Positions 1-64,000 of a DNA stretch of 64,000 nt are shown one piece after another. Position 1 is the first letter of the stretch, and each line of letters opens with the position of its first letter. The notes under the pieces are model-generated. The model ran no database searches. It worked only from the letters and a program-made list of their open reading frames with translations, and was not told the origin of the DNA. The position numbers were made by a program, and so were the translations under genes. The DNA lies in NCBI GenBank assembly GCA_937872985.1, contig CALMUW010000018.1:1-64000 (forward strand). Reading direction: 5' to 3'. The DNA comes from an uncultured Alphaproteobacteria bacterium. Its GTDB lineage: Bacteria > Pseudomonadota > Alphaproteobacteria > Rhizobiales > Aestuariivirgaceae.

Positions 1-8
1 TGGCGGGA

Positions 9-653
9 TTGATGGGCAGTGCCGGGCTTGCTGGCCCGGCGGCGGCGGCGGGCGGCTGGCTGTTCGGATCAGACTATCCGCCCATGCGGCCCCAAGCCCC
101 CCTCAAGCCCCGGCGGCGTTATGTGGCCAAGCCGAAGAAGGCCAAGGGACGCAGCGCCCGCAAGGCCGCCGGCAAGAAGCGCCACGGCCCGGTTTATGCG
201 GGCCGCCGCGTGGTCCCCTTTGCCAGTGGCGAAAGGCCCGGCACCATCATCATCCGCACGGCGGAGCGGGCGCTTTATCAGGTCATGCCGGGGGGCAGGG
301 CCATGCGCTATCTGGTGGCGGTGGGCCGCGAGGGCTTCTCCTGGTCGGGCACGGCACGGGTGGGCATGAAACGGGAATGGCCGGTGTGGACGCCGCCCGC
401 CGAGATGATCGACCGCGAACCGAAATTCGCCAAGTGGGCGGAAGGCATGCCGGGCGGGCCGAAAAATCCGCTGGGGGCGCGGGCCATGTATCTCTATAAC
501 AAGCGCGGCGACACGGGCTTCCGCATCCACGGCACCAATAATCCCTCGTCCATCGGCCATGCCGCTTCGTCGGGCTGCATCCGCATGCTCAACAATGAGG
601 TGATCGCGCTCTACGCCGCCACCCCGCGCGGCACCAAGGTCATCGTGCAGTAG
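9..653 (+). CDS. L,D-transpeptidase (YkuD family)
   Basis: Probable periplasmic peptidoglycan cross-linking enzyme forming 3-3 bonds between meso-diaminopimelate residues. The C-terminal half carries the YkuD signature: HGTN, then SSGCIRM with the catalytic cysteine. A basic Lys/Arg/Pro-rich linker at about residues 30-65 precedes the catalytic domain, as is common for secreted members. The frame is still open at the window edge: TTG at 9 and ATG at 12 are the first starts visible, so the true start and signal peptide may lie further left. Tandem hairpins follow the stop codon. Confidence 0.85.
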   Translation: MMGSAGLAGPAAAAGGWLFGSDYPPMRPQAPLKPRRRYVAKPKKAKGRSARKAAGKKRHGPVYAGRRVVPFASGERPGTIIIRTAERALYQVMPGGRAMRYLVAVGREGFSWSGTARVGMKREWPVWTPPAEMIDREPKFAKWAEGMPGGPKNPLGARAMYLYNKRGDTGFRIHGTNNPSSIGHAASSGCIRMLNNEVIALYAATPRGTKVIVQ

Positions 654-658
654 TCTCG

Positions 659-797
659 GCGCATCAACTGATCCGAAAAACCTGCAACCTTTCGGGTTGG
701 TTTTTTGCGCATCAACTGATCCGAAAAGTCTGTAACTTTTCGGGTTGGTTTTTTTGCGCATCAACTGATCCGAAAAGTCTGTAACTTTTCGGGTTGA
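659..797. repeat. Three tandem copies of a 48-49 bp hairpin-forming repeat
   Basis: Copies begin at 659, 707 and 756, each opening with GCGCATCAACTGATCCGAAA. Each contains an inverted repeat, CCGAAAAGT then 5 bases then ACTTTTCGG in copies 2 and 3, with a variant in copy 1. In the first two it is followed by GTTGG and a run of T, so each looks like a rho-independent terminator. In copy 3 the arms extend outward (CGCATCAAC with GTTGATGCG), giving a larger nested palindrome. It lies between a plus-strand gene and a convergent minus-strand gene. Confidence 0.85.
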
Positions 798-801
798 TGC
801 G

Positions 802-1497
802 TCAGCGACAGGTATGAAACAGGCCCATGTCGAGATGGAAGTGGTCGGCGTGGGCCGCGTTATAGTCGGGTGACAGCGTGGTGTTGAACAGGGTGCAGGC
901 GCCGTCGCGCACCTCGCGCAGGAAGGCCCGCGCGTCCGCGCCTCCGTTCCAGTCCTTCTTCAGGCTGATCTGACGGCCATTGGCGAGGCGGAAGCCCGCG
1001 AGATCGATGGCATTGGCGGTGGCGTGTTCGGACAGGCGGCGCGAGCCCGCGATGGTGCGGCAGGAATAGCTGCCGAAGTGGGCAATGGTGGCAACAGCGC
1101 TGTTGAAATGGCGGCGCGCGGCAGGCTGGATGACATGGCGCTCCAGCAGATAAAGCCGGAGTGCGATGGTGCAGTTCATTTCCTCGGGCCGCAGCCTGGC
1201 CTGCCACAGATTGCCAATGGTCACCGTGTCCCGGCGGGCGCAGCCGGGCGGGCCGGCGCGCGCGGCCATGGTCTCGAAGTTCACGGCCTGTCTCAAGCCG
1301 TCACGGCAGAGCCTGCCATCCTTGTCGGCGAGCCAGAGCTTGGCGTCGCTGGCAAGGTCAAGCGGCAGGGTGGGGTCCAGCGGCACAAGCAGGTTGTAGC
1401 GGTCGGGAATGACCCGCGCCCTGGAGGCCCAGACAAGGGCGAGGCCCGCCACCACGGCCACAACCAGCGCGGCCCACGACATCCGCCCCCGCGCCAT
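802..1497 (-). CDS. Extensin-like C-terminal domain protein
   Basis: 231-residue protein with an N-terminal membrane anchor or signal (about residues 7-24, AALVVAVVAGLALVWA) and the extensin-like_C domain common in alphaproteobacteria. The domain shows conserved cysteines, a SEHATANAIDLAGF motif and a C-terminal HADHFHLDMG motif. These His/Asp motifs resemble D-Ala-D-Ala carboxypeptidase/VanY-type metallopeptidases, so a cell-wall role is plausible but the substrate is unknown. It ends 3 bp before the stop of trxC, and both genes are on the minus strand, so they may be cotranscribed. Confidence 0.8.
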   Translation of the reverse strand: MARGRMSWAALVVAVVAGLALVWASRARVIPDRYNLLVPLDPTLPLDLASDAKLWLADKDGRLCRDGLRQAVNFETMAARAGPPGCARRDTVTIGNLWQARLRPEEMNCTIALRLYLLERHVIQPAARRHFNSAVATIAHFGSYSCRTIAGSRRLSEHATANAIDLAGFRLANGRQISLKKDWNGGADARAFLREVRDGACTLFNTTLSPDYNAAHADHFHLDMGLFHTCR

Positions 1498-1500
1498 GAT

Positions 1501-1944
1501 CTAGTCGCGCAGCGTCTCGCGCACCCACTGGATAATGTGTCCCGCCGGCAGCGCCCCGGACTGGCGGGCGACTTCCTTGCCGTGATGGAACAGGACGAGG
1601 GTGGGAATGGACCTGATGTTGTGGTGGCCGGCGACCTGCTGGGCCGCCTCGGTGTCGAGCTTGGCCATGCGCACCTCCGGCTCAAGCTGGGATGTGGCCT
1701 TGGCGAATTCCGGGGCCATCATGCGGCAGGGGCCGCACCAGGCCGCCCAGAAGTCCACCAATACGGGAATGTCGTTGCGCCCGATGTGCTTCGCGAAACT
1801 GTGATCGGTCAGCGCCAGGGGTTCGCCGGAAAAGAGGGGCGCATGGCATTTGCCGCATTTGGCCTCCAGGGCCGGCTTGCCGCCGGGCAGGCGGTTGGTG
1901 GCATCACAGGCGGGGCAGACGATCTGGGTGGGCGTTTCGGTCAT
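1501..1944 (-). CDS. trxC: Thioredoxin TrxC (thioredoxin 2)
   Basis: Cytosolic protein-disulfide reductase. The thioredoxin domain has the WCGPC active site at about residue 71 and the cis-proline segment IRSIPT. The N-terminal extension with two CxxC pairs (CPACD, CGKCH) is the zinc-binding module that separates TrxC from TrxA. The length of 147 aa fits the family. It diverges from sdhC and lies directly upstream of the extensin-like gene. Confidence 0.93.
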   Translation of the reverse strand: MTETPTQIVCPACDATNRLPGGKPALEAKCGKCHAPLFSGEPLALTDHSFAKHIGRNDIPVLVDFWAAWCGPCRMMAPEFAKATSQLEPEVRMAKLDTEAAQQVAGHHNIRSIPTLVLFHHGKEVARQSGALPAGHIIQWVRETLRD

Positions 1945-2070
1945 GGATCAAGGCTTTCCGGCGTTTCCGTTTTCCACATATGGGCGTTTCCGGCCCGCTT
2001 CACAATGCCCCGGCCCCGCGCTCTTTTTCATGCATCCACAGCATGATGACCACAGGACCGCGATGTGGGC

Positions 2071-2099
2071 TTGCCCTGCTTTCGGCCTATTTGCATAGT
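2071..2099 (+). promoter_or_regulatory. Candidate sigma70-type promoter for the sdh operon
   Basis: TTGCCC at 2071 and CATAGT at 2094 are separated by 17 bp, 45 bp before the sdhC ATG. This is a consensus-like match only. The 199-bp divergent trxC/sdhC intergenic region shows no other clear signal. Confidence 0.35.
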
Positions 2100-2143
2100 G
2101 CGCCGCACAAGATAAAACGGATGCTCTCAACCGGGAAACCACC

Positions 2144-2542
2144 ATGTCAGACATGAAACCCGTGGCGCGGCCCCTGTCGCCGCATCTCCAGATCTACAAG
2201 CCCATGCTGTCCATGATGATGTCGATCATGCATCGCATCACCGGGGTGGCGCTCTCCGGCGGGCTGCTGCTCTTCGTCTGGTGGCTGCTCGCCGCGGCCC
2301 TGTCGGATGATTATTTCAATCTGGTGCAGATGCTCTTCGGCCACTGGCTGGGCAAGCTCGTCCTGTTCGGCTTCACCTGGGCGCTCATTCACCACACGCT
2401 GGGCGGCATCCGCCATTTCGTCTGGGACGTGGGCCGGGGCTATGACCTCAATACGGTGGAGACCATGGTGTGGTGGAGCCTCATCGGCGGGCTGGTGTTG
2501 ACCGTGGCGCTCTGGGCCCTGGGCTATTGGGTGATGGCATGA
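2144..2542 (+). CDS. sdhC: Succinate dehydrogenase cytochrome b556 subunit
   Basis: Membrane anchor of complex II. The start RPLSPHLQIYK and the SIMHRITG motif are diagnostic of SdhC and form part of the quinone site. Three hydrophobic segments follow, and HHTLGGIRH supplies the candidate haem-ligand histidine. At 132 aa it is typical in length. Its TGA overlaps the ATG of sdhD, indicating translational coupling. Confidence 0.95.
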   Translation: MSDMKPVARPLSPHLQIYKPMLSMMMSIMHRITGVALSGGLLLFVWWLLAAALSDDYFNLVQMLFGHWLGKLVLFGFTWALIHHTLGGIRHFVWDVGRGYDLNTVETMVWWSLIGGLVLTVALWALGYWVMA

Positions 2543-2931
2543 AGACCGGCACTGACATGAAAACCCCGCTGAAGCGGGTGCGGGGGCTGGGCGCTTCCGG
2601 CTCCGGCACGGAACATTTCTGGCACCAGCGGGTGAGCGCCATTTTCCTGGTGCCGCTCGGCCTCTACATGGTGTGGTTCGCGATGGCGCATCTTGGCGCC
2701 ACCCGCGCCGAGGTGGCGGCGTCGCTGTCCCATCCGCTCCATGCCGTGCTGATGGCGCTGGGCGTGGGGCTGGCCATCTGGCACTCCATGCTGGGTCTGC
2801 AGGTGGTGATTGAGGATTACGTGCATGGGCCGGTGGCCAAGCTTGCCGCGCTCCTGCTGAACCAGGCCTATGCCGCGCTGCTGGCGGGGCTGGCGCTCTA
2901 TGCCCTCGTCAAGATGAGCTTTGGTGTGTGA
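2539..2931 (+). CDS. sdhD: Succinate dehydrogenase membrane anchor subunit
   Basis: Second membrane subunit of complex II, about 130 aa with three hydrophobic helices. [15 protein letters not shown] is typical of alphaproteobacterial SdhD. I chose the ATG at 2539 because it overlaps the sdhC stop (ATGA); an in-frame upstream ATG at 2470 lies inside sdhC. The stop overlaps the sdhA start. Confidence 0.93.
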
Positions 2932-4769
2932 TGGCTGTCAAGGAAACCAAGAAGGCGCCCAAGTCCGTGGCATTGAACGGCAGGGCCTATCCCATTACCG
3001 ATCACAGCTTTGATGTGGTGGTCGTTGGCGCGGGCGGCGCTGGCCTGCGCGCCACGCTGGGCGCGTCCCAGGCGGGCCTGAAGACGGCCTGCATCTCCAA
3101 GGTCTTTCCCACGCGCTCGCACACGGTGGCGGCCCAGGGCGGCATTGCCGCCTCGCTCGGCAACATGGGGGCGGACGACTGGCGCTGGCACATGTATGAC
3201 ACGGTGAAGGGGGCCGACTGGCTGGGTGATCAGGACGCCATCGAATATCTCTGCCGCCAGGCGCCCACGGCGGTCTATGAGCTGGAACATTTCGGCCTGC
3301 CCTTCTCGCGCACCGAGGAAGGCAAGATCTATCAGCGGCCCTTCGGCGGCCACATGATGAACTATGGCGACGGGCCGCCGGTGCAGCGCACCTGTGCCGC
3401 CGCCGACCGCACCGGCCACGCCATGCTGCACACGCTCTATGGCCAGAGCTTGCGCCATGCGGCCGAATTCTTCATCGAGTATTTCGCCCTCGACCTCATC
3501 ATGGAGAACGGTGCCTGCCGCGGCGTCATCGCCATGAACATGGAGGATGGCTCCATTCACCGCTTCCGGGCGCATAACACCATCATGGCCACGGGCGGCT
3601 ATGGCCGGGCCTATTTCTCCGCCACCTCGGCCCACACCTGCACCGGCGACGGCAACGCCATGGTGCTGCGCGCCGGCCTGCCCCTGCAGGACATGGAGTT
3701 CGTGCAGTTTCACCCCACCGGCATCTATGGCGCGGGCTGCCTGATCACCGAAGGGGCGCGCGGCGAAGGCGGCTATCTGACCAATTCCGAGGGCGAGCGC
3801 TTCATGGAACGCTATGCGCCCTCGGCCAAGGATCTGGCCTCGCGCGATGTGGTGTCGCGCTCATCCACGGTGGAAATCCGCGAGGGCCGGGGCGTGGGCG
3901 AGCACAGGGACCATGTGTTCCTGCACCTCGAACATCTTGATCCGAAAATTCTGGAAGAGCGCCTGCCGGGCATCACCGAGTCGGCGCGCATCTTCGCGGG
4001 TGTGGACATCACGCGCGAACCCATCCCCGTGCTGCCAACGGTGCATTACAACATGGGCGGCATTCCCACCAACTACCATGGCGAGGTTCTGGCGGGCGAC
4101 AGGAAGGACCCGGAAAAGACCGTGCGCGGGCTGTTCGCGGTGGGCGAGGCGGCCTGCGTGTCGGTGCACGGTGCCAATCGTCTGGGCTCCAACTCGCTCA
4201 TCGATCTCGTGGTCTTCGGCCGGGCGGCGGGCTTGCGCTGCGCCGAACTGACCAAGGCGGGAGCGGCCCATGCCGAGCTTCCGGCGGATGCGGGCGAATA
4301 TGCGGTGGCGCGGCTTGATGCCCTGCGCTTTGCCAATGGCAGCCAGCCCACGGCGGCCCTGCGCCTCAAGATGCAGCGCGCCATGCAGGACAATTGCGCG
4401 GTGTTCCGCACCGGCGAGGTTCTGGCCGAGGGGGCGAAGAAGATTGCCGCCGTGTGGCAGGAGGCCGCCGACATTCGCGTCACCGACCGGTCGCTGGTGT
4501 GGAATTCCGATCTCATCGAGACGCTGGAGTTCGAAAACCTCATCGCCCAGGCGGCGGTGACGGTGGAAGGGGCGCTGGCGCGCAAGGAAAGCCGCGGGGC
4601 CCATGCGCGCGAGGATTTCCCGGCGCGCGACGACAAGACCTGGATGAAGCACACGCTGGCCTGGGCCGATGCGGAAAAGAAGAAGGTCAGCCTCGGCTAT
4701 CGCCCGGTGCATGACTATACGCTGTCCAGGGATATTGACTACATCAAGCCCAAGGCGCGGGTGTATTGA
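2931..4769 (+). CDS. sdhA: Succinate dehydrogenase flavoprotein subunit
   Basis: Catalytic FAD subunit that oxidises succinate to fumarate. Visible features are the Rossmann motif GAGGAGLRA, the SHTVAAQGG segment around the FAD-linking histidine, the active-site region [10 protein letters not shown] and [19 protein letters not shown] near the C-terminal third. The ATG at 2931 overlaps the sdhD stop; an adjacent in-frame GTG at 2928 is less likely. Length of 612 aa is normal. In this genome sdhB does not follow directly: two unrelated genes intervene. Confidence 0.97.
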
Positions 4770-4770
4770 T

Positions 4771-5133
4771 ATGAACCTGCAAGACTACGTAAGGCAGACG
4801 CTCTTGGACACCACAAATGGAGTCGCTGTGGCACAGAAGGAGCCGCAGATGGGGATTGCCCGTGGTCGAGTTGAAGGAGAAAAGATCGTCCTGCCACCAC
4901 TTGTTCCATATGAAGTGGCAGTAACTGTCAGCAAAGTGGGCGCTGGCGGAATTCAAGTTTGGCCGCTGGCAGATTTAAAGGCCAAGGGTGTAGCCGAGCA
5001 CAGCAACAGGATATCGTTCTCGGTCCCAGTCTACTTTCAGGCTCGAACAAGACGGAATGCATCCGATTGCGACGAGCTTTCAGTGCCGTTCCCCTCCCCC
5101 CTGAGGGGAGGGGTTAGGGGTGGGGGGCGGTAG
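4771..5133 (+). CDS. Small conserved-type protein of unknown function inside the sdh operon
   Basis: 120-residue ORF starting 1 bp after sdhA. The first ~90 residues look like a real folded domain (MNLQDYVRQTLLDTTNGV, then a beta-rich part ending RISFSVPVYF). From memory this resembles a widespread family of small hypothetical proteins that begin with an amphipathic helix and end in a short beta-strand; no function is assigned. The last ~16 residues (VPFPSPLRGGVRGGGR) are encoded by the G-rich repeat at 5091-5126, so the original C-terminus was probably replaced when the repeat arrived. The base composition is less GC-rich than sdhA. Confidence 0.6.
   Translation: MNLQDYVRQTLLDTTNGVAVAQKEPQMGIARGRVEGEKIVLPPLVPYEVAVTVSKVGAGGIQVWPLADLKAKGVAEHSNRISFSVPVYFQARTRRNASDCDELSVPFPSPLRGGVRGGGR
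5091..5126. repeat. G-rich palindromic repeat, left copy flanking the DUF559 gene
   Basis: A 36-bp segment of the form CCCCTCCCCC-CTGA-GGGGAGGGG followed by TTAGGGGTGGGGG. Its near-identical inverted partner is at 5507-5541. It overlaps the 3' end of the small upstream gene and ends 7 bp before the DUF559 start codon. Confidence 0.8.
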
Positions 5134-5553
5134 ATGCCCAATCATTTCGCTCGCCACCTGCGGCGCAACGCAACGGACGCCGAACGGAAACTCTGGCAGG
5201 AACTCCGTATGCTGAGGAATGAAGGCCTGCACTTCCGCCGCCAGGTTCCACTTGGGCGGTATATCGCCGATTTTGCTTGCCATGGCCGGCGGCTCATCAT
5301 CGAACTTGATGGCGGGCAGCATGGTCTCGCTTCCCACATGTGGAAAGATGCCGAGCGCTCGGCTGAACTTGCGCGGAGTGGTTATCGGGTGCTGCGCTTC
5401 TGGAATTGCGACGTGATGGACAATTTTGAAGGTGTTGTCGATATGATCAGACATGCGGCGGGGCTGGAGACGGCCTTTTCCTACGAAATGGGAGGCGGCG
5501 GTGAGACCCCCACCCCAACCCCTCCCCACCAGGGGGAGGGGCTCAATGGTTGA
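5134..5553 (+). CDS. DUF559 (endonuclease-fold) protein
   Basis: 139-residue protein with the DUF559 pattern: [34 protein letters not shown], then a nuclease-like IIELDGGQH and a final [15 protein letters not shown]559 belongs to the PD-(D/E)xK/Vsr-like superfamily, but its biological role is not established. Its C-terminal ~16 residues are translated from the right G-rich repeat and run over the sdhB start. Inverted repeats tight on both sides and its position inside a core operon suggest it arrived as a cassette. Confidence 0.85.
5507..5541. repeat. G-rich palindromic repeat, right copy (inverted relative to 5091-5126)
   Basis: The reverse complement of this segment matches the left copy except for a few bases and a 1-bp length difference. 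It ends 4 bp before the sdhB ATG, so its GGGGGAGGGG tail could now serve as the sdhB ribosome-binding site. Confidence 0.8.
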
Positions 5554-6322
5554 ATTCGCACTGCCCAAGAACTCGAAGGTCCAGCAGGGCAAGACCTGGC
5601 CCATGCCCAAGGGCGCCAATATCCGCGAGTTCCGCATCTATCGCTGGACCCCGGATGACGGCCAGAATCCCCGGCTCGACACCTATTACGTCGACATGGA
5701 TGCCTGCGGCCCCATGGTTCTCGACGCGCTCATCAAGATCAAGAACGAGCAGGACCCGACGCTGACCTTCCGGCGCTCGTGCCGCGAGGGCATTTGCGGC
5801 TCCTGCGCCATGAACATCGACGGCACCAATACGCTGGCCTGCCTCAAGGCCTGCGGCGACGTGAAGGGCGCGGTGAAAATCTATCCGCTGCCGCACATGC
5901 CGGTGGTGAAGGACCTGGTGCCGGACCTGACGCGCTTCTATGCCCAGCACCGCTCCATCGAGCCCTGGCTCCAGACCACGACGCCGGAGCCGCAGGCGGA
6001 ATGGAAGCAGTCACGCGAGGACCGCGAACTGCTGGACGGGCTTTATGAGTGCATTCTCTGCGCCTGCTGCTCCACCTCGTGCCCGTCCTACTGGTGGAAT
6101 GGTGACCGCTACCTCGGCCCCGCGGTGCTGCTGCAAGCCTATCGCTGGCTGATCGACAGCCGCGACGAGGCCACGGGTGCGCGCCTCGACAATCTCGAGG
6201 ACCCCTTCAAGCTATACCGCTGCCACACCATCATGAATTGCGCCAAGGCCTGCCCCAAGGGCCTGTCGCCGGCAAAGGCCATCGCCGAGATCAAGAAGAT
6301 GCTGGTGGAACGGAAGGTTTGA
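5546..6322 (+). CDS. sdhB: Succinate dehydrogenase iron-sulfur subunit
   Basis: Electron-transfer subunit of complex II, 258 aa. It has the plant-type 2Fe-2S domain ([18 protein letters not shown]...NTLACL) and a C-terminal domain with [16 protein letters not shown] and [15 protein letters not shown] for the 4Fe-4S and 3Fe-4S clusters. I chose ATG 5546 because the protein then begins [12 protein letters not shown] as expected; in-frame starts further up lie inside the DUF559 gene. The start codon overlaps the DUF559 3' end. Confidence 0.95.
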
Positions 6323-6494
6323 GCGGTTTCGTTGACGCGATCTTTACCGGCGCTTCATCTTGAGGTGAATTCCTTGCAGCCTTAAGTAAGTGGTGGTGCC
6401 ATTGGCGCAGGATTGTCCCTGATGGCGCGGGCTTGCCCGTGGCAAGACTGGGCCGTGGCGGTTCACTCCCGGCACGGCAAGGACGGAGGATTGC

Positions 6495-6779
6495 ATGGCT
6501 GGTTCACCCAAGACGATTGTTCACATCGACAATGAGCGGGTGACGGTGACGGAGTTCCGCTTTCAGCAGGATGACGCAACGGGCTGGCATCGGCATGCCC
6601 ACGACTATGTGGTGGTGCCGCTGATGGACGGCAAGCTGCGGCTGGAGACGAAGAACGGATCGGCCTTTGCCGACATGAAGCGGGGGGTGCCCTATTTCCG
6701 TCACGCCGGGGTGGAGCATGATGTCATTTCCATCAATTCCGGCGAATATGCCTTCATCGAGATCGAGCTGAAAAACTAG
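6495..6779 (+). CDS. Small cupin-fold protein
   Basis: 94-residue single-domain beta-barrel protein. The first cupin motif is recognisable as GWHRHAHDYVVVPLMDGKL and the second as YFRHAGVEHDVISIN, with histidines positioned to bind a metal. The substrate cannot be told. It starts 172 bp after sdhB with RBS-like GGAGG at 6485 and stands alone between sdhB and acnA. The 6323-6494 gap shows no other feature. Confidence 0.75.
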   Translation: MAGSPKTIVHIDNERVTVTEFRFQQDDATGWHRHAHDYVVVPLMDGKLRLETKNGSAFADMKRGVPYFRHAGVEHDVISINSGEYAFIEIELKN

Positions 6780-6870
6780 CCGCCACCACCATCTTTTGTC
6801 GATTTGTCTTGCGCGCCGTTTCTGTCTATAGCGGCGGTGACACCTCACCACAGCAGGGGGACATTGACCC

Positions 6871-9612
<2,742 letters not shown>

Positions 9613-9637
9613 AATCACCCCATCGCTGGCACCATCC

Positions 9638-9667
9638 AACCCCGCCGGGTGCCAATCCGGCGGGGTT
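9638..9667 (+). terminator. Rho-independent terminator after acnA
   Basis: Stem AACCCCGCCGG with CCGGCGGGGTT, 11 bp with an 8-base loop, followed by a short TTTGT tail. It lies 26 bp after the acnA stop. Confidence 0.75.
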
Positions 9668-9767
9668 TGTCATGGCTCGCAAAGCTGCTTTCCATGTGCA
9701 GATTTATCGCGGTTCTTTCACCCAGTCTTGACTGGCGTTTGAGAAAACCTTCGGTCATAGCTCGGCC

Positions 9768-10511
9768 ATGACGAGGACAAGGGTCATCTCACGACGACAG
9801 GTTCTGGGCCTGGGGCTGGGGGCGCTGGCCGCGCCGCATGTGGCGCTGGCGCAGACCGGGGCCAGGGCCCTGGCCGTGGTTGAACTTTTCACCAGTCAGG
9901 GCTGTTCCTCCTGTCCACCCGCCGACAGGCTTCTGGCCCGCCTGTGCGGCGAAAACAACCTCATCGCCCTCACCTATAACGTCGACTACTGGGATTATCT
10001 CGGCTGGCAGGACTCACTGGCCCGGCCCGAATTTTCCGACCGGCAGCGGGCCTATGCCAAGGCGCGCGGCGATGCCGAGGTCTATACGCCGCAACTGGTG
10101 GTGAATGGGCGGGCGCATGTGCCGGGCAATGACGAAGCCCGGGTGAAGGCGGTGATTGCCGAAGCACAGGCACAGGCCCTGCCAGTGTCATTGGCGCTGC
10201 GGCGCGAGGGCGATGCGCTGGTGGTGGAGGCAGGTCCGGGAGCGGCGGCCAAGGGCGCCAGCGTCATGCTGATTCCCTTCGCTGAAGAAATTCCGGTGAA
10301 GATTGCGCGCGGCGAAAATGAAGGTCACGACGTGGTCTATCATCATGTGGCCAAGCGCCTGATCCCCGCCGGGCTGTGGCAGGGAGCACCCATGCGCCTG
10401 GCCCTGCCGGCGGGCGAGGTGATGGGCGAAACACCGTGCGATTGCGTGGCGCTTCTGCAAGCCGAGGCGGGCGGTCCCATTCTCGGGGCGGCGCGGCTGC
10501 GGGCGGGATGA
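9768..10511 (+). CDS. DUF1223 thioredoxin-fold secreted protein
   Basis: 247-residue protein. The N-terminus TRTRVISRRQVLGLGLGAL...ALA looks like a Tat signal peptide (twin Arg followed by a hydrophobic stretch). The mature part starts with VELFTSQGCSSCPPADRLL, the CxxC-containing signature of DUF1223, then YNVDYWDYLGW and YTPQLVVNG. The family has a thioredoxin-like fold and is presumed periplasmic; its partner or substrate is unknown. It is convergent with asd. Confidence 0.85.
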   Translation: MTRTRVISRRQVLGLGLGALAAPHVALAQTGARALAVVELFTSQGCSSCPPADRLLARLCGENNLIALTYNVDYWDYLGWQDSLARPEFSDRQRAYAKARGDAEVYTPQLVVNGRAHVPGNDEARVKAVIAEAQAQALPVSLALRREGDALVVEAGPGAAAKGASVMLIPFAEEIPVKIARGENEGHDVVYHHVAKRLIPAGLWQGAPMRLALPAGEVMGETPCDCVALLQAEAGGPILGAARLRAG

Positions 10512-10541
10512 AAAAAGCGCGGCGGCCCTCGGCCACCGCGC
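10511..10541 (-). terminator. Rho-independent terminator after asd
   Basis: Read on the minus strand: stem GCGCGGTGGCC with GGCCGCCGCGC, loop GAG, followed by six T. The stem contains one mismatch. It directly follows the DUF1223 stop in the plus direction. Confidence 0.75.
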
Positions 10542-10566
10542 GTTCTGTTTCGTCCGCTTCGCGGTC

Positions 10567-11598
10567 TTACTTCTTCAGCAGGTTGCGGTTGATGATGGCT
10601 TCAGCAATCTGCACCGTGTTCAGCGCCGCGCCCTTGCGCAGGTTGTCGGAGACCACCCACAGGTTCAGGCCGTTCTCGATGGTGGCATCCTCGCGGATGC
10701 GGCTGATGTAGGTGGCATATTCGCCCGCCGCTTCCACCGGGGTCACGTAACCGCCGGGTTCGCGCTTGTCCACCACCATGCAGCCCGGTGCCTCCCGCAG
10801 GATCTCGCGGGCCTCTTCGGCCGAGATGGGCTTGTCGAATTCGATGTTGACCGCTTCCGAATGGCCGACGAAGACCGGCACGCGCACACAGGTGGCGGTG
10901 AGCTTGATCTTGGGGTCGAGGATCTTCTTGGTCTCGGCCACCATCTTCCATTCTTCCTTGGTGTCGCCGGAGTCCATGAACACGTCGATGTGGGGAATGA
11001 CGTTGAAGGCGATCTGCTTGGTGAACTTCCGGGGCGTCGGCGGGTCGGTGACGAAGATGCCCTTGGTCTGGTTCCACAGTTCGTCCATGGCTTCCTTGCC
11101 GGCGCCCGAAACCGACTGATAGGTGGACACGACCACGCGCCTGATCCTCGCTGCGTCATGCAAGGGCTTCAGCGCCACCACCAGCTGGGCGGTGGAGCAA
11201 TTGGGATTGGCGATGATGTTGCGCCGCGTGTTCTGCTTCATATAGGTTTCAAGGGCGGGGGCATTCACCTCCGGCACGATGAGCGGCACTTCCGGGTCAT
11301 AGCGCCAGCACGAGGAATTATCGATGACGATGGCGCCCGCCGCGCCGATCCTGGGCGACCAAGCCTTGGAGACCTCCGAACCCGCCGACATGAGCACGAA
11401 ATCCACGGTGGAGAAGTCGAACTGCTCCAGATCCTTGCACTTCAGCACCCTGTCGCCGAAGGACACCTCGACGCCGAGCGACCGGCGCGAGGCAATGGCG
11501 TGAACCTCGTCCACCGGAAATTCGCGCTCTTCGAGAATGTTGAGCATTTCGCGGCCCACGTTGCCCGTGGCGCCGACAACAGCAACCTTGTAACCCAT
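10567..11598 (-). CDS. asd: Aspartate-semialdehyde dehydrogenase
   Basis: Makes L-aspartate 4-semialdehyde for lysine/diaminopimelate, threonine and methionine synthesis. 343 aa with the NADP-binding VAVVGATGNVGREML start, NPNCSTAQLV containing the catalytic cysteine, and SYQSVSGAGKEAMDEL. The C-terminal part contains RVPVFVGHSEAVNIEF with the active-site histidine. Length and order are standard. It is transcribed away from the island. Confidence 0.96.
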   Translation of the reverse strand: MGYKVAVVGATGNVGREMLNILEEREFPVDEVHAIASRRSLGVEVSFGDRVLKCKDLEQFDFSTVDFVLMSAGSEVSKAWSPRIGAAGAIVIDNSSCWRYDPEVPLIVPEVNAPALETYMKQNTRRNIIANPNCSTAQLVVALKPLHDAARIRRVVVSTYQSVSGAGKEAMDELWNQTKGIFVTDPPTPRKFTKQIAFNVIPHIDVFMDSGDTKEEWKMVAETKKILDPKIKLTATCVRVPVFVGHSEAVNIEFDKPISAEEAREILREAPGCMVVDKREPGGYVTPVEAAGEYATYISRIREDATIENGLNLWVVSDNLRKGAALNTVQIAEAIINRNLLKK

Positions 11599-12001
11599 TA
11601 CGGTCTCCTTCCGTTGTTCCCGCCCCCCGCGGACCCCAGGGTCCTGCCTTCGGGCGTCATCGTCTGGCCATCATCCCCCGCGGGGGTGATGGCCGGGGGA
11701 CGAGGCTCAACGCTTTTTGGTGGTCTTGGGGGTGGACGCGCCGAAGCCCGCCGGAAGGGCCTTGGGGGCCTGCCGGTCCATGAAAGTGGCTTGGTCATTA
11801 AGCCGCATGGGCATCCTGGGCTTTCACGCGAAAAGGCGATTGAACGGGGCGCTTTCTAGCAGGTGGCAGGGGCCTGTCAATCGGCGGCTTGGCGGGGGCC
11901 TCCTGCCAATTTGCCAGCATCAGCACGAGGGGCTTGGCAGCAGCGTCAGGCTTCGCTATGAGCGGGGCCGGACCACGGGGCAGCGACGCCCCTACTGTTG
12001 C
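11599..12001. other. 403-bp intergenic region between asd and tRNA-Ser
   Basis: No convincing gene. It holds an imperfect GC-rich hairpin at 11666-11694 (GGCCATCA-T-CCCCCG opposite CGGGGG-TGATGGCC) without a T-run. Short ORFs here are proline/arginine-rich shadows. The asd and tRNA promoters must lie here, but I see no clear consensus boxes. Confidence 0.5.
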
Positions 12002-12091
12002 GGAGAGGTGGCAGAGTGGTCGATCGCGCCGCACTCGAAATGCGGAGTACGGGTGACCGTACCGGGGGTTCGAATCCCTCCCTCTCCGCCA
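12002..12091 (+). tRNA. tRNA-Ser (anticodon CGA)
   Basis: 90 nt including the encoded CCA. The acceptor GGAGAGG pairs with CCTCTCC. The anticodon loop CTCGAAA (anticodon CGA) is closed by CCGCA/TGCGG. A long class II variable arm (TACGGGTGACCGTA) and the T-loop GTTCGAATC are present. Its 3' end is the integration target of the adjacent island, and the integration regenerates an intact tRNA. Confidence 0.96.
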
Positions 12092-12093
12092 CT
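12072..12093 (+). other. attL: tRNA-derived attachment repeat
   Basis: Spans the T-arm 3' side and acceptor end of tRNA-Ser plus CCA and two further bases. It begins GAATCCCTCC and ends CGCCACT. Identical to 27455-27476; the base immediately before differs (C here, A there), which marks the edge of identity. Confidence 0.9.
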
Positions 12094-12215
12094 CCTCCCT
12101 TTTGAGACATTCTCCACAGATCTATGACGTAGCAATAGCGCTGGATTTTAGGCGTTTGTGTGACGTTTACCGCCCCCCGTCGCTTCCCGACGGTTGCCAG
12201 CATCCAGATAAGGCG

Positions 12216-12235
12216 CTAGGACGAATGCTAGGACG
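12216..12235 (+). promoter_or_regulatory. Paired CTAGGACG repeats near attL (candidate integrase arm sites)
   Basis: CTAGGACG occurs at 12216-12223 and 12228-12235, start to start 12 bp, just before the integrase gene. The same pair with the same 12-bp phasing occurs at 27379 and 27391 near attR. The role as arm-type binding sites is inference. Confidence 0.5.
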
Positions 12236-12255
12236 TTTTGGTCAGGAGTCTCTTC

Positions 12256-13473
12256 ATGAGCCGATCAATTCACCGGCTGACGGCAAAGCAGGCTGCCGCA
12301 TTTCGAGAGCCAGGTCGATATAGCGACGGCGGCAATCTCTACCTTTCGATCCAACCTGGCGGTGCACGGCGCTGGGTCTTCATGTATCGGCAAAACGGAA
12401 AGCAGCGGGAGATGATGCTTGGCTCCGCGGATGTAAGCACAGGTCGGTCTCTCGCGGAGGCCCGGCAATTGGCCGCCGATGCAAGGTCTTGTCTGAAGAA
12501 TGGCCGCGACCCGATAGAAGAGCGAAAAAGGGCGCAGCTAACCAAGGGTGCTAGCCGCACCTTTGGTGAGTATGTCAAATCCTACATGGAGAGGATGTCG
12601 GGCAACTGGCGGAGCGAAATAAGCGAAGCCCAGTGGAAAATGACCCTTACCGAGTACTGCAAACCGCTGTCATCTATCGCCATTGATCAGGTTGATGTTC
12701 CAGCAGTGCTCAAGTGCCTGCAACCAATTTGGTCTACGAAACCTGAAACCGCACGTAGGCTCCGGGGTAGAATTGAGAGGGTCTTGGCGGCGGCCAAGGC
12801 CGAGGGATTGCGGTCAGGAGAAAATCCCGCCGCATGGAAGGGTAACCTAGAGGATCTTCTCCCGAAACAAGACCCACTCAAGCGCAAACACCATGGGGCG
12901 ATGAGTTTCAACCTCCTGCCCGCATTCCTACAGCTACTTCGGGCCAGACAATCGACCGCGGCGCTGGCCCTCGAATTCGCCATCCTCACGGCGACCCGAA
13001 CCAGCGAGGTCCTGAAGGCGGATTGGGCAGAGTTCGATTTGAAGGGCAAGACGTGGACAATACCTCGCGCGCGGACCAAAACCGGAAAGGAATATCGTAT
13101 TCCCCTCGCAGACCCCGCACTCCAGATACTTGAGAAGCTCAAGCAGATAGGGGAGGTGGGTTACGTTTTCCCCGGTCAGCAGCCCAAGTCGCCCCTCAGC
13201 AACATGGCAATGCTGCAACTCCTGAAAAGGATGGGGCAGACCGAGGTCACCACCCATGGTTTTCGGTCTACTTTCAGGGACTGGGGTTCCGAGACCACGC
13301 ACTACCCGAACGAAGTTCTGGAGATGGCACTTGGCCACCGCATTCGGGACAAGGCGGAGGAAGCCTACAGGCGGGGTGATCTCTTCGAGAAGCGGCGCAG
13401 GCTGACGGACGACTGGGCCGCCTACTGCAATCAGGTGCCCACCGCCAACGTGGTCAACTTCCGGAAGCGCTGA
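12256..13473 (+). CDS. Tyrosine-recombinase integrase (P4 type)
   Basis: 405 aa. The N-terminal domain (LTAKQAAAFREPGRYSDGGN, LYLSIQPGGARRWVF) is the DUF4102-type arm-binding domain of tRNA-targeting integrases. Catalytic residues are visible: R248 (TATRTSEVL), K275, H334-x-x-R337 (HGFRSTFRDW), H361 (ALGHRI) and Y371 (EEAYRRGD). I chose ATG 12256 because CAGGAG sits 8 bp upstream; an in-frame TTG at 12238 is less likely. It lies 164 bp from the tRNA and reads into the island. Confidence 0.95.
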   Translation: MSRSIHRLTAKQAAAFREPGRYSDGGNLYLSIQPGGARRWVFMYRQNGKQREMMLGSADVSTGRSLAEARQLAADARSCLKNGRDPIEERKRAQLTKGASRTFGEYVKSYMERMSGNWRSEISEAQWKMTLTEYCKPLSSIAIDQVDVPAVLKCLQPIWSTKPETARRLRGRIERVLAAAKAEGLRSGENPAAWKGNLEDLLPKQDPLKRKHHGAMSFNLLPAFLQLLRARQSTAALALEFAILTATRTSEVLKADWAEFDLKGKTWTIPRARTKTGKEYRIPLADPALQILEKLKQIGEVGYVFPGQQPKSPLSNMAMLQLLKRMGQTEVTTHGFRSTFRDWGSETTHYPNEVLEMALGHRIRDKAEEAYRRGDLFEKRRRLTDDWAAYCNQVPTANVVNFRKR

Positions 13474-13474
13474 C

Positions 13475-14251
13475 GTGGCTGCCGTGAAGAAGCCCCGCCA
13501 GAAGCGCAAGGTGCCGTACTTTGGTTCGGGCGCGGTTAGAGGATTTCAATTTACCGAAGAGCAGTGGGTGGTCTTCGAAACGAAACTTGGCAGGCCGCTG
13601 AGCCTCGACCTAAGGGAGCAGCTTAGGAAGGAGGCGGTAAACTTCCGGATGGATTGGATAACGGAGGTGAGCTGGCCGGACATAGACAACAGCCTGAAAA
13701 AGCAAAAGGAGGTTGAAAGGGCGGCAAATCTGCTAATCGATGTTGCGTTCCACCCAGGCGAGCGAGGCCTGACTACCCTTCTGGCTTCATCCGGTGCGAC
13801 AGAGAGGGATACCAGACGCCTTCAGCGCCTCTGTCGCCACTTGGCCAGCCTACACATCAAGACTCAAAAATACCGACTGCTGTTGACCGAGTTGAGCAAG
13901 GAGTCCCGGGCGAAAGCAGAGGAACTGTTGTCGGCGTCCAGCAAGGTCGAACGTGGACCAAAGGGGTGGAGACCGAAGTATCGGTTGCTCCTCAGCTTGA
14001 AGCAAATCCTTTATCCAGACGATGCGTCTCTTCCAATCCAGAGCAAGCTCCGTAACCCCGAGACGGATGGTCCGCGCGGGGGGAGTTCCTTCTTCACGTC
14101 GCAGTTTGCAGAATTTTTGACTGCGTTCTTGGATCAGATTCCAGAAAATTCGTTCAAGCCGACGCTTGGGGCAGTTGGCCAAATGATCAAGAAATTCAAT
14201 GTCGAAAACCGTCAGCGCAGCAAAAAAGGCATCGTAGAGTCGCGATTTTGA
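13475..14251 (+). CDS. Hypothetical protein following the integrase
   Basis: 258-residue, highly charged, largely helical-looking protein that I do not recognise. The N-terminus is basic (KKPRQKRKVPYFG), the middle is rich in Arg/Leu (RDTRRLQRLCRHLASLH) and the C-terminus ends in RQRSKKGIVESRF. It starts with GTG 1 bp after the integrase stop (a second GTG at 13484 is possible), so it is probably cotranslated with the integrase. Composition is more AT-rich than the chromosome. Genes in this position often encode recombination accessory factors, but nothing here proves that. Confidence 0.6.
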   Translation: MAAVKKPRQKRKVPYFGSGAVRGFQFTEEQWVVFETKLGRPLSLDLREQLRKEAVNFRMDWITEVSWPDIDNSLKKQKEVERAANLLIDVAFHPGERGLTTLLASSGATERDTRRLQRLCRHLASLHIKTQKYRLLLTELSKESRAKAEELLSASSKVERGPKGWRPKYRLLLSLKQILYPDDASLPIQSKLRNPETDGPRGGSSFFTSQFAEFLTAFLDQIPENSFKPTLGAVGQMIKKFNVENRQRSKKGIVESRF

Positions 14252-14343
14252 CGACAACAACTAAACCACTTCTGACGGTCCCTCGGTCTTCCTAGTGTTT
14301 CGGCACGCCCCAACAACACGGGGACGAACATTGGAGCAACTAC

Positions 14344-14529
14344 ATGTCTGACATCCTTGCCCATACCCTCGACGAAGCGGCCAAGCGCTTGTCGATTTCC
14401 CGGTCCGCGATCTATTCCGCTGCTGCCCGCGGTGAAATCAAGATCTCGAAAATCGGTCGCCGCAGCGTCATCCTGGAGCAGGAACTTGCTCGCTTCACCC
14501 GCGAACTCATGGGTGAGACCGACAAATAG
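14344..14529 (+). CDS. Excisionase-family helix-turn-helix protein
   Basis: 61 aa. LDEAAKRLSISRSAIYSAAARGEIKISKIGRRSVI is the MerR-like/excisionase HTH used by Xis and AlpA-type proteins, including the GRRSVI wing. GGAGCAACTAC provides the RBS. It probably controls integrase directionality or island gene expression. The 14252-14343 gap upstream would hold its promoter. Confidence 0.8.
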   Translation: MSDILAHTLDEAAKRLSISRSAIYSAAARGEIKISKIGRRSVILEQELARFTRELMGETDK

Positions 14530-14673
14530 TCTGGAATTGCCCTCCCAGGGCTTCAGAATTGGCCCAGGATTGGCATTCGCGATTTTCTGGTGGAACCCTC
14601 ACCGGCAGCGCGACGGCCTTCCTGGGTCAAATTCTAAGCTTCTAAGGCTTTCAAAGAATGGAATTCTACCCAG

Positions 14674-15300
14674 ATGCCTAAAAAGCGCGGACCAAAAACG
14701 CTGTGGATGAGGAGAGCAAAGTATCAGCGAGCAAAGAACAGAAAGAGGCTGAAACCGGCCCAAGTTCATGGTCTCCGGGAGGCGGATACCTTTGCCCGCA
14801 AGCTCGGCTTCCATCTAAACACGTTTTTGACGGTAACGTGGTCGTTGACCCATTTCGGTGATGTCAGCTTCGATACTGAAAAAGCTCCGGCGATCCTGAA
14901 AGAATTCCGTCGTAGAGTCGCTCAATGGCTTAAAGCCCGAAAAGTCCATCTCTTCTGGATCTATGTCCATGAAAACAGAGGCTTGAACTTTCACACGCAT
15001 ATCATGCTGCACATTCCGCCCGTCTTCGCGGCGGAGTTTGAGGCAATGGCGGCTCGACTTGCTGGATCAATCTCAGAGAGTGCCGTAGACGTTCAGCCTC
15101 GAAACAGGCCAGGCAACTTTCAGAATAGGCTAGACTACATGTGCAAGGGCACCGATCCAGTCACTGCCAGGCAGTTGCGTCTGGGACCAACCAGTGATCA
15201 GGGGGAAATAGAGTGCAAGCGCTGTGGCTGGTCCGAGAACCTTGGCCAGAGGGCGCGCATGAAACCCGGCTTCCATGCAATGCAGAGTGAGAAACTATGA
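14674..15300 (+). CDS. HUH-endonuclease-like (rolling-circle Rep-type) protein
   Basis: 208 aa with a basic N-terminus. Three motifs match the order in rolling-circle replication initiators: motif I FLTVTW (residues 51-56), motif II FHTHIMLH (HTH at 107-109, preceded by WIYVHENRGLN) and motif III YMCKG with candidate nucleophile Y155 and K158. A CKRCGW sequence near the C-terminus may be part of a metal site. The family assignment is by motif only. It could nick the island for replication or transfer, or derive from a phage or plasmid Rep. The sequence is AT-richer than its neighbours. Confidence 0.6.
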   Translation: MPKKRGPKTLWMRRAKYQRAKNRKRLKPAQVHGLREADTFARKLGFHLNTFLTVTWSLTHFGDVSFDTEKAPAILKEFRRRVAQWLKARKVHLFWIYVHENRGLNFHTHIMLHIPPVFAAEFEAMAARLAGSISESAVDVQPRNRPGNFQNRLDYMCKGTDPVTARQLRLGPTSDQGEIECKRCGWSENLGQRARMKPGFHAMQSEKL

Positions 15301-15518
15301 AGAAACTTGCCCCTTGTTTCACGTCAAAGAGAGCCGTGGGCAACTGTAGGCGAGCTACGGAAGGCTTCTAACCACAGATGATTGGGGGCTTGCCTACAAT
15401 ACTAGTTTTAGAGATTGTAGGCTATAACCTGACCAGATTGGGAAGTTGACCTTGAAACAGACGGTGGAAGAATTGAACTACAGTTTCCGGCAATACCAAC
15501 CCTTCCGCTTGGAATGGG
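15301..15518. promoter_or_regulatory. hsdM upstream region with TGTAGGC inverted repeat
   Basis: 218 bp without a gene. GCCTACAAT (15392-15400) and ATTGTAGGC (15414-15422) form a 9-bp perfect inverted repeat separated by 13 bp. A third TGTAGGC lies at 15345-15351. No T-run follows, so an operator upstream of the RM operon is a better guess than a terminator. TTGACC at 15446 is a possible -35 box without a good -10. Confidence 0.45.
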
Positions 15519-17651
15519 ATGTTAGCAAGGCAATCTCATGGGTTCGCCATGATCGCTGATCACATGCAAGGGCTTGAGAAGTTCGAATCTGGCCTTTGGA
15601 AGATCGCCGACAATCTGCGGGCCAACTCCAATCTGGCGTCGAACGAGTATTTCATTCCCATCATGGGCCTGATTTTCCTGCGCCACGCTACGAACCGATT
15701 CTATGAGGCGCAGGCCGCCATCGAAGCCGACAAGAAGGCGGGCAAGATGCCGCACCGCCCGCTTGTGGAAGCCGATTTCACCCGCCGCCGCGCGTTGAAC
15801 CTGCCGGAGGCGGCGCGGTTCGATGTGATCCTCAAGACCCCCAAGGACGGCAATCTCGGCGCGGCGCTTACCGGTGCGATGGAGGCAATTGAAGCGGCCT
15901 TCCCCCCGCTCGCGGGCCAGTTGCCGAAGGATTACGGGCGCTTCGAGGGCAGCGTCCTTGAGGAAATGATGCGCATGTTCGATTCCGAGGGCCTGCGCAG
16001 CGCCTCGGGCGATGTGTTCGGTCGCATCTATGAATACTTCCTCGCCGAGTTCTCGAAGCAGGGCGCGCATGATGGCGGCGAGTTCTTCACGCCGCCTTCG
16101 ATCGTGCAAACCATCGTCAACGTGATCGAGCCGGATCACGGCGTGATCCTCGATCCGGCCTGCGGCTCGGGCGGCATGTTCGTGCAGTCGAGCCACTTCA
16201 TCGAGGATGCGGGCCAGGACACGATGAAGCGCGTGACCTTCTATGGCCATGAGAAGAATGAGACGACCGCCAAGCTGGCGCAGATCAATCTCGCGGTGCA
16301 TGGCCTGCAAGGCACGATCCGGGCCGGAAATGAAGCCATCACCTATTACAAGGACCCGCACGAGCTTGTCGGCAAGTGCAACTTCGTGATGGCCAATCCG
16401 CCCTTCAACGTGGACGAGGTGGACGCCGAAAAGGTGAAAGGCGACAAGCGCCTGCCGTTCGGCTTGCCGGGTGTCAACAAGGGCAAGAAGGTCTCGAACG
16501 CCAACTATCTCTGGATGTCGTATTTCTACAGCTACCTGAACGACAAGGGCCGGGCGGGCGTGGTGATGTCCTCGCAGGCGTCCAGCGCGGGCCGGGATGA
16601 AGCCACCGTGCGCCAGAAGCTGGTCGAGACCGGCGCCGTCGATGTGATGATCGATATTCGCGGCAACTTCTTCTACACGCGCACGGTGCCCTGCCAGCTC
16701 TGGTTCTTCGACCGGACGAAGGAGAAGGACGATGCGCGGCGCGACCATGTGCTGATGCTCGATGCGCGGCAGATTTTCCGCAAAATCTCGCGCTCAGTCT
16801 GCGATTTCTCGCGCGAACAGCAGAAGAACATTGCCGCCATCATCTGGCTCTATCGCGGGCAGCAGGATCGCTTCCTGAAGCTGGTCGAAAGCTATCTGAC
16901 CGAAGCCGTGGCGCTGGGCGCACAGGCGCAAAAGCCCCTGGAGGTTTACGAGGAGGCGCTGGGCAAGCTTTCCGATCTGCTAGAGCCCTTCGCCAAGCTG
17001 AAGCGCAAGGACGATCCGTTGGCGGGGCCGTGGGATGAACTCACCAGCGCGCAGGCGACGTTGTCGGCGGATATCGAAGCCTTCGGCAAGGAGGCGGCGG
17101 ATCAGGGGAAGGCGTGGGCCAATGCGGCGCGGGACAATGCCGGGCTGAATGCGGCACGGGGGGCATTCCACCCGCTGGCCGATCGCTGCCGGGACCTGAC
17201 CAAGCAGATCGACCTTGCCGCGAAGCTTTCAGGCCGGGTGATCGACATTGCGGTGAAGGACTTGGCGGCGCGCGATGCTGACGCCTGGAACAATGCCGAG
17301 GTGAACCGGGCGCGCAAGGCCCTGGGCGAGGCGCGGGCGGCGGTGGTGGAGGCGCTGCGGCAGGCACGCTATTTCGTGAAGCAGGCAGACTGGTTGCAAG
17401 AGCGTTTCCCAGACGCGAGTTTACGCGACGTCGAGGGGCTGGTGAAGCGCGTCGATCGCGCCACCATCGCTGCGCATGACTGGAGCCTGACGCCGGGCCG
17501 CTATGTCGGCGTTGCGCCGGAGGAGATGGACGAGGATTTCGATTTCGAGGAGGCGTTGCGGGCAATTCATATCGACCTGAAGGGGCTGAACGAGGAAGCG
17601 GCAGAACTGGCGGCGCGGATTGCCAAGAACTTCGAGGAGTTTGGGGCGTGA
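15519..17651 (+). CDS. hsdM: Type I restriction-modification system, methyltransferase subunit
   Basis: Modification subunit: transfers methyl to N6 of adenine within the site chosen by HsdS. The N-terminal helical domain (LEKFESGLWKIADNLRANSNLASNEYF) is followed by SAM motif I LDPACGSGGMFVQ and catalytic motif IV NPPF. The last ~250 residues form a long charged helical region rich in Ala/Arg/Asp, giving 710 aa, longer than EcoKI-type HsdM. ATG 15519 is the first start; ATG 15549 or 15564 are possible. The stop overlaps the GTG of hsdS. Confidence 0.94.
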   Translation: MLARQSHGFAMIADHMQGLEKFESGLWKIADNLRANSNLASNEYFIPIMGLIFLRHATNRFYEAQAAIEADKKAGKMPHRPLVEADFTRRRALNLPEAARFDVILKTPKDGNLGAALTGAMEAIEAAFPPLAGQLPKDYGRFEGSVLEEMMRMFDSEGLRSASGDVFGRIYEYFLAEFSKQGAHDGGEFFTPPSIVQTIVNVIEPDHGVILDPACGSGGMFVQSSHFIEDAGQDTMKRVTFYGHEKNETTAKLAQINLAVHGLQGTIRAGNEAITYYKDPHELVGKCNFVMANPPFNVDEVDAEKVKGDKRLPFGLPGVNKGKKVSNANYLWMSYFYSYLNDKGRAGVVMSSQASSAGRDEATVRQKLVETGAVDVMIDIRGNFFYTRTVPCQLWFFDRTKEKDDARRDHVLMLDARQIFRKISRSVCDFSREQQKNIAAIIWLYRGQQDRFLKLVESYLTEAVALGAQAQKPLEVYEEALGKLSDLLEPFAKLKRKDDPLAGPWDELTSAQATLSADIEAFGKEAADQGKAWANAARDNAGLNAARGAFHPLADRCRDLTKQIDLAAKLSGRVIDIAVKDLAARDADAWNNAEVNRARKALGEARAAVVEALRQARYFVKQADWLQERFPDASLRDVEGLVKRVDRATIAAHDWSLTPGRYVGVAPEEMDEDFDFEEALRAIHIDLKGLNEEAAELAARIAKNFEEFGA

Positions 17652-18859
17652 GTTGGCCAACACTTCCGATTAGCCAAGTGTGTTCGCACGTAGTCGATTG
17701 CGTGAATCGAACAGCACCAATTGTTGACTATCAAACGCCATACAAGATGCTTCGAACAACAAATGTTCGCGGTGGCTTTGTGGATGCAGAAAACGTCCGC
17801 TATGTAACACTTGAAACCTATGAGCGCTGGACGAGGCGTTTGGTTCCTGAACGCGGTGATGTCTTCTTAACGCGGGAAGCGCCGTTAGGCGATGTTGGGC
17901 GATTAACCTCCGATGACAAGGTCTTTTTGGGTCAGCGCTTGTTTCACTACAGGGCAGATCCCGAAAAGATGGACGGGAGATTTCTTGCCTATGCTCTTCA
18001 AAGCACCGCCGTCCAGGGCTGGATTAGGGGCGCGGGAATGGGGGCAACCGTTGAACACGCCAGAGTAGGTGACTTCCACAAGATTCCTGTTCCTGTGCCG
18101 CCGAAGGAAGCGCAAACAAAAATTGGCGACATCCTCTCCGCCTACGACGACCTGATCGGGAACAACCGGCGGCGGATTGCCTTGCTGGAGGAGGCGGCGC
18201 GGATGCTCTACCGCGAGTGGTTCGTCCACTTCCGCTTCCCCGGTCACGAACACGTCAAGATCATCGACGGCCTGCCCGAGGGGTGGGAACGGCTATGCGC
18301 GTCGGATGCGTTCGAGGTCAACCCAAGAATGCCGCGTGATGATGACGGCACAATAACTTATGTGCCGATGGCCGCATTGTCGGAAGTGGGGATGGTTGTC
18401 GATCTGACGCCATTTGAGAAGCGGCAAGCAACAACTAGCGTGCGTTTTCGAAACGGTGACACTCTTTTCGCACGGATCACACCGTGCCTTGAGAATGGAA
18501 AGACGGGGTTCGTACAATTCCTCGCGGATGATGAGGTCGCATGTGGTTCTACGGAGTTCATCATTCTCAGAGGGCGAACGGTCAGCAACTTCTTTGTATA
18601 TTTGACTGCGCGCGAGCCGGGCTTCAGGGAGAATGCCGTCAGAAGCATGATCGGATCATCGGGTCGCCAACGGGTACAACCGAGTTGCTTTGACCGATAC
18701 TTCGTAGCTGTTCCGCCCGATCTCCTTCGAACGCTTTTTGATGACGCAGTCGGTGGAATGTTCAAACAGATTGCAAATCTCGACAATCAGAACCGCAAAC
18801 TTGCCCAAGCTCGCGACCTGCTCCTGCCTCGCCTCATGAACGGGGAGATCGCCGTATGA
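17648..18859 (+). CDS. hsdS: Type I restriction-modification system, specificity subunit
   Basis: 403 aa DNA-recognition subunit with two target-recognition domains (about residues 1-150 and 215-365). Each is followed by a conserved helical spacer: IGDILSAYDDLIGNNRRRIALLEEAARMLYREWF and ...LDNQNRKLAQARDLLLPRLMNGEI. It starts with GTG overlapping the hsdM stop. The first recognition domain is AT-richer than hsdM, as expected for a domain exchanged between systems. The stop overlaps the next gene as ATGA. Confidence 0.94.
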   Translation: MSWPTLPISQVCSHVVDCVNRTAPIVDYQTPYKMLRTTNVRGGFVDAENVRYVTLETYERWTRRLVPERGDVFLTREAPLGDVGRLTSDDKVFLGQRLFHYRADPEKMDGRFLAYALQSTAVQGWIRGAGMGATVEHARVGDFHKIPVPVPPKEAQTKIGDILSAYDDLIGNNRRRIALLEEAARMLYREWFVHFRFPGHEHVKIIDGLPEGWERLCASDAFEVNPRMPRDDDGTITYVPMAALSEVGMVVDLTPFEKRQATTSVRFRNGDTLFARITPCLENGKTGFVQFLADDEVACGSTEFIILRGRTVSNFFVYLTAREPGFRENAVRSMIGSSGRQRVQPSCFDRYFVAVPPDLLRTLFDDAVGGMFKQIANLDNQNRKLAQARDLLLPRLMNGEIAV

Positions 18860-20148
18860 ATACCAAGCCCGGGGCGTCACTCTCGAAGCACATGGATGAA
18901 GCACTGCTGCGTGAAATTTCGAGAGCCTATCTGCTGCCCTTTTTTTCCGGCGCCAGCATCGACTCTGCTTCGGTTTCTTCTACATCGTCTGATAGCACAG
19001 TCGCTTTCGTAGATCCGCAGACCATTGGCTTCAAGGTAAACCGTGCGGATAACTACCGGCTGCAGTTTCGCCGAGATCAGCCATTCGCCCAGAAGACTGA
19101 CCCTGCACGTGAAACAAGGGTTATTGAAGCCTATGTGTCTGTGCTGGAGCGGATGTCAGATGAGCTAAAGGGACCGCTTAAGGCTGACCTTCTCTCGACT
19201 TTTCAGCGCCGTGTGGTTGCAGAAGCTGCAGCAGAATCAGGAGGTGGGGCGAGGCTCTTAGAGGTGATCGATCAAATGGCACGTTGGGCCACGCGGCTTT
19301 ACGAAGGTTCACCCATCGCCAGTGCGATCGGGATTGACCCAGAAATCTCAGGCACCAAGGCATTGCCACTCTCAGATATCGCCAAGGAAGACTTCTTCGC
19401 GGTTCTTTCAAACGGCTTCGATACGATGCTGACGCTATCGAAGCATCTCAATTTTGCTGGTCATATTGTCCTTGATGCGACGCCATCTGCAAAAGGATAT
19501 TGCCCGTGGCGTCACTCGGCCATTGCGGCTTGGACATCGGGGGGTAAGGGTAGGGTGGCGGTTATCTTAAATAGGCTTGGCGAAATTCTCATCTTCCGTG
19601 ATGGTCAGCTTCTTTTCGCACGGCGAAGCGGCAACTGGCATTTTTTGACTCATTGGCCGATCATTCGCCAGATGGGCGTACCGAAAGATGAAGATATCCG
19701 AGAGGCGATTTACGAAACCGCTCTGGATGCTTCCTTCGCACGTACTGGCGCTTGTCTTGGAGTGATCGCTGCAGGCAGCACGAAACTGGCTGAAGCCATG
19801 ATCGCGAACACGGACTTGCTGTCAGAGGGCGATTCGGACAAGGCTAAAGCCATTGCGCGCATCGTAAACGGGAAGAAATTTCACGAGCTTGATCGAACCT
19901 TGCGCCAAGAACTGGCCGCGATTGATGGAGCAACAGTAATCGACCACGAAGGCAGCGTTATAGCCGTGGGCGCGATCTTGAAGATTAAGGGTGGAAGTAC
20001 TGGGGGGGGCAGAACTGCCGCTGCCAAACAGCTTGCGACTTTGGGCCTCGGAGTGAAAATCTCCCAGGATGGTGGAATATCGGGCTATCGGCGGAAAACC
20101 TCGGGAGAACCGACCGGAGTACGTACGGCCTTTAAGGTGATGCTGTGA
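18856..20148 (+). CDS. DAC-like (diadenylate cyclase-related) protein encoded within the type I RM operon
   Basis: 430 aa. Residues ~1-285 are an unrecognised, possibly sensory region. Residues ~293-412 read like a DisA/CdaA nucleotidyltransferase domain: FARTGACLGVIAAG (start of the fold), LAAIDGATVIDHEGSVIAVGAIL with the DGA motif at 357-359, and GGRTAAAKQLATLGLGVKIS, then QDGGISGY. In true cyclases the last block begins RHRAA; here it is RTAAA (R386), so the second catalytic motif is altered and activity is uncertain. The ATG overlaps the hsdS stop and hsdR begins 13 bp after the end, so it is part of the operon. Sensor-plus-DAC proteins (DACNV/DACNG-type) have been predicted in bacterial conflict systems, which fits. 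Confidence 0.6.
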   Translation: MNTKPGASLSKHMDEALLREISRAYLLPFFSGASIDSASVSSTSSDSTVAFVDPQTIGFKVNRADNYRLQFRRDQPFAQKTDPARETRVIEAYVSVLERMSDELKGPLKADLLSTFQRRVVAEAAAESGGGARLLEVIDQMARWATRLYEGSPIASAIGIDPEISGTKALPLSDIAKEDFFAVLSNGFDTMLTLSKHLNFAGHIVLDATPSAKGYCPWRHSAIAAWTSGGKGRVAVILNRLGEILIFRDGQLLFARRSGNWHFLTHWPIIRQMGVPKDEDIREAIYETALDASFARTGACLGVIAAGSTKLAEAMIANTDLLSEGDSDKAKAIARIVNGKKFHELDRTLRQELAAIDGATVIDHEGSVIAVGAILKIKGGSTGGGRTAAAKQLATLGLGVKISQDGGISGYRRKTSGEPTGVRTAFKVML

Positions 20149-20161
20149 GTTTGGGATTGCT

Positions 20162-22111
20162 ATGGCGGTGACGGGCATCAACAGCGAGGACCGGCTGGTG
20201 CAGGCGACCTTCGCCGCGCATCTGAAGGACACGCTCGGCTGGGACACCGTCTACGCCTTCAACGAGGAGACCTTTGGGCCGGGTGGCACCCTAGGTCGCA
20301 AGGACACGACGGAAGCGGTGCTCACCCGCGACCTGCGCGAGGCACTTGAACGCCTGAACCCCGACTTGCCGCCATCCGCCATAGCCGATGCGTTGCGGGC
20401 GCTCACCCTGCATGATTTCAGCCGTTCGATGGTGCAGCACAATCAGGATTTCGCGCGGTCGATCCGCAATGGCGTGCCGGCTTCCTGGCGGGACGCCAAC
20501 GGCCAGCGTCGCGACGCCCGCGCCCGCGTGATCGACTTCGACAACAAGCCTGGCGCAAACCGCTTTCTCGCTGTGCGCGAGTTGAAACTCACCGGCCTGC
20601 GCACGCCGAACTACAACCGCCGCGCAGATCTCGTCTGCTTCGTCAATGGCCTGCCACTGGTCTTCATCGAGCTGAAGGCGGTCTACAAGAATATCCGCGC
20701 CGGGTTCGACGGCAATCTGCGCGACTACATGGACGAGAATGTCATCGCCCATGCCTTCCACCACAACGCCTTCCTAATCGTCTCGAATGGAGACCGTGCC
20801 CGCTACGGCTCGATTACCAGCGAATGGGATCATTTCTACGAGTGGAAGCGCCAGGACGAAGCCGACAAGGGCAAGGTGGATGCCGAGGCGCTGCTCGACG
20901 GCATGCTGGCGCATGACCGACTGCTCGACATCATCGAGAACTTCATCCTGTTTGACGAGAGCAAGGCTGGCAAAACCCGCAAGGTGGTGGCGCGCAACCA
21001 TCAGGTTCTCGGCGTCAACCGTGCCGTGGCGTCTGTCGCGCGTCAGGAGGAATTGAAGCGGGAGTTTCCACCCGAGAAGCGGCTTCAGCACCGCGTGATC
21101 GAATTGCCGCTGGAAAAGCGCGCCATCGCGGACCGGAAGCGGATTGCCGAGGCGAAAGAAGCGGGCCTGCCCGCGTCGGCGTCGTTCATTCCTCAAGGGC
21201 CGGTCAGCATCATCGAGCGGGCGCACCCGGAACTCGGGCGACTCGGCGTGTTCTGGCACACTCAAGGTTCCGGCAAGAGCTATTCCATGGCCTTCTTCGC
21301 TGAGAAGGTGCGTCGCAAGGTTGAGGGCAATTTTACCTTCCTGCTGATGACTGACAGACAGGACCTCGATAGCCAGATTTACAAAACCTTCGTGGGAACG
21401 GGCATTGCCGATGATGCCACGCCGCGTGCGGCTTCCGGCGCAGACCTCGAAAATCTGCTGAAGGAGAACCATCGCTACATCTTCAGCCTGATCCACAAGT
21501 TCAACCAGGATGTGGACCCGAAAAAACCCTATAGCGAGCGCGACGACATCATCGTGATTTCGGACGAGGCGCACCGGACCCAATCGGGCAGGCTCGCACG
21601 CAATATGCGCGTAGCGCTGCCGAACGCCGCGTTCATCGGCTTCACCGGCACGCCGCTGTTCAAGCAGGACGAGATCACCAAGCGCATCTTCGGCGGCTAT
21701 GTCTCGCAATACAATTTCAAGCGTTCCGAGGAAGATGGCGCAACCGTCAAGCTCGTCTATGAAAATCGAGGGGGGAAGCTCGGGCTGGCGCATGCCGACC
21801 TGAACGAGCGGATGGCCGAAAAGATCGAGCAGGCCGATCTCGACCCGGATCAGTCGGCGTTGCTCGATAAGCTGCTCGGTAAGGATTACGAGGTGGTCAC
21901 GGCTGACGAACGCCTCGACAAGATCGCGGCGGATTTCGTCGAGCACTGCGCGACGCGGTGGGAATCCGGCAAGTCGCTGTTCGTCTGTATCGACAAGATT
22001 ACCTGTGCGCGGATGCACCAGCGGATAATGCCGCGCTGGCGGGACAAAGGGGGCGGGGCGCGGGGGGGGTCCCAGGGCCATCGCGCCGCAGCGGCGGGGT
22101 CGGAAGCTTAA
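20162..22111 (+). CDS. hsdR: Type I restriction enzyme HsdR, N-terminal part (nuclease and first motor domain)
   Basis: 649 codons up to the stop. The N-terminal PD-(D/E)xK nuclease domain is visible as RADLVCFVNGLPLVFIELK. The first RecA-like helicase domain follows: Walker A HTQGSGKSYSM, a motif Ia-like LLMTDRQDLDSQIY, DEAD-type SDEAHRTQSG and motif III FIGFTGTPLF. After CARMHQRIMPRWRDK the reading becomes low-complexity (GGGARGGSQGHRAAAAGSEA) and then stops. If real, this product lacks motor domain 2 and the HsdM/S-binding C-terminus and should not restrict DNA. Confidence 0.9.
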   Translation: MAVTGINSEDRLVQATFAAHLKDTLGWDTVYAFNEETFGPGGTLGRKDTTEAVLTRDLREALERLNPDLPPSAIADALRALTLHDFSRSMVQHNQDFARSIRNGVPASWRDANGQRRDARARVIDFDNKPGANRFLAVRELKLTGLRTPNYNRRADLVCFVNGLPLVFIELKAVYKNIRAGFDGNLRDYMDENVIAHAFHHNAFLIVSNGDRARYGSITSEWDHFYEWKRQDEADKGKVDAEALLDGMLAHDRLLDIIENFILFDESKAGKTRKVVARNHQVLGVNRAVASVARQEELKREFPPEKRLQHRVIELPLEKRAIADRKRIAEAKEAGLPASASFIPQGPVSIIERAHPELGRLGVFWHTQGSGKSYSMAFFAEKVRRKVEGNFTFLLMTDRQDLDSQIYKTFVGTGIADDATPRAASGADLENLLKENHRYIFSLIHKFNQDVDPKKPYSERDDIIVISDEAHRTQSGRLARNMRVALPNAAFIGFTGTPLFKQDEITKRIFGGYVSQYNFKRSEEDGATVKLVYENRGGKLGLAHADLNERMAEKIEQADLDPDQSALLDKLLGKDYEVVTADERLDKIAADFVEHCATRWESGKSLFVCIDKITCARMHQRIMPRWRDKGGGARGGSQGHRAAAAGSEA

Positions 22112-23587
22112 ACCCGACGCCCCGCGCTGCCTGAGCAGGCCGACAAGCTGGAAAAGCAGGCGCAATGGCTCGATGAAACCATCGTCGAAATCATCATCAG
22201 CGAAGCCCAGAACGAGGTCGCTGATTTCAGGAAGTGGGACTTCGATATCATCCCTCACCGTGAGCGGATGAAGAAGGGGTTCGAGGTGGAGGGCGGCGAA
22301 CGCGTCGATGTCGAGACTGCTTTCAAGAACCCAAAACACCCGTTCCGCGTGGCAATCGTCTGCGCCATGTGGCTGACCGGCTTTGACGTGGAATGCCTGT
22401 CGACGCTTTACATCGATAAGCCGATGAAGGCGCATACGCTGATGCAGGCCATAGCGAGGGCGAACCGCGTCTATCCCGGTAAGGATCACGGTCTGATCGT
22501 CGATTATAACGGGATGCTGGCAAGTCTTCGGGCAGCGCTGGCGCAGTACGCACTCGACGAGGATGACGCAAGCGGTGAGGATATAGTCGCGCCGATCGAG
22601 GAGCGGGTACAGGCGCTCCTCGAAGCGATGGAGGCCGTCGAGGCCCATTTGCGGGGCCTTGGCTTTGATCCGAAGAACTTACTCGGCGCGAAGGGCTTTG
22701 CACGGATCATGGGCCTCGCCGACGCGGTGGAGGCAGTCTATTCAAGCGACGAGACCAAACGACGTTTTGAGATCATGGCCCGCGAGGTGTTTAGCCGGTT
22801 CAAAGCTCTGTTGGTTGAGCCGAGCGCGTGGGCCTTCGCCGAGCGGCACGACAACATCGAAGCGATCTACAAGAAGCTGACCGAACGACGCGATACCGCG
22901 GATGTGACTGCCTTGCTCAAGGAATTGCACCGGATCGTCAACGAAACAATTCGCACCCAGGCGCCTGGTGAAGATCAGGCGGAAGGGCTGACCTTTGATC
23001 TCAGCAGGATTGATCTCGATAAGCTTCGTGACGAGTTCGCCAAGAAGGTGCGGCGCAAGGCCACCGTGCTTCAGGATATCCGCGATGTCGTCGAGCAGAA
23101 ACTCGCCGATATGCTGGCCCGCAATCCGATGCGGATGGATTACCAGGTGAAATATGAGGGCATCATCGCTGATTACAACAACGAGAAGGATCGCACGACC
23201 ATCGAGGAAACCTTCAATCGGCTCCTGGAGCTAGTGCAGAGCCTCGATGAGGAACAGGAGAGGGCCGCGCGCGAAAACCTTACCGACGAAGAATTGGCGA
23301 TGTTCGATCTATTGAAGCGGGAGGACCTGACCAAGACCGACCGCGAGCGCGTCAAGCAAGCAAGCCGGGATATGCTTGCCTCTATCAAGGCCCGCCTCGC
23401 GGAACTCGATCGTTTCTGGGAAAAGGAACAAACAAAGGGCGAGGTGGAAGCGTTCATCCTCGACGGGATCTTCATGAATTTGCCTTCGCCACCCTTCACG
23501 CCCGACGAAAAGAAATTGGTGGCTGAAAACGTATATGCTCACGTTTGGCAGCAAGCGATGAGCGGCGGCTTTGCGAGGATGACTTAG
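22112..23587 (+). CDS. hsdR: Type I restriction enzyme HsdR, C-terminal part
   Basis: In frame with the N-terminal part. The first in-frame ATG is at 22268, but homology clearly begins earlier ([29 protein letters not shown]). It contains motor domain 2 with [21 protein letters not shown] and [13 protein letters not shown]. The long helical C-terminal region that docks on the methyltransferase follows, ending [14 protein letters not shown]. No RBS is evident at 22268, so independent translation is unlikely. Confidence 0.85.
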
Positions 23588-23588
23588 G

Positions 23589-23681
23589 ATGGTTGTTTTC
23601 GCACGCCTTCGCCTGCTCGACGCCCTCCTGGCCGAAGCTCTCATGCCGTTGAATGACCGCGAAATGGAGGCGGCGAAATGA
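23589..23681 (+). CDS. 30-residue leader ORF
   Basis: MVVFARLRLLDALLAEALMPL..., 1 bp after the hsdR stop. It ends in AATGA, so its stop overlaps the ATG of the next gene. Half of it is an amphipathic Leu/Ala/Arg segment. It may be only a coupling leader, or a leftover of the hsdR 3' region. No homology is recognised. Confidence 0.35.
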   Translation: MVVFARLRLLDALLAEALMPLNDREMEAAK

Positions 23682-24673
23682 GTATGGAAGAAAGAGACCT
23701 CACAGTCGCCAGATTCATATCTCTTTTTGAGAAACTCAAGCTGGGAACAGGCGACAGTTCAGCGGATCTGGTCAAACAGGCAAGTGAAGATTCCAGCATT
23801 TTTGATCTCTGCATGAAGCTGGTTGCAGTCGCTGACGAGCTGAGTGAGGCAGAGCTTTTGATGCCGCAAGCTTACTTTAGAAATGCCAACCCAGCCTTCA
23901 TCAAATCCTGGCGTGATTTTGAAGAACGCTATCGGGAGCCGCTGCATAAAATCGCGATTATAAATCTATCCCGCAGCGAAGACGGCAGCGCTACTGTCTC
24001 CATACCACGTAGCGCTATAGGAGAAGAACAGTGGTGGAAGGTAGCTAACGCTACTGGGCAGATGTATCAGAGTGCTATGCTCAGTTATATGTTTCTCACT
24101 GGAGTGATGGGAGACGAGTTCCGCACTGCTTATCGAAAGTTCTTTGGTACGGATGCTCCTGAAGTCAGTGCCCGTGAGGTATGGGAAACGCTCATCGACA
24201 AGGTTGGGCTTGATGTTTGTGGCGCAATGAGGCGCCGTAAGTTGTTGCCCTTCACATACGTCTCGGAAAAAATCAGCAAAAGGGAGAGTTTGGGCAAGAC
24301 AATTGGTCTTTTGGCAAACTTAGAAGACGCTCAAAAAGCCTTTGTCTTTGGTGCCATACGGTCGGCCTTCGGTTTGATGCGTTCCGTATTGGAATCGGTA
24401 TTGCGGGATCACGCAGGTGCCGAGGGTAAGGACCTTGAAGACTTGCTTAAGAGTGCAAAGCAACGGGGAAAATTGCCGAAAGGTCAGAATCGGGACGCAC
24501 TCTATAGCCTGAAGAAGACGGCCAACGTGTTCTTGCATACCGTTAGAAGGGACGACACCCGCACAGACCCATTTACGTATGAATGGTTGATAAGAATGGA
24601 CGAGCAAGAACTGGAGAAACAATTCGTTAGGCTGTACGTGGAACTTCGCAGTTTTGTCGAGAGTGTGAGATGA
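23678..24673 (+). CDS. Island hypothetical protein with DUF4145-like C-terminus
   Basis: 331 aa. The C-terminal ~110 residues follow the DUF4145-type plan: helix with SAFGLMRSVLESVLRDHAG, EDLLKSAKQRGKLP, then LKKTANVFLH (comparable to the L-x-x-x-x-N-x-x-x-H block) and a final amphipathic helix. DUF4145 domains are frequent next to restriction genes, but their function is not known. The N-terminal ~200 residues are not recognised. GGAGG sits 6 bp before the start. The gene is clearly AT-rich relative to hsdR, suggesting a different origin. Confidence 0.55.
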   Translation: MSMEERDLTVARFISLFEKLKLGTGDSSADLVKQASEDSSIFDLCMKLVAVADELSEAELLMPQAYFRNANPAFIKSWRDFEERYREPLHKIAIINLSRSEDGSATVSIPRSAIGEEQWWKVANATGQMYQSAMLSYMFLTGVMGDEFRTAYRKFFGTDAPEVSAREVWETLIDKVGLDVCGAMRRRKLLPFTYVSEKISKRESLGKTIGLLANLEDAQKAFVFGAIRSAFGLMRSVLESVLRDHAGAEGKDLEDLLKSAKQRGKLPKGQNRDALYSLKKTANVFLHTVRRDDTRTDPFTYEWLIRMDEQELEKQFVRLYVELRSFVESVR

Positions 24674-24749
24674 TCTCCCTGCCGGGCGACGGTTCGCTCG
24701 GACCAGACCCTTCGGGGCTGCGTACGCGCAATGATGGGGCGCCGATCCG

Positions 24750-25556
24750 ATGATCCGGGTTGCTGACATTTGGCCGATTGAGGCGCCAGAAAACTACAAG
24801 CTTCACTTCGCCCGCTGGAACCAGCAAAATCAGCCGCTCGAAGTCTGGGCGCGCGACAAGCGCGAATGGCAAGGCTGGCAGGAGTACCGACCAGCGCGCG
24901 ATGACTTCAATCGGCCATTCATCTTTTCGCTGATTCAGTTCTACCACGAGCCCGACATTTGGCTGTTCGGCGGCGTGTTCCGCGTGCTCGCCCGCCATGC
25001 CGATCGCTACGAGGTGGAACTCACCGCGGAAGGCAAGGGTTTTCTCGGGCGATTAAAGCTGCGATCCGCTTATCGCGAGCGCGCGACGCGGGTGAAGCTG
25101 GAGAACCACTATCCCGGTTTCGAGGTGCAGGAGATTTTGCGCGAGCCCTATTCCGGGCGGTCATTTCCGGGCTTCGAAGATATCGACCTGTCTTTCGAGG
25201 AGTTGGAAACGCTGGTGCGTAACGCTCGGCCAGACTGGCAGGCGGCGCTTTCCAGCGTGAAGGGTGTCTATCTGATATCCGACACTGCCACGGGCAAGCG
25301 TTACATCGGTTCGGCCTTTGGCAATCAGGGCATCTGGTCGCGTTGGCGCGACTATGCCGCCAGCGGTCACGGCGGAAACGTGGAACTTCGCGCCATCGTG
25401 AGCGATCCGACGCTGGACTATTGCCGCAAGTCATTTCGCTTCGCGCTGCTGGAAACGCGGCCAGCGCCGACACCTGACGAGGTGATTCTGGCCCGTGAGG
25501 CTTTTTGGAAACACATTCTGTTTACACGCGGCGAGCAGGGGTTGAACCGCAATTGA
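24750..25556 (+). CDS. GIY-YIG nuclease family protein
   Basis: 268 aa. The C-terminal domain shows GVY (172-174), YIG (185-187) in GKRYIGSAFGNQGIWSRW, and the candidate metal-binding glutamate E250 in AREAFWKHILFTR, the standard GIY-YIG set. The N-terminal ~160 residues are a separate domain seen beside many restriction loci (WARDKREWQGWQEYRP, FSLIQFYHEPDIWLFGGVFRV). It probably cleaves DNA, and the N-terminal part may recognise the target. Its stop overlaps the start of the next gene. Confidence 0.8.
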   Translation: MIRVADIWPIEAPENYKLHFARWNQQNQPLEVWARDKREWQGWQEYRPARDDFNRPFIFSLIQFYHEPDIWLFGGVFRVLARHADRYEVELTAEGKGFLGRLKLRSAYRERATRVKLENHYPGFEVQEILREPYSGRSFPGFEDIDLSFEELETLVRNARPDWQAALSSVKGVYLISDTATGKRYIGSAFGNQGIWSRWRDYAASGHGGNVELRAIVSDPTLDYCRKSFRFALLETRPAPTPDEVILAREAFWKHILFTRGEQGLNRN

Positions 25557-26611
25557 TGCAAGCCTTCATGCGTTACATTGGCATTGACTATTCGGGCGCG
25601 GGAACGCCGAACTCGAGCCTAAAGGGCTTGCGCGTCTATCTGGCCGAAGGCGAAGAGCCGCCTCTGGAAGTACTGCCGCCGCCGTCTGCGAAGAAGTATT
25701 GGACGCGACGTGGGATCGCCGAATGGCTGGTGGAGCGGCTGACCGAGGGCGTGCCGACGCTGGTGGGTATCGACCACGGATTTTCTTTCCCGCTGCGCTA
25801 CTTCGAAGTTCACGGTCTGTTGCCCGACTGGCCACGCTTTCTCGACGATTTACAGCGCCACTGGCCGACCGACGAAGATCACACCTGTGTCGATGGCGTC
25901 CGCGAGAGCTTTGCAGGGAATGGTGTGAAGCGCCTGGGCAACGCCCATTGGCGACGGTTGACCGAGGAATGGGCGGGCAGCGCGAAATCCGTATTCCACT
26001 TCGACGTTCCAGGGCAGGTAGCGAAATCCACCCATGCAGGAATTCCGTGGCTGCGCTTTATCCGCGAGCGCCTCGGGAAGCGTGTGCATTTTTGGCCGTT
26101 CGATGGCTGGGACATTCCGGCGGGCCTTTCGGCCATCGCCGAGGTCTATCCTGCCCTGTGGTCACGCGACTTCGCCCGCGAGGGCCGTACCGGCGACCAG
26201 CACGACGCCTTTAGCATAGCGGCCTCGTTGTGGCGTGCGGACCATGATGGCAGTCTTGTGAGGCTCCTCAACCCCAGTCTTTCTGCGTCCGACATTGGAA
26301 TTGCGAGTGTTGAAGGGTGGATCCTGGGCGTAGAGGAGGGCAAGAAAGGCAAAAAACGCTTAAGAGGCGACAAAAATGGAGGGGACCGCCATTTGGCCAG
26401 GAAGCATGCTCAGACCACCAGATTGGGCTATGTGAACAAGAACTTTCAAAGAGTCACCCGTCAGACTGACCAACCTGGAAATGATCACAGTCAGCGGGTC
26501 TATGTTCTAAATTGCGACAAATGTGGCCACGAGTATGGTGCCAATGGCTCAGATATCTGGCAAAGGCGCTGTCCTGTCTGCCAAAACGGAGCGAAAGGTT
26601 TGGACTACTGA
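25556..26611 (+). CDS. RNase H-like-fold protein with C-terminal zinc ribbon
   Basis: 351 aa from ATG 25556 (overlapping the previous stop; ATG 25568 also possible). It begins MRYIGIDYSGA, a strand plus Asp typical of RNase H-like folds, and continues with TLVGIDHGFSFPLRYFE and AKSVFHFDVPGQVAKSTHAGIPWLRF. Another conserved-looking acidic site is IAEVYPALWSRDF...DQHDAFSIAA. The last ~35 residues have a CxxC...CxxC zinc ribbon (CDKCGHEYGANG...RRCPVCQ). I recall both parts from uncharacterised proteins near defence genes. A nuclease or nuclease-partner role is inference. Confidence 0.65.
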   Translation: MQAFMRYIGIDYSGAGTPNSSLKGLRVYLAEGEEPPLEVLPPPSAKKYWTRRGIAEWLVERLTEGVPTLVGIDHGFSFPLRYFEVHGLLPDWPRFLDDLQRHWPTDEDHTCVDGVRESFAGNGVKRLGNAHWRRLTEEWAGSAKSVFHFDVPGQVAKSTHAGIPWLRFIRERLGKRVHFWPFDGWDIPAGLSAIAEVYPALWSRDFAREGRTGDQHDAFSIAASLWRADHDGSLVRLLNPSLSASDIGIASVEGWILGVEEGKKGKKRLRGDKNGGDRHLARKHAQTTRLGYVNKNFQRVTRQTDQPGNDHSQRVYVLNCDKCGHEYGANGSDIWQRRCPVCQNGAKGLDY

Positions 26612-26667
26612 ACGGCAACAGGATTTGAATGGACCTTGCCTACCGTCATCAAAGAAACCAAGCGGGC

Positions 26668-27243
26668 TCACGAAAATCCGGACACGGCCCTGTCAAGTCG
26701 TTGACTCAGTTTGCCAGGCAGTTTCTGAGCAAAGACCTTTGCAAGCTCATGGTAGTACCAACGGGTGCCTTCAGCGCCGCCGCTGAAACGAGACCAGAGA
26801 CCATCACCCAATTCCAGGAAGTCCTGATGGATTGCCTCAGCGTTATGGACCTTGTCTGCCAAGGATACCAAAAGGGATGTCACCGGCTTGTTGGGCAATA
26901 TCGAGAGGTATTTCTCCTTGCGCATGCGCCAGGCAGGTTTTGGCTCTGTCCAGGCGTCCGTGCAGTCACTCACAATTTGAGCCACTGCTTCACCAAAACG
27001 TGCCCTTACGTCTGAGAGTCTCGCTGCGCCACCCTGGTCTTCCGCGGCGTCATGGAGAAGAGCAGCAATTGCCTGGTCTTCCGTGCCGCCATTTTCAATA
27101 ACCAAGGCAGAAACTGCCATGAGGTGTGAGAAATAGGGAATAGCGGTGCCCTTCCTCGTCTGGGCACTGTGGAGGGCGTGAGCGTACTTCAGGGCAGCCT
27201 CAAAGCGACCCGTCAAAGCTGGGGTGGGATATGGTTCTCTCAT
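26668..27243 (-). CDS. HD-domain phosphohydrolase, SpoT/MESH1-like
   Basis: 191 aa from the ATG at 27243 (preceded by GAGAGA; a TTG at 27270 would add 9 residues). Motifs of the ppGpp-hydrolase HD fold: KYAHALHSAQTRKGTAIPYFSH, ALLHDAAEDQGG (HD plus ED, as in HDvvEDT of SpoT) and VSLADKVHNAEAI. No synthetase domain, so it resembles a small alarmone hydrolase. Other nucleotide substrates are possible. It is the only minus-strand gene of the island and sits at its right end. Confidence 0.75.
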   Translation of the reverse strand: MREPYPTPALTGRFEAALKYAHALHSAQTRKGTAIPYFSHLMAVSALVIENGGTEDQAIAALLHDAAEDQGGAARLSDVRARFGEAVAQIVSDCTDAWTEPKPAWRMRKEKYLSILPNKPVTSLLVSLADKVHNAEAIHQDFLELGDGLWSRFSGGAEGTRWYYHELAKVFAQKLPGKLSQRLDRAVSGFS

Positions 27244-27378
27244 TTCTCTCTCATCGGGTATGCCGGACAATCAGTATTTCTTATTGCCACGGCTCCAAAT
27301 CCCCAAATGGCATCCGCAAAAATTGCTGATGTCGATCGACACAGTGTCCGCCCTAAAAGGCCCTCACCGTCTAGAATT

Positions 27379-27398
27379 CTAGGACGTTTGCTAGGACG
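27379..27398 (+). promoter_or_regulatory. Paired CTAGGACG repeats near attR
   Basis: CTAGGACG at 27379-27386 and 27391-27398, the same orientation and 12-bp phasing as at 12216-12235. Between here and attR the DNA is AT-rich without a gene. Confidence 0.5.
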
Positions 27399-27454
27399 GT
27401 GTTGCGCCAGCAGAATTGAAAGGTAGAAAAAACAATGCATTAGAAGAGAATCTA

Positions 27455-27476
27455 GAATCCCTCCCTCTCCGCCACT
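27455..27476 (+). other. attR: distal copy of the tRNA-derived repeat
   Basis: 22 of 22 bases identical to 12072-12093. It reproduces the 3' end of tRNA-Ser without the rest of the tRNA. Confidence 0.9.
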
Positions 27477-27498
27477 TGCACATTGCAAACCCGAAAAC

Positions 27499-27524
27499 AG
27501 GTCCCTCGCGGGGCCTTTTTCTTT
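27499..27524 (+). terminator. Rho-independent terminator, probably the original tRNA-Ser terminator
   Basis: Stem AGGTCCC with GGGGCCT (one G-T pair), loop TCGC, then TTTTTCTTT. It lies 22 bp after attR and follows no gene now. A terminator at this distance is what one expects after the uninterrupted tRNA. Confidence 0.7.
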
Positions 27525-27823
27525 ATGTGCCAAAGGGGTTTGCAGGGACCATCCGCCCTTTGGAGACTGGCCAACCGCGCGAGATCAGTCTCCAAACGCC
27601 CGCCGTCTCTTTCCACCCGCCCTTGGCTCTCGGCGAGACGGATTCAAAATTCACATATATTTCAGTGAACTGACGGGATCGCGTTGCGCCCCTGTTTCGC
27701 TGGTTCCGGCTTGTTTCAAAGCAGACGGAGACGCGACACGGGCGGCGTGGTCGTTGGTATGTCTTGGGAATTTTGCGCGAAGTCTCTGATGACAAACGCA
27801 GTTCCCGCCCCTAGCCTGGCGCA
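27525..27823. other. Intergenic region with strong inverted repeats
   Basis: No gene recognised. It contains an 11-bp perfect inverted repeat, TTTGGAGACTG (27559-27569) and CAGTCTCCAAA (27586-27596). A second, looser pair CCGTCTC/GAGACGG follows within 50 bp. It may be a structured transcript or a recombination site. Confidence 0.4.
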
Positions 27824-28660
27824 ATGTCGAACGGGCCCTGGACAGATCAAGAGAACGACCTGATCGTCGCGGATTACTTCGCGATGCTGGCCGACGACGT
27901 CTCTGGTCGCCCCTACAACAAGGCCGAGCACCGGCGCGGGCTTCTGCCGCTGTTGAACGATCGGTCCGAGGGATCGGTCGAGTTCAAGCACCAGAACATC
28001 AGCGCCGGGCTGAAGGGTCTGGGTGAGGACTGGATCCCGGGCTACAAGCCTGCCTTCAATTTCCAGATGACGCTGGTAGATGCTGTGGCACGCTGGCTGG
28101 CGCTCAACCCGGCGTGGCTCAACCGCCATGCGGGTGCAGGAGCGCCGACTGGCCTGGCGGAGGCCCGGCCGATCTGGATCGGGCCGCCGCCCACGCTGTC
28201 GAACCAGCCGCCGCCGCAGGAGCTGGAGCAGATGCTGCACATCGCCCGCAAATTCGATGTCGCGGCGAGAGACGAGCGGAACCGCGCCCTCGGCCGCGCC
28301 GGTGAGGAGCGCGTCATGGCGCACGAACGTGCAGCCCTGAAATCAGCGGGCCGCGACGATCTTGCGCGCAAGGTCCGGTGGGTGTCGGAGGAGGATGGCG
28401 ACGGTGCCGGCTACGATATCGCCAGCTTCGCACCGGACGGTCGTCCGCGCCTGATCGAGGTTAAAACGACGAACGGCTGGGAACGCACACCCTTCCACAT
28501 CAGCCGCAACGAGCTGGCCGTGGCCGAGGAGCGGCGTTCGGAATGGTCCCTGTTCCGGCTCTGGAACTTCGCGCGCGAGCCAAAGGCGTTCGAGTTGCAC
28601 CCGCCGCTGGACGCGCATGTCTCGCTGACCGCGACGTCCTTTCAGGCGAGCTTTCATTGA
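27824..28660 (+). CDS. DUF3883 (restriction-nuclease-like) protein
   Basis: 278 aa. The C-terminal domain has GRAGEERVMAHERAAL, DGDGAGYDIASF, RLIEVKTTNG and FHISRNELAVAEE, the DUF3883 pattern with a PD-(D/E)xK-like D...ExK core. The N-terminal part (WTDQENDLIVADYFAML, EFKHQNISAGL) resembles a domain usually paired with DUF3883 in standalone accessory proteins. Role is probably in nucleic-acid processing or defence; not proven. It lies outside the att repeats, next to a recombinase relic, so it entered separately from the island. Confidence 0.75.
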   Translation: MSNGPWTDQENDLIVADYFAMLADDVSGRPYNKAEHRRGLLPLLNDRSEGSVEFKHQNISAGLKGLGEDWIPGYKPAFNFQMTLVDAVARWLALNPAWLNRHAGAGAPTGLAEARPIWIGPPPTLSNQPPPQELEQMLHIARKFDVAARDERNRALGRAGEERVMAHERAALKSAGRDDLARKVRWVSEEDGDGAGYDIASFAPDGRPRLIEVKTTNGWERTPFHISRNELAVAEERRSEWSLFRLWNFAREPKAFELHPPLDAHVSLTATSFQASFH

Positions 28661-28663
28661 GGG

Positions 28664-28905
28664 TCAGCGAAACGCCCGCTCAGCCTGCTCCTGCCATGTC
28701 TCCCCGGCCAGAATACACAGGTCGTAGAGGCTGACCGCCGATGACTCGCGACCGCAGGTCAGCCGCTTCAGCACCTCCGGCGCCAGATAGGGGAGGCGTA
28801 GCTGGCGGCTGATATGGCGCTCGGCCAGACCGACGGCCTCGGCCAGTTATTGAATTGTGACGAATTCGCCCGCCTCCATACGCCGTCACAGCCGCGCCAA
28901 CACGA
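28664..28905 (-). pseudogene. Recombinase C-terminal relic
   Basis: Minus-strand translation reads MEAGEFVTIQ-stop-LAEAVGLAERHISRQ... through YLAPEVLKRL and ends ...WQEQAERAF before a TGA. This resembles the HTH tail of alphaproteobacterial serine recombinases (…LAPDIVEAIL…), with at least one internal stop and no catalytic domain. Its end faces the DUF3883 gene end to end. The relic suggests this patch was once mobile. Confidence 0.5.
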
Positions 28906-29124
28906 CTCGTCGTTTTCCTGCGCATCACGGTTTTCCTTGTTTGACCGGAAGGTCGATCTGCGCCCCCGCCCTCACACCATATGGCGGTGCAGGGCGACCG
29001 CAAGGCGTGCGGCTGGGCCGGTGCAAATTTGACCGGAGAATAAAAAATTTGACCAAAGCGGAAAATCAATGCAGTCTCGCCCCCCAAGAGTTTCGGAAAA
29101 CGAAACCGGATGACGGAGGAAACG
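28906..29124. promoter_or_regulatory. preT upstream region with direct AAATTTGACC repeats
   Basis: AAATTTGACC occurs at 29025-29034 and 29045-29054, exactly 20 bp apart (two helical turns). TTGACC(A) is the half-site recognised by RutR-type regulators, and a RutR-like gene lies in this locus, so these are candidate operators. TTGACC could also be a -35 element. No other gene is seen in the gap. Confidence 0.4.
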
Positions 29125-30477
29125 ATGGCGTTGCAGACCCGCAAGGCGCGGCCGGGCCGTGCTGTTTCAGACCAGGGCCTTTCCAAGGCGCAGATCGCGG
29201 CCAATTTTTCCGATCTGCATCCGCCACTCGACGCGCATGAGGCGCGGGTGGAATCCGACCGCTGCTATTTCTGCCATGACGCGCCCTGCATGACGGCCTG
29301 CCCGACCGCGATCGACATTCCGCTGTTCATCCGCGAGATCAGCACCGGCAATCCCGATGGCGCGGCGCGCACCATCTTCATGCAGAATATCCTGGGCGGC
29401 ATGTGCGCCCGGGTGTGCCCCACCGAGACCCTGTGCGAGCAGGCCTGTGTGCGCATGACGGCGGAAGGCAAGCCGGTGAAGATCGGCCTGTTGCAGCGTT
29501 ATGCCACCGACCACCTGATGGAGCAGAAGCGCCAGCCCTTCACGCGCGCGGCCAGGACAGGCAAGCGCATGGCCGTGGTGGGGGCGGGACCGGCGGGGCT
29601 GGCCTGCGCCCACCGTCTGGCGCTGCATGGCCACACGGTCGATGTCTTCGAGGCGCGCAAGAAGCCGGGCGGTCTCAACGAATATGGCATTGCCGCCTAC
29701 AAGGCGACGGATGACTTCGCCCGGCGCGAGGCCGCCTATGTCATGGGCGTGGGCGGCATTACGGTTCACCACGGCAAGACGCTTGGCAAGAACCTGAAGC
29801 TGGAGGCGCTGCGCCGCGACTATGACGCGGTGTTCCTGGGCGTCGGATTGCAGGGCGTCAATGCGCTCGGCATTTCCGGCGAGGAGGGACCCGGCATTGA
29901 TGATGCGGTGGATTACATCGCCGAGCTGCGCCAGGCCTCAGACCTGTCCAAGATGAAGGTGGGCCGGCGGATTGCGGTGGTGGGTGGCGGCATGACCGCC
30001 ATTGACATTGCCGTGCAGTCGAAGCTGCTGGGGGCGGAGGAGGTGATGATCCTTTACCGCCGCGCGCAGGGGAAGATGGGTGCTTCGTCCTTCGAGCAGG
30101 AGTTGGCCAAATCCAAGGGCGTGGTCATCCATCACAACGTCATGCCGGTGAAGGTGAAGAAGAAGGCGGGGCGCATGGCCGCCCTCGTTTGTGAGAAGAC
30201 GGCCGAGCGCAACGGCAAGGTCACGGGCACGGGCAAGCGGGTCGAGTTTGCCTGTGACACGGTGTTCAAGGCCATTGGCCAGACCTATACCGACCCCACG
30301 GGCGGCGTGTTGCGGCTGGAGAAGGGCCGCATTCTGGTCGATGGCGAGCGCCGCACGTCGCTGAAGGGCGTGTGGGCGGGCGGCGACTGCGTGTTCGGCG
30401 GCAAGGACCTGACGGTGGCTTCGGTGGACGATGGCCGCCGCGCCGCCGACAGCATTCATGCGGCAGTGATGGGCTGA
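29125..30477 (+). CDS. preT: NAD-dependent dihydropyrimidine dehydrogenase, subunit PreT
   Basis: Electron-input subunit of dihydropyrimidine dehydrogenase; passes electrons between NAD(P)H and PreA in reductive uracil/thymine breakdown. The N-terminal Fe-S region has CYFCHDAPCMTACPT and CARVCPTETLCEQAC. FAD and NAD folds follow (VVGAGPAGLACAHRLA and VVGGGMTAIDIAVQ). GGAGG ends 5 bp before ATG 29125, so this start is preferred over ATG 29110, which would place the Shine-Dalgarno inside the gene. About 450 aa, as expected. preA starts 11 bp downstream. Confidence 0.92.
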   Translation: MALQTRKARPGRAVSDQGLSKAQIAANFSDLHPPLDAHEARVESDRCYFCHDAPCMTACPTAIDIPLFIREISTGNPDGAARTIFMQNILGGMCARVCPTETLCEQACVRMTAEGKPVKIGLLQRYATDHLMEQKRQPFTRAARTGKRMAVVGAGPAGLACAHRLALHGHTVDVFEARKKPGGLNEYGIAAYKATDDFARREAAYVMGVGGITVHHGKTLGKNLKLEALRRDYDAVFLGVGLQGVNALGISGEEGPGIDDAVDYIAELRQASDLSKMKVGRRIAVVGGGMTAIDIAVQSKLLGAEEVMILYRRAQGKMGASSFEQELAKSKGVVIHHNVMPVKVKKKAGRMAALVCEKTAERNGKVTGTGKRVEFACDTVFKAIGQTYTDPTGGVLRLEKGRILVDGERRTSLKGVWAGGDCVFGGKDLTVASVDDGRRAADSIHAAVMG

Positions 30478-30488
30478 GGGAGGATACG

Positions 30489-31802
30489 ATGGCTGACCTT
30501 TCCACCAATTTCGTCGGTATCAAGTCGCCCAATCCCTTCTGGCTGGCTTCCGCGCCGCCCACCGACAAGGCCTATAACGTGGTGCGCGCCTTCAAGGCGG
30601 GCTGGGGTGGCGTGGTGTGGAAGACGCTGGGCGAGGCCGGGCCGCCGGTGGTCAATGTCTCCGGCCCGCGCTATGGCGCCATCTGGGGGGCGGACCGCAG
30701 GCTCCTCGGGCTCAACAACATCGAACTCATCACCGACCGCGATCTCGAGATCAATCTGCAGGAGATCAAGCAGGTGAAGCGCGACTGGCCGGACCGGGCC
30801 ATGATCGTCTCGCTCATGGTGCCCTGTCAGGAGGAAAGCTGGAAGGCGATCCTGAAGCGCGTGGAGGAGACCGAAGCTGACGGTATCGAATTGAACTTCG
30901 GCTGCCCGCACGGCATGTCCGAGCGCGGCATGGGGGCGGCGGTGGGCCAGGTGCCGGAATATATCGAGATGGTGGCGCGCTGGTGCAAGCAGAACACGCG
31001 CATGCCGGTGATCGTGAAACTCACGCCCAATATCACCGACATCCGCTATCCGGCGCGGGCGGCGAAGAAGGGCGGGGCCGATGCGGTCTCGCTCATCAAC
31101 ACCATTTCCTCCATCACCTCGGTCAATCTCGACACCTTCTCGCCGGAGCCTTCCATCGACGGCAAGGGATCGCACGGCGGCTATTGCGGTCCGGCGGTGA
31201 AGCCCATCGCGCTCAACATGGTGGCGGAGATCGCCCGCGACGCCGAGACGAAGGGCCTGCCCATTTCCGGCATTGGCGGGGTGACCACCTGGCGCGATGC
31301 GGCGGAGTTCATTGCCCTGGGCTGCGGCACGGTGCAGGTGTGCACGGCGGCCATGACCTATGGCTTCAAGGTAGTGCAGGAGATGATCGACGGCCTGTCG
31401 GAATGGATGGACCGCAAGGGCCACCGGACGCTTGCCGAGGTTCAGGGCCGCGCCTCCGGCAATGTCACCGACTGGCAATACCTCAACCTCAACTATGTGA
31501 CCAAGGCCCATATCGATCAGGATCTGTGCATCAAGTGCGGGCGCTGTCACATCGCCTGTGAGGATACCTCGCATCAGGCCATCACGGCGGAGAAGGGCGG
31601 GGTGCGCCATTTCGAGGTGAAGGACGAGGAATGCGTGGGCTGCAATCTCTGCGTCAATGTCTGTCCGGTGGAGAACTGCATCACCATGCGGCCCATGAAG
31701 GTGGGCAGCGTTGACCCGCGCACCGGCCGCAAGGTCACCGGCGACTATGGCAATTGGACCACCCATCCCAACAACCCGATGACCTGCACGGCGGCGGAAT
31801 AG
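30489..31802 (+). CDS. preA: NAD-dependent dihydropyrimidine dehydrogenase, subunit PreA
   Basis: Catalytic FMN subunit that reduces uracil and thymine. It has the dihydroorotate-dehydrogenase-like barrel (SAPPTDKAYNVVRAFKAGWG, LNFGCPHGMSERGMG, INTISSITSVNLDT, ISGIGGVTTWRDAAEFI). A C-terminal ferredoxin-like domain carries CIKCGRCHIACE and CVGCNLCVNVCPVENC. ATG 30489 is preceded by GGGAGG. 437 aa matches the family. Confidence 0.94.
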   Translation: MADLSTNFVGIKSPNPFWLASAPPTDKAYNVVRAFKAGWGGVVWKTLGEAGPPVVNVSGPRYGAIWGADRRLLGLNNIELITDRDLEINLQEIKQVKRDWPDRAMIVSLMVPCQEESWKAILKRVEETEADGIELNFGCPHGMSERGMGAAVGQVPEYIEMVARWCKQNTRMPVIVKLTPNITDIRYPARAAKKGGADAVSLINTISSITSVNLDTFSPEPSIDGKGSHGGYCGPAVKPIALNMVAEIARDAETKGLPISGIGGVTTWRDAAEFIALGCGTVQVCTAAMTYGFKVVQEMIDGLSEWMDRKGHRTLAEVQGRASGNVTDWQYLNLNYVTKAHIDQDLCIKCGRCHIACEDTSHQAITAEKGGVRHFEVKDEECVGCNLCVNVCPVENCITMRPMKVGSVDPRTGRKVTGDYGNWTTHPNNPMTCTAAE

Positions 31803-31804
31803 GG

Positions 31805-32713
31805 GTGAGCCTGGCGCGGGGCGGGGCGGCCATGGCGGCGGGCGAGGCGCGGCGCGCCCATCTCGCCATGGTGGCGCTGGGCCTTCTCGTCTCCACCTCC
31901 TATTCCATCGGGGCGCTGCTGACCCGGACGATCGCGCCCGTGCCGCTCACCTTCATGCGTTTCGTTCTGGCTTCGCTGGTCTTCGCCGGGGTCATGATGG
32001 TGAGCCGCACCGCAGCGGTGGTGGATCGCGGGCTGGTCTATCGCAGCGGCGTCATGGGCCTCATCTATGTCGTCTTCTTCGTGGCCATGTTCGAGGCACT
32101 GAAGACCGTGACCCCCCTGGCCACGGGGGCGATCTTTGCGCTGGTGCCGCTGCTCTCGGCTGGCATCGCCCTTGTGGTGCTGGGACGGCGGCTGTCACTC
32201 CGGGCCACGCTGCTTCTGGTCATTGCCGGGCTCGGAGCCATCTGGGTGGTCTTCGGGGGCAGCCTGGCGCGCCTCGGCGCTCTCGCCCTGGGCCGGGGCG
32301 AGATCATCTATCTTCTGGGCTGTGCTGTCTATGCCGCCTATCCCAGCTTTCTGCAGAAGACGGCGCGCGGCGATCCGCCGGTGCGGCTCACCTTCTTTTC
32401 CTTCATCGCCGCCGTGGTGCTGCTGTTGCTGTGGGATGCCAGGGCCATTGCGGCGACCGACTGGGGCGCGCTGGCGGGCTGGCAATGGCTGGGCATTGTC
32501 TGGCTGGCGGTGGTGCCCACTGCCATCACCTTCTATCTCTTGCAATATGCGAGCCTGCGCCTGCCGCCGGCCAAGGTCATGGCCTATACCTATCTCACGC
32601 CCGCCGGAGTCATGGTCATTGAAACGCTGATCGGCCACGGGTTGCCGCATGTCAGCGTGGTGGCGGGCATTGTGGTGACGCTGATCGCCCTGTGGGCCTT
32701 CGAGATCAGTTAG
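31805..32713 (+). CDS. EamA/DMT-family transporter
   Basis: Ten-helix drug/metabolite transporter with two EamA repeats. GTG 31805 lies 2 bp after preA, and ATG 31832 is an alternative. YSIGALLTRTIAPVPLTFMRF marks the first repeat and PTAITFYLLQYASLRLPPAKV the second. Context suggests export of a pyrimidine-degradation product or intermediate, but EamA substrates cannot be predicted from sequence. It is the last plus-strand gene before the convergent regulator. Confidence 0.8.
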   Translation: MSLARGGAAMAAGEARRAHLAMVALGLLVSTSYSIGALLTRTIAPVPLTFMRFVLASLVFAGVMMVSRTAAVVDRGLVYRSGVMGLIYVVFFVAMFEALKTVTPLATGAIFALVPLLSAGIALVVLGRRLSLRATLLLVIAGLGAIWVVFGGSLARLGALALGRGEIIYLLGCAVYAAYPSFLQKTARGDPPVRLTFFSFIAAVVLLLLWDARAIAATDWGALAGWQWLGIVWLAVVPTAITFYLLQYASLRLPPAKVMAYTYLTPAGVMVIETLIGHGLPHVSVVAGIVVTLIALWAFEIS

Positions 32714-32714
32714 G

Positions 32715-32824
32715 GCAACGGACGATCAAATCGGAACGATTTGAGCGAGGAAAGTTGCGCCAACATATTGATTTTCGAGCAACTTGTCGGCGGCAGTTGA
32801 GTCCAACTGACCGCCGGTTGCTCT
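32715..32824 (+). repeat. 110-bp structured intergenic element, copy A
   Basis: Near-identical (106/110) to 41735-41844, same orientation. Pairing: outer GCAAC/GTTGC; hairpin TCAAATCG/CGATTTGA (loop GAA); AAGTTGC/GCAACTT; and GGCGGCAGTTG/CAACTG-A-CCGCC. All differences between the two copies are in linkers or loops. It runs from just after the transporter stop to the stop codon of the RutR-like gene, which it overlaps by 2 bp. Confidence 0.85.
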
Positions 32825-33467
32825 ACCGCCGCTTCAGCCCGTCGAGCAGCAGCGTGGTGATGGCCTGTCCGGCAGTCTGGCGGAAGGCGGTGCTGTCGGC
32901 CTCTGACCCGATGATGGCCCGCACCTGGGTTTCAAAGTCGGCATAATGCTGGGTCATGGCCCAGATCATGAATATGAGATGATGCGGATCAACGGCGGCG
33001 ATCCTGCCGTCGGTCATCCAGCGGCGCAGCACAGCGGCCTTTTCGTCCACCAGATCCTTCAGCGTGGTCCTGAGAAACTTCTGAATGGCGGGCGCGCCCT
33101 GAAGAATTTCGTTGGCGAAGAGACGCGAAGCCTCGGGTCGGGCCGCCGACATGGCGAGCTTGCGCGCGATATAGCGCTGCAACTCGGTGACAGGATCGCC
33201 CAGGGGATCCATGTCGGCCAGGGGTTGCAGCCAGTCGGCCAGAGTGTCCTCCAGCACGGAAACATAGATGTCCTGCTTGCGCTTGAAATAATAGAGCAGG
33301 TTGGGCTTGGACATGCCCGCCCTGTCGGCGATCTGGTCGATGGTGGAGCCGCGGAACCCGTAGGTGGAAAAAACCTCCAGCGCGGCGTCCAGAATGATGC
33401 GCCGGTTCACCTCCTGAATGCGGGTCGATTTGCCCGCCGGTTTTTTCCTGCGCAGTCTCACATCCAT
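32823..33467 (-). CDS. rutR: TetR-family regulator, RutR-like
   Basis: 214 aa. The N-terminal HTH (ILDAALEVFSTYGFRGSTIDQIADRAGMSKPNLLYYF) and the C-terminal core (DPHHLIFMIWAMTQHYADFETQVRAIIG) match RutR, the uracil-sensing repressor of pyrimidine utilisation. It is flanked by the pyrimidine genes and faces the aminotransferase operon. It is likely to repress both arms. The last codons overlap the structured repeat. Confidence 0.85.
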   Translation of the reverse strand: MDVRLRRKKPAGKSTRIQEVNRRIILDAALEVFSTYGFRGSTIDQIADRAGMSKPNLLYYFKRKQDIYVSVLEDTLADWLQPLADMDPLGDPVTELQRYIARKLAMSAARPEASRLFANEILQGAPAIQKFLRTTLKDLVDEKAAVLRRWMTDGRIAAVDPHHLIFMIWAMTQHYADFETQVRAIIGSEADSTAFRQTAGQAITTLLLDGLKRR

Positions 33468-33750
33468 GGCCGGGCCTGAATTTTCGTCATGATGGGCGGA
33501 ATTTCCGCGCCGGGCAAGGCAGAAAGCCGCGCGAATCCTGTTGACCTGATGATGCGGCTCTTTTAGCGTCCTGTTTTACCGCTTGGTCAACAATTGATCA
33601 GGCGCAGAAGACGGCAAAGGCCGCGACGGGAAACGCCAGGGAGGATTGCATGCGCACCACGCGGCGCAGAGATTGCCTTGTCATATCCAAGGCCATGATG
33701 GCTTTGCGCTTCCCTGGCGCGCGGCTTGCCCCAGCCCATGGGAGAAGCGC
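33468..33750. promoter_or_regulatory. Divergent control region with candidate RutR operator
   Basis: TGGTCAA-CAA-TTGATCA at 33584-33600 is a nearly perfect inverted repeat resembling the TTGACCA/TGGTCAA half-sites of RutR boxes. A further TTGACC is at 33541. The region separates rutR from the aminotransferase, and both promoters should be here. No gene seen. Confidence 0.5.
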
Positions 33751-35076
33751 ATGAGCCAGGCGCGCACGGCACTGAACAATCTTGAAGCCTTCTGGATGCC
33801 CTTTACGGCGAACCGCCAGTTCAAGCGCAACCCGCGCATGTTCGTGGGTGCCAAGGGCATGTATTATGAAACCGATGATGGCCGTCAGGTGCTCGACGGC
33901 ACGGCGGGCCTGTGGTGCTGCAACGCGGGCCATGGCCGCGACAGGATCGTGCGCGCGGTGCAGGAGCAGGTGGCGCAGATGGACTATGCGCCGGCCTTCC
34001 AGATGGGCCATCCCAAGGCCTTTGAACTGGCCGCGCGGCTGGTCAATTATCTGCCGCGTCCGCTCGACCATGCCTTCTTCACCAACTCCGGCTCGGAGTC
34101 GGTGGAGACGGCGCTCAAGATCGCCATCGCCTATCATCGTGCGCGGGGCAAGGGCACCAAGACGCGGCTCATCGGACGCGAGCGCGGCTATCACGGCGTC
34201 AACTTCGGCGGCATTTCGGTGGGCGGCATCGTCAACAACCGAAAATTTTTCGGCTCGTTGCTCACCGGCGTCGATCACATCCGCCACACCCATGACCTCG
34301 CCCGCAACGCCTATTCCCGCGGCCAGCCGGAACATGGCGAAGAATTCGCCGACGATCTCGAACGCATCATCGCGCTGCACGATGCCTCGACCATTGCCGC
34401 CGTCATCGTCGAGCCCGTGGCAGGGTCCACGGGGGTTCTCATTCCGCCCAAGCGCTATCTCGAACGCCTGCGCGCGATTTGCAGCAAGAACGACATCCTG
34501 CTGATCTTTGACGAGGTGATCACCGGCTTCGGGCGCCTGGGCAAGGCCTTCGCCACCGACTATTTCGGCGTGACGCCCGATCTCATCACCACTGCCAAGG
34601 GCATCAACTCCGGTGTCATTCCCATGGGGGCGGTGTTTGCCTCATCGGATATCTACAACGCCTTCATGACCGGTCCCGATCACATGATCGAGCTGTTCCA
34701 CGGCTATACCTATTCGGCCCACCCCATCGCCTGTGCAGCGGCGCTGGCCTCGCTCGATGTCTATGAGGAGGAGGGGTTGTTCACCCGGGCCGGAGAGCTG
34801 GCGCAATATTGGGAGGACGGGCTGCATTCGCTGAAGGGCCTGCCCCATGTCATCGACATCCGCAACATCGGTCTCATCGGGGCGGTGGAACTCGCCAGCA
34901 TCGCGGGCGAACCCACCAAGCGCGCCTTCGCCATCTTCCTTGATGCCTATGAGAAGGGTCTGCTGATCCGCACCACGGGCGACATCATCGCCCTGTCGCC
35001 GCCGCTCATCGTCAGCAAGGCCGAGATCGATAGAATCATTGCAACGCTGGCCGACTGCCTGAAACGCGCGGCCTGA
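33751..35076 (+). CDS. Class III aminotransferase (beta-alanine/omega-amino acid-pyruvate type)
   Basis: 441 aa PLP enzyme. FFTNSGSESVETALKIAIAYHRARG, RGYHGVNFGGISVGGI, IFDEVITGFGRLG and TTAKGINSGVIPMGAV (PLP lysine) are typical of beta-alanine-pyruvate aminotransferases. It would turn beta-alanine, the end product of uracil breakdown, into malonate semialdehyde. ATG 33751 follows GGGAGAAG. It heads the operon with the hydrolase and dihydropyrimidinase genes. Confidence 0.9.
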   Translation: MSQARTALNNLEAFWMPFTANRQFKRNPRMFVGAKGMYYETDDGRQVLDGTAGLWCCNAGHGRDRIVRAVQEQVAQMDYAPAFQMGHPKAFELAARLVNYLPRPLDHAFFTNSGSESVETALKIAIAYHRARGKGTKTRLIGRERGYHGVNFGGISVGGIVNNRKFFGSLLTGVDHIRHTHDLARNAYSRGQPEHGEEFADDLERIIALHDASTIAAVIVEPVAGSTGVLIPPKRYLERLRAICSKNDILLIFDEVITGFGRLGKAFATDYFGVTPDLITTAKGINSGVIPMGAVFASSDIYNAFMTGPDHMIELFHGYTYSAHPIACAAALASLDVYEEEGLFTRAGELAQYWEDGLHSLKGLPHVIDIRNIGLIGAVELASIAGEPTKRAFAIFLDAYEKGLLIRTTGDIIALSPPLIVSKAEIDRIIATLADCLKRAA

Positions 35077-35086
35077 GGAGACGACC

Positions 35087-36334
35087 ATGGCGCTCACCGG
35101 AAACATGAAGATCAACAGTGGCCGCCTGTGGGACTCGCTCATGGAGATGGCCGGGATCGGCCCCGGCGTGGCGGGCGGCAATAACCGCCAGACGCTGACC
35201 GATTTCGACGCCCTGGGCCGCGCCCTGTTCAAGCGCTGGATCGAAGAGGCCGGCATGACGCTGGGCGTGGACACCATGGGCACCATGTTCGCCACGCGCC
35301 CCGGCACCGACCCCAAGGCGCTGCCGGTCTACATGGGATCGCACCTCGACACCCAGCCCACGGGCGGCAAATACGATGGTGTGCTGGGTGTTCTGGGCGC
35401 GCTGGAGGTGGTCCGCACCATCAATGACCTCGGCATCAAGACCAGGCATCCCATCGTGGTCACTAACTGGACCAATGAGGAGGGCGCGCGCTTTGCGCCG
35501 CCCATGCTGGCCTCCGGCGTCTTCGCCGGGGTGCACACGCAGGATTATGCCTATGGCCGCACCGACCTTGAGGGCAAGAATTTCGGCGATGAACTGAAAC
35601 GCATCGGCTGGGTGGGCGACGAGACGGTGGGCGCGCGCCAGATGCACGCCATGTTCGAGCTGCACATCGAGCAGGGCCCGATCCTCGAAGTGGAGAAGAA
35701 GGACATCGGCGTGGTCACCCATGGCCAGGGCCTGTGGTGGCTGGAAATCACCCTCACCGGCAAGGAGGCGCACACGGGCTCGACCCCCATGCACATGCGC
35801 GTCAATGCGGGACTGGGCATGGCGCGCATCACCGAGCGCGTGCATCAGATCGCCATGAGCCATCTGCCGCACGCGGTGGGGGCGGTGGGCCAGGTCAAGG
35901 TCTTCCCCAATTCGCGCAATGTCATTCCGGGCAAGGTGATCTTCACGGTGGACGTGCGCTCGCCCGACCAGACCAAGCTCGACACCATGCGGGCCGAGGT
36001 GGAACGCGCCGCCCATGCGGTGGCCAGGGAACTGGGCCTGGGCTGCGCCATCGAGGCGGTGGGGCATTTCGATCCCGTGACCTTTGACCCGAAACTGGTG
36101 AAGGTGGTGCGGGGAGCGGCCGAGCGCCTCGGCTATTCCCACATGGATATCGTGTCCGGCGCGGGCCACGATGCCTGCTGGGTCAATCGCGTGGCGCCCA
36201 CGGTCATGATCATGACGCCCTGTGTCGATGGCCTGTCGCACAACGAGGCGGAAGAGATTTCACCGGAGTGGGCGGCGGCGGGCACCGATGTGCTGCTCCA
36301 TGCCGTGCTCGAAGCGGCCGAAATCGTGGAATAG
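35087..36334 (+). CDS. hydC: Zn-dependent M20-family hydrolase, beta-ureidopropionase type
   Basis: 415 aa. GSHLDTQPTGGKYDGVLGVLGALE, NWTNEEGARFAPPMLASGVF and ELHIEQGPILE are the metal and substrate motifs of the HydC/AmaB group (N-carbamoyl amino acid hydrolases). It would hydrolyse N-carbamoyl-beta-alanine to beta-alanine, ammonia and CO2. GAGGAGACGACC supplies the RBS. It lies between the aminotransferase and dihydropyrimidinase genes, the expected order. Confidence 0.9.
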   Translation: MALTGNMKINSGRLWDSLMEMAGIGPGVAGGNNRQTLTDFDALGRALFKRWIEEAGMTLGVDTMGTMFATRPGTDPKALPVYMGSHLDTQPTGGKYDGVLGVLGALEVVRTINDLGIKTRHPIVVTNWTNEEGARFAPPMLASGVFAGVHTQDYAYGRTDLEGKNFGDELKRIGWVGDETVGARQMHAMFELHIEQGPILEVEKKDIGVVTHGQGLWWLEITLTGKEAHTGSTPMHMRVNAGLGMARITERVHQIAMSHLPHAVGAVGQVKVFPNSRNVIPGKVIFTVDVRSPDQTKLDTMRAEVERAAHAVARELGLGCAIEAVGHFDPVTFDPKLVKVVRGAAERLGYSHMDIVSGAGHDACWVNRVAPTVMIMTPCVDGLSHNEAEEISPEWAAAGTDVLLHAVLEAAEIVE

Positions 36335-36345
36335 GAGGAAGCCCC

Positions 36346-37797
36346 ATGTCCACCGTCATCAGGAACGGAACCATCGTCACCGCCGACCGCACCTACAAGG
36401 CCGATGTGCTGGTGCAGGGCGACACCATTGCCGCCATCGGCCCCAACCTCAAGGGAGAGCGGGAACTGGACGCCAGCGGCTGCTACGTCATGCCCGGCGG
36501 TATTGATCCGCACACCCATCTGGAAATGCCCTTCATGGGCACCTATTCGGCGGATGATTTCGAAAGCGGCACGCGCGCCGCGCTGTCCGGCGGCACCACC
36601 ATGGTGGTGGACTTCTGCCTGCCCGCGCCCGGCCAGTCGCTGCTGGAAGCCCTTGCCATGTGGCACAACAAGACCTCGAAGGCATGTTCGGACTATTCCT
36701 TCCACATGGCCATCACCTGGTGGGGCGAACAGGTGTTCAACGAAATGAAGACGGTGGTGGACAAGGGCATCACCAGCTTCAAGCACTTCATGGCCTACAA
36801 GGGCGCGCTCATGGTCAATGACGACGAAATGTATTCGTCGTTCAAGCGCTGCGCCGAACTGGGGGCCTTGCCGCTGGTCCACGCCGAGAACGGCGACGTG
36901 GTTGCGCAATTGCAGCAGAAGCTCCTGGCCGAGGGCAACAATGGCCCGGAGGCCCACGCCTACTCGCGGCCGCCGGAGGTCGAGGGCGAGGCCACCAACC
37001 GCGCCATCATGATCGCCGACATGGCGGGGGTGCCGCTCTATGTGGTGCATACCTCGTGCGAGCAGGCGCATGAGGCCATCCGCCGGGCGCGCCAGAAGGG
37101 CATGCGCGTCTATGGCGAGCCGCTGATCCAGCACCTGGTGCTGGATGAAACCGAGTATTTCAACAAGGACTGGGACCATGCGGCGCGGCGCGTCATGTCA
37201 CCGCCGTTCCGCAACAGGCTGCATCAGGATTCGCTCTGGGCAGGGTTGCAGGCGGGCTCATTACAGGTGGTGGCGACCGACCATTGCTCCTTCACCACCA
37301 GGCAGAAGCGCACCGGCGTCGGTGATTTCACCAGGATCCCCAACGGCACCGGCGGGCTTGAAGACCGCATGCCCATGCTATGGACCAAGGGGGTCAACAC
37401 GGGCCGCCTCACCATGAATGAATTCGTGGCGGTCACCTCCACCAACATCGCCAAGATTCTCAACATGTATCCCAAGAAAGGTGCCATCATCGAAGGGGCG
37501 GATGCCGACATCGTGGTCTGGGACCCCAAGCGCAGGAAGACCATTTCGGCCAAGGGCCAGCAGTCGATCATCGACTACAATGTCTTCGAGGGCATGGAAG
37601 TGACGGGTGTGCCGCGCTTTGTGCTGACGCGCGGACGGCTGTCGATCAACGATGGCACGGTCGATGTCCAGCCGGGCCACGGTGAATTCGTGGGCCGCGA
37701 ACCCAAGGGTGCGGTCAATGCGGCGCTGTCCAGGTGGAAGGAAGTGGTGGCGCCGCGCAAGGTGGAACGCACCGGCATTCCGGCCAGTGGCGTGTGA
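36346..37797 (+). CDS. hydA: Dihydropyrimidinase
   Basis: 483 aa amidohydrolase opening the ring of dihydrouracil/dihydrothymine. Metal motif GGIDPHTHLEMPF, the carboxylated-lysine segment FKHFMAYKGALMVND, LPLVHAENGD, VVHTSCEQAHEAI and the Asp site VVATDHCSF are all present. The start at 36346 has AGGAGGAAG upstream. Middle step of the reductive pathway, between PreTA and HydC. Confidence 0.95.
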   Translation: MSTVIRNGTIVTADRTYKADVLVQGDTIAAIGPNLKGERELDASGCYVMPGGIDPHTHLEMPFMGTYSADDFESGTRAALSGGTTMVVDFCLPAPGQSLLEALAMWHNKTSKACSDYSFHMAITWWGEQVFNEMKTVVDKGITSFKHFMAYKGALMVNDDEMYSSFKRCAELGALPLVHAENGDVVAQLQQKLLAEGNNGPEAHAYSRPPEVEGEATNRAIMIADMAGVPLYVVHTSCEQAHEAIRRARQKGMRVYGEPLIQHLVLDETEYFNKDWDHAARRVMSPPFRNRLHQDSLWAGLQAGSLQVVATDHCSFTTRQKRTGVGDFTRIPNGTGGLEDRMPMLWTKGVNTGRLTMNEFVAVTSTNIAKILNMYPKKGAIIEGADADIVVWDPKRRKTISAKGQQSIIDYNVFEGMEVTGVPRFVLTRGRLSINDGTVDVQPGHGEFVGREPKGAVNAALSRWKEVVAPRKVERTGIPASGV

Positions 37798-37826
37798 TGA
37801 CGTGACGTGATGATGAAGGATGGCGC

Positions 37827-38612
37827 ATGACGGACAAGCCGGTGATCTCGGCGCGTGACCTGTCGCTGGTGTTTGAAACCCACGACGGGCCGGTGCAGGC
37901 GCTGTCCAACATCAACCTCGACATTCAGGCGGGTGAATTCGTCTCGCTCATCGGGCCATCGGGCTGCGGCAAGACCACGCTGCTTCGCGTCATTGCCGAT
38001 CTGGAACAGCCCACGGGCGGGGCCATCACGGTCAACGGCATGAGCCCGCACGAGGCCCGCGAGAAGCGGGCCTATGGCTATGTGTTCCAGCAGGCCGCGC
38101 TTTTTCCCTGGCGCACCATCGAATCCAATGTCGGCTTGCCGCTGGAGGTCATGGGCCTCGACAGAAATGAGGCGGCGCGGCGCGTGAAGCACAATATCGC
38201 GCTGGTCAATCTTGCGGGCTTCGAGAAGAAACATCCCTGGCAACTGTCGGGAGGCATGCAGCAGCGCGCCTCCATCGCCCGCGCGCTGGCGGTGGAGCCG
38301 GCCATGCTGCTGATGGACGAACCCTTCGGGGCGCTCGACGAGATCGTGCGCGATCACCTGAACGAGCAGCTTTTGAAGCTCTGGGCACAGACGAAGAAGA
38401 CCGTGGTCTTTGTCACCCACTCCATTCCGGAGGCGGTGTTCCTGTCCACGCGCATCGTGGTCATGTCGCCCCGGCCGGGGCGCATTCATGAGATCATCGA
38501 CTGCAACCTTGGCGCAGAGCGGCCGCTGGAAATCCGCGAGACGCTGGAGTTTCAACGCATCGCCCAGCAGGTGCGCGACGGTTTGCGCGCGGGCCATTCC
38601 TATGATGATTGA
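37827..38612 (+). CDS. ABC transporter ATP-binding protein (NrtD/SsuB/ThiZ type)
   Basis: 261 aa with Walker A IGPSGCGKTTLLR, Q-loop FQQAALFPWRT, signature LSGGMQQRASIARAL, Walker B LLMDEPFGALDE and H-loop VTHSIPEA. It energises uptake with the two permeases and the THI5-like binding protein that follow. Position after dihydropyrimidinase implies a pyrimidine or related nitrogen substrate. Confidence 0.9.
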   Translation: MTDKPVISARDLSLVFETHDGPVQALSNINLDIQAGEFVSLIGPSGCGKTTLLRVIADLEQPTGGAITVNGMSPHEAREKRAYGYVFQQAALFPWRTIESNVGLPLEVMGLDRNEAARRVKHNIALVNLAGFEKKHPWQLSGGMQQRASIARALAVEPAMLLMDEPFGALDEIVRDHLNEQLLKLWAQTKKTVVFVTHSIPEAVFLSTRIVVMSPRPGRIHEIIDCNLGAERPLEIRETLEFQRIAQQVRDGLRAGHSYDD

Positions 38613-38618
38613 CCGGCC

Positions 38619-39515
38619 ATGAACAAGCTGCGCGAACCCTCCCTGCTGTTTGACCGGATCTTTCCGGTGGGAGTCATCGTCGCGCTGCTTGTCATCGGCT
38701 GGTATGCGGCGACGTTTTTTCTCAACGCACCCTATCAGCGCGACCTCAACGCGCGCCAGGGCGTGAGCGTCACCACCAGCGAACTGGTGGGCCAGACCAT
38801 GCGCCAGCAGAAGCCCACCATGCCGGCACCGCATCAGGTGGCAAGCGCTCTGTGGAAGGCGACCTTGGGGGTTCCCGTCACCTCGAAGCGCAGCCTCGTC
38901 TATCACGCCTGGGTCACGCTTTCCTCCACGCTGCTGGGCTTTCTTTTCGGAACGGTTCTGGGCGTGTTGATCGCCGTGGGCATCACCCACATTCCGGCCC
39001 TGGACCGCTCGTTCCTGCCATGGATCATCACCAGCCAGACCATTCCCATGCTGGCGGTGGCACCCATGATCATCGTCATTCTCGCGGCGGTGAACATCAC
39101 GGGGCTGATCCCCAAGGCGCTCATCTCCACCTACCTGTCCTTCTTTCCGGTGGCGGTGGGCATGGTGAAGGGCCTGCGCTCGCCCGAGGCCATGCACCTC
39201 GACCTCATGCACAGCTACGATGCCAGCACCTGGCAAGCCTTCTGGAAGCTGCGCGTGCCGGCCTCGGTGCCCTTCTTCTTCACCTCCATCAAGGTGGCGG
39301 TGGCGGCGAGCCTGGTCGGCGCCATCGTCGGTGAATTGCCCACGGGCGCGGTGGCGGGCATTGGCTCGAAGCTGCTGGCGGGCTCCTATTATTCGCAGAC
39401 CATCGACATCTGGGCGGCCTTGATCGCAGGCTCGGTGGTGGCCATGCTGCTGGTGGCGCTGGTCGATGTGGCGGGCAGGGTCACGGCCCGCGTCATGGGC
39501 GCGAGGCCCACATGA
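38619..39515 (+). CDS. ABC transporter permease (first)
   Basis: 298 aa with about six membrane helices. The cytoplasmic EAA-like loop is HLDLMHSYDASTWQAFWKLRVPASVPFFFTSIKVA. It begins 6 bp after the ATP-binding gene and its stop overlaps the next permease start by 4 bp. Belongs to the BPD inner-membrane family used by nitrate/sulfonate/pyrimidine-precursor importers. Confidence 0.88.
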   Translation: MNKLREPSLLFDRIFPVGVIVALLVIGWYAATFFLNAPYQRDLNARQGVSVTTSELVGQTMRQQKPTMPAPHQVASALWKATLGVPVTSKRSLVYHAWVTLSSTLLGFLFGTVLGVLIAVGITHIPALDRSFLPWIITSQTIPMLAVAPMIIVILAAVNITGLIPKALISTYLSFFPVAVGMVKGLRSPEAMHLDLMHSYDASTWQAFWKLRVPASVPFFFTSIKVAVAASLVGAIVGELPTGAVAGIGSKLLAGSYYSQTIDIWAALIAGSVVAMLLVALVDVAGRVTARVMGARPT

Positions 39516-40621
39516 GGTTCCGGCTCAACTGGCATACGGTGGTGGCCCTGGGCCTCATGCTGCTCAGCCTTTTCAACCTGCCCTTCACCGCCACATCAGG
39601 CACTGCCCTGCCTCTGCTGATCCTGTGGTTTCTGGTTCTCGCGGCCCTGGGGGCGCTCGCTGTCCCGCCAAGGCCGGCGCTTGTCGCCAGCTTCGGGCTG
39701 CTGGGCCATGCGGCCGTGCTGCTCCTGCTCCGCAGTCTGAAGGGAGCGGAGGGCACGGCCACCCTGGGTTTCTATGCCGCGCTGGCGGCCTCGTGGCTTC
39801 TGGGCTGGCGGCTGGTGACGGTTCTGTCGGGCGACGGCAAGCGGGGATCGGAAGGGCCGGGCACCTTCGTGAGCCTGCTCATTCCGGCGCTCTTCGGCTT
39901 CTGGATATTGGTGCTGTGGGAAGCCATCGCGCGCGGCGCCGGCATTCCCTTCGTGCTCTTGCCGCCGCCGTCCGCCATCGGCCACAGGATCATGGGTTCG
40001 CTGCCCATCCTTGCCGCCGATTTTCACCAGACCGTGCTCAAGGCCGTGCTCTTCGGGTTCGTGGCGGGGTCGCTCGCCGGTTTCGTCGTCGCCCTCCTGG
40101 CCGACCGCTATCGCTTCCTTGCCAAGGGCTTGCTGCCCATCGGCAATATGGTCTCGGCGCTGCCGATCATCGGCATTGCCCCCATCATGGTCATCTGGTT
40201 CGGTTTCGACTGGCCGTCCAAGGCGGCGGTGGTCATTGTCATGACCTTCTTTCCCATGCTGGTGAACACGCTGGAGGGGCTGCGCGCCGCTGGTTCCATG
40301 GAGCGTGACCTGATGCGCACCTATGCCGCCAATCACTGGCAGAGCCTGTTCAAGCTGCGCCTGCCCGCCGCCATGCCCTTCGTCTTCAACGCCTTGAAGA
40401 TCAATTCGACGCTGGCCATGATCGGTGCCATCGTGGCGGAATTCTTCGGCACCCCCATCGTCGGCATGGGCTTTCGCATCTCGACCGAGGTGGGGCGCAT
40501 GAACCTCGATATGGTGTGGGCCGAGATTGCGCTCGCCGCCGTGGTGGGATCGCTGTTCTATGGAGTGCTTACCCTGATCGAACGAACCATAACTTTCTGG
40601 CACCCGTCCTATCGCCGATAG
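39512..40621 (+). CDS. ABC transporter permease (second)
   Basis: 369 aa. It differs from its partner by a ~110-residue N-terminal hydrophobic extension (3-4 extra predicted helices) before the standard core. The EAA loop is ERDLMRTYAANHWQSLFKLRLPAAMPFVFNALKI. Two distinct permeases imply a heterodimeric channel. Confidence 0.88.
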   Translation: MRFRLNWHTVVALGLMLLSLFNLPFTATSGTALPLLILWFLVLAALGALAVPPRPALVASFGLLGHAAVLLLLRSLKGAEGTATLGFYAALAASWLLGWRLVTVLSGDGKRGSEGPGTFVSLLIPALFGFWILVLWEAIARGAGIPFVLLPPPSAIGHRIMGSLPILAADFHQTVLKAVLFGFVAGSLAGFVVALLADRYRFLAKGLLPIGNMVSALPIIGIAPIMVIWFGFDWPSKAAVVIVMTFFPMLVNTLEGLRAAGSMERDLMRTYAANHWQSLFKLRLPAAMPFVFNALKINSTLAMIGAIVAEFFGTPIVGMGFRISTEVGRMNLDMVWAEIALAAVVGSLFYGVLTLIERTITFWHPSYRR

Positions 40622-40649
40622 GCGGGGCCAACAACCGGGAGGAAAGAAA

Positions 40650-41624
40650 ATGAAAACACTGACCAAGTTCTCGCTCGCCCTGGCCTTTTCCGCCAGTCTC
40701 ATGGCGGGTCTGGCCCAGGCCGCCGACAAGGTGACGCTGCAGTTGAAGTGGGTCGCCCAGTCGCAGTTCGCGGGCTACTACGTGGCCAAGGACAAGGGCT
40801 TCTACAAGGATGCCGGCCTTGACGTTGAGATCAAGGCGGGTGGCCCCGACATCGCGCCGGAGCAGGTGATCGCGGGCGGCGGGGCCGATGTCATCGTCGA
40901 CTGGATGGGCGGCGCGTTGGCCGCGCGTGAAAAGGGCGTGGGCCTTGTCAACATCGCCCAGCCCTACAAGAAGGCGGGCATGCAACTGGTCTGTCCGGCC
41001 AATGGCCCGGTCAAGACCGAAGCCGACTTCAAGGGGCATACCCTTGGAGTCTGGTTCTTCGGCAACGAATATCCCTTCTTCGCCTGGATGAACAAACTGG
41101 GCCTGAAGACCGAGGGCGGGGCGGATGGCGTCACGGTGCTGAAGCAGTCCTTCGACGTGCAGCCGCTGATTCAGAAGCAGGCCGACTGCATCTCGGTCAT
41201 GACCTATAACGAATACTGGCAGCTCATGGACGCGGGCTACAAGCCGGAGGATCTGGTGGTGTTCAACTATTCCGCCATGGGTAACGACCTGCTGGAGGAC
41301 GGCCTCTATGCCATGGAGGACAAGCTCAAGGATCCGGCCTTCAAGGACAGGATGGTGCGCTTCGTGAAGGCCTCCATGCAGGGCTGGAAATATGCCCTGG
41401 AAAATCCGGACGAGGCGGCGGGCATCGTCATGGACAATGGCGGCCAGGACGAAAATCATCAGAAGCGCATGATGGGCGAGGTGGCCAAACTCATTGGTGA
41501 GCCGGACGCCAAGCTGATCGTCGAGGCCTATGACCGCACGGCCAAGGCGCTGCTCGACCAGAAGATCATCACCAAGGAGCCTTCGGGGGCCTGGACCTCG
41601 GAGATCACCGACGCCATCAAGTGA
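40650..41624 (+). CDS. ABC transporter substrate-binding protein, NMT1/THI5-like
   Basis: 324 aa with an Ala-rich signal peptide cleaved near AQAA. LQLKWVAQSQFAGYYVAKDKGFY is the hallmark of the THI5/NMT1 fold (ThiY and pyrimidine-precursor binders). GGAGG precedes the start by 7 bp. With the catabolic genes upstream, likely ligands are uracil, thymine or a hydantoin; this is inferred from context. Confidence 0.9.
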   Translation: MKTLTKFSLALAFSASLMAGLAQAADKVTLQLKWVAQSQFAGYYVAKDKGFYKDAGLDVEIKAGGPDIAPEQVIAGGGADVIVDWMGGALAAREKGVGLVNIAQPYKKAGMQLVCPANGPVKTEADFKGHTLGVWFFGNEYPFFAWMNKLGLKTEGGADGVTVLKQSFDVQPLIQKQADCISVMTYNEYWQLMDAGYKPEDLVVFNYSAMGNDLLEDGLYAMEDKLKDPAFKDRMVRFVKASMQGWKYALENPDEAAGIVMDNGGQDENHQKRMMGEVAKLIGEPDAKLIVEAYDRTAKALLDQKIITKEPSGAWTSEITDAIK

Positions 41625-41635
41625 TGATCACGGCA

Positions 41636-41693
41636 GGGGGCGGCGGCAGGCCGCCCCCGATTGCCTTGGGGCGCCGGTTCGGCGCTCTTTTTC
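41636..41693 (+). terminator. Double hairpin terminator after the pyrimidine operon
   Basis: First hairpin GGGGGCGGC/GCCGCCCCC (41636-41658). Second hairpin GCGCCG-GTT-CGGCGC (41671-41685) followed by TCTTTTTC. The second is a canonical terminator ending the ABC operon. Confidence 0.8.
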
Positions 41694-41734
41694 TTTGTCG
41701 CGCCCCGGCCAAGAGCAGTTTTGCCTTTGCTGGC

Positions 41735-41844
41735 GCAACGGACGATCAAATCGGAACGATTTGAGAGAGAAAAGTTGCGCCAACATATTGATTTTCGAGC
41801 AACTTATCGGCGGCAGTTGATTCCAACTGACCGCCGGTTGCTCT
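41735..41844 (+). repeat. 110-bp structured intergenic element, copy B
   Basis: 106/110 identity with 32715-32824, with all stems conserved. Immediately downstream (about 41864-41926) is a weakly similar segment ending in the same GGTTGCTCT, perhaps a decayed third copy lacking the stems. It lies between the ABC operon terminator and the methyltransferase gene. Confidence 0.85.
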
Positions 41845-41936
41845 GGCGCAAAGCCACCACCCGGCCTTATTGATGGCGAGCCACTTATCTGACTTTTGTT
41901 GTTTCCATCAAAATTCAGGTTGCTCTATGGGAGGGC

Positions 41937-43043
41937 ATGGCTGATTTCGAGATTTATCTGGTGACCACGCCGGGGCTGGAACAGGCGCTGGCGGCGGAAG
42001 CCCGCGCGCAGGGCTTTGCCGCCATCAAGGCCTTGCCCGGCGGGGTGAGGGTGCGCGGGCGCTGGCCGGAGGTGTGGCGCGCCAATCTCATGTTGCGCGG
42101 GGCGACGAAGGTGCTGGCGCGGGTGGGCTCCTTCCGCGCCGTGCATCTGGCGCAACTGGACAAGCGGGCGCGGGATTTTCCGTGGGCGGAGTATCTCCGC
42201 CGCGAGGTGCCGGTGGCGGTGGAGGCGGCCTGCACACGCTCGAAAATCTATCATTCGGGTGCGGCGGCGGAACGCATTGCGCGCGCCATTCACGAGGAAC
42301 TGGGCGCTGTCATCGCTGATGATGCGCCGGTGGTGGTGAAGGCACGCATCGCTGATGATCTCTGCACCATCAGCCTCGATACCTCGGGCGGGCTGCTGCA
42401 CAAGCGCGGCGCCAAGGCGGCGGTGGCCAAGGCGCCCTTGCGCGAAACCCTGGCCGCGCTGCTGCTGCGTCAATGCGGCTATGACGGCAGCGAGCCGGTC
42501 TATGATCCCATGTGCGGGTCTGGCACCTTTGTCATCGAGGCGGCGGAAATGGCGCTTGGCCTGGCACCGGGGCGGGCACGGCATTTCGCCTTCGAGCAGC
42601 TTGCCACCTTTGATGCGGCGGCTTGGGCGGCGCTGAAGGAGGCCGCGCCGCGCCGTGCGACAGAGTTGCGGTTTTTCGGCAGCGACCGCGATGCCGGGGC
42701 GGTGGACATGGCGCGCGCCAATGCCGGGCGCGCCGGGGTGGGGGCGGTGACCGAATTTCATCGCGCCAGCATCAGCGAGATCGTGCGGCCCGAAGGTCCG
42801 GCGGGCCTGGTCATGGTCAATCCGCCCTATGGCGCGCGGATCGGCGACAAGACCAAGCTTGTCGCACTCTATGCCGCGCTGGGCCAGGTTTTGCGGGAGA
42901 GGTTTTCGGGCTGGCGGGTGGGGCTCATCACCACCGAGGCACCTCTGGCGCGGGCCACGGGCCTGTCCTTCCTGCCGCCTTCGGCCCCCATTTCACACGG
43001 CGGGCTGAAGGTCAGGCTTTATCAGACTGGGGCGCTTGCCTGA
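41937..43043 (+). CDS. THUMP-domain class I RNA methyltransferase (RlmL/Trm14 type)
   Basis: 368 aa. An N-terminal THUMP-like RNA-binding domain (about residues 1-155) is followed by a SAM-binding domain with motif I DPMCGSGTFVIEAAEM and catalytic motif IV NPPYGARIGD. These are features of N2-guanine methyltransferases acting on 23S rRNA (the RlmL N-terminal half) or tRNA. The exact target cannot be told. Confidence 0.87.
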   Translation: MADFEIYLVTTPGLEQALAAEARAQGFAAIKALPGGVRVRGRWPEVWRANLMLRGATKVLARVGSFRAVHLAQLDKRARDFPWAEYLRREVPVAVEAACTRSKIYHSGAAAERIARAIHEELGAVIADDAPVVVKARIADDLCTISLDTSGGLLHKRGAKAAVAKAPLRETLAALLLRQCGYDGSEPVYDPMCGSGTFVIEAAEMALGLAPGRARHFAFEQLATFDAAAWAALKEAAPRRATELRFFGSDRDAGAVDMARANAGRAGVGAVTEFHRASISEIVRPEGPAGLVMVNPPYGARIGDKTKLVALYAALGQVLRERFSGWRVGLITTEAPLARATGLSFLPPSAPISHGGLKVRLYQTGALA

Positions 43044-43120
43044 GGTCACATTATCGCCAGAAGCGGCTGAAATCCTTGCACGATGAAAATGCCGTCCCAA
43101 TCATCCGAATGGAGGTTTCA

Positions 43121-44293
43121 ATGATCCGCATGAAGGCATGGGCTGCGGTGCTGGCTGCCCTTGTGGTGGCTTCATCTAGCGCGCTGGCGGCGCAAACCGA
43201 TGCAGCGGCGCTGGCGGAGACGCCGATCACCCTCGCGCTGGTCACCGCGGGCCTTGATCATCCCTGGGCGCTGCAGGTTCTGCCGGATGGGCGCATGCTG
43301 GTGAGCGAAAGGCCGGGCAGGCTGCGTCTCGTGACCCCTGACGGGAAAATCTCCGCGCCCATTGCCGGGGTTCCGGATGTGATGGCCTTTGGTCAGGGCG
43401 GGCTGCTCGACGTGCTGCTGGCACCTGATTTCGCCGCAAGCGGCCTGATCTATTTTTCCTATGCCGAGCCGCGCGGGATGATGAGCAACGCCACAGCGGT
43501 GGCGCGGGCCAGGCTGACGCTGACGGCGGACGGCGGAGCGCTGGGGCCGGTCCAGGTGATCTTCCGGCAGGAACCGGCCATTGTCAGCCGGGCGCATTTT
43601 GGTTCGCGGCTGGTGTGGGGGCGCGACGGCAGCCTCTTCATCACCCTGGGCGAGCGCTACAGCCAGCGCGACAGCGCCCAGGACCTTGGCACCGATCTCG
43701 GCAAGGTCGTGCGCATCATGGCCGATGGCTCGGTGCCGCCGGACAATCCCTTCGTGGGGCAGGCAGGCAAGCGCCCGGAAATCTGGAGCTACGGCCACCG
43801 CAACAGCCAGGGCGCGGCCTTGCACCCGGAAACCGGGGCCCTGTGGATGACCGAGCATGGGGCCAAGGGCGGCGATGAGCTGAACGTGGTGCGCGCGGGC
43901 GGCAATTACGGCTGGCCCTTCGTCACCTATGGCACGGATTATGACGGCACGCCCATCGGTCAGGGCACCTCGGCTTCCGGCATCGAAGAGCCGCTCTACT
44001 ACTGGAAACCCTCCATCGCCACATCGGGGCTGGCCTTCTATGACGGGGCGCTGTTTCCCGCATGGCGCGGCAATGTGCTGGTGGGGGGGCTGGCGGGTCA
44101 GACCCTGCAACGCCTGGTGCTGACGGATGGCGTGGTGAGCGGGGTGGAAGTGGTGCTGAACCGGGCGCGGGCGCGCGGCGTCATCGGCGATGACAGCATG
44201 CGCATCCGCGATGTGCGCGTCGCCCCCGATGGATCGGTGCTGGTGCTGACCGACGAGGCCAATGGCCGCCTGCTCCGCATCACCCCCAAATGA
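43121..44293 (+). CDS. PQQ-dependent soluble aldose sugar dehydrogenase family
   Basis: 390 aa with a signal peptide (AWAAVLAALVVASSSALA). Beta-propeller motifs: LDHPWALQVLPDGRMLVSERPGRLRLV, GGLLDVLLAPDF, FGSRLVWGRDG, GHRNSQGAALHPETG, and MTEHGAKGGDELN with NYGWPFVTYG, the pattern of YliI-type enzymes. It oxidises aldoses in the periplasm if PQQ is available. ATG 43121 is preceded by GGAGG. Convergent with the dgcN-like gene, leaving no gap. Confidence 0.88.
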   Translation: MIRMKAWAAVLAALVVASSSALAAQTDAAALAETPITLALVTAGLDHPWALQVLPDGRMLVSERPGRLRLVTPDGKISAPIAGVPDVMAFGQGGLLDVLLAPDFAASGLIYFSYAEPRGMMSNATAVARARLTLTADGGALGPVQVIFRQEPAIVSRAHFGSRLVWGRDGSLFITLGERYSQRDSAQDLGTDLGKVVRIMADGSVPPDNPFVGQAGKRPEIWSYGHRNSQGAALHPETGALWMTEHGAKGGDELNVVRAGGNYGWPFVTYGTDYDGTPIGQGTSASGIEEPLYYWKPSIATSGLAFYDGALFPAWRGNVLVGGLAGQTLQRLVLTDGVVSGVEVVLNRARARGVIGDDSMRIRDVRVAPDGSVLVLTDEANGRLLRITPK

Positions 44294-45292
44294 TCAAGCT
44301 AACAAGCGATCGACGATGGCGGTCACATCAAAGCGCACGGGATCGCAGACGGGGAGATTGTGCTGCGCCGACAGGCGGTCCATTTCGGCGCGGGCGGATT
44401 TTTCGTCGAGCCGCGCGGGGTTGAGGCTGATGCCGGAACAGCGGATGGCGGGGCTGACGATGCGGCCCAGAGTCACCGTCAGGGCAATCAATGCGGCGAT
44501 GTCGCCGACCCTGTGATCGGCGAAGCCCAGAAGGTGGCTGCGGCCCGCCTCATGGCAGACGATGAAGTGATCGGGCTGCGAACCATGCAGCAGGCCGAGA
44601 GTGACCCCGGCATAGGCCGGATGATACAGCGACCCCTGGCCCTCGATGATGTCCCAGTGATCGGGCGCGGCCGAGGGCGAGAGCGTTTCCACGGCACCTG
44701 CCAGAAAATCACAGACGATGGCGTCAACGGCAAAGCCGTGACCGTCGATGAGAACGCCGGTCTGCCCTGTGGCGCGGAAGGTGGCGTCCACGCCGCGCGC
44801 GGTCAATTCGCGGTGGATGGCGAGGGCGGTGTATTTCTTGCCGATGGCGCAGTCGGTGCCCATGGTGAGCAGGCGGTGGCCGCTGCGTGGTGTGCCATGG
44901 CCGATGGGGAAGGCCTGACCGGTGAGGCGCACGTCGTGGAGTGTGCGCCCGGTGCGGAGGGCTGCGGCCTTGAGTTCCGGCACGGCCGCGAGCGGCAGGT
45001 GCAGGCCGCTGGCGATGTCGAGGCCCGCCGCCATGGCGTCAACCAGTCTGGCGATCCAGTGCGGCGGCAGCTTGCCGCCGGGAAGGGCGGTGCCGATGAC
45101 CAAGGTTCTGGCCCCCCTGGCTGCGGCTTCGGCGGCGTCCATGTCCGGCAGGCCAAGATCAACCGTGGCCCCCTGTTCGCGCCATTGGCCGAGGCAACGC
45201 TCTGGCCGCCAATGGGCCAGACCGATGGCGGTCTTGGCCATTTCCGGCACCGGCGTTTCACCGAGATAGAGCAGATAGGGCGCGGCAATCAT
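44294..45292 (-). CDS. dgcN: DUF1611 protein, DgcN-like (D-glutamate N-acetyltransferase type)
   Basis: 332 aa from ATG 45292; an in-frame extension upstream would overlap the next gene for 340 bp and has no family similarity. It has a nucleotide-binding-like MGTDCAIGKKYTALAIHREL, DIIEGQGSLYHPAYAGVTLGLLHGS, and ...FIVCHEAGR. DUF1611 members paired with a DgcA-like racemase were described in D-glutamate catabolism. The pairing with the gene 10 bp upstream (dgcA-like) supports that here. Confidence 0.8.
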   Translation of the reverse strand: MIAAPYLLYLGETPVPEMAKTAIGLAHWRPERCLGQWREQGATVDLGLPDMDAAEAAARGARTLVIGTALPGGKLPPHWIARLVDAMAAGLDIASGLHLPLAAVPELKAAALRTGRTLHDVRLTGQAFPIGHGTPRSGHRLLTMGTDCAIGKKYTALAIHRELTARGVDATFRATGQTGVLIDGHGFAVDAIVCDFLAGAVETLSPSAAPDHWDIIEGQGSLYHPAYAGVTLGLLHGSQPDHFIVCHEAGRSHLLGFADHRVGDIAALIALTVTLGRIVSPAIRCSGISLNPARLDEKSARAEMDRLSAQHNLPVCDPVRFDVTAIVDRLLA

Positions 45293-45302
45293 GGCGAGAT
45301 CC

Positions 45303-46286
45303 TCAGCCCCAGAGCGCGGGGGCAAAGTGCTGGAGTTGGCCCTGAGCGTAGCGCATGGGGTGGGCGCGGTCATGGGCGATGAGCAGGGGACCGTCGAGGT
45401 CGGCCCAGCGGCACAGGCTGGCAATGACGTAGGCGGGGGCCATGGAGAGCGATGTGCCCGCCATGCAGCCCACCATGAGGCCGAGGCCGTGTGCGCGTGC
45501 GGCGTGGGCAAGGGCCAGCGCCTCAGTGAGGCCGCCCGTCTTGTCGAGCTTGATGTTGACGCCCTGATAGAGGGGCGCGAGGCGGGTAAGATCGGCGCTG
45601 GTGTGGCAGCTTTCGTCGGCGAAGATGGCAATGGGTGACTGGAGGCCGCGCAGAGTTTCGTCGGCCCCGCGCCGCACCGGCTGCTCGATCATGGCAATGC
45701 CCAGACGGGCAAGGGCGGGCAAGAGGGACTCGATAAAATCGCGTGGCCAGGACTGGTTGGCGTCGATGATGATCTCGGCATCGGGCCGGGCGGCGCGCAC
45801 GGCGGCAAGGCGCTCCGGCACCAGGGTCTGGTCCATCTTCAGTTTCAGCACGGCATGGTTCGAGGCTTGGGCAGCGGCGGCCATGGCTTCGGGGCTGGCA
45901 AGGCCGATGGATTGATCGACGGTGAGGGCGGCGGGGCCTGCGGCGAGCCCCGCCAGGTGCCAGATGCTCTCACCGGTGAGCTTGGCGCGCAGGTCCCACA
46001 GCGCGCAGTCGAGCGCATTGCGGGCCGGACCGGGGGGCAGGCTGGCACAGGCCGCCAGGGCATCGCCCGACAGGCAGGCCGATCGCAGGCCCTCCAGTTC
46101 GGTTGCCGCCTGTTCCGCCGTGATGTCGAAGACCACGGGGGCCACGCCTTCGCCCCAGCCGCTCTTGCCCTGCGCCGCCACCGTGACGGTCACCGTGTCG
46201 AGCACCGCGACATTGAAACCGGCAAAGCGGAAGGGCTGGCGCAGCGGCCAATGGTCGAGGGTGACGTCCATGCGGTCAAGGCGCAT
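45303..46286 (-). CDS. dgcA: Enolase-superfamily racemase, DgcA-like
   Basis: 327 aa of the muconate-lactonising/dipeptide-epimerase subgroup. Catalytic set: LKLKM (K-x-K), IIDANQSW, MIEQPV, FADES and NIKLDKTGGLTEAL. ATG 46286 gives MRLDRMDVTLDHW; the in-frame upstream extension overlaps the permease gene. With the DUF1611 gene it fits N-acetyl-D-glutamate racemase. A dipeptide epimerase (Ala/Glu) is the main alternative. Confidence 0.82.
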   Translation of the reverse strand: MRLDRMDVTLDHWPLRQPFRFAGFNVAVLDTVTVTVAAQGKSGWGEGVAPVVFDITAEQAATELEGLRSACLSGDALAACASLPPGPARNALDCALWDLRAKLTGESIWHLAGLAAGPAALTVDQSIGLASPEAMAAAAQASNHAVLKLKMDQTLVPERLAAVRAARPDAEIIIDANQSWPRDFIESLLPALARLGIAMIEQPVRRGADETLRGLQSPIAIFADESCHTSADLTRLAPLYQGVNIKLDKTGGLTEALALAHAARAHGLGLMVGCMAGTSLSMAPAYVIASLCRWADLDGPLLIAHDRAHPMRYAQGQLQHFAPALWG

Positions 46287-46287
46287 G

Positions 46288-47199
46288 TCAGTCCCGCGTG
46301 GTGTCGCGCGGCACCGGTCCCGCCCGGCCACGGAGCGCCGGTCCTGCCAGCATGGCCAGCACGAAGAGGCCGGTGGCGAGCTTCAGGTCACCCGGCGGCA
46401 GGCCCGCCACCAGACAGACGGAGATGAGCTGGTAATAGACCAGCGTGCCGACGAAGGGGGCGGCAAGCTGGCGCACCGGTGTTTGCTTGCCGACAATGGC
46501 CTCGCCGATCATCAGTGCGGCCAGGCCGTTGATGAGAATGCCGAAGCCCATGTTGACATCGGCGAAGCCCTGGCTCTGCACCATGATGGCCCCGGACAGG
46601 GCGGAGAAGGAACCGGCCAGCCCCACGCCGCCGATGGTCATGGTCCAGACATTGATGCCATTGGCCTCGGCCATGTCCGGGTTGGCCCCCACGGCGCGCA
46701 TGGCCGTGCCCCTTTCGGTGAGGAAATAGAGGCGCAGCACAATGAAGACGGCGGCGGCGATGGCCCCGGCCACGATGATCTTGATGACGACCGCGCTGAT
46801 CATCGCCTCGGGCAGGCTGGCGAAGATGGTCCTGATGTTGAACACCGGCTGGTTCGACTTGCCGAGCAGCCTGAGGTTCACGCTGTAGAGCATGGTCATG
46901 ACCAGAATGCCCGCCAGCAGCGAATGGATGCGGAAGCGCAGGTGGATGAAGGCCGTGGCGCAGCCAGCGAGGAAACCGGCCGCCATGGCGACGATGAGAG
47001 CAAGCCAGGGATTGAAGCCCGCCATCAGCCCCATGGCGCAGACGGCCCCGCCAAGGGGGTAGGCCCCTTCGCTGGTCAGGTCCGGGAAGCCCAGGATGCG
47101 GAAGGGGATCATGATGGCCAGCACCACAAAGCTGAGGATGAGGCTTTGCGCGACGGTGACGGGAACCAGGGCCCAGAAGTGGGTGATGAGATCCAGCAT
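46288..47199 (-). CDS. ABC transporter permease (TrpY/branched-chain type)
   Basis: 303 aa with about 8-9 hydrophobic segments. GFPDLTSEGAYPLGGAVCA and TERGTAMRAVGANPDMAEANGINV are typical of the permease in TrpXYZ-like importers. Ends 1 bp before the dgcA-like start, so the three ABC genes and dgcA-dgcN appear to be one operon. Confidence 0.87.
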   Translation of the reverse strand: MLDLITHFWALVPVTVAQSLILSFVVLAIMIPFRILGFPDLTSEGAYPLGGAVCAMGLMAGFNPWLALIVAMAAGFLAGCATAFIHLRFRIHSLLAGILVMTMLYSVNLRLLGKSNQPVFNIRTIFASLPEAMISAVVIKIIVAGAIAAAVFIVLRLYFLTERGTAMRAVGANPDMAEANGINVWTMTIGGVGLAGSFSALSGAIMVQSQGFADVNMGFGILINGLAALMIGEAIVGKQTPVRQLAAPFVGTLVYYQLISVCLVAGLPPGDLKLATGLFVLAMLAGPALRGRAGPVPRDTTRD

Positions 47200-47202
47200 G
47201 TC

Positions 47203-47982
47203 TCAGGCCCCCAGGAGCATGCGGTCGGTCTTGACCGAGAAGTGGCTGACCAGATCGGCGACGGTGGCCGTCCTCTTGGCCTCGCCGGTGAGTTCGAAGC
47301 GCACCTTGCCGGAATCGAGCATGACCACGCGGTTGCCGCAGTCCACCGCGTGTTTCATGTTGTGGGTGACCATGAGGGTGGTGAGCTTCAGCGCGGTGAC
47401 GGCGCGGATGGTGGCATCCATGACGAGGTCGGCGGTGCGCGGGTCAAGGGCGGCGGTGTGTTCGTCGAGGAGCAGAATGTCGGGCGTGCCGGTCACCGCC
47501 ATGACCAGCGACAGTGACTGGCGCTGGCCGCCGGAAAGGGTGGAGACGACCGTGTCGAGACGGTTTTCCATGCCAAGATGGAGATAGGACAATTGCTCGG
47601 CATAGAAGTCGCGGCGGTCCTTGGGGAGGCCGCGGCGCAGTCTGGCCGGGTTGTGGCGCAGTTCGGCGAGCAGCATGTTCTCCGCCACGGTCATGGTGGC
47701 GGCGGTGCCCTTCATGGGATCCTGAAACACCCGGGCCACATGAATGGCGCGGCGGTGCACCGGAATGCTGGTGACATCCGCGCCATTGATGAAGACCTTG
47801 CCGGAGTCCAGCGTCAGCGCGCCGGAGATGGCGTTGAGCAGGGTTGATTTTCCCGCGCCATTGGAGCCGATGACCACGGCGAAGTCGCCCGTGTCGAGTT
47901 TGAGATCCAGCCCGTCGAGGGCGATCTTTTCATCGGGCTGGCCGGAATGAAAGACCCGCCGGGCCTTGCTGACGTCGAGCAC
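47203..47982 (-). CDS. ABC transporter ATP-binding protein (TrpZ type)
   Basis: 259 aa. Walker A IGSNGAGKSTLLNAI, Q-loop FQDPMKGTAATMTVAEN, signature LSGGQRQSLSLVMAV, Walker B ILLLDEHTAALDPR (the unusual DEHTAALD of this subfamily) and H-loop VTHNMKHA. Partner of the permease that begins 3 bp downstream. Confidence 0.9.
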   Translation of the reverse strand: MLDVSKARRVFHSGQPDEKIALDGLDLKLDTGDFAVVIGSNGAGKSTLLNAISGALTLDSGKVFINGADVTSIPVHRRAIHVARVFQDPMKGTAATMTVAENMLLAELRHNPARLRRGLPKDRRDFYAEQLSYLHLGMENRLDTVVSTLSGGQRQSLSLVMAVTGTPDILLLDEHTAALDPRTADLVMDATIRAVTALKLTTLMVTHNMKHAVDCGNRVVMLDSGKVRFELTGEAKRTATVADLVSHFSVKTDRMLLGA

Positions 47983-48000
47983 ACCAACCTCCGAAGAAGA

Positions 48001-48027
48001 AAGGCCGGGTTTTCAAGGCCCGGCCTT
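48001..48027 (-). terminator. Intercistronic hairpin after the binding-protein gene
   Basis: AAGGCCGGG (48001-48009) and CCCGGCCTT (48019-48027), 9-bp perfect stem. On the minus strand it is followed by TCTTCTTC. It lies between the binding protein and ATP-binding genes, a usual place for a stabilising or partially terminating hairpin. Confidence 0.65.
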
Positions 48028-48034
48028 CCTGTGA

Positions 48035-49018
48035 TTACTCACCGATGCAGTTGCAGTCGGCGAAGCTGTCGGGGATGGCCATGCCGAAGGCGGCGGCCGC
48101 CTTCTTGGAAATGGTGACGGCATGGTCCTCATAGACCGGCTTGACGGGGGCGAGGTCGGCGGGCTTTTCGCCCTTCAGGATGCGGCCCGCCAGCTTGCCG
48201 GCGTTCTGGCCGATCTTCTCGAAGCTCACCGAGAAGGAGGCGGGCACGATGCCTTCCTTCACCGGACGTTCGTCGGTGTTGATGACCGGCATCCTGGCGG
48301 CAAGCGCGGCCGAGGCCACGGCGGCCACGGCGGGCTGCACGAGGTTTGAGGCCGGGACATAGACCAGGTCGGCCTTGCCCGCGAGAGACGCCACGCGCTG
48401 GGGAATGTCGTTGGCATTGTCCACGCCCACTTCGGCGATGGCAAAGCCCTGGGCAGCGGCCTTGTCCTGAAGGATTTTCACCAGGGCGGCGTCATTGGCC
48501 TCACCGGGGTTATAGGGCACGCCGATGGTCTTGGCGTTGGGCAGAAGCTTGCGCGCGAAGGTGAGGGTGGCGTCAATGTCCTGCATGTCGGAGGCGCCGG
48601 TGATGCCCTCGCCGCCCTTGTCCCAGGAGGGGACCAGGCCAGCGGCCACCGGATCGGTGACGGCGGTGAAGACGATGGGAATGCCCGACTTGGCCAGGGC
48701 ATTCTTGGCCATCTGGGCGACCGGCGTGGTGACGGCAAGGATCAGGGCGGGCTTTTCACCCTCGATCTTGGTCAGCATCTGGGGCACCAGGGTGGCGTCA
48801 AAATTCACATGGTCGAAGGTGAAGGTGACGTCGGTGCCTTCCTTCAGGCCTTCGGCGGCGAGTTCGGCCTTGAAGCCATCGACCGCGGCATTGAGCTGGG
48901 GGTGGTCGCCGAAGCTGGCGATGGCGATCTTGACGGGTTCAGCCAGGGCCGGGGCGGCGCCCAGCGCCATGAGGCAGACGCCAGCGGCGGCGGCCTTCAG
49001 AAATGTTCTCTTGTGCAT
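48035..49018 (-). CDS. ABC transporter substrate-binding protein (TrpX/YtfQ-like, ABC_sub_bind family)
   Basis: 327 aa, signal peptide ending PALA. Mature start VKIAIASFGDHPQLNAAVDGFKAEL, then GIPIVFTAVTDPVAAGLV and IGVPYNPGEANDAALVKIL are typical of PF04392-type binders of the Trp/Tyr importer class. ATG 49018 (codon 6 of a longer GTG frame) has GGGAG upstream. The ligand may be an amino acid or N-acyl amino acid, given dgcA-dgcN. Confidence 0.88.
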   Translation of the reverse strand: MHKRTFLKAAAAGVCLMALGAAPALAEPVKIAIASFGDHPQLNAAVDGFKAELAAEGLKEGTDVTFTFDHVNFDATLVPQMLTKIEGEKPALILAVTTPVAQMAKNALAKSGIPIVFTAVTDPVAAGLVPSWDKGGEGITGASDMQDIDATLTFARKLLPNAKTIGVPYNPGEANDAALVKILQDKAAAQGFAIAEVGVDNANDIPQRVASLAGKADLVYVPASNLVQPAVAAVASAALAARMPVINTDERPVKEGIVPASFSVSFEKIGQNAGKLAGRILKGEKPADLAPVKPVYEDHAVTISKKAAAAFGMAIPDSFADCNCIGE

Positions 49019-49295
49019 TGCAAGCTCCCTCACTGTCAGGCCTCCGGGCGGGCCGGAAGGCCGGGCCGTTGCTTAGCACAGAATCCCGGCGCGCGAAGAT
49101 GGAATCGGAATGGTGAAAGGCTGCGGCTGGTGTCCGGTCGCGCGGTTTCACGCGGCAGCGTTAACGAGCCGGTGGCGGTGGAGGCGTGCGTTGAACACGG
49201 ACGCGTGTTTCTGGCCTGCCAAAAATCATGGTCACGGGCGGGGGTCTCCGGGCTATAATGGCCGCAGAGTCATTGATGTCGTGCGGGAGAAGACG

Positions 49296-49700
49296 ATGCG
49301 CAAACTGGTTTTCGGAATTCTGTTTCTGCTGGCGGGGCAGGCCTCGGCCGGACAGCCGTTGGCCCCGCCCGCTGTGGGGGCGGGGCCGGGGGCCGGGCAG
49401 AACAAGGCGGGGGTTGGGGGGAGACCCCCGGGGCGGGCCGAGACGGGGGTGGCCACCGGGGCCAGGACCATCGACATGCGGGCCCCGGATTTCCTCGAAC
49501 AGATCGAAGCCCTGAAGGCGGCCAACCCGGACAAGCAACTGGCCTTCATCTGCCGCACCGGCCACCGCTCCACCATCGTGGTGCAGGGGCTGGAGGCGCA
49601 GGGCCTGAAGGATCTGATCAACGTGACGGAAGGGATGAAGGGCTCGGACAAGGGGCCGGGCTGGCTGGCGCGCAAGCTGCCGGTGTCACAGCCCCAATGA
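49296..49700 (+). CDS. Rhodanese-like protein with damaged N-terminal half
   Basis: 134 aa, signal peptide followed by the second half of a rhodanese domain: AETGVATGARTIDMR, FICRTGHRS (active-site Cys) and NVTEGMKGSDKGPGWLARKLPV. The expected N-terminal strand ending in a DVR motif is replaced by a Gly-rich stretch from G-runs at 49370-49450 (GAGPGAGQNKAGVGGRPPGR). Either a diverged protein or base-calling errors in a G-rich stretch. The end overlaps the convergent TauE gene by 15 bp. Confidence 0.65.
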   Translation: MRKLVFGILFLLAGQASAGQPLAPPAVGAGPGAGQNKAGVGGRPPGRAETGVATGARTIDMRAPDFLEQIEALKAANPDKQLAFICRTGHRSTIVVQGLEAQGLKDLINVTEGMKGSDKGPGWLARKLPVSQPQ

Positions 49701-50450
49701 GGCGAGCGCGCCGCGCCCGTCCCAGATCAGTTTCAGCGCGACGATGAGCAGGGCCGTCTCGACGAAGCGGTAAAAGGCGCGCTCCGGCAGGATGCGGGTG
49801 AGGTGATAGCCTGCCCAGGCACCGAAGAGCGCGGCAGGTGCCAGGGCCACAGCCGTCTTGAGGCTGGCGACGTTCACCTGCCCCAGAAGCCAGTAGGGCG
49901 GCAGCTTGATCAGGTTGATATAGGCGAAGCTGATGGTGCTGGTGCCGGCGAAAACCATCTTGGGCAGGCGCTGGGGCAGCACATACATCTGGAAGGGCGG
50001 CCCGCCGGCGTGGGAGACGAAGCTGGTAAAGCCCGTGACCGTTCCCCAGAACAGGCCGGGGCCGAGGGCGGCGGGGCGCGGGGGGCGGCTGGCGCTGAGG
50101 TTGGCCAGCGCCATGAGGCTGTAGAGCAGGCTGATGATGCCGACGATGAGGGTCACGAGGTCATCGCTGGTGATGGCGGCGGTGGCATAGCCCAGTGCCA
50201 CGCCCAGGGTGGCGGCGGCAGTGATGATCAGGATGTTGCGGCGGCTGTAGTCCCGGCGGTAGAGCCACAGGCCATAGGCGTCACTCAGGATATAGAGCGG
50301 CAGCAACAGGCCCGCCGCCCTGGTGACCGGCATGGCCAGCGCCATGACCGGCACGGCCAGCATGCCCACCAGCGGCAAGCCGCCCTTGGACGCGCCCACA
50401 AGAAAGGTGGCGGCCAGCGCAAGACTCCAGAACAGCAGGTCAGGGGGCAT
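49686..50450 (-). CDS. TauE/SafE-family sulfite exporter-like permease
   Basis: 254 aa with about eight hydrophobic segments and the internal repeat typical of the family: LVGASKGGLPLVGML at the start and FVSHAGGPPFQMYVLPQRL in the second half. Proposed exporter of sulfur compounds or anions; substrate unknown. The rhodanese opposite is a sulfur-transfer protein, a frequent neighbour. Confidence 0.83.
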   Translation of the reverse strand: MPPDLLFWSLALAATFLVGASKGGLPLVGMLAVPVMALAMPVTRAAGLLLPLYILSDAYGLWLYRRDYSRRNILIITAAATLGVALGYATAAITSDDLVTLIVGIISLLYSLMALANLSASRPPRPAALGPGLFWGTVTGFTSFVSHAGGPPFQMYVLPQRLPKMVFAGTSTISFAYINLIKLPPYWLLGQVNVASLKTAVALAPAALFGAWAGYHLTRILPERAFYRFVETALLIVALKLIWDGRGALASLGL

Positions 50451-50508
50451 GGGCGATCATGGCGGAAAGCGCCGTGATAGGCCCAAGGCCCGCCTGCCGC
50501 AAGGTCGG

Positions 50509-51687
50509 CTATTCCGCGGCACCGGCCAGGGCGGCCAGACGTTCCTCCGCCAGACGGGCATAGAGCGAGGCGCCGATGGGCAGGACCGCATCGTTGAAAT
50601 TGTATTTCGGGTTATGCAGGTTCGGTCCGTGCGACTGACCGAGCCAGAGATAGGCTCCCGGCACCTTCAGCAACATGTCGGCGAAGTCCTCGCTGCCGGT
50701 GAGTGGCGCGGCATGACCATCGACATTCCCCTCGCCGACAATGCGGCGGGCAATGGCGCAGGCCGCGTCGGCATGGGCAGGGCTGTTGGCGAGGGCGTTG
50801 AAACCGGGAATGATCTTGACCGACACCGTGACGCCGAAGGCCTGGCCCAGGCCCTGGGCAATCTCCTTGAGGCGGCGGATCATCAATTGCTGCACGGCAT
50901 TGTCAAAGCTGCGCAGGGTGCCGTGCAGCGCGGCGCTTTCGGGGATGACGTTATAGGCGGAACCGGCATGAATCTGGGTGACCGAGAGAATGCCGGTCTT
51001 CAGTGGTTCGACGTTGCGGCTGACGATGGTTTGCAGGGCCTGGGCGATGGCGACCGCCACCACCACGGGGTCGTTGGCCTGCTGCGGCATGGCGCCGTGG
51101 GCCCCCTTGCCCACGATCTCGATGTCGAAATTGTTGGAGGCCGCCATGGCCACGCCCGGCGTGGTGCCGACCCAGCCGAGGTTGGCATTGGGCCAATTGT
51201 GGATGGCATAGATCTCGTCGCAGGGGAAACGCTCGAACAGCCCGTCCTTGAGCATGGCGAGCGCTCCGCCCCAGCCTTCTTCGGCGGGCTGGAAGATGAG
51301 ATGCACCGTGCCCTTGAAGTTGCGGGTCTCGGCGAGGTAGCGCGCCGCGCCGAGCAGCATGGCGGTGTGGCCGTCATGGCCGCAGCCATGGAAGGCACCG
51401 GGGTTTTTGGAGGCATAGGGCAGGTTGGTTTCCTCGGTCATGGGCAGGGCATCCATGTCGGCGCGCAGGCCCACGGTGGGGCCTGGCCCCGTGCCACGGA
51501 TGACGCCCACCAGACCGGTGCCGCCGATTCCGGTGGTGATCTCATCCACGCCCCAGGCCTTCAGCTTCTCCGCCACCAGGGCCGAGGTGCGCTTTTCGTG
51601 AAAGCCGATTTCCGGGTGGGCATGAATGTCGCGTCGGATGGCGGTCAGTTCGTCATGGTGGGCGGCAATGCGTTCAATGACCTGCAT
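50509..51687 (-). CDS. M20 aminoacylase / hippurate hydrolase-type amidohydrolase
   Basis: 392 aa. IHAHPEIGFHEKRTSALVAEKL, LRADMDALPMTEE, HGCGHDGHTAMLLGAA, FQPAEEGWGGALAML and LTGSEDFADML are the metal-binding motifs of M20D aminoacylases. It hydrolyses N-acyl amino acids or hippurate-like amides. ATG 51687 has GGGAGACC upstream; 13 further in-frame codons upstream lack similarity. Lies after the MFS gene on the same strand. Confidence 0.88.
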   Translation of the reverse strand: MQVIERIAAHHDELTAIRRDIHAHPEIGFHEKRTSALVAEKLKAWGVDEITTGIGGTGLVGVIRGTGPGPTVGLRADMDALPMTEETNLPYASKNPGAFHGCGHDGHTAMLLGAARYLAETRNFKGTVHLIFQPAEEGWGGALAMLKDGLFERFPCDEIYAIHNWPNANLGWVGTTPGVAMAASNNFDIEIVGKGAHGAMPQQANDPVVVAVAIAQALQTIVSRNVEPLKTGILSVTQIHAGSAYNVIPESAALHGTLRSFDNAVQQLMIRRLKEIAQGLGQAFGVTVSVKIIPGFNALANSPAHADAACAIARRIVGEGNVDGHAAPLTGSEDFADMLLKVPGAYLWLGQSHGPNLHNPKYNFNDAVLPIGASLYARLAEERLAALAGAAE

Positions 51688-51786
51688 GATGGTCTCCCTT
51701 CTCCGGCGTGGCCAGAGATAGGCCACGTCCGCACATGAAGCACAGAAAAAATACCGGCGAAGGCCGGAGCCTCCGCCGGTGGCCCT

Positions 51787-53067
51787 TCAGTTCAGGGCGC
51801 GCCCCTTCATTTCGGGAATGGCACGGAGCGCAAGGAGTGTCGCCACGGCGCAGGCCATGACGTAATAGGCCGGGGCAATGGGGCTGCCGGTGGCTTTGAT
51901 CAGCCAGGTGACGATGAACTGGCCGAAGCCGCCGAAGATGGCCACGCCCAGGGCATAGACCAGCGACATGCCGGTGGCCCTGACCTCGACGGGGAAGATT
52001 TCCGCCAGGGTGATGATGATGGTGGCTCCGCCGGTGGCGTTCAGCACCGAGAGACCGGCCACGACCAGAAGCAGGGTGGCAAGTGTCGGGTAGGCGTTGA
52101 GATAGAGGAAGGCCGGGTAGATGAGCAGCAGCAGGAGAAGATAGGAGACGAAGGCCACAGTCCGGCGGCCATGGATGTCCGACAACCAGCCGCCGATGGG
52201 CGAGGCCACCAGGGTGACGATGCCCGCCGTGATGCCGGCGAGAAGGCCGGTGGCCGGTGCCATTTTCAGTTGGGTCACGGCGTAGGTTGCCATGTAGAGC
52301 ACGATGACCGCATTGGCCGCGGTGCCGCCGATGACCATGGCCACGCCGGCGATGACCTTGCCGAGATGTTCGGTCAGCGCGAGGCGGAGGGACGAGACAT
52401 TACGGGTCTTTTCGCTGTTCTTGTTGGCGTGGGTTTCTTCCAGCACGTTCAGCAGCCACATGCCGATGGGCACGATCAGGATGCCGAGGATGAAGGGAAT
52501 GCGCCAGCCCCAGGCGGTGACGGTTTCGGGGGTCATGGAGGTGTTGATGATCCAGGCCATGGTGGCCGCCACCAGAATGGCGAAGCCCTGGCTGGCCAAC
52601 TGCCAGGCACCATAGAAGCCGCGCCGTTCCTTGGGGGCATATTCAGCCAGGAGCGTGGTGGCGGCGCCCACTTCGCCACCGGCCGAGAAGCCCTGAATGA
52701 GCCGGCCCAGCACCACGACGATGGGGCCGAAAACGCCGGCAGAGGCATAGGTGGGGGCGATGCCGATCATGGCGGTGCCGAGGGCCATGAGCATCAGCGA
52801 GAGCACGGTGGTGCGCTTGCGGCCGACGTGGTCGGCATAGGCGCCGAGGATGACCCCGCCCAGGGGCCGCAGGAAAAAGCCGACGCCATAGGTGGCGAAG
52901 GCCGAGAGCAATTGCACGGTCTGGTCGCCGGAAGGGAAAAACAATTGCCCGATGGTGCGGGCGAAAAAGCTGAAGACAACGAAGTCGTAGAATTCAAGCG
53001 CATTGCCAATGGTGCAGGCGGCGATCAGGCGCGGGGCGCTGATGGCTGAAACGCGGGTGCTGGTCAT
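51787..53067 (-). CDS. MFS transporter, metabolite:H+ symporter (ProP/KgtP type)
   Basis: 426 aa, 12 predicted helices. AACTIGNALEFYDFVVFSFFA and RPLGGVILGAYADHVGRKRTT are the MHS signature, with RLIQGFSAGGEVGAATTLLAEYAP. Usually imports carboxylates or betaines; the downstream amidohydrolase suggests an acyl amino acid. ATG 53067 is preceded by GGGAGGAACCC; the long upstream extension is rejected. Confidence 0.88.
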   Translation of the reverse strand: MTSTRVSAISAPRLIAACTIGNALEFYDFVVFSFFARTIGQLFFPSGDQTVQLLSAFATYGVGFFLRPLGGVILGAYADHVGRKRTTVLSLMLMALGTAMIGIAPTYASAGVFGPIVVVLGRLIQGFSAGGEVGAATTLLAEYAPKERRGFYGAWQLASQGFAILVAATMAWIINTSMTPETVTAWGWRIPFILGILIVPIGMWLLNVLEETHANKNSEKTRNVSSLRLALTEHLGKVIAGVAMVIGGTAANAVIVLYMATYAVTQLKMAPATGLLAGITAGIVTLVASPIGGWLSDIHGRRTVAFVSYLLLLLLIYPAFLYLNAYPTLATLLLVVAGLSVLNATGGATIIITLAEIFPVEVRATGMSLVYALGVAIFGGFGQFIVTWLIKATGSPIAPAYYVMACAVATLLALRAIPEMKGRALN

Positions 53068-53129
53068 GGGTTCCTCCCTGGGCGGGAAGCGCCGGCAACC
53101 CGCGCAGGCGTCAGTCCTGGCATAATTAG

Positions 53130-53175
53130 TTGCAAAATGCAATAGTTGTATGTTGAAATTGCATGGCTCTTGCAA
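53130..53175. promoter_or_regulatory. Candidate MarR operators between the MFS and MarR genes
   Basis: TTGCA-AAA-TGCAA at 53130-53142 and TTGCA-N7-TGCAA at 53159-53175 are two perfect inverted repeats in a 137-bp divergent promoter region. They are AT-rich compared with the surroundings. Confidence 0.55.
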
Positions 53176-53204
53176 CAATTCCGCACCTGGGGCACAGCTA
53201 GGCC

Positions 53205-53723
53205 ATGCTCAAGCAAAGCCTGACCTATCATCTCGTCAGTCTGGCCGAGGACGGCATCGGCATGGCCGACGGTCTGTTCGAACAACGCTTTGGCCTTAAT
53301 GTCCATGAATTGCGGGTGTTGCGCCTCGTGGCGGCGACGCCCGGCATCACCTTCACGCAACTGGCTGCCGAGACCAAGTTTGAACGGAGCGCCACCTCAC
53401 GCATCCTGTCGCGCCTGATCAAGGCGGGCTTGATCCAGCGCCGCAACGCCAGCAATGATGCGCGGCGCTTTGAACTTTTCGCCACGGCCAAGGGTGAAGC
53501 CCTGCGCGCCAGGGCCAAGCCCCTCAGCCTGGAGCTGGAGCAGTTGATGCTGTCGCCCCTGTCGGTGGCGGAACAGCACAGTTTTCTTGCCATGCTCGGC
53601 CGCCTGCGCGACTGGGTGGCCACGGGCTATATTGAAGAGCTGGTGCGGCGCTATCCTGCCGTGGCCAAGCCGCGCCGCAAAAGGCCGGGCAAGGCTGCGG
53701 GCGCGGGCCGCCGGGAAAGCTGA
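53205..53723 (+). CDS. MarR-family transcriptional regulator
   Basis: 172 aa. Winged HTH: LRLVAATPGITFTQLAAETKFERSATSRILSRLIKAGLIQRR followed by the wing DARRFELFATAKGEAL. The C-terminus is basic (KPRRKRPGKAAGAGRR). Divergent from the MFS/amidohydrolase pair, which it probably controls through the inverted repeats between them. Confidence 0.87.
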   Translation: MLKQSLTYHLVSLAEDGIGMADGLFEQRFGLNVHELRVLRLVAATPGITFTQLAAETKFERSATSRILSRLIKAGLIQRRNASNDARRFELFATAKGEALRARAKPLSLELEQLMLSPLSVAEQHSFLAMLGRLRDWVATGYIEELVRRYPAVAKPRRKRPGKAAGAGRRES

Positions 53724-53734
53724 AGGAGGTCATC

Positions 53735-54367
53735 ATGCGGTCGATCGATGTCGCGGGACTGGTGAAGCTGCTGCGTGACGCCGATCCGGCGCGGCGCACC
53801 ATCGCTGCCATCGCGGGCGCGCCGGGTTCGGGCAAGTCGACACTGGCGGAAAAACTGGTCGATGACCTGAATGCCGCCCAGCCTGGACTCGCCGCGCTGC
53901 TGCCCATGGACGGCTATCACTATGATGACCTGTTGCTCAATCAATGGGGCATCCGGGCGCGGAAAGGAGCACCTGACACCTTCGACGTGGGCGGCTTTGC
54001 CCAGATGCTGAAGCGGCTGCGGTCGCGCGACGAGGCGGAAGTGGCAGTGCCGGTGTTCGACCGCGCCATCGAGATTGCGCGGGCGGGGGCGCGCATCATT
54101 CCCGCCAGTGCCGCCATCATCGTGGCCGAGGGCAATTACCTGCTGCTGCAACGCGCGCCCTGGGCGCAGTTGCGGGCGCTGTTTGATCTCACGGTGATGC
54201 TGGATGTGCCGGAGGACGAATTGCGGCGCAGGCTCACGGCGCGCTGGCAACACTACAAGCTGACGCCGGATGACATTGCCTGGAAGCTCGACGGCAATGA
54301 CCTGCCCAATGGCCGGGTGGTGATGCATGAAAGTGCAGCCGCCGATTATCGGCTGGTCAGTGCGTAG
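53735..54367 (+). CDS. Nucleoside/sugar kinase-like P-loop protein (FrcK-like)
   Basis: 210 aa. Walker A AGAPGSGKSTLAEKL, MDGYHYDD, AIIVAEGNYLLL and VPEDELRRRLTARW match the pantothenate/uridine-kinase-like group that includes fructose kinase genes of alphaproteobacterial sugar operons. GGAGG precedes the start. With the dehydrogenases downstream, fructose phosphorylation is plausible. Confidence 0.75.
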   Translation: MRSIDVAGLVKLLRDADPARRTIAAIAGAPGSGKSTLAEKLVDDLNAAQPGLAALLPMDGYHYDDLLLNQWGIRARKGAPDTFDVGGFAQMLKRLRSRDEAEVAVPVFDRAIEIARAGARIIPASAAIIVAEGNYLLLQRAPWAQLRALFDLTVMLDVPEDELRRRLTARWQHYKLTPDDIAWKLDGNDLPNGRVVMHESAAADYRLVSA

Positions 54368-54373
54368 TGCGCC

Positions 54374-55042
54374 ATGACCACGCCCGGCCTTGTCATTTTT
54401 GACTGTGACGGCGTGGTGGTGGACAGCGAGATGCTGTCGGCGGGGCTGCTCATGGGCATGATGGCTGATCTCGGCCTGCCCATCACCCTCGACATTTTCC
54501 GTGATGATTTTCTGGGCCGCAGCTTTGCCGTTTCGGCACAGAAATGCATTGAGCGTTTCGGCGTGGCCCTGCCGACGGATTTCGAGCCGCGCTACCGGGC
54601 GCATTTGTTTCCCCTGCTGCGGGCGCAGTTGCAGCCCATGGCGGGGGTGCGGCAGGTGCTGGCGGCGCTCAAGGTGCCCTGTTGCCTTGCCACCAGTTCC
54701 GGGCCGGAGCGGCTTGCCGCCTCGCTTGAGGGCGCGGGCTTGCAGGACTGGTTCGAGGGCCGCTGCTTTCTGGCTCACATGGTGGCCCATCCCAAGCCGG
54801 CGCCGGATCTGTTTCTTCACGCCGCCGCGCAGATGGGTGTGGCGCCAGAGGCCTGCCTGGTGATCGAAGACAGCGAGATGGGGGTGCGCGCCGGGCTGGC
54901 GGCGGGCATGGCGGTCTGGCAGTTCCAGGGCGGGGCGCACATGAAGGCGGGCTACCACCTGCCAGATGATGTGAAGCCGCATCGGGTCATTGCCACCATG
55001 CCGGAATTGCAGCAGGCCTTTGTCGCACTGGGGATTTGCTGA
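54374..55042 (+). CDS. HAD-family phosphatase (beta-phosphoglucomutase-like)
   Basis: 222 aa. HAD motif I VIFDCDGVVVDSE, motif II LATSSGPERL, Lys in AHPKPAPDLF and acidic motif IEDSEMGVRAG. Likely dephosphorylates a sugar (alcohol) phosphate. It is 6 bp after the kinase gene. Confidence 0.85.
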   Translation: MTTPGLVIFDCDGVVVDSEMLSAGLLMGMMADLGLPITLDIFRDDFLGRSFAVSAQKCIERFGVALPTDFEPRYRAHLFPLLRAQLQPMAGVRQVLAALKVPCCLATSSGPERLAASLEGAGLQDWFEGRCFLAHMVAHPKPAPDLFLHAAAQMGVAPEACLVIEDSEMGVRAGLAAGMAVWQFQGGAHMKAGYHLPDDVKPHRVIATMPELQQAFVALGIC

Positions 55043-55085
55043 CAGTGCCGTCTGGCCTATCATTCAAGGACTGAGGACGTAACCC

Positions 55086-56042
55086 ATGGCGCGCAAACCC
55101 GATCCCGACCAGATCAAGCTCGACGACGCGGCGCGCGCGGGCTGGCTCTATTACATCGCGGGCAATACCCAGGATGAAATTGCCCGTAAGCTTGGCGTGT
55201 CGCGCCAGACGGCGCAGCGCCTGGTATCGCTGGCGGTGAGCGCCCGGCTGATCAAGGTGCGCCTCGACCACCCCATCGGCCGCTGCATCGACCTTGCCCG
55301 GCAGTTGCGGGATGCCTATGGGCTCGACCGCTGCGAGGTGGTGCCCGCCGATCCCGCTTCGGCGTCGGAGACTCTGGGTGTGGCGCAGGCGGCGGCGGCG
55401 GAACTGGAGCGCCACCTCGTCTCGCCGCATCCGGTCATCATCGGCATGGGCACGGGCCGCATGCTGCGCGACATGGCAGATCAGGTGAGCCCGATGGAAT
55501 GCCCGCAGCACAAGCTGGTGTCGCGGGTGGGGCACATCGCGCCCGATGGCTCGGCCTCGCAGTTCGACGTGGTGAGCCGCATCGGCGAACGGGTGGCGGC
55601 CCCGCATTATCCCATGCCGCTGCCGGTCATCGCCAATACGGTTCATGAAAAGGCGCTGCTGCTGGCCCAGCCGACGCTGCGCAATGTCATCGACCTCGCC
55701 ACCCAGGCCGACATCACCTTCGTCGGCATCGGCACGGTGGATGATCACGCTGCCCTGTTGCGCGACGGCTTCGTGCGGCCCGAGGAAGTCCGGGCGCTAA
55801 TGAAGGCGGGGGGCGTGGGCGAGATCACCGGCTGGGCCTATGACGCGAAGGGTCAGCTCATCGACGGCCTGACCAATGACCGGGTGCTGAGCGTGCCGCT
55901 CGATCATCCGGCGCGGCGGCCCGTCACCGGCGTGGCCATGGCGCTGGGCCGACTCAAGGCGGTCAAGGGGGCCATGGTAGGGCGGCTCATCAATGGCCTC
56001 GTCACCAATGAGCGCATGGCCGAGAAGCTTCTGGAAAAGTAG
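55086..56042 (+). CDS. SorC/DeoR-type sugar-binding transcriptional regulator
   Basis: 318 aa. The N-terminal HTH YYIAGNTQDEIARKLGVSRQTAQRLVSLAVS is followed by the SorC effector domain (VIIGMGTGRMLRDMA, ADITFVGIGTV, GEITGWAYDAKGQLID). Probably senses a sugar phosphate and controls the polyol operon starting 148 bp downstream. Confidence 0.88.
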   Translation: MARKPDPDQIKLDDAARAGWLYYIAGNTQDEIARKLGVSRQTAQRLVSLAVSARLIKVRLDHPIGRCIDLARQLRDAYGLDRCEVVPADPASASETLGVAQAAAAELERHLVSPHPVIIGMGTGRMLRDMADQVSPMECPQHKLVSRVGHIAPDGSASQFDVVSRIGERVAAPHYPMPLPVIANTVHEKALLLAQPTLRNVIDLATQADITFVGIGTVDDHAALLRDGFVRPEEVRALMKAGGVGEITGWAYDAKGQLIDGLTNDRVLSVPLDHPARRPVTGVAMALGRLKAVKGAMVGRLINGLVTNERMAEKLLEK

Positions 56043-56115
56043 GTTCCGTCAATGCGTTGGCAGGGAAATCCGGCAGCGACCGCCATCACGATTGCGGCGC
56101 AGCAACGAATCCTCC

Positions 56116-56144
56116 TTGACAGAATTTCTCACGCGGCGTGATAT
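56116..56144 (+). promoter_or_regulatory. Promoter of the polyol ABC operon with embedded operator
   Basis: TTGACA (56116) and TGATAT (56139) with 17-bp spacing. The palindrome TCACGC-G-GCGTGA (56129-56141) occupies the spacer and part of the -10 element, so a bound repressor would block polymerase. Start codon 46 bp downstream of the -10. Confidence 0.65.
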
Positions 56145-56190
56145 ATTGCTCGTTATCTGGGCAAATGCCCAGAATGTATGGGAGGTTTTC

Positions 56191-57495
56191 ATGAAGACTG
56201 TTGTCGCGGGAGTCCTCGGCTCCCTGATGTTTGCCGCGCTGTCCGGCACGGCCCTGGCTGAAACAACGCTCACCATTGCCACCGTCAACAACGGTGACAT
56301 GATCCGCATGCAGGGCCTGACCGATGATTTCACCAAGGCCAATCCCGACATCAAGCTGGAATGGGTCACGCTGGAAGAGAATGTCTTGCGTGAAAAGGTG
56401 ACCACCGACATTGCCACCAAGGGCGGGCAGTTCGACGTGCTGACCATCGGCACCTATGAAGTGCCGATCTGGGGCAAGAAGGGCTGGCTGGTGCCGCTGA
56501 CCGGGGTTGATGATCCGGCTGACCTGCTGCCCGCCATTGCCGGCGGTCTCACCGTCGATGGCAAGCTCATGGCCTCGCCCTTCTATGGTGAAAGCTCCAT
56601 GGTCATGTATCGCACCGACCTGATGGAGAAGGCCGGCCTGAAGATGCCGGATGCCCCGACCTGGGAATTCATCCGTCAGGCCGCTGACAAGATGACTGAC
56701 AAGGCTGCTGGCGTCTATGGCATCTGCCTGCGCGGCAAGGCCGGCTGGGGCGAGAACATGGCGTTCCTCACGGCCACCTCCAACTCCTTTGGCGCGCGCT
56801 GGTTTGACGAGAACTGGAAGCCCCAGTTCGATCAGCCGGAGTGGAAGGCCACGATGCAATATTATCTCGACATCATGAAGGCCGATGGCCCTCCGGGCGC
56901 GGCCTCCAACGGCTTCAACGAGAACTTGGCGCTGTTCAACTCCGGCAAGTGCGGCATGTGGATCGACGCCACCGTGGCGGCCTCCTTCGTGACCAATCCC
57001 AAGGACTCGAAGGTTGCCGACAAGGTGGGCTTCGCCCTGGCCCCGGACAATGGCCTGGGCAAGCGCGGCAACTGGCTGTGGGCCTGGACACTCGCCATTC
57101 CCGCCGGTTCGCAGAAGGTGGATGCCGCCCAGAAATTCATCGGCTGGGCCACGTCCAAGCACTACACCGAACTGGTGGCGGGCAAGGAAGGCTGGGCCAA
57201 TGTGCCGCCCGGCACGCGCTCCTCGCTCTATGCCAATCCTGAATATCAGAAGGTGCCCTTCGCCAAGATGACGCTGGATTCGATCAATGCGGCCGATCCG
57301 GTTCATCCCTCGGTGAAGCCGGTGCCCTATGTCGGCGTGCAGTTCGTGGCCATTCCCGAATTCCAGGGCCTGGGCACGACGGTGGGCCAGATCTTCTCCG
57401 CCGCGCTCGCCGGGGAGAAGACGCTGGACCAGGCGCTGACCGAAGCGCAGGACGCGGCCACGCGTGAAATGACGAAGGCCGGCTACATCAAGTAA
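56191..57495 (+). CDS. smoE: Sorbitol/mannitol ABC transporter substrate-binding protein
   Basis: 434 aa, signal peptide ending GTALA. ATVNNGDMIRMQGLTDDFTKANPDI, FDVLTIGTYEVPIWGKKGWL, SPFYGESSMVMYRTDLMEKAGL and WAWTLAIPAGSQ are typical of SmoE. GGGAGG precedes ATG 56191. First gene of the operon; a stable hairpin follows it. Confidence 0.9.
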   Translation: MKTVVAGVLGSLMFAALSGTALAETTLTIATVNNGDMIRMQGLTDDFTKANPDIKLEWVTLEENVLREKVTTDIATKGGQFDVLTIGTYEVPIWGKKGWLVPLTGVDDPADLLPAIAGGLTVDGKLMASPFYGESSMVMYRTDLMEKAGLKMPDAPTWEFIRQAADKMTDKAAGVYGICLRGKAGWGENMAFLTATSNSFGARWFDENWKPQFDQPEWKATMQYYLDIMKADGPPGAASNGFNENLALFNSGKCGMWIDATVAASFVTNPKDSKVADKVGFALAPDNGLGKRGNWLWAWTLAIPAGSQKVDAAQKFIGWATSKHYTELVAGKEGWANVPPGTRSSLYANPEYQKVPFAKMTLDSINAADPVHPSVKPVPYVGVQFVAIPEFQGLGTTVGQIFSAALAGEKTLDQALTEAQDAATREMTKAGYIK

Positions 57496-57511
57496 GGTTC
57501 TCCCGAAACTG

Positions 57512-57536
57512 GGCTGCCCGGAAAATCCGGGCAGCC
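57512..57536 (+). terminator. Intercistronic hairpin after smoE
   Basis: GGCTGCCCGGA with TCCGGGCAGCC, 11-bp perfect stem and 3-base loop. No T-run follows, so mRNA stabilisation of the binding-protein transcript is more likely than full termination. Confidence 0.6.
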
Positions 57537-57573
57537 ATCTTCGCTTGCTTCGCTTTTTCAGGGAGGGAAGGGC

Positions 57574-58437
57574 ATGGCAACACAACACACGCGCACTCTG
57601 GGCCGCATGGCCGTGGCGCCGTCAGTCCTCGCATTGTTCCTGTGGATGATCGTGCCCCTTGGCATGACCATCTATTTTTCCTTCCTGCGCTACAATCTTC
57701 TGGATCCGGGCAATGAAAGTTTCATCGGCCTGGTAAACTACAAATATTTCCTCAGCGACCCGGCCTTCCTGTCGGCGCTGGGCAATTCGCTGAAGATCGT
57801 CGGCTCCGTGCTGGCCATCTCCATCATCGGCGGCGTCATTCTGGCCCTGCTGCTGGACCAGGCCATCTATGGCCGCAGTTTCGTGCGCCTCATGGTCATT
57901 GCGCCCTTCTTCGTCATGCCCACCGTGTCGGCGCTGGTGTGGAAGAACATGATGATGCATCCGGTGCAGGGGGTGCTGGCCTGGCTCAGCCAGACATTCG
58001 GCCTGGAACCCATCGACTGGTTCACCCACCATCCGCTGCTTGCCGTCATCATCATCGTGGCCTGGCAATGGCTGCCCTTCGCCACGCTCATCCTGCTGAC
58101 CGCGCTGCAATCCATGGATGAGGAACAGAAGGAAGCCGCCGAAATGGACGGCACGCCGCCGCTCTCCTATTTCCGCTACATGGTGGTGCCGCATCTCGCC
58201 CGCCCCATCACCGTGGTGGTGCTGATCGAAACCATTTTCCTGCTCAACGTCTTTGCCGAGATCTATGTGACGGGCTCCGGCGGGCGGGCCGGCAACATGC
58301 CCTATCTCGTCTATTTCCAGGGCCTGTTGAACTTCGACGTGGGCGGCGCTTCGGCGGGCGGCATCATCGCCGTCATCCTGGCCAATATCGTGGCCTTCTT
58401 CCTGATGCGCATGATCGGCAAGAATCTGGAGGGCTGA
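57574..58437 (+). CDS. smoF: Polyol ABC transporter permease 1
   Basis: 287 aa with six helices. EAA loop SMDEEQKEAAEMDGTPPLSYFRYMVVPHL, PFFVMPTVSALVWKNMM. MalF-type partner in the sorbitol/mannitol importer; next permease starts 3 bp downstream. Confidence 0.9.
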   Translation: MATQHTRTLGRMAVAPSVLALFLWMIVPLGMTIYFSFLRYNLLDPGNESFIGLVNYKYFLSDPAFLSALGNSLKIVGSVLAISIIGGVILALLLDQAIYGRSFVRLMVIAPFFVMPTVSALVWKNMMMHPVQGVLAWLSQTFGLEPIDWFTHHPLLAVIIIVAWQWLPFATLILLTALQSMDEEQKEAAEMDGTPPLSYFRYMVVPHLARPITVVVLIETIFLLNVFAEIYVTGSGGRAGNMPYLVYFQGLLNFDVGGASAGGIIAVILANIVAFFLMRMIGKNLEG

Positions 58438-58440
58438 GCC

Positions 58441-59271
58441 ATGGCACGTGCTGTTCCCAAAAGCCGCCGCTGGCTGATGACCATCATCGCCTGGGCCATC
58501 GCCTTCGTGATCTTCTTCCCCATTCTGTGGACCATCATCACCAGCTTCAAGACCGAGGGTGACGCGGTGCTGTCGCCACCTGATCTTTTGACGGCAGGCT
58601 GGACCACGGAAAGCTATGGCGTGGTGCAGGACCGCTCCAACTATTTCAAGTTCGCCATGAATTCGGTGATGCTGGCGCTGGGTTCCACGGCCTTCGCCCT
58701 GCTGCTCGCCATTCCCGCCGCCTGGGCCATGGCCTTTGCGCCGGGCAAGCGCACCAAGGACCTGCTGATGTGGATGCTGTCCACCAAGATGATGCCGCCG
58801 GTGGGGGCGCTCATCCCCATCTATCTCATCTTCCGCGACCTGCACCTGCTGGACACGCGGGGCGGCATCATCACCGTGCTGATGCTGCTCAACCTGCCGA
58901 TCATCATCTGGATGCTCTACACCTATTTCAAGGAAATCCCGGGCGAGATCCTGGAAGCCTCGCGCATGGACGGGGCGTCGGTGGGCAAGGAACTGATCTA
59001 TGTCCTGGCGCCCATGGCCATTCCGGGCATTGCCTCCACGGTGCTGCTCAACGTCATCCTGGCCTGGAACGAGGCCTTCTGGACGCTCTCGCTCACCACC
59101 AAGAATGCTGCCCCGCTGACCCAGTTCATTGCCTCCTACTCCAGTCCTGAAGGGCTGTTCTGGGCCAAGCTGTCGGCGGCCTCCACCATGGCGATCGCGC
59201 CCATCCTTGTGCTGGGCTGGTTTGCCCAGAAGCAACTTGTTCGTGGCCTGACCTTCGGAGCGGTGAAGTAA
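58441..59271 (+). CDS. smoG: Polyol ABC transporter permease 2
   Basis: 276 aa with six helices. EAA loop EIPGEILEASRMDGASVGKELIYVLAPMAIPG; FPILWTIITSFKTEGDAVLSPP at the N-terminus is typical of MalG-type permeases. The ATP-binding gene starts at the next base. Confidence 0.9.
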   Translation: MARAVPKSRRWLMTIIAWAIAFVIFFPILWTIITSFKTEGDAVLSPPDLLTAGWTTESYGVVQDRSNYFKFAMNSVMLALGSTAFALLLAIPAAWAMAFAPGKRTKDLLMWMLSTKMMPPVGALIPIYLIFRDLHLLDTRGGIITVLMLLNLPIIIWMLYTYFKEIPGEILEASRMDGASVGKELIYVLAPMAIPGIASTVLLNVILAWNEAFWTLSLTTKNAAPLTQFIASYSSPEGLFWAKLSAASTMAIAPILVLGWFAQKQLVRGLTFGAVK

Positions 59272-60273
59272 ATGGGAAACATTACTCTCAAGAATGTGCA
59301 CAAGGCCTTCGGCGATGCCGTGATCATCCCCGACGCCAGCCTCGACATCAGGACCGGCGAATTCGTGGTCTTTGTCGGTCCGTCGGGCTGCGGCAAGTCC
59401 ACGCTGCTCCGCCTCATCGCCGGGCTGGAGGATCTCACCTCCGGGCAGATCTTCATCGACGGCAAGGATGTGTCGGACACGCCGCCGTCGCAGCGCGGGC
59501 TGTCCATGGTGTTCCAGTCCTATGCGCTCTATCCGCATATGAGTGTGCGCAACAACATCGGCTTTGGCCTGAAGATGGCGGGCGTGCCGCCTGAGGAGAT
59601 CAACGCCAAGGTGGCCAAGGCGGCGGCGACGCTGAACCTCACCGACTATCTCGACCGCAAGCCCCGGCAACTCTCCGGCGGCCAGCGCCAGCGCGTGGCC
59701 ATTGGCCGGGCCATCGTGCGCCAGCCCAAGGCCTTCCTGTTTGACGAGCCGCTGTCCAACCTCGATGCCGCCCTGCGGGTCAACATGCGGGTGGAAATCA
59801 TGCAGCTCCATCAGGACCTGGGCGCCACCATGATCTATGTGACCCACGATCAGGTGGAGGCCATGACCATGGCCAACCGCATCGTGGTGCTGAACAAGGG
59901 CAATATCGAGCAGGTGGGTTCGCCGCTTGAACTCTACAACAGCCCGGACTCGCTGTTCGTGGCAGGCTTCATCGGCTCGCCCAAGATGAACTTCATCACC
60001 GGCGACGTGGCCCGGGCGCGCAAGGCCGCGACCCTGGGCATCAGGCCGGAGCACATCGAGATCGTGAAGGGCAAGGGCGATTGGCAGGGCACCATTCATT
60101 TTGCCGAGCATCTGGGGGCCGACTCCTTCCTGCATGTGGATACGAAGGATGCGGGCAGGTTGACGGTGCGGGCACCGGGCGACTTCATGGGCAAGCCGGG
60201 CGATGCCATCGCCCTCAAGCCGGATGGCGCGCGCATGCACCGCTTTGATGACAGGGGGCTGGCCATCCGATGA
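59272..60273 (+). CDS. smoK: Polyol ABC transporter ATP-binding protein (UgpC/MalK type)
   Basis: 333 aa. Walker [17 protein letters not shown]-loop [11 protein letters not shown], signature [14 protein letters not shown], Walker [13 protein letters not shown] and H-loop VTHDQVEA. The C-terminal TOBE domain contains [10 protein letters not shown]. Overlaps the next gene by 4 bp. Confidence 0.93.
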
Positions 60274-61043
60274 CACGGCTTCAGGGAAAGCGCGCCCTCA
60301 TCACGGGCGCGGCGCGCGGCATCGGGGCTGCCTTTGCGGCGGCCTATGTGCGCGAGGGTGCAGCGGTGGTGATCGGCGACATCGATCTGGCGCGCGCCAC
60401 CGAGACGGCGCAGGCCATCGGCCCCGCCTGTTCAGCCGTGAGGCTCGACGTTACCCAGCAGGACTCCATTGACGCCGCCGTGGCCGAGACGGTGCAGCGC
60501 CTGGGCGGCATCGACATTCTCGTCAACAATGCCGCCGTCTTTGACTTGGCGCCGCTGGTGGAGATCACGCGCGCCAGCTACGACAGGCTCTTCGCCATCA
60601 ATGTGTCGGGTGTTCTTTTCACCATGCAGGCGGTGGCGAAACAGATGATCGCGCAGGGGCAGGGCGGCAAGATCATCAACATGGCCTCGCAGGCGGGCCG
60701 GCGCGGCGAGGCGCTGGTGGCGGTCTATTGCGCCACCAAGGCGGCGATCATCAGCCTCACCCAGTCGGCGGGGCTTAATCTCATTCCGCACCGTATCAAC
60801 GTGAATGCCATCGCCCCCGGCGTGGTCGATGGTGAACACTGGGACGGCGTGGATGCGCTCTTCGCCAGGTATGAGAACCGGCCCAGGGGCGAGAAAAAGA
60901 AGCTGGTGGGCGAGGGCGTTCCCTTCGGGCGCATGGGCAAGGCCGAGGACCTGACCGGCATGGCGGTGTTCCTGGCCAGCGCCGAGGCCGATTACATCGT
61001 GGCCCAGACCTATAACGTCGATGGCGGACAGTGGATGAGCTGA
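60270..61043 (+). CDS. smoS: Sorbitol dehydrogenase (SDR family)
   Basis: 257 aa. Cofactor motif [20 protein letters not shown], catalytic YCATK, and the C-terminal VDGGQWMS. The sequence ([28 protein letters not shown]) matches Rhodobacter-type sorbitol (L-iditol 2-) dehydrogenase, converting D-sorbitol to fructose. Starts 4 bp inside the transporter gene. Confidence 0.9.
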
Positions 61044-61044
61044 C

Positions 61045-61830
61045 ATGGACCTGGGGCTGAAGGACAAGGTGGCGGTGGTGACGGGTGGCAGCGTGGGCAT
61101 TGGCCTTGGCGTGGCCCGGGCCTTTGCGCGCGAGGGGGCGCAGGTGCTGATCGCCGCGCGTGACGGCGCGCGGGCGGACCGTGAGGCCGCCACCATTGCC
61201 CGTGAATTCGGGGTGAAGGCGGTGGCGCAGGCCTGTGACGTTGCCACGGCCGAGGGCTGTGGGGCGCTCATCGCAGCGGCGGCTAAGAATTTCGGCGGCT
61301 GCGATATTCTGGTGAACAACGCCGGCACCGGCTCCAACGAGACCATCCTGGAAGCACCGGACGAAAAGTGGCAGGCCTATTGGGATCTCCATGTCATGGC
61401 GGCAGTGCGCCTGGCGCGGGGACTGGCACCCATGATGGCAAAGCGCGGCGGCGGGGCCATTCTCAACAATGCCTCCATCTGTGCCGTGCAGCCCCTGTGG
61501 TATGAGCCCATCTACAACGTCACCAAGGCGGCGCTCGTCATGCTGTCCAAGACCATGGCGACGGAGTTCATTCCGCTCAACATCAGGGTCAATGCCATCA
61601 ATCCGGGGCTGATCCGCACCCCGGACTGGGTCAAGACGGCGACGCAACTGGCGGGGCCGGACAAGGCCGAGGACTATCTGCAATCGGTGGCCGATGAACA
61701 TGCGCCGATCAAGCGCTTCGGCACGGTTGAGGAACTGGCGGATTTCTTCGTCTTCCTGTGTTCGCCGCGCGCCTCCTATGCCGTGGGAGCGAGCTTCTTC
61801 GTCGATGGCGGCATGCTGAAGACCATTTGA
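61045..61830 (+). CDS. SDR-family oxidoreductase
   Basis: 261 aa. TGGSVGIGLGVARAFAREG, NNAGTGSNETI, YNVTKAAL and a C-terminal FFVDGGMLKTI place it in the classical SDR family. The Ser/Tyr/Lys catalytic set appears intact. Located between sorbitol and mannitol dehydrogenases, so another polyol or sugar is a likely substrate. Starts 1 bp after smoS. Confidence 0.85.
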   Translation: MDLGLKDKVAVVTGGSVGIGLGVARAFAREGAQVLIAARDGARADREAATIAREFGVKAVAQACDVATAEGCGALIAAAAKNFGGCDILVNNAGTGSNETILEAPDEKWQAYWDLHVMAAVRLARGLAPMMAKRGGGAILNNASICAVQPLWYEPIYNVTKAALVMLSKTMATEFIPLNIRVNAINPGLIRTPDWVKTATQLAGPDKAEDYLQSVADEHAPIKRFGTVEELADFFVFLCSPRASYAVGASFFVDGGMLKTI

Positions 61831-61845
61831 TGGATGAGGTTAGCC

Positions 61846-63321
61846 ATGGCTGTTGCCCTGTCGCTCAAGACTCTGCCTGATCTGCCCAAGGGGGTCGGCC
61901 GACCCAATTATGCGCGGCCGTCGCTGGCACCGGGCATCGTCCATTTCGGGGTGGGCAATTTCCACCGCGCCCACCTCGCCATCTATCTCGATGACCTGTT
62001 CAACCACGGCCTCGATCTCGACTGGGCCATCATCGGCGCGGGCATTCTGCCCTTTGACGAGCAGATGCGGGCCGCGCTGGAGCCGCAGGACTGGCTGACC
62101 ACGGTGGTGGAACAGGACGCCGACGTGAGTGCGGCGCGGGTCACCGGCGTGATGATCGATTTCATTCCGCCCGCCGACCGCCAGCGGCTGCAGGCGACAC
62201 TGGCTGATCCGAAAATCCGCATCGTGTCGCTGACCATCACCGAGGGGGGCTATCTCATCGATCCGGCCACCCAGAAGTTTGATCCCAGACATCCCGCCAT
62301 CGTCCATGATGCGGCCCACCCGGAGGATCCGACCTCGGTGTTCGGGCTCATTCTGGCAGGTCTGCGCCAGCGGCGCGCAGTGGGCGTTCCGCCCTATACG
62401 GTCATGTCCTGTGACAATGTTCCGCACAATGGCGTGGTCACGCGCAATGCCATCGTCGGCCTGGCCCGGCTCATGGACCCGAAGCTGGCGGAGTGGGTGG
62501 AAAAGACCGTGGCCTTCCCCAACGCCATGGTGGACCGGATCACGCCCGCCACCTCCGACCGCGAGCGCAAGATCACGGCGGAGAAATTCGGCATCAGGGA
62601 CAATTGGCCGGTGTTCTGCGAAAGCTTCCGGCAATGGGTGGTGGAGGATCACTTCCCGCTGGGCCGGCCGCGCTGGGAGAAGGCGGGGGCGCAATTCGTC
62701 TCCGACGTCACGCCCTACGAGAACATGAAAATCCGCATTCTCAACGGCGGCCATGCGGTCATTGCCTATCCGGCGGGCTTGCTCGATGTGCATTTCGTGC
62801 ACGAGGCCATGGAGCACAAGCTGATCAGGGCCTTCCTCGACAAGGTGGAGAAGACCGAGATCATTCCCATCGTGCCGCCCGTGCCCGCGATCGACCTGAA
62901 TGCTTACTATGTTCAGACGGCGAAGCGCTTTGCCAATCCGGCGATCGGCGACACGGTGCGGCGTCTGTGTCTTGATGGTTCCAACCGGCAGCCGAAGTTC
63001 ATCGTGCCTTCCATCGCCGACCGGCTGAAGAAGAACCTGCCCATTGGGGGTCTGGCGCTGGAATCGGCCCTGTGGTGCCGTTACTGCCATGGCGAATCCG
63101 ACAGCGGGATGGTCATCGACCCCAATGATCCCAACTGGGACCGGCTGACCGCACTCGCCAGGAAGGCCAAGGACGATCCCATGCAGTGGCTGAGCATGAC
63201 GGACATTTATGGCGCCGTCGCCGAGGACAATACATTCCGCACCGCTTTTGCCGCAGCGCTTAACAAGCTGTGGCGCGACGGAACTGCTAAAACGGTGTCT
63301 GACTATCTCAATAACTCTTAA
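61846..63321 (+). CDS. mtlK: Mannitol 2-dehydrogenase family protein
   Basis: 491 aa from ATG 61846 (GAGG 8 bp upstream; an in-frame ATG at 61834 adds four codons). Polyol-specific long-chain family: VHFGVGNFHRAHLAIYLDDL, FPNAMVDRITPATSDRE, ENMKIRILNGGHAVIAYPAGLL with the catalytic K...N..H. Oxidises D-mannitol to fructose. Last gene of the operon. Confidence 0.92.
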   Translation: MAVALSLKTLPDLPKGVGRPNYARPSLAPGIVHFGVGNFHRAHLAIYLDDLFNHGLDLDWAIIGAGILPFDEQMRAALEPQDWLTTVVEQDADVSAARVTGVMIDFIPPADRQRLQATLADPKIRIVSLTITEGGYLIDPATQKFDPRHPAIVHDAAHPEDPTSVFGLILAGLRQRRAVGVPPYTVMSCDNVPHNGVVTRNAIVGLARLMDPKLAEWVEKTVAFPNAMVDRITPATSDRERKITAEKFGIRDNWPVFCESFRQWVVEDHFPLGRPRWEKAGAQFVSDVTPYENMKIRILNGGHAVIAYPAGLLDVHFVHEAMEHKLIRAFLDKVEKTEIIPIVPPVPAIDLNAYYVQTAKRFANPAIGDTVRRLCLDGSNRQPKFIVPSIADRLKKNLPIGGLALESALWCRYCHGESDSGMVIDPNDPNWDRLTALARKAKDDPMQWLSMTDIYGAVAEDNTFRTAFAAALNKLWRDGTAKTVSDYLNNS

Positions 63322-63322
63322 A

Positions 63323-63347
63323 GGGGCCGCCCATGAAGGGCGGCCCC
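63323..63347. terminator. Bidirectional terminator between mtlK and csbD
   Basis: GGGGCCGCCC and GGGCGGCCCC, 10-bp perfect stem, 5-base loop. No long T-run on either side, but convergent genes meet here. Confidence 0.65.
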
Positions 63348-63362
63348 AATTGCTTGCGCCCG

Positions 63363-63560
63363 TTACATCCGGGTCATCCAGGCGTCGACCTCGGATTTGG
63401 CCTTGTCCTTGGCATAGCCGTAGCGCTCTTGCAGCTTGCCCTCGAGCTCGTCACGGTTGCCTTCAATGACATCAAGGTCATCATCGGTGAGCTTGCCCCA
63501 CTGGATCTTGGCCTGGCCCTTGATCTGTTTCCAATTGCCTTCAATGCGGTCCCAGTTCAT
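63363..63560 (-). CDS. CsbD-like stress protein
   Basis: 65 aa from ATG 63560 (AGGAGG 7 bp upstream): MNWDRIEGNWKQIKGQAKIQWGKL...LDVIEGNRDELEGKLQERYG. This is the CsbD family, general-stress proteins of unknown biochemical role. An in-frame ATG further upstream (63605) is less likely. Confidence 0.9.
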   Translation of the reverse strand: MNWDRIEGNWKQIKGQAKIQWGKLTDDDLDVIEGNRDELEGKLQERYGYAKDKAKSEVDAWMTRM

Positions 63561-64000
63561 CGGAACACCTCCTGTTTCGGTTTCGGTGGTGACGCCGGTG
63601 ATCATTGGCGCCGGTTTACAGCCGTCGCAGGGTTAATGATCATCAGGAAGCGCGGTTCCAGGTCGGGCTCAGATGTGAAGTCTTGTGATGGTGAGTCACG
63701 CTGATGTGACTCCCATGCGGTCCCCCCAGCCGGGTGGCTGACATTATGTCCAGAACAGAACCGCGCGTGGCCGATTTGGCCCTTTAACTGTTTTTGGCAA
63801 TATTCTTGTTCCACGTCTGGAATGCGAGCGCCAATGCATCGAAAATGAGCCGTGCGGTGACATGGGCGACTGATTGTGATTGTTGATTCGAAGGACTGCC
63901 AACCAGACGATAAGCTGGCGAGAAGTGGTGCAGAGGCGCAATCCGCCGGGCATCGTGTGGCTCCGGTCATCGAATTTGAAATGATCACCGACATGGCAGA
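63561..64000. other. Right-edge region without a confident gene
   Basis: The csbD promoter should lie here, though no clear boxes are visible. The sequence is less GC-rich than the rest. A plus-strand frame is open from 63861 to the window end; from GTG 63876 it would read VIVDSKDCQPDDKLARSGAE... and could be the start of a gene continuing beyond the window, but no RBS is visible. Confidence 0.3.

Follow-up and report, generated by a model that had tools for sequence, protein, structure and literature searches.

An undescribed family of predicted RNase H-like proteins behind unrelated defence genes, found next to the Uzume protein UzuA in an alphaproteobacterial genomic island

The catalogue entry for Uzume, which reportedly goes back to Millman et al. 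2022, consists of a single gene, UzuA. WYL regulators of the BrxR/CapW type carry DNA-binding domains and stand upstream, with many unrelated defence systems. Two papers (PMC12926258, PMC10482375) include Uzume among the defence systems whose mechanism is unknown, and in the Bacillus cereus group it sits mostly on plasmids (PMC11811056). DUF429 (PF04250, COG2410/4328/4923) is a member of the RNase H-like superfamily that was placed in clade D together with RuvC and is reported to be unlikely to be mobile (PMC3985635). The family NF011066 (PRK14495) is a fusion of MobB with an unknown domain. In this study, we compared these systems with a gene pair found in a window of 64,000 nucleotides, the whole stretch of DNA analysed, from an uncultured alphaproteobacterium (contig CALMUW010000018.1). 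The first protein of the pair (P0001) is a full-length match to the UzuA profile of PADLOC. What sets the locus apart from Uzume as catalogued is that UzuA is followed by a second, probably co-translated gene, whose product (P0002) joins a predicted RNase H-like domain, hereafter RNH, to a zinc ribbon. The UzuA half is known; the interest lies in RNH, an undescribed family whose members stand promiscuously behind defence genes. The features of the locus are as follows.

12002..12091, + strand: tRNA-Ser(cga), the integration site of the island (ARAGORN)
12072..12093, + strand: attL, the 22-bp repeat GAATCCCTCCCTCTCCGCCACT at the tRNA-Ser 3' end (exact repeat)
12238..13473, + strand: tyrosine integrase of the P4/DUF4102 type, adjoining tRNA-Ser (ORF, typed by eye)
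15519..17651, + strand: HsdM (Pfam N6_Mtase, 1.5e-69; PADLOC MTase_I, 4e-245)
17648..18859, + strand: HsdS (Pfam Methylase_S, 4e-11)
18856..20148, + strand: 430-aa protein within the RM cassette, between hsdS and hsdR (weak DisA-N (DAC) match, PF02457, E=0.0024, below cut-off)
20162..23587, + strand: HsdR (TIGR00348), with an in-frame stop at 22109-22111, in two ORFs (20162-22111 and 22268-23587)
23678..24673, + strand: DUF4145 protein (PF13643, 3.6e-5)
24750..25556, + strand: UzuA (Uzume, P0001), a ~160-aa N-terminal region followed by a GIY-YIG nuclease domain at residues 171-268 (PADLOC, phrog, conserved residues)
25556..26611, + strand: RNH-ribbon protein P0002, 351 aa
25556..26341, + strand: RNH domain of P0002, residues 1-262, with a predicted RuvC-like fold (58-sequence alignment, model, VIA)
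26342..26608, + strand: C-terminal zinc ribbon of P0002, residues 263-351
26668..27270, - strand: HD-domain protein, SpoT-like HD_4 (PF13328, 1.7e-20), the final gene ahead of attR
27455..27476, + strand: attR, the second copy of the 22-bp repeat and right end of the island (exact repeat)

The locus is a tRNA-integrated genomic island of 15.4 kb, marked by tRNA-Ser(cga), an integrase ORF recognised by eye and a 22-bp att repeat whose two copies start at 12072 and 27455; the UzuA and RNH-ribbon genes lie inside it. A preliminary description had placed the pair directly downstream of restriction-modification (RM) genes, which is roughly right, although the DUF4145 gene intervenes between hsdR and the pair. 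In the adjoining type I RM cassette hsdR is broken by its in-frame stop, which may mean either a loss of restriction or a fault in the assembly at that point. Beyond attR, just outside the island, a NOV_C-domain protein (27824-28660) is a strong match to the PADLOC candidate PDC-S36 (2.5e-131).

The reported overlap between the two genes is real: the TGA of UzuA (25554-25556) shares one base with the ATG of the RNH-ribbon gene at 25556, giving TGATG. An alternative upstream TTG start for the latter appears at 25505 in the ORF list; there is good support for a start at 25556, since the TGATG junction is identical in the UzuA-RNH relatives L081 and L101 and the genes are separated by 1 nt in L131. 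These three further genomes, in which protein identity to the window is 70-85% for UzuA and 68-78% for RNH, indicate that the pair is more than chance.

Judged by its sequence, the first protein, of 268 aa, is UzuA with an intact GIY-YIG core, and this half of the pair is therefore already known. The PADLOC UzuA profile PDLC03973 matches it over its full length (E=2.5e-50; residues 19-268 against 20-278 of 278). It also matches phrog_26160 (1.6e-37), and Pfam GIY-YIG scores below threshold (14.9 against 22.6 bits). In support of the assignment as a GIY-YIG protein, which the preliminary description had already made, the signature residues Y174, Y185, G187, R198, E250 and N268 are invariant in 11 relatives with 32% to 85% identity. 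The predicted structure of UzuA reached a pLDDT of 36.8 from four sequences. Weak PDB sequence matches for both UzuA and the RNH-ribbon protein were set aside as uninformative.

The second protein consists, as first read, of an RNase H-like domain, here a prediction, plus a CxxC...CxxC ribbon bearing CGHEYGANGSD, and RNH and ribbon are separable parts. RNH matches no Pfam family and no PADLOC model, and our literature search turned up no paper on it. The nearest profile is NF011066, whose C-terminal domain matches RNH residues 127-262 (E=6e-10), but RNH is without the MobB part and its 38.7 bits lie far below the family cut-off of 596. When species genomes were scanned with the RNH part, at least 458 relatives were found, the best 80 of which share 64-81% identity across the whole domain. 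RNH is a large undescribed family, present in no defence catalogue searched.

The fold of RNH is, on the predicted model, suggestive of a RuvC-like RNase H. The core of the model is confident, with pLDDT above 90 in most strands (blocks of 90-98), and the ribbon is poorly modelled. The best VIA alignments were to ISCro4/IS621 (IS110-type) recombinases, Cas12, Spt6/Tex, IscB, RuvC and MOC1, at Z 5-6.2; since Z values below 8 are beneath the level at which the tool is trustworthy, and Foldseek with the RNH model returned nothing at E<=0.001, we word this fold as suggestive only. The top Foldseek matches, to polymerases, were below significance and were left unused. Among 58 of these relatives, aligned over RNH, D11, D73, E196 and D214 never vary and D217 is conserved in >=90%. 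Acidic residues fall on strands 1 and 4, with two more, D214 and D217, where the C-terminal helix begins. RuvC has the pattern D-E-DxxD, which D11, D73 and D214 with D217 would mirror by order and by position and spacing in the model. RNH resembles DUF429 in its predicted RNase-H/RuvC-like topology, in being mostly single-domain and in the places of its acidic residues (strands 1 and 4, C-terminal helix), yet it is patchy, island-borne and defence-linked whereas DUF429 is unlikely to be mobile, and PF04250 gave no match to P0002 at E<=0.5.

The ribbon has a distribution of its own. It is fused to RNH in L133, L143 and L140 as well (in the last, the frame breaks there). For the four RNHs with a ribbon, the AU test (p=0.19) is compatible with one origin as well as with several. 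The CGHEYGANGSD ribbon is also found as a small, unannotated stand-alone ORF of ~69 aa (L074:5001-5195 and L075:404-598), once on Roseomonas plasmid p7, immediately ahead of a mobilization gene, and once on a replicon of Methylobacterium bullatum. On another contig, a CRISPR array with 15 repeats of 36 nt (L174:7215-8901) ends 29 bp ahead of a 5'-truncated RNH-ribbon gene, and upstream stand genes that by eye resemble cas2, cas4-cas1 and csx17.

RNH is rare overall and scattered among genomes. A full-length match to P0002 was absent from 100 related genomes, and besides the window's own copy RNH occurred in 4 of 337 sampled genomes of the class. A housekeeping distribution, which the preliminary description had named, together with rare adjacency, as the outcome that would count against it, was seen for neither UzuA nor RNH; RNH is patchy and island-borne, and a housekeeping origin was rejected on this pattern. 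Among viral sequences, RNH occurs on four IMG/VR contigs, but L164, one of the four, seems to be the contig that is also entered as a bacterial genome (L133). Phage and plasmid records yielded no full-length match, and a phage origin is not favoured. A scan of viral contigs likewise found no UzuA relatives.

Integration sites and recombinases recur near RNH. At seven loci the 3' end of a tRNA (Leu, Gly, Phe, Ser, Gly, Glu) points towards RNH from a distance of 85-432 nt, and in the divergent RNH L173 a tRNA-Met begins 9 nt past the RNH stop. At nine loci (L079, L080, L081, L082, L083, L086, L088, L110 and L116) a gene for a large serine recombinase (524-552 codons) starts 5 nt after RNH or overlaps it, and ends in or beside a tRNA-Gln(ctg) that is intact in eight. 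The genes upstream of RNH differ among these islands, with Mrr, HNH, UzuA and PDC-S37 among the cargo, whereas RNH and the large serine recombinase make up a conserved end; these islands may constitute a family of integrative elements, hitherto undescribed, that carry defence genes. Beside one of them, L080, no repeat of >=14 bp to the tRNA-Gln was present in ~66 kb.

To see what precedes RNH, we surveyed the neighbourhoods of the best 80 of the at least 458 relatives with gene calls from a simple script; many of these loci come from metagenome-assembled contigs whose species names are unreliable. At 28 loci RNH starts between -4 and +20 nt from the stop of a same-strand upstream ORF of >=120 aa. 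Half of these upstream genes (14 of 28) are restriction or anti-phage genes: UzuA three times, Mrr and HNH twice each, and HsdR, HsdS, DrmC, HmaC (HEPN-Swt1/DUF499), UvrD/NERD, PDC-S18 and PDC-S37 once each. Two more are YgjP metallopeptidase genes that themselves follow hsdR (L125 and L134), three are other identified genes, namely Mrp/NUBPL (L113), a generic methyltransferase (L112) and PRiA4_ORF3, and nine had weak matches at best. Type I RM genes resembling those of the window lie upstream on the same strand at 18 loci and downstream at one (p=2e-5), in similar amounts of sequence searched on the two sides (410 and 457 kb). The immediate upstream genes matched 196 PADLOC families at 1e-6 against 23 for 48 control genes lying over 3.5 kb downstream at the same loci, figures that count families rather than genes, the larger being inflated by related profiles, and the control is a modest one in that the downstream genes include a few defence-like matches. 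That RNH relatives stand behind many unrelated defence genes argues for a general companion of defence islands and against one half of a fixed two-gene system.

The preliminary description had gone further and proposed a two-protein nuclease module that could be an independent defence unit. Two nuclease-type proteins, probably co-translated, within a mobile defence island are what we find; the dedicated unit is not borne out. Were UzuA and RNH-ribbon such a module, one would recognise or nick and the other finish, both being needed, and the one-base overlap in the window, the retention of the pair at -1 or +1 spacing in L081, L101 and L131, and the presence of RNH with four of seven close UzuA relatives (>=63% identity, window included) are what this reading would predict. 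Against it, RNH is missing in the other three (L063, L072 and L073), and UzuA usually stands by itself: its relatives occur on 395 plasmid records, none of which carries a close RNH. Nor are the two families regularly adjacent: UzuA is immediately upstream in 3 of the 80 best RNH relatives, the rest following many different genes, and no RNH adjoined UzuA at nine genome and five plasmid UzuA loci fetched from outside the RNH set, a few of which were short contigs or partial matches. The AU test rejected a single clade for the UzuA-linked RNHs (p=0.0245), a group named by neighbour before the test, so the partnership has been made, lost or shuffled more than once. We therefore consider a dedicated module quite improbable.

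The main rival to a helper nuclease puts RNH in the service of the mobile island, where it would be a RuvC-like resolvase or maintenance factor at the att-proximal end that aids integration, excision or cargo exchange, with defence genes as the usual cargo. The nine RNHs next to or overlapping a serine recombinase gene, the tRNAs close to RNH at the other loci and the nearness of the fold to IS110 recombinases and RuvC by VIA are all consistent with this role, and the position of RNH at the island end fits it equally well. However, the recombinases differ, being serine enzymes there and a tyrosine enzyme in the window, where the HD-domain gene rather than RNH is last before attR; there is no tRNA close to many of the copies from beta-, gamma- and deltaproteobacteria; and start/stop overlaps with many different upstream cargo genes would be left unexplained. 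On balance we regard an island role as unlikely, and as less probable still that RNH is a passive hitchhiker with an unrelated role of its own, piling up at tRNA hotspots. Partners that vary across the RNH tree and the occasional housekeeping neighbour would suit a hitchhiker, but the placement of RNH is strictly same-strand and downstream, often overlapping, with a strong bias toward restriction-type neighbours.

The reading we prefer, to which we give about an even chance, is that the RNH family is a promiscuous accessory of mobile defence islands, and most likely a helper nuclease. In support of this, its partners are mutually unrelated, often with overlapping start and stop codons, and include RM types I and IV, DISARM DrmC, Hma, Uzume and others; close relatives behind housekeeping or generic genes (L113, L112) and the nine upstream genes with weak matches at best speak against it. 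The island in tRNA-Ser carries a type I RM cassette, followed by UzuA, the known front-line nuclease, and by a probably co-translated protein whose predicted RuvC-like RNH is joined to a terminal zinc ribbon. RNH would be a second, metal-dependent nuclease, translated together with whichever defence gene precedes it and perhaps in contact with UzuA here, and would process or further degrade nucleic acid cut or opened by the preceding front-line nuclease; the ribbon of the window's copy may add nucleic-acid binding. A broader version, in which RNH is a general-purpose helper nuclease that serves as an interchangeable downstream gene of operons and strengthens unrelated systems (restriction, DISARM, Hma, Uzume and perhaps CRISPR), is more tentative, and we think it somewhat unlikely. 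As a promiscuous companion across unrelated defence systems RNH resembles the BrxR/CapW-type regulators, but those lie upstream and have DNA-binding domains, whereas RNH lies downstream and has a predicted nuclease-like fold.

Catalogues of defence systems usually go by core genes. A recurrent nuclease-fold protein behind unrelated defence genes would represent either a shared layer of immunity or a hidden part of island movement, and a profile of the RNH family would reveal new defence genes just upstream of it.
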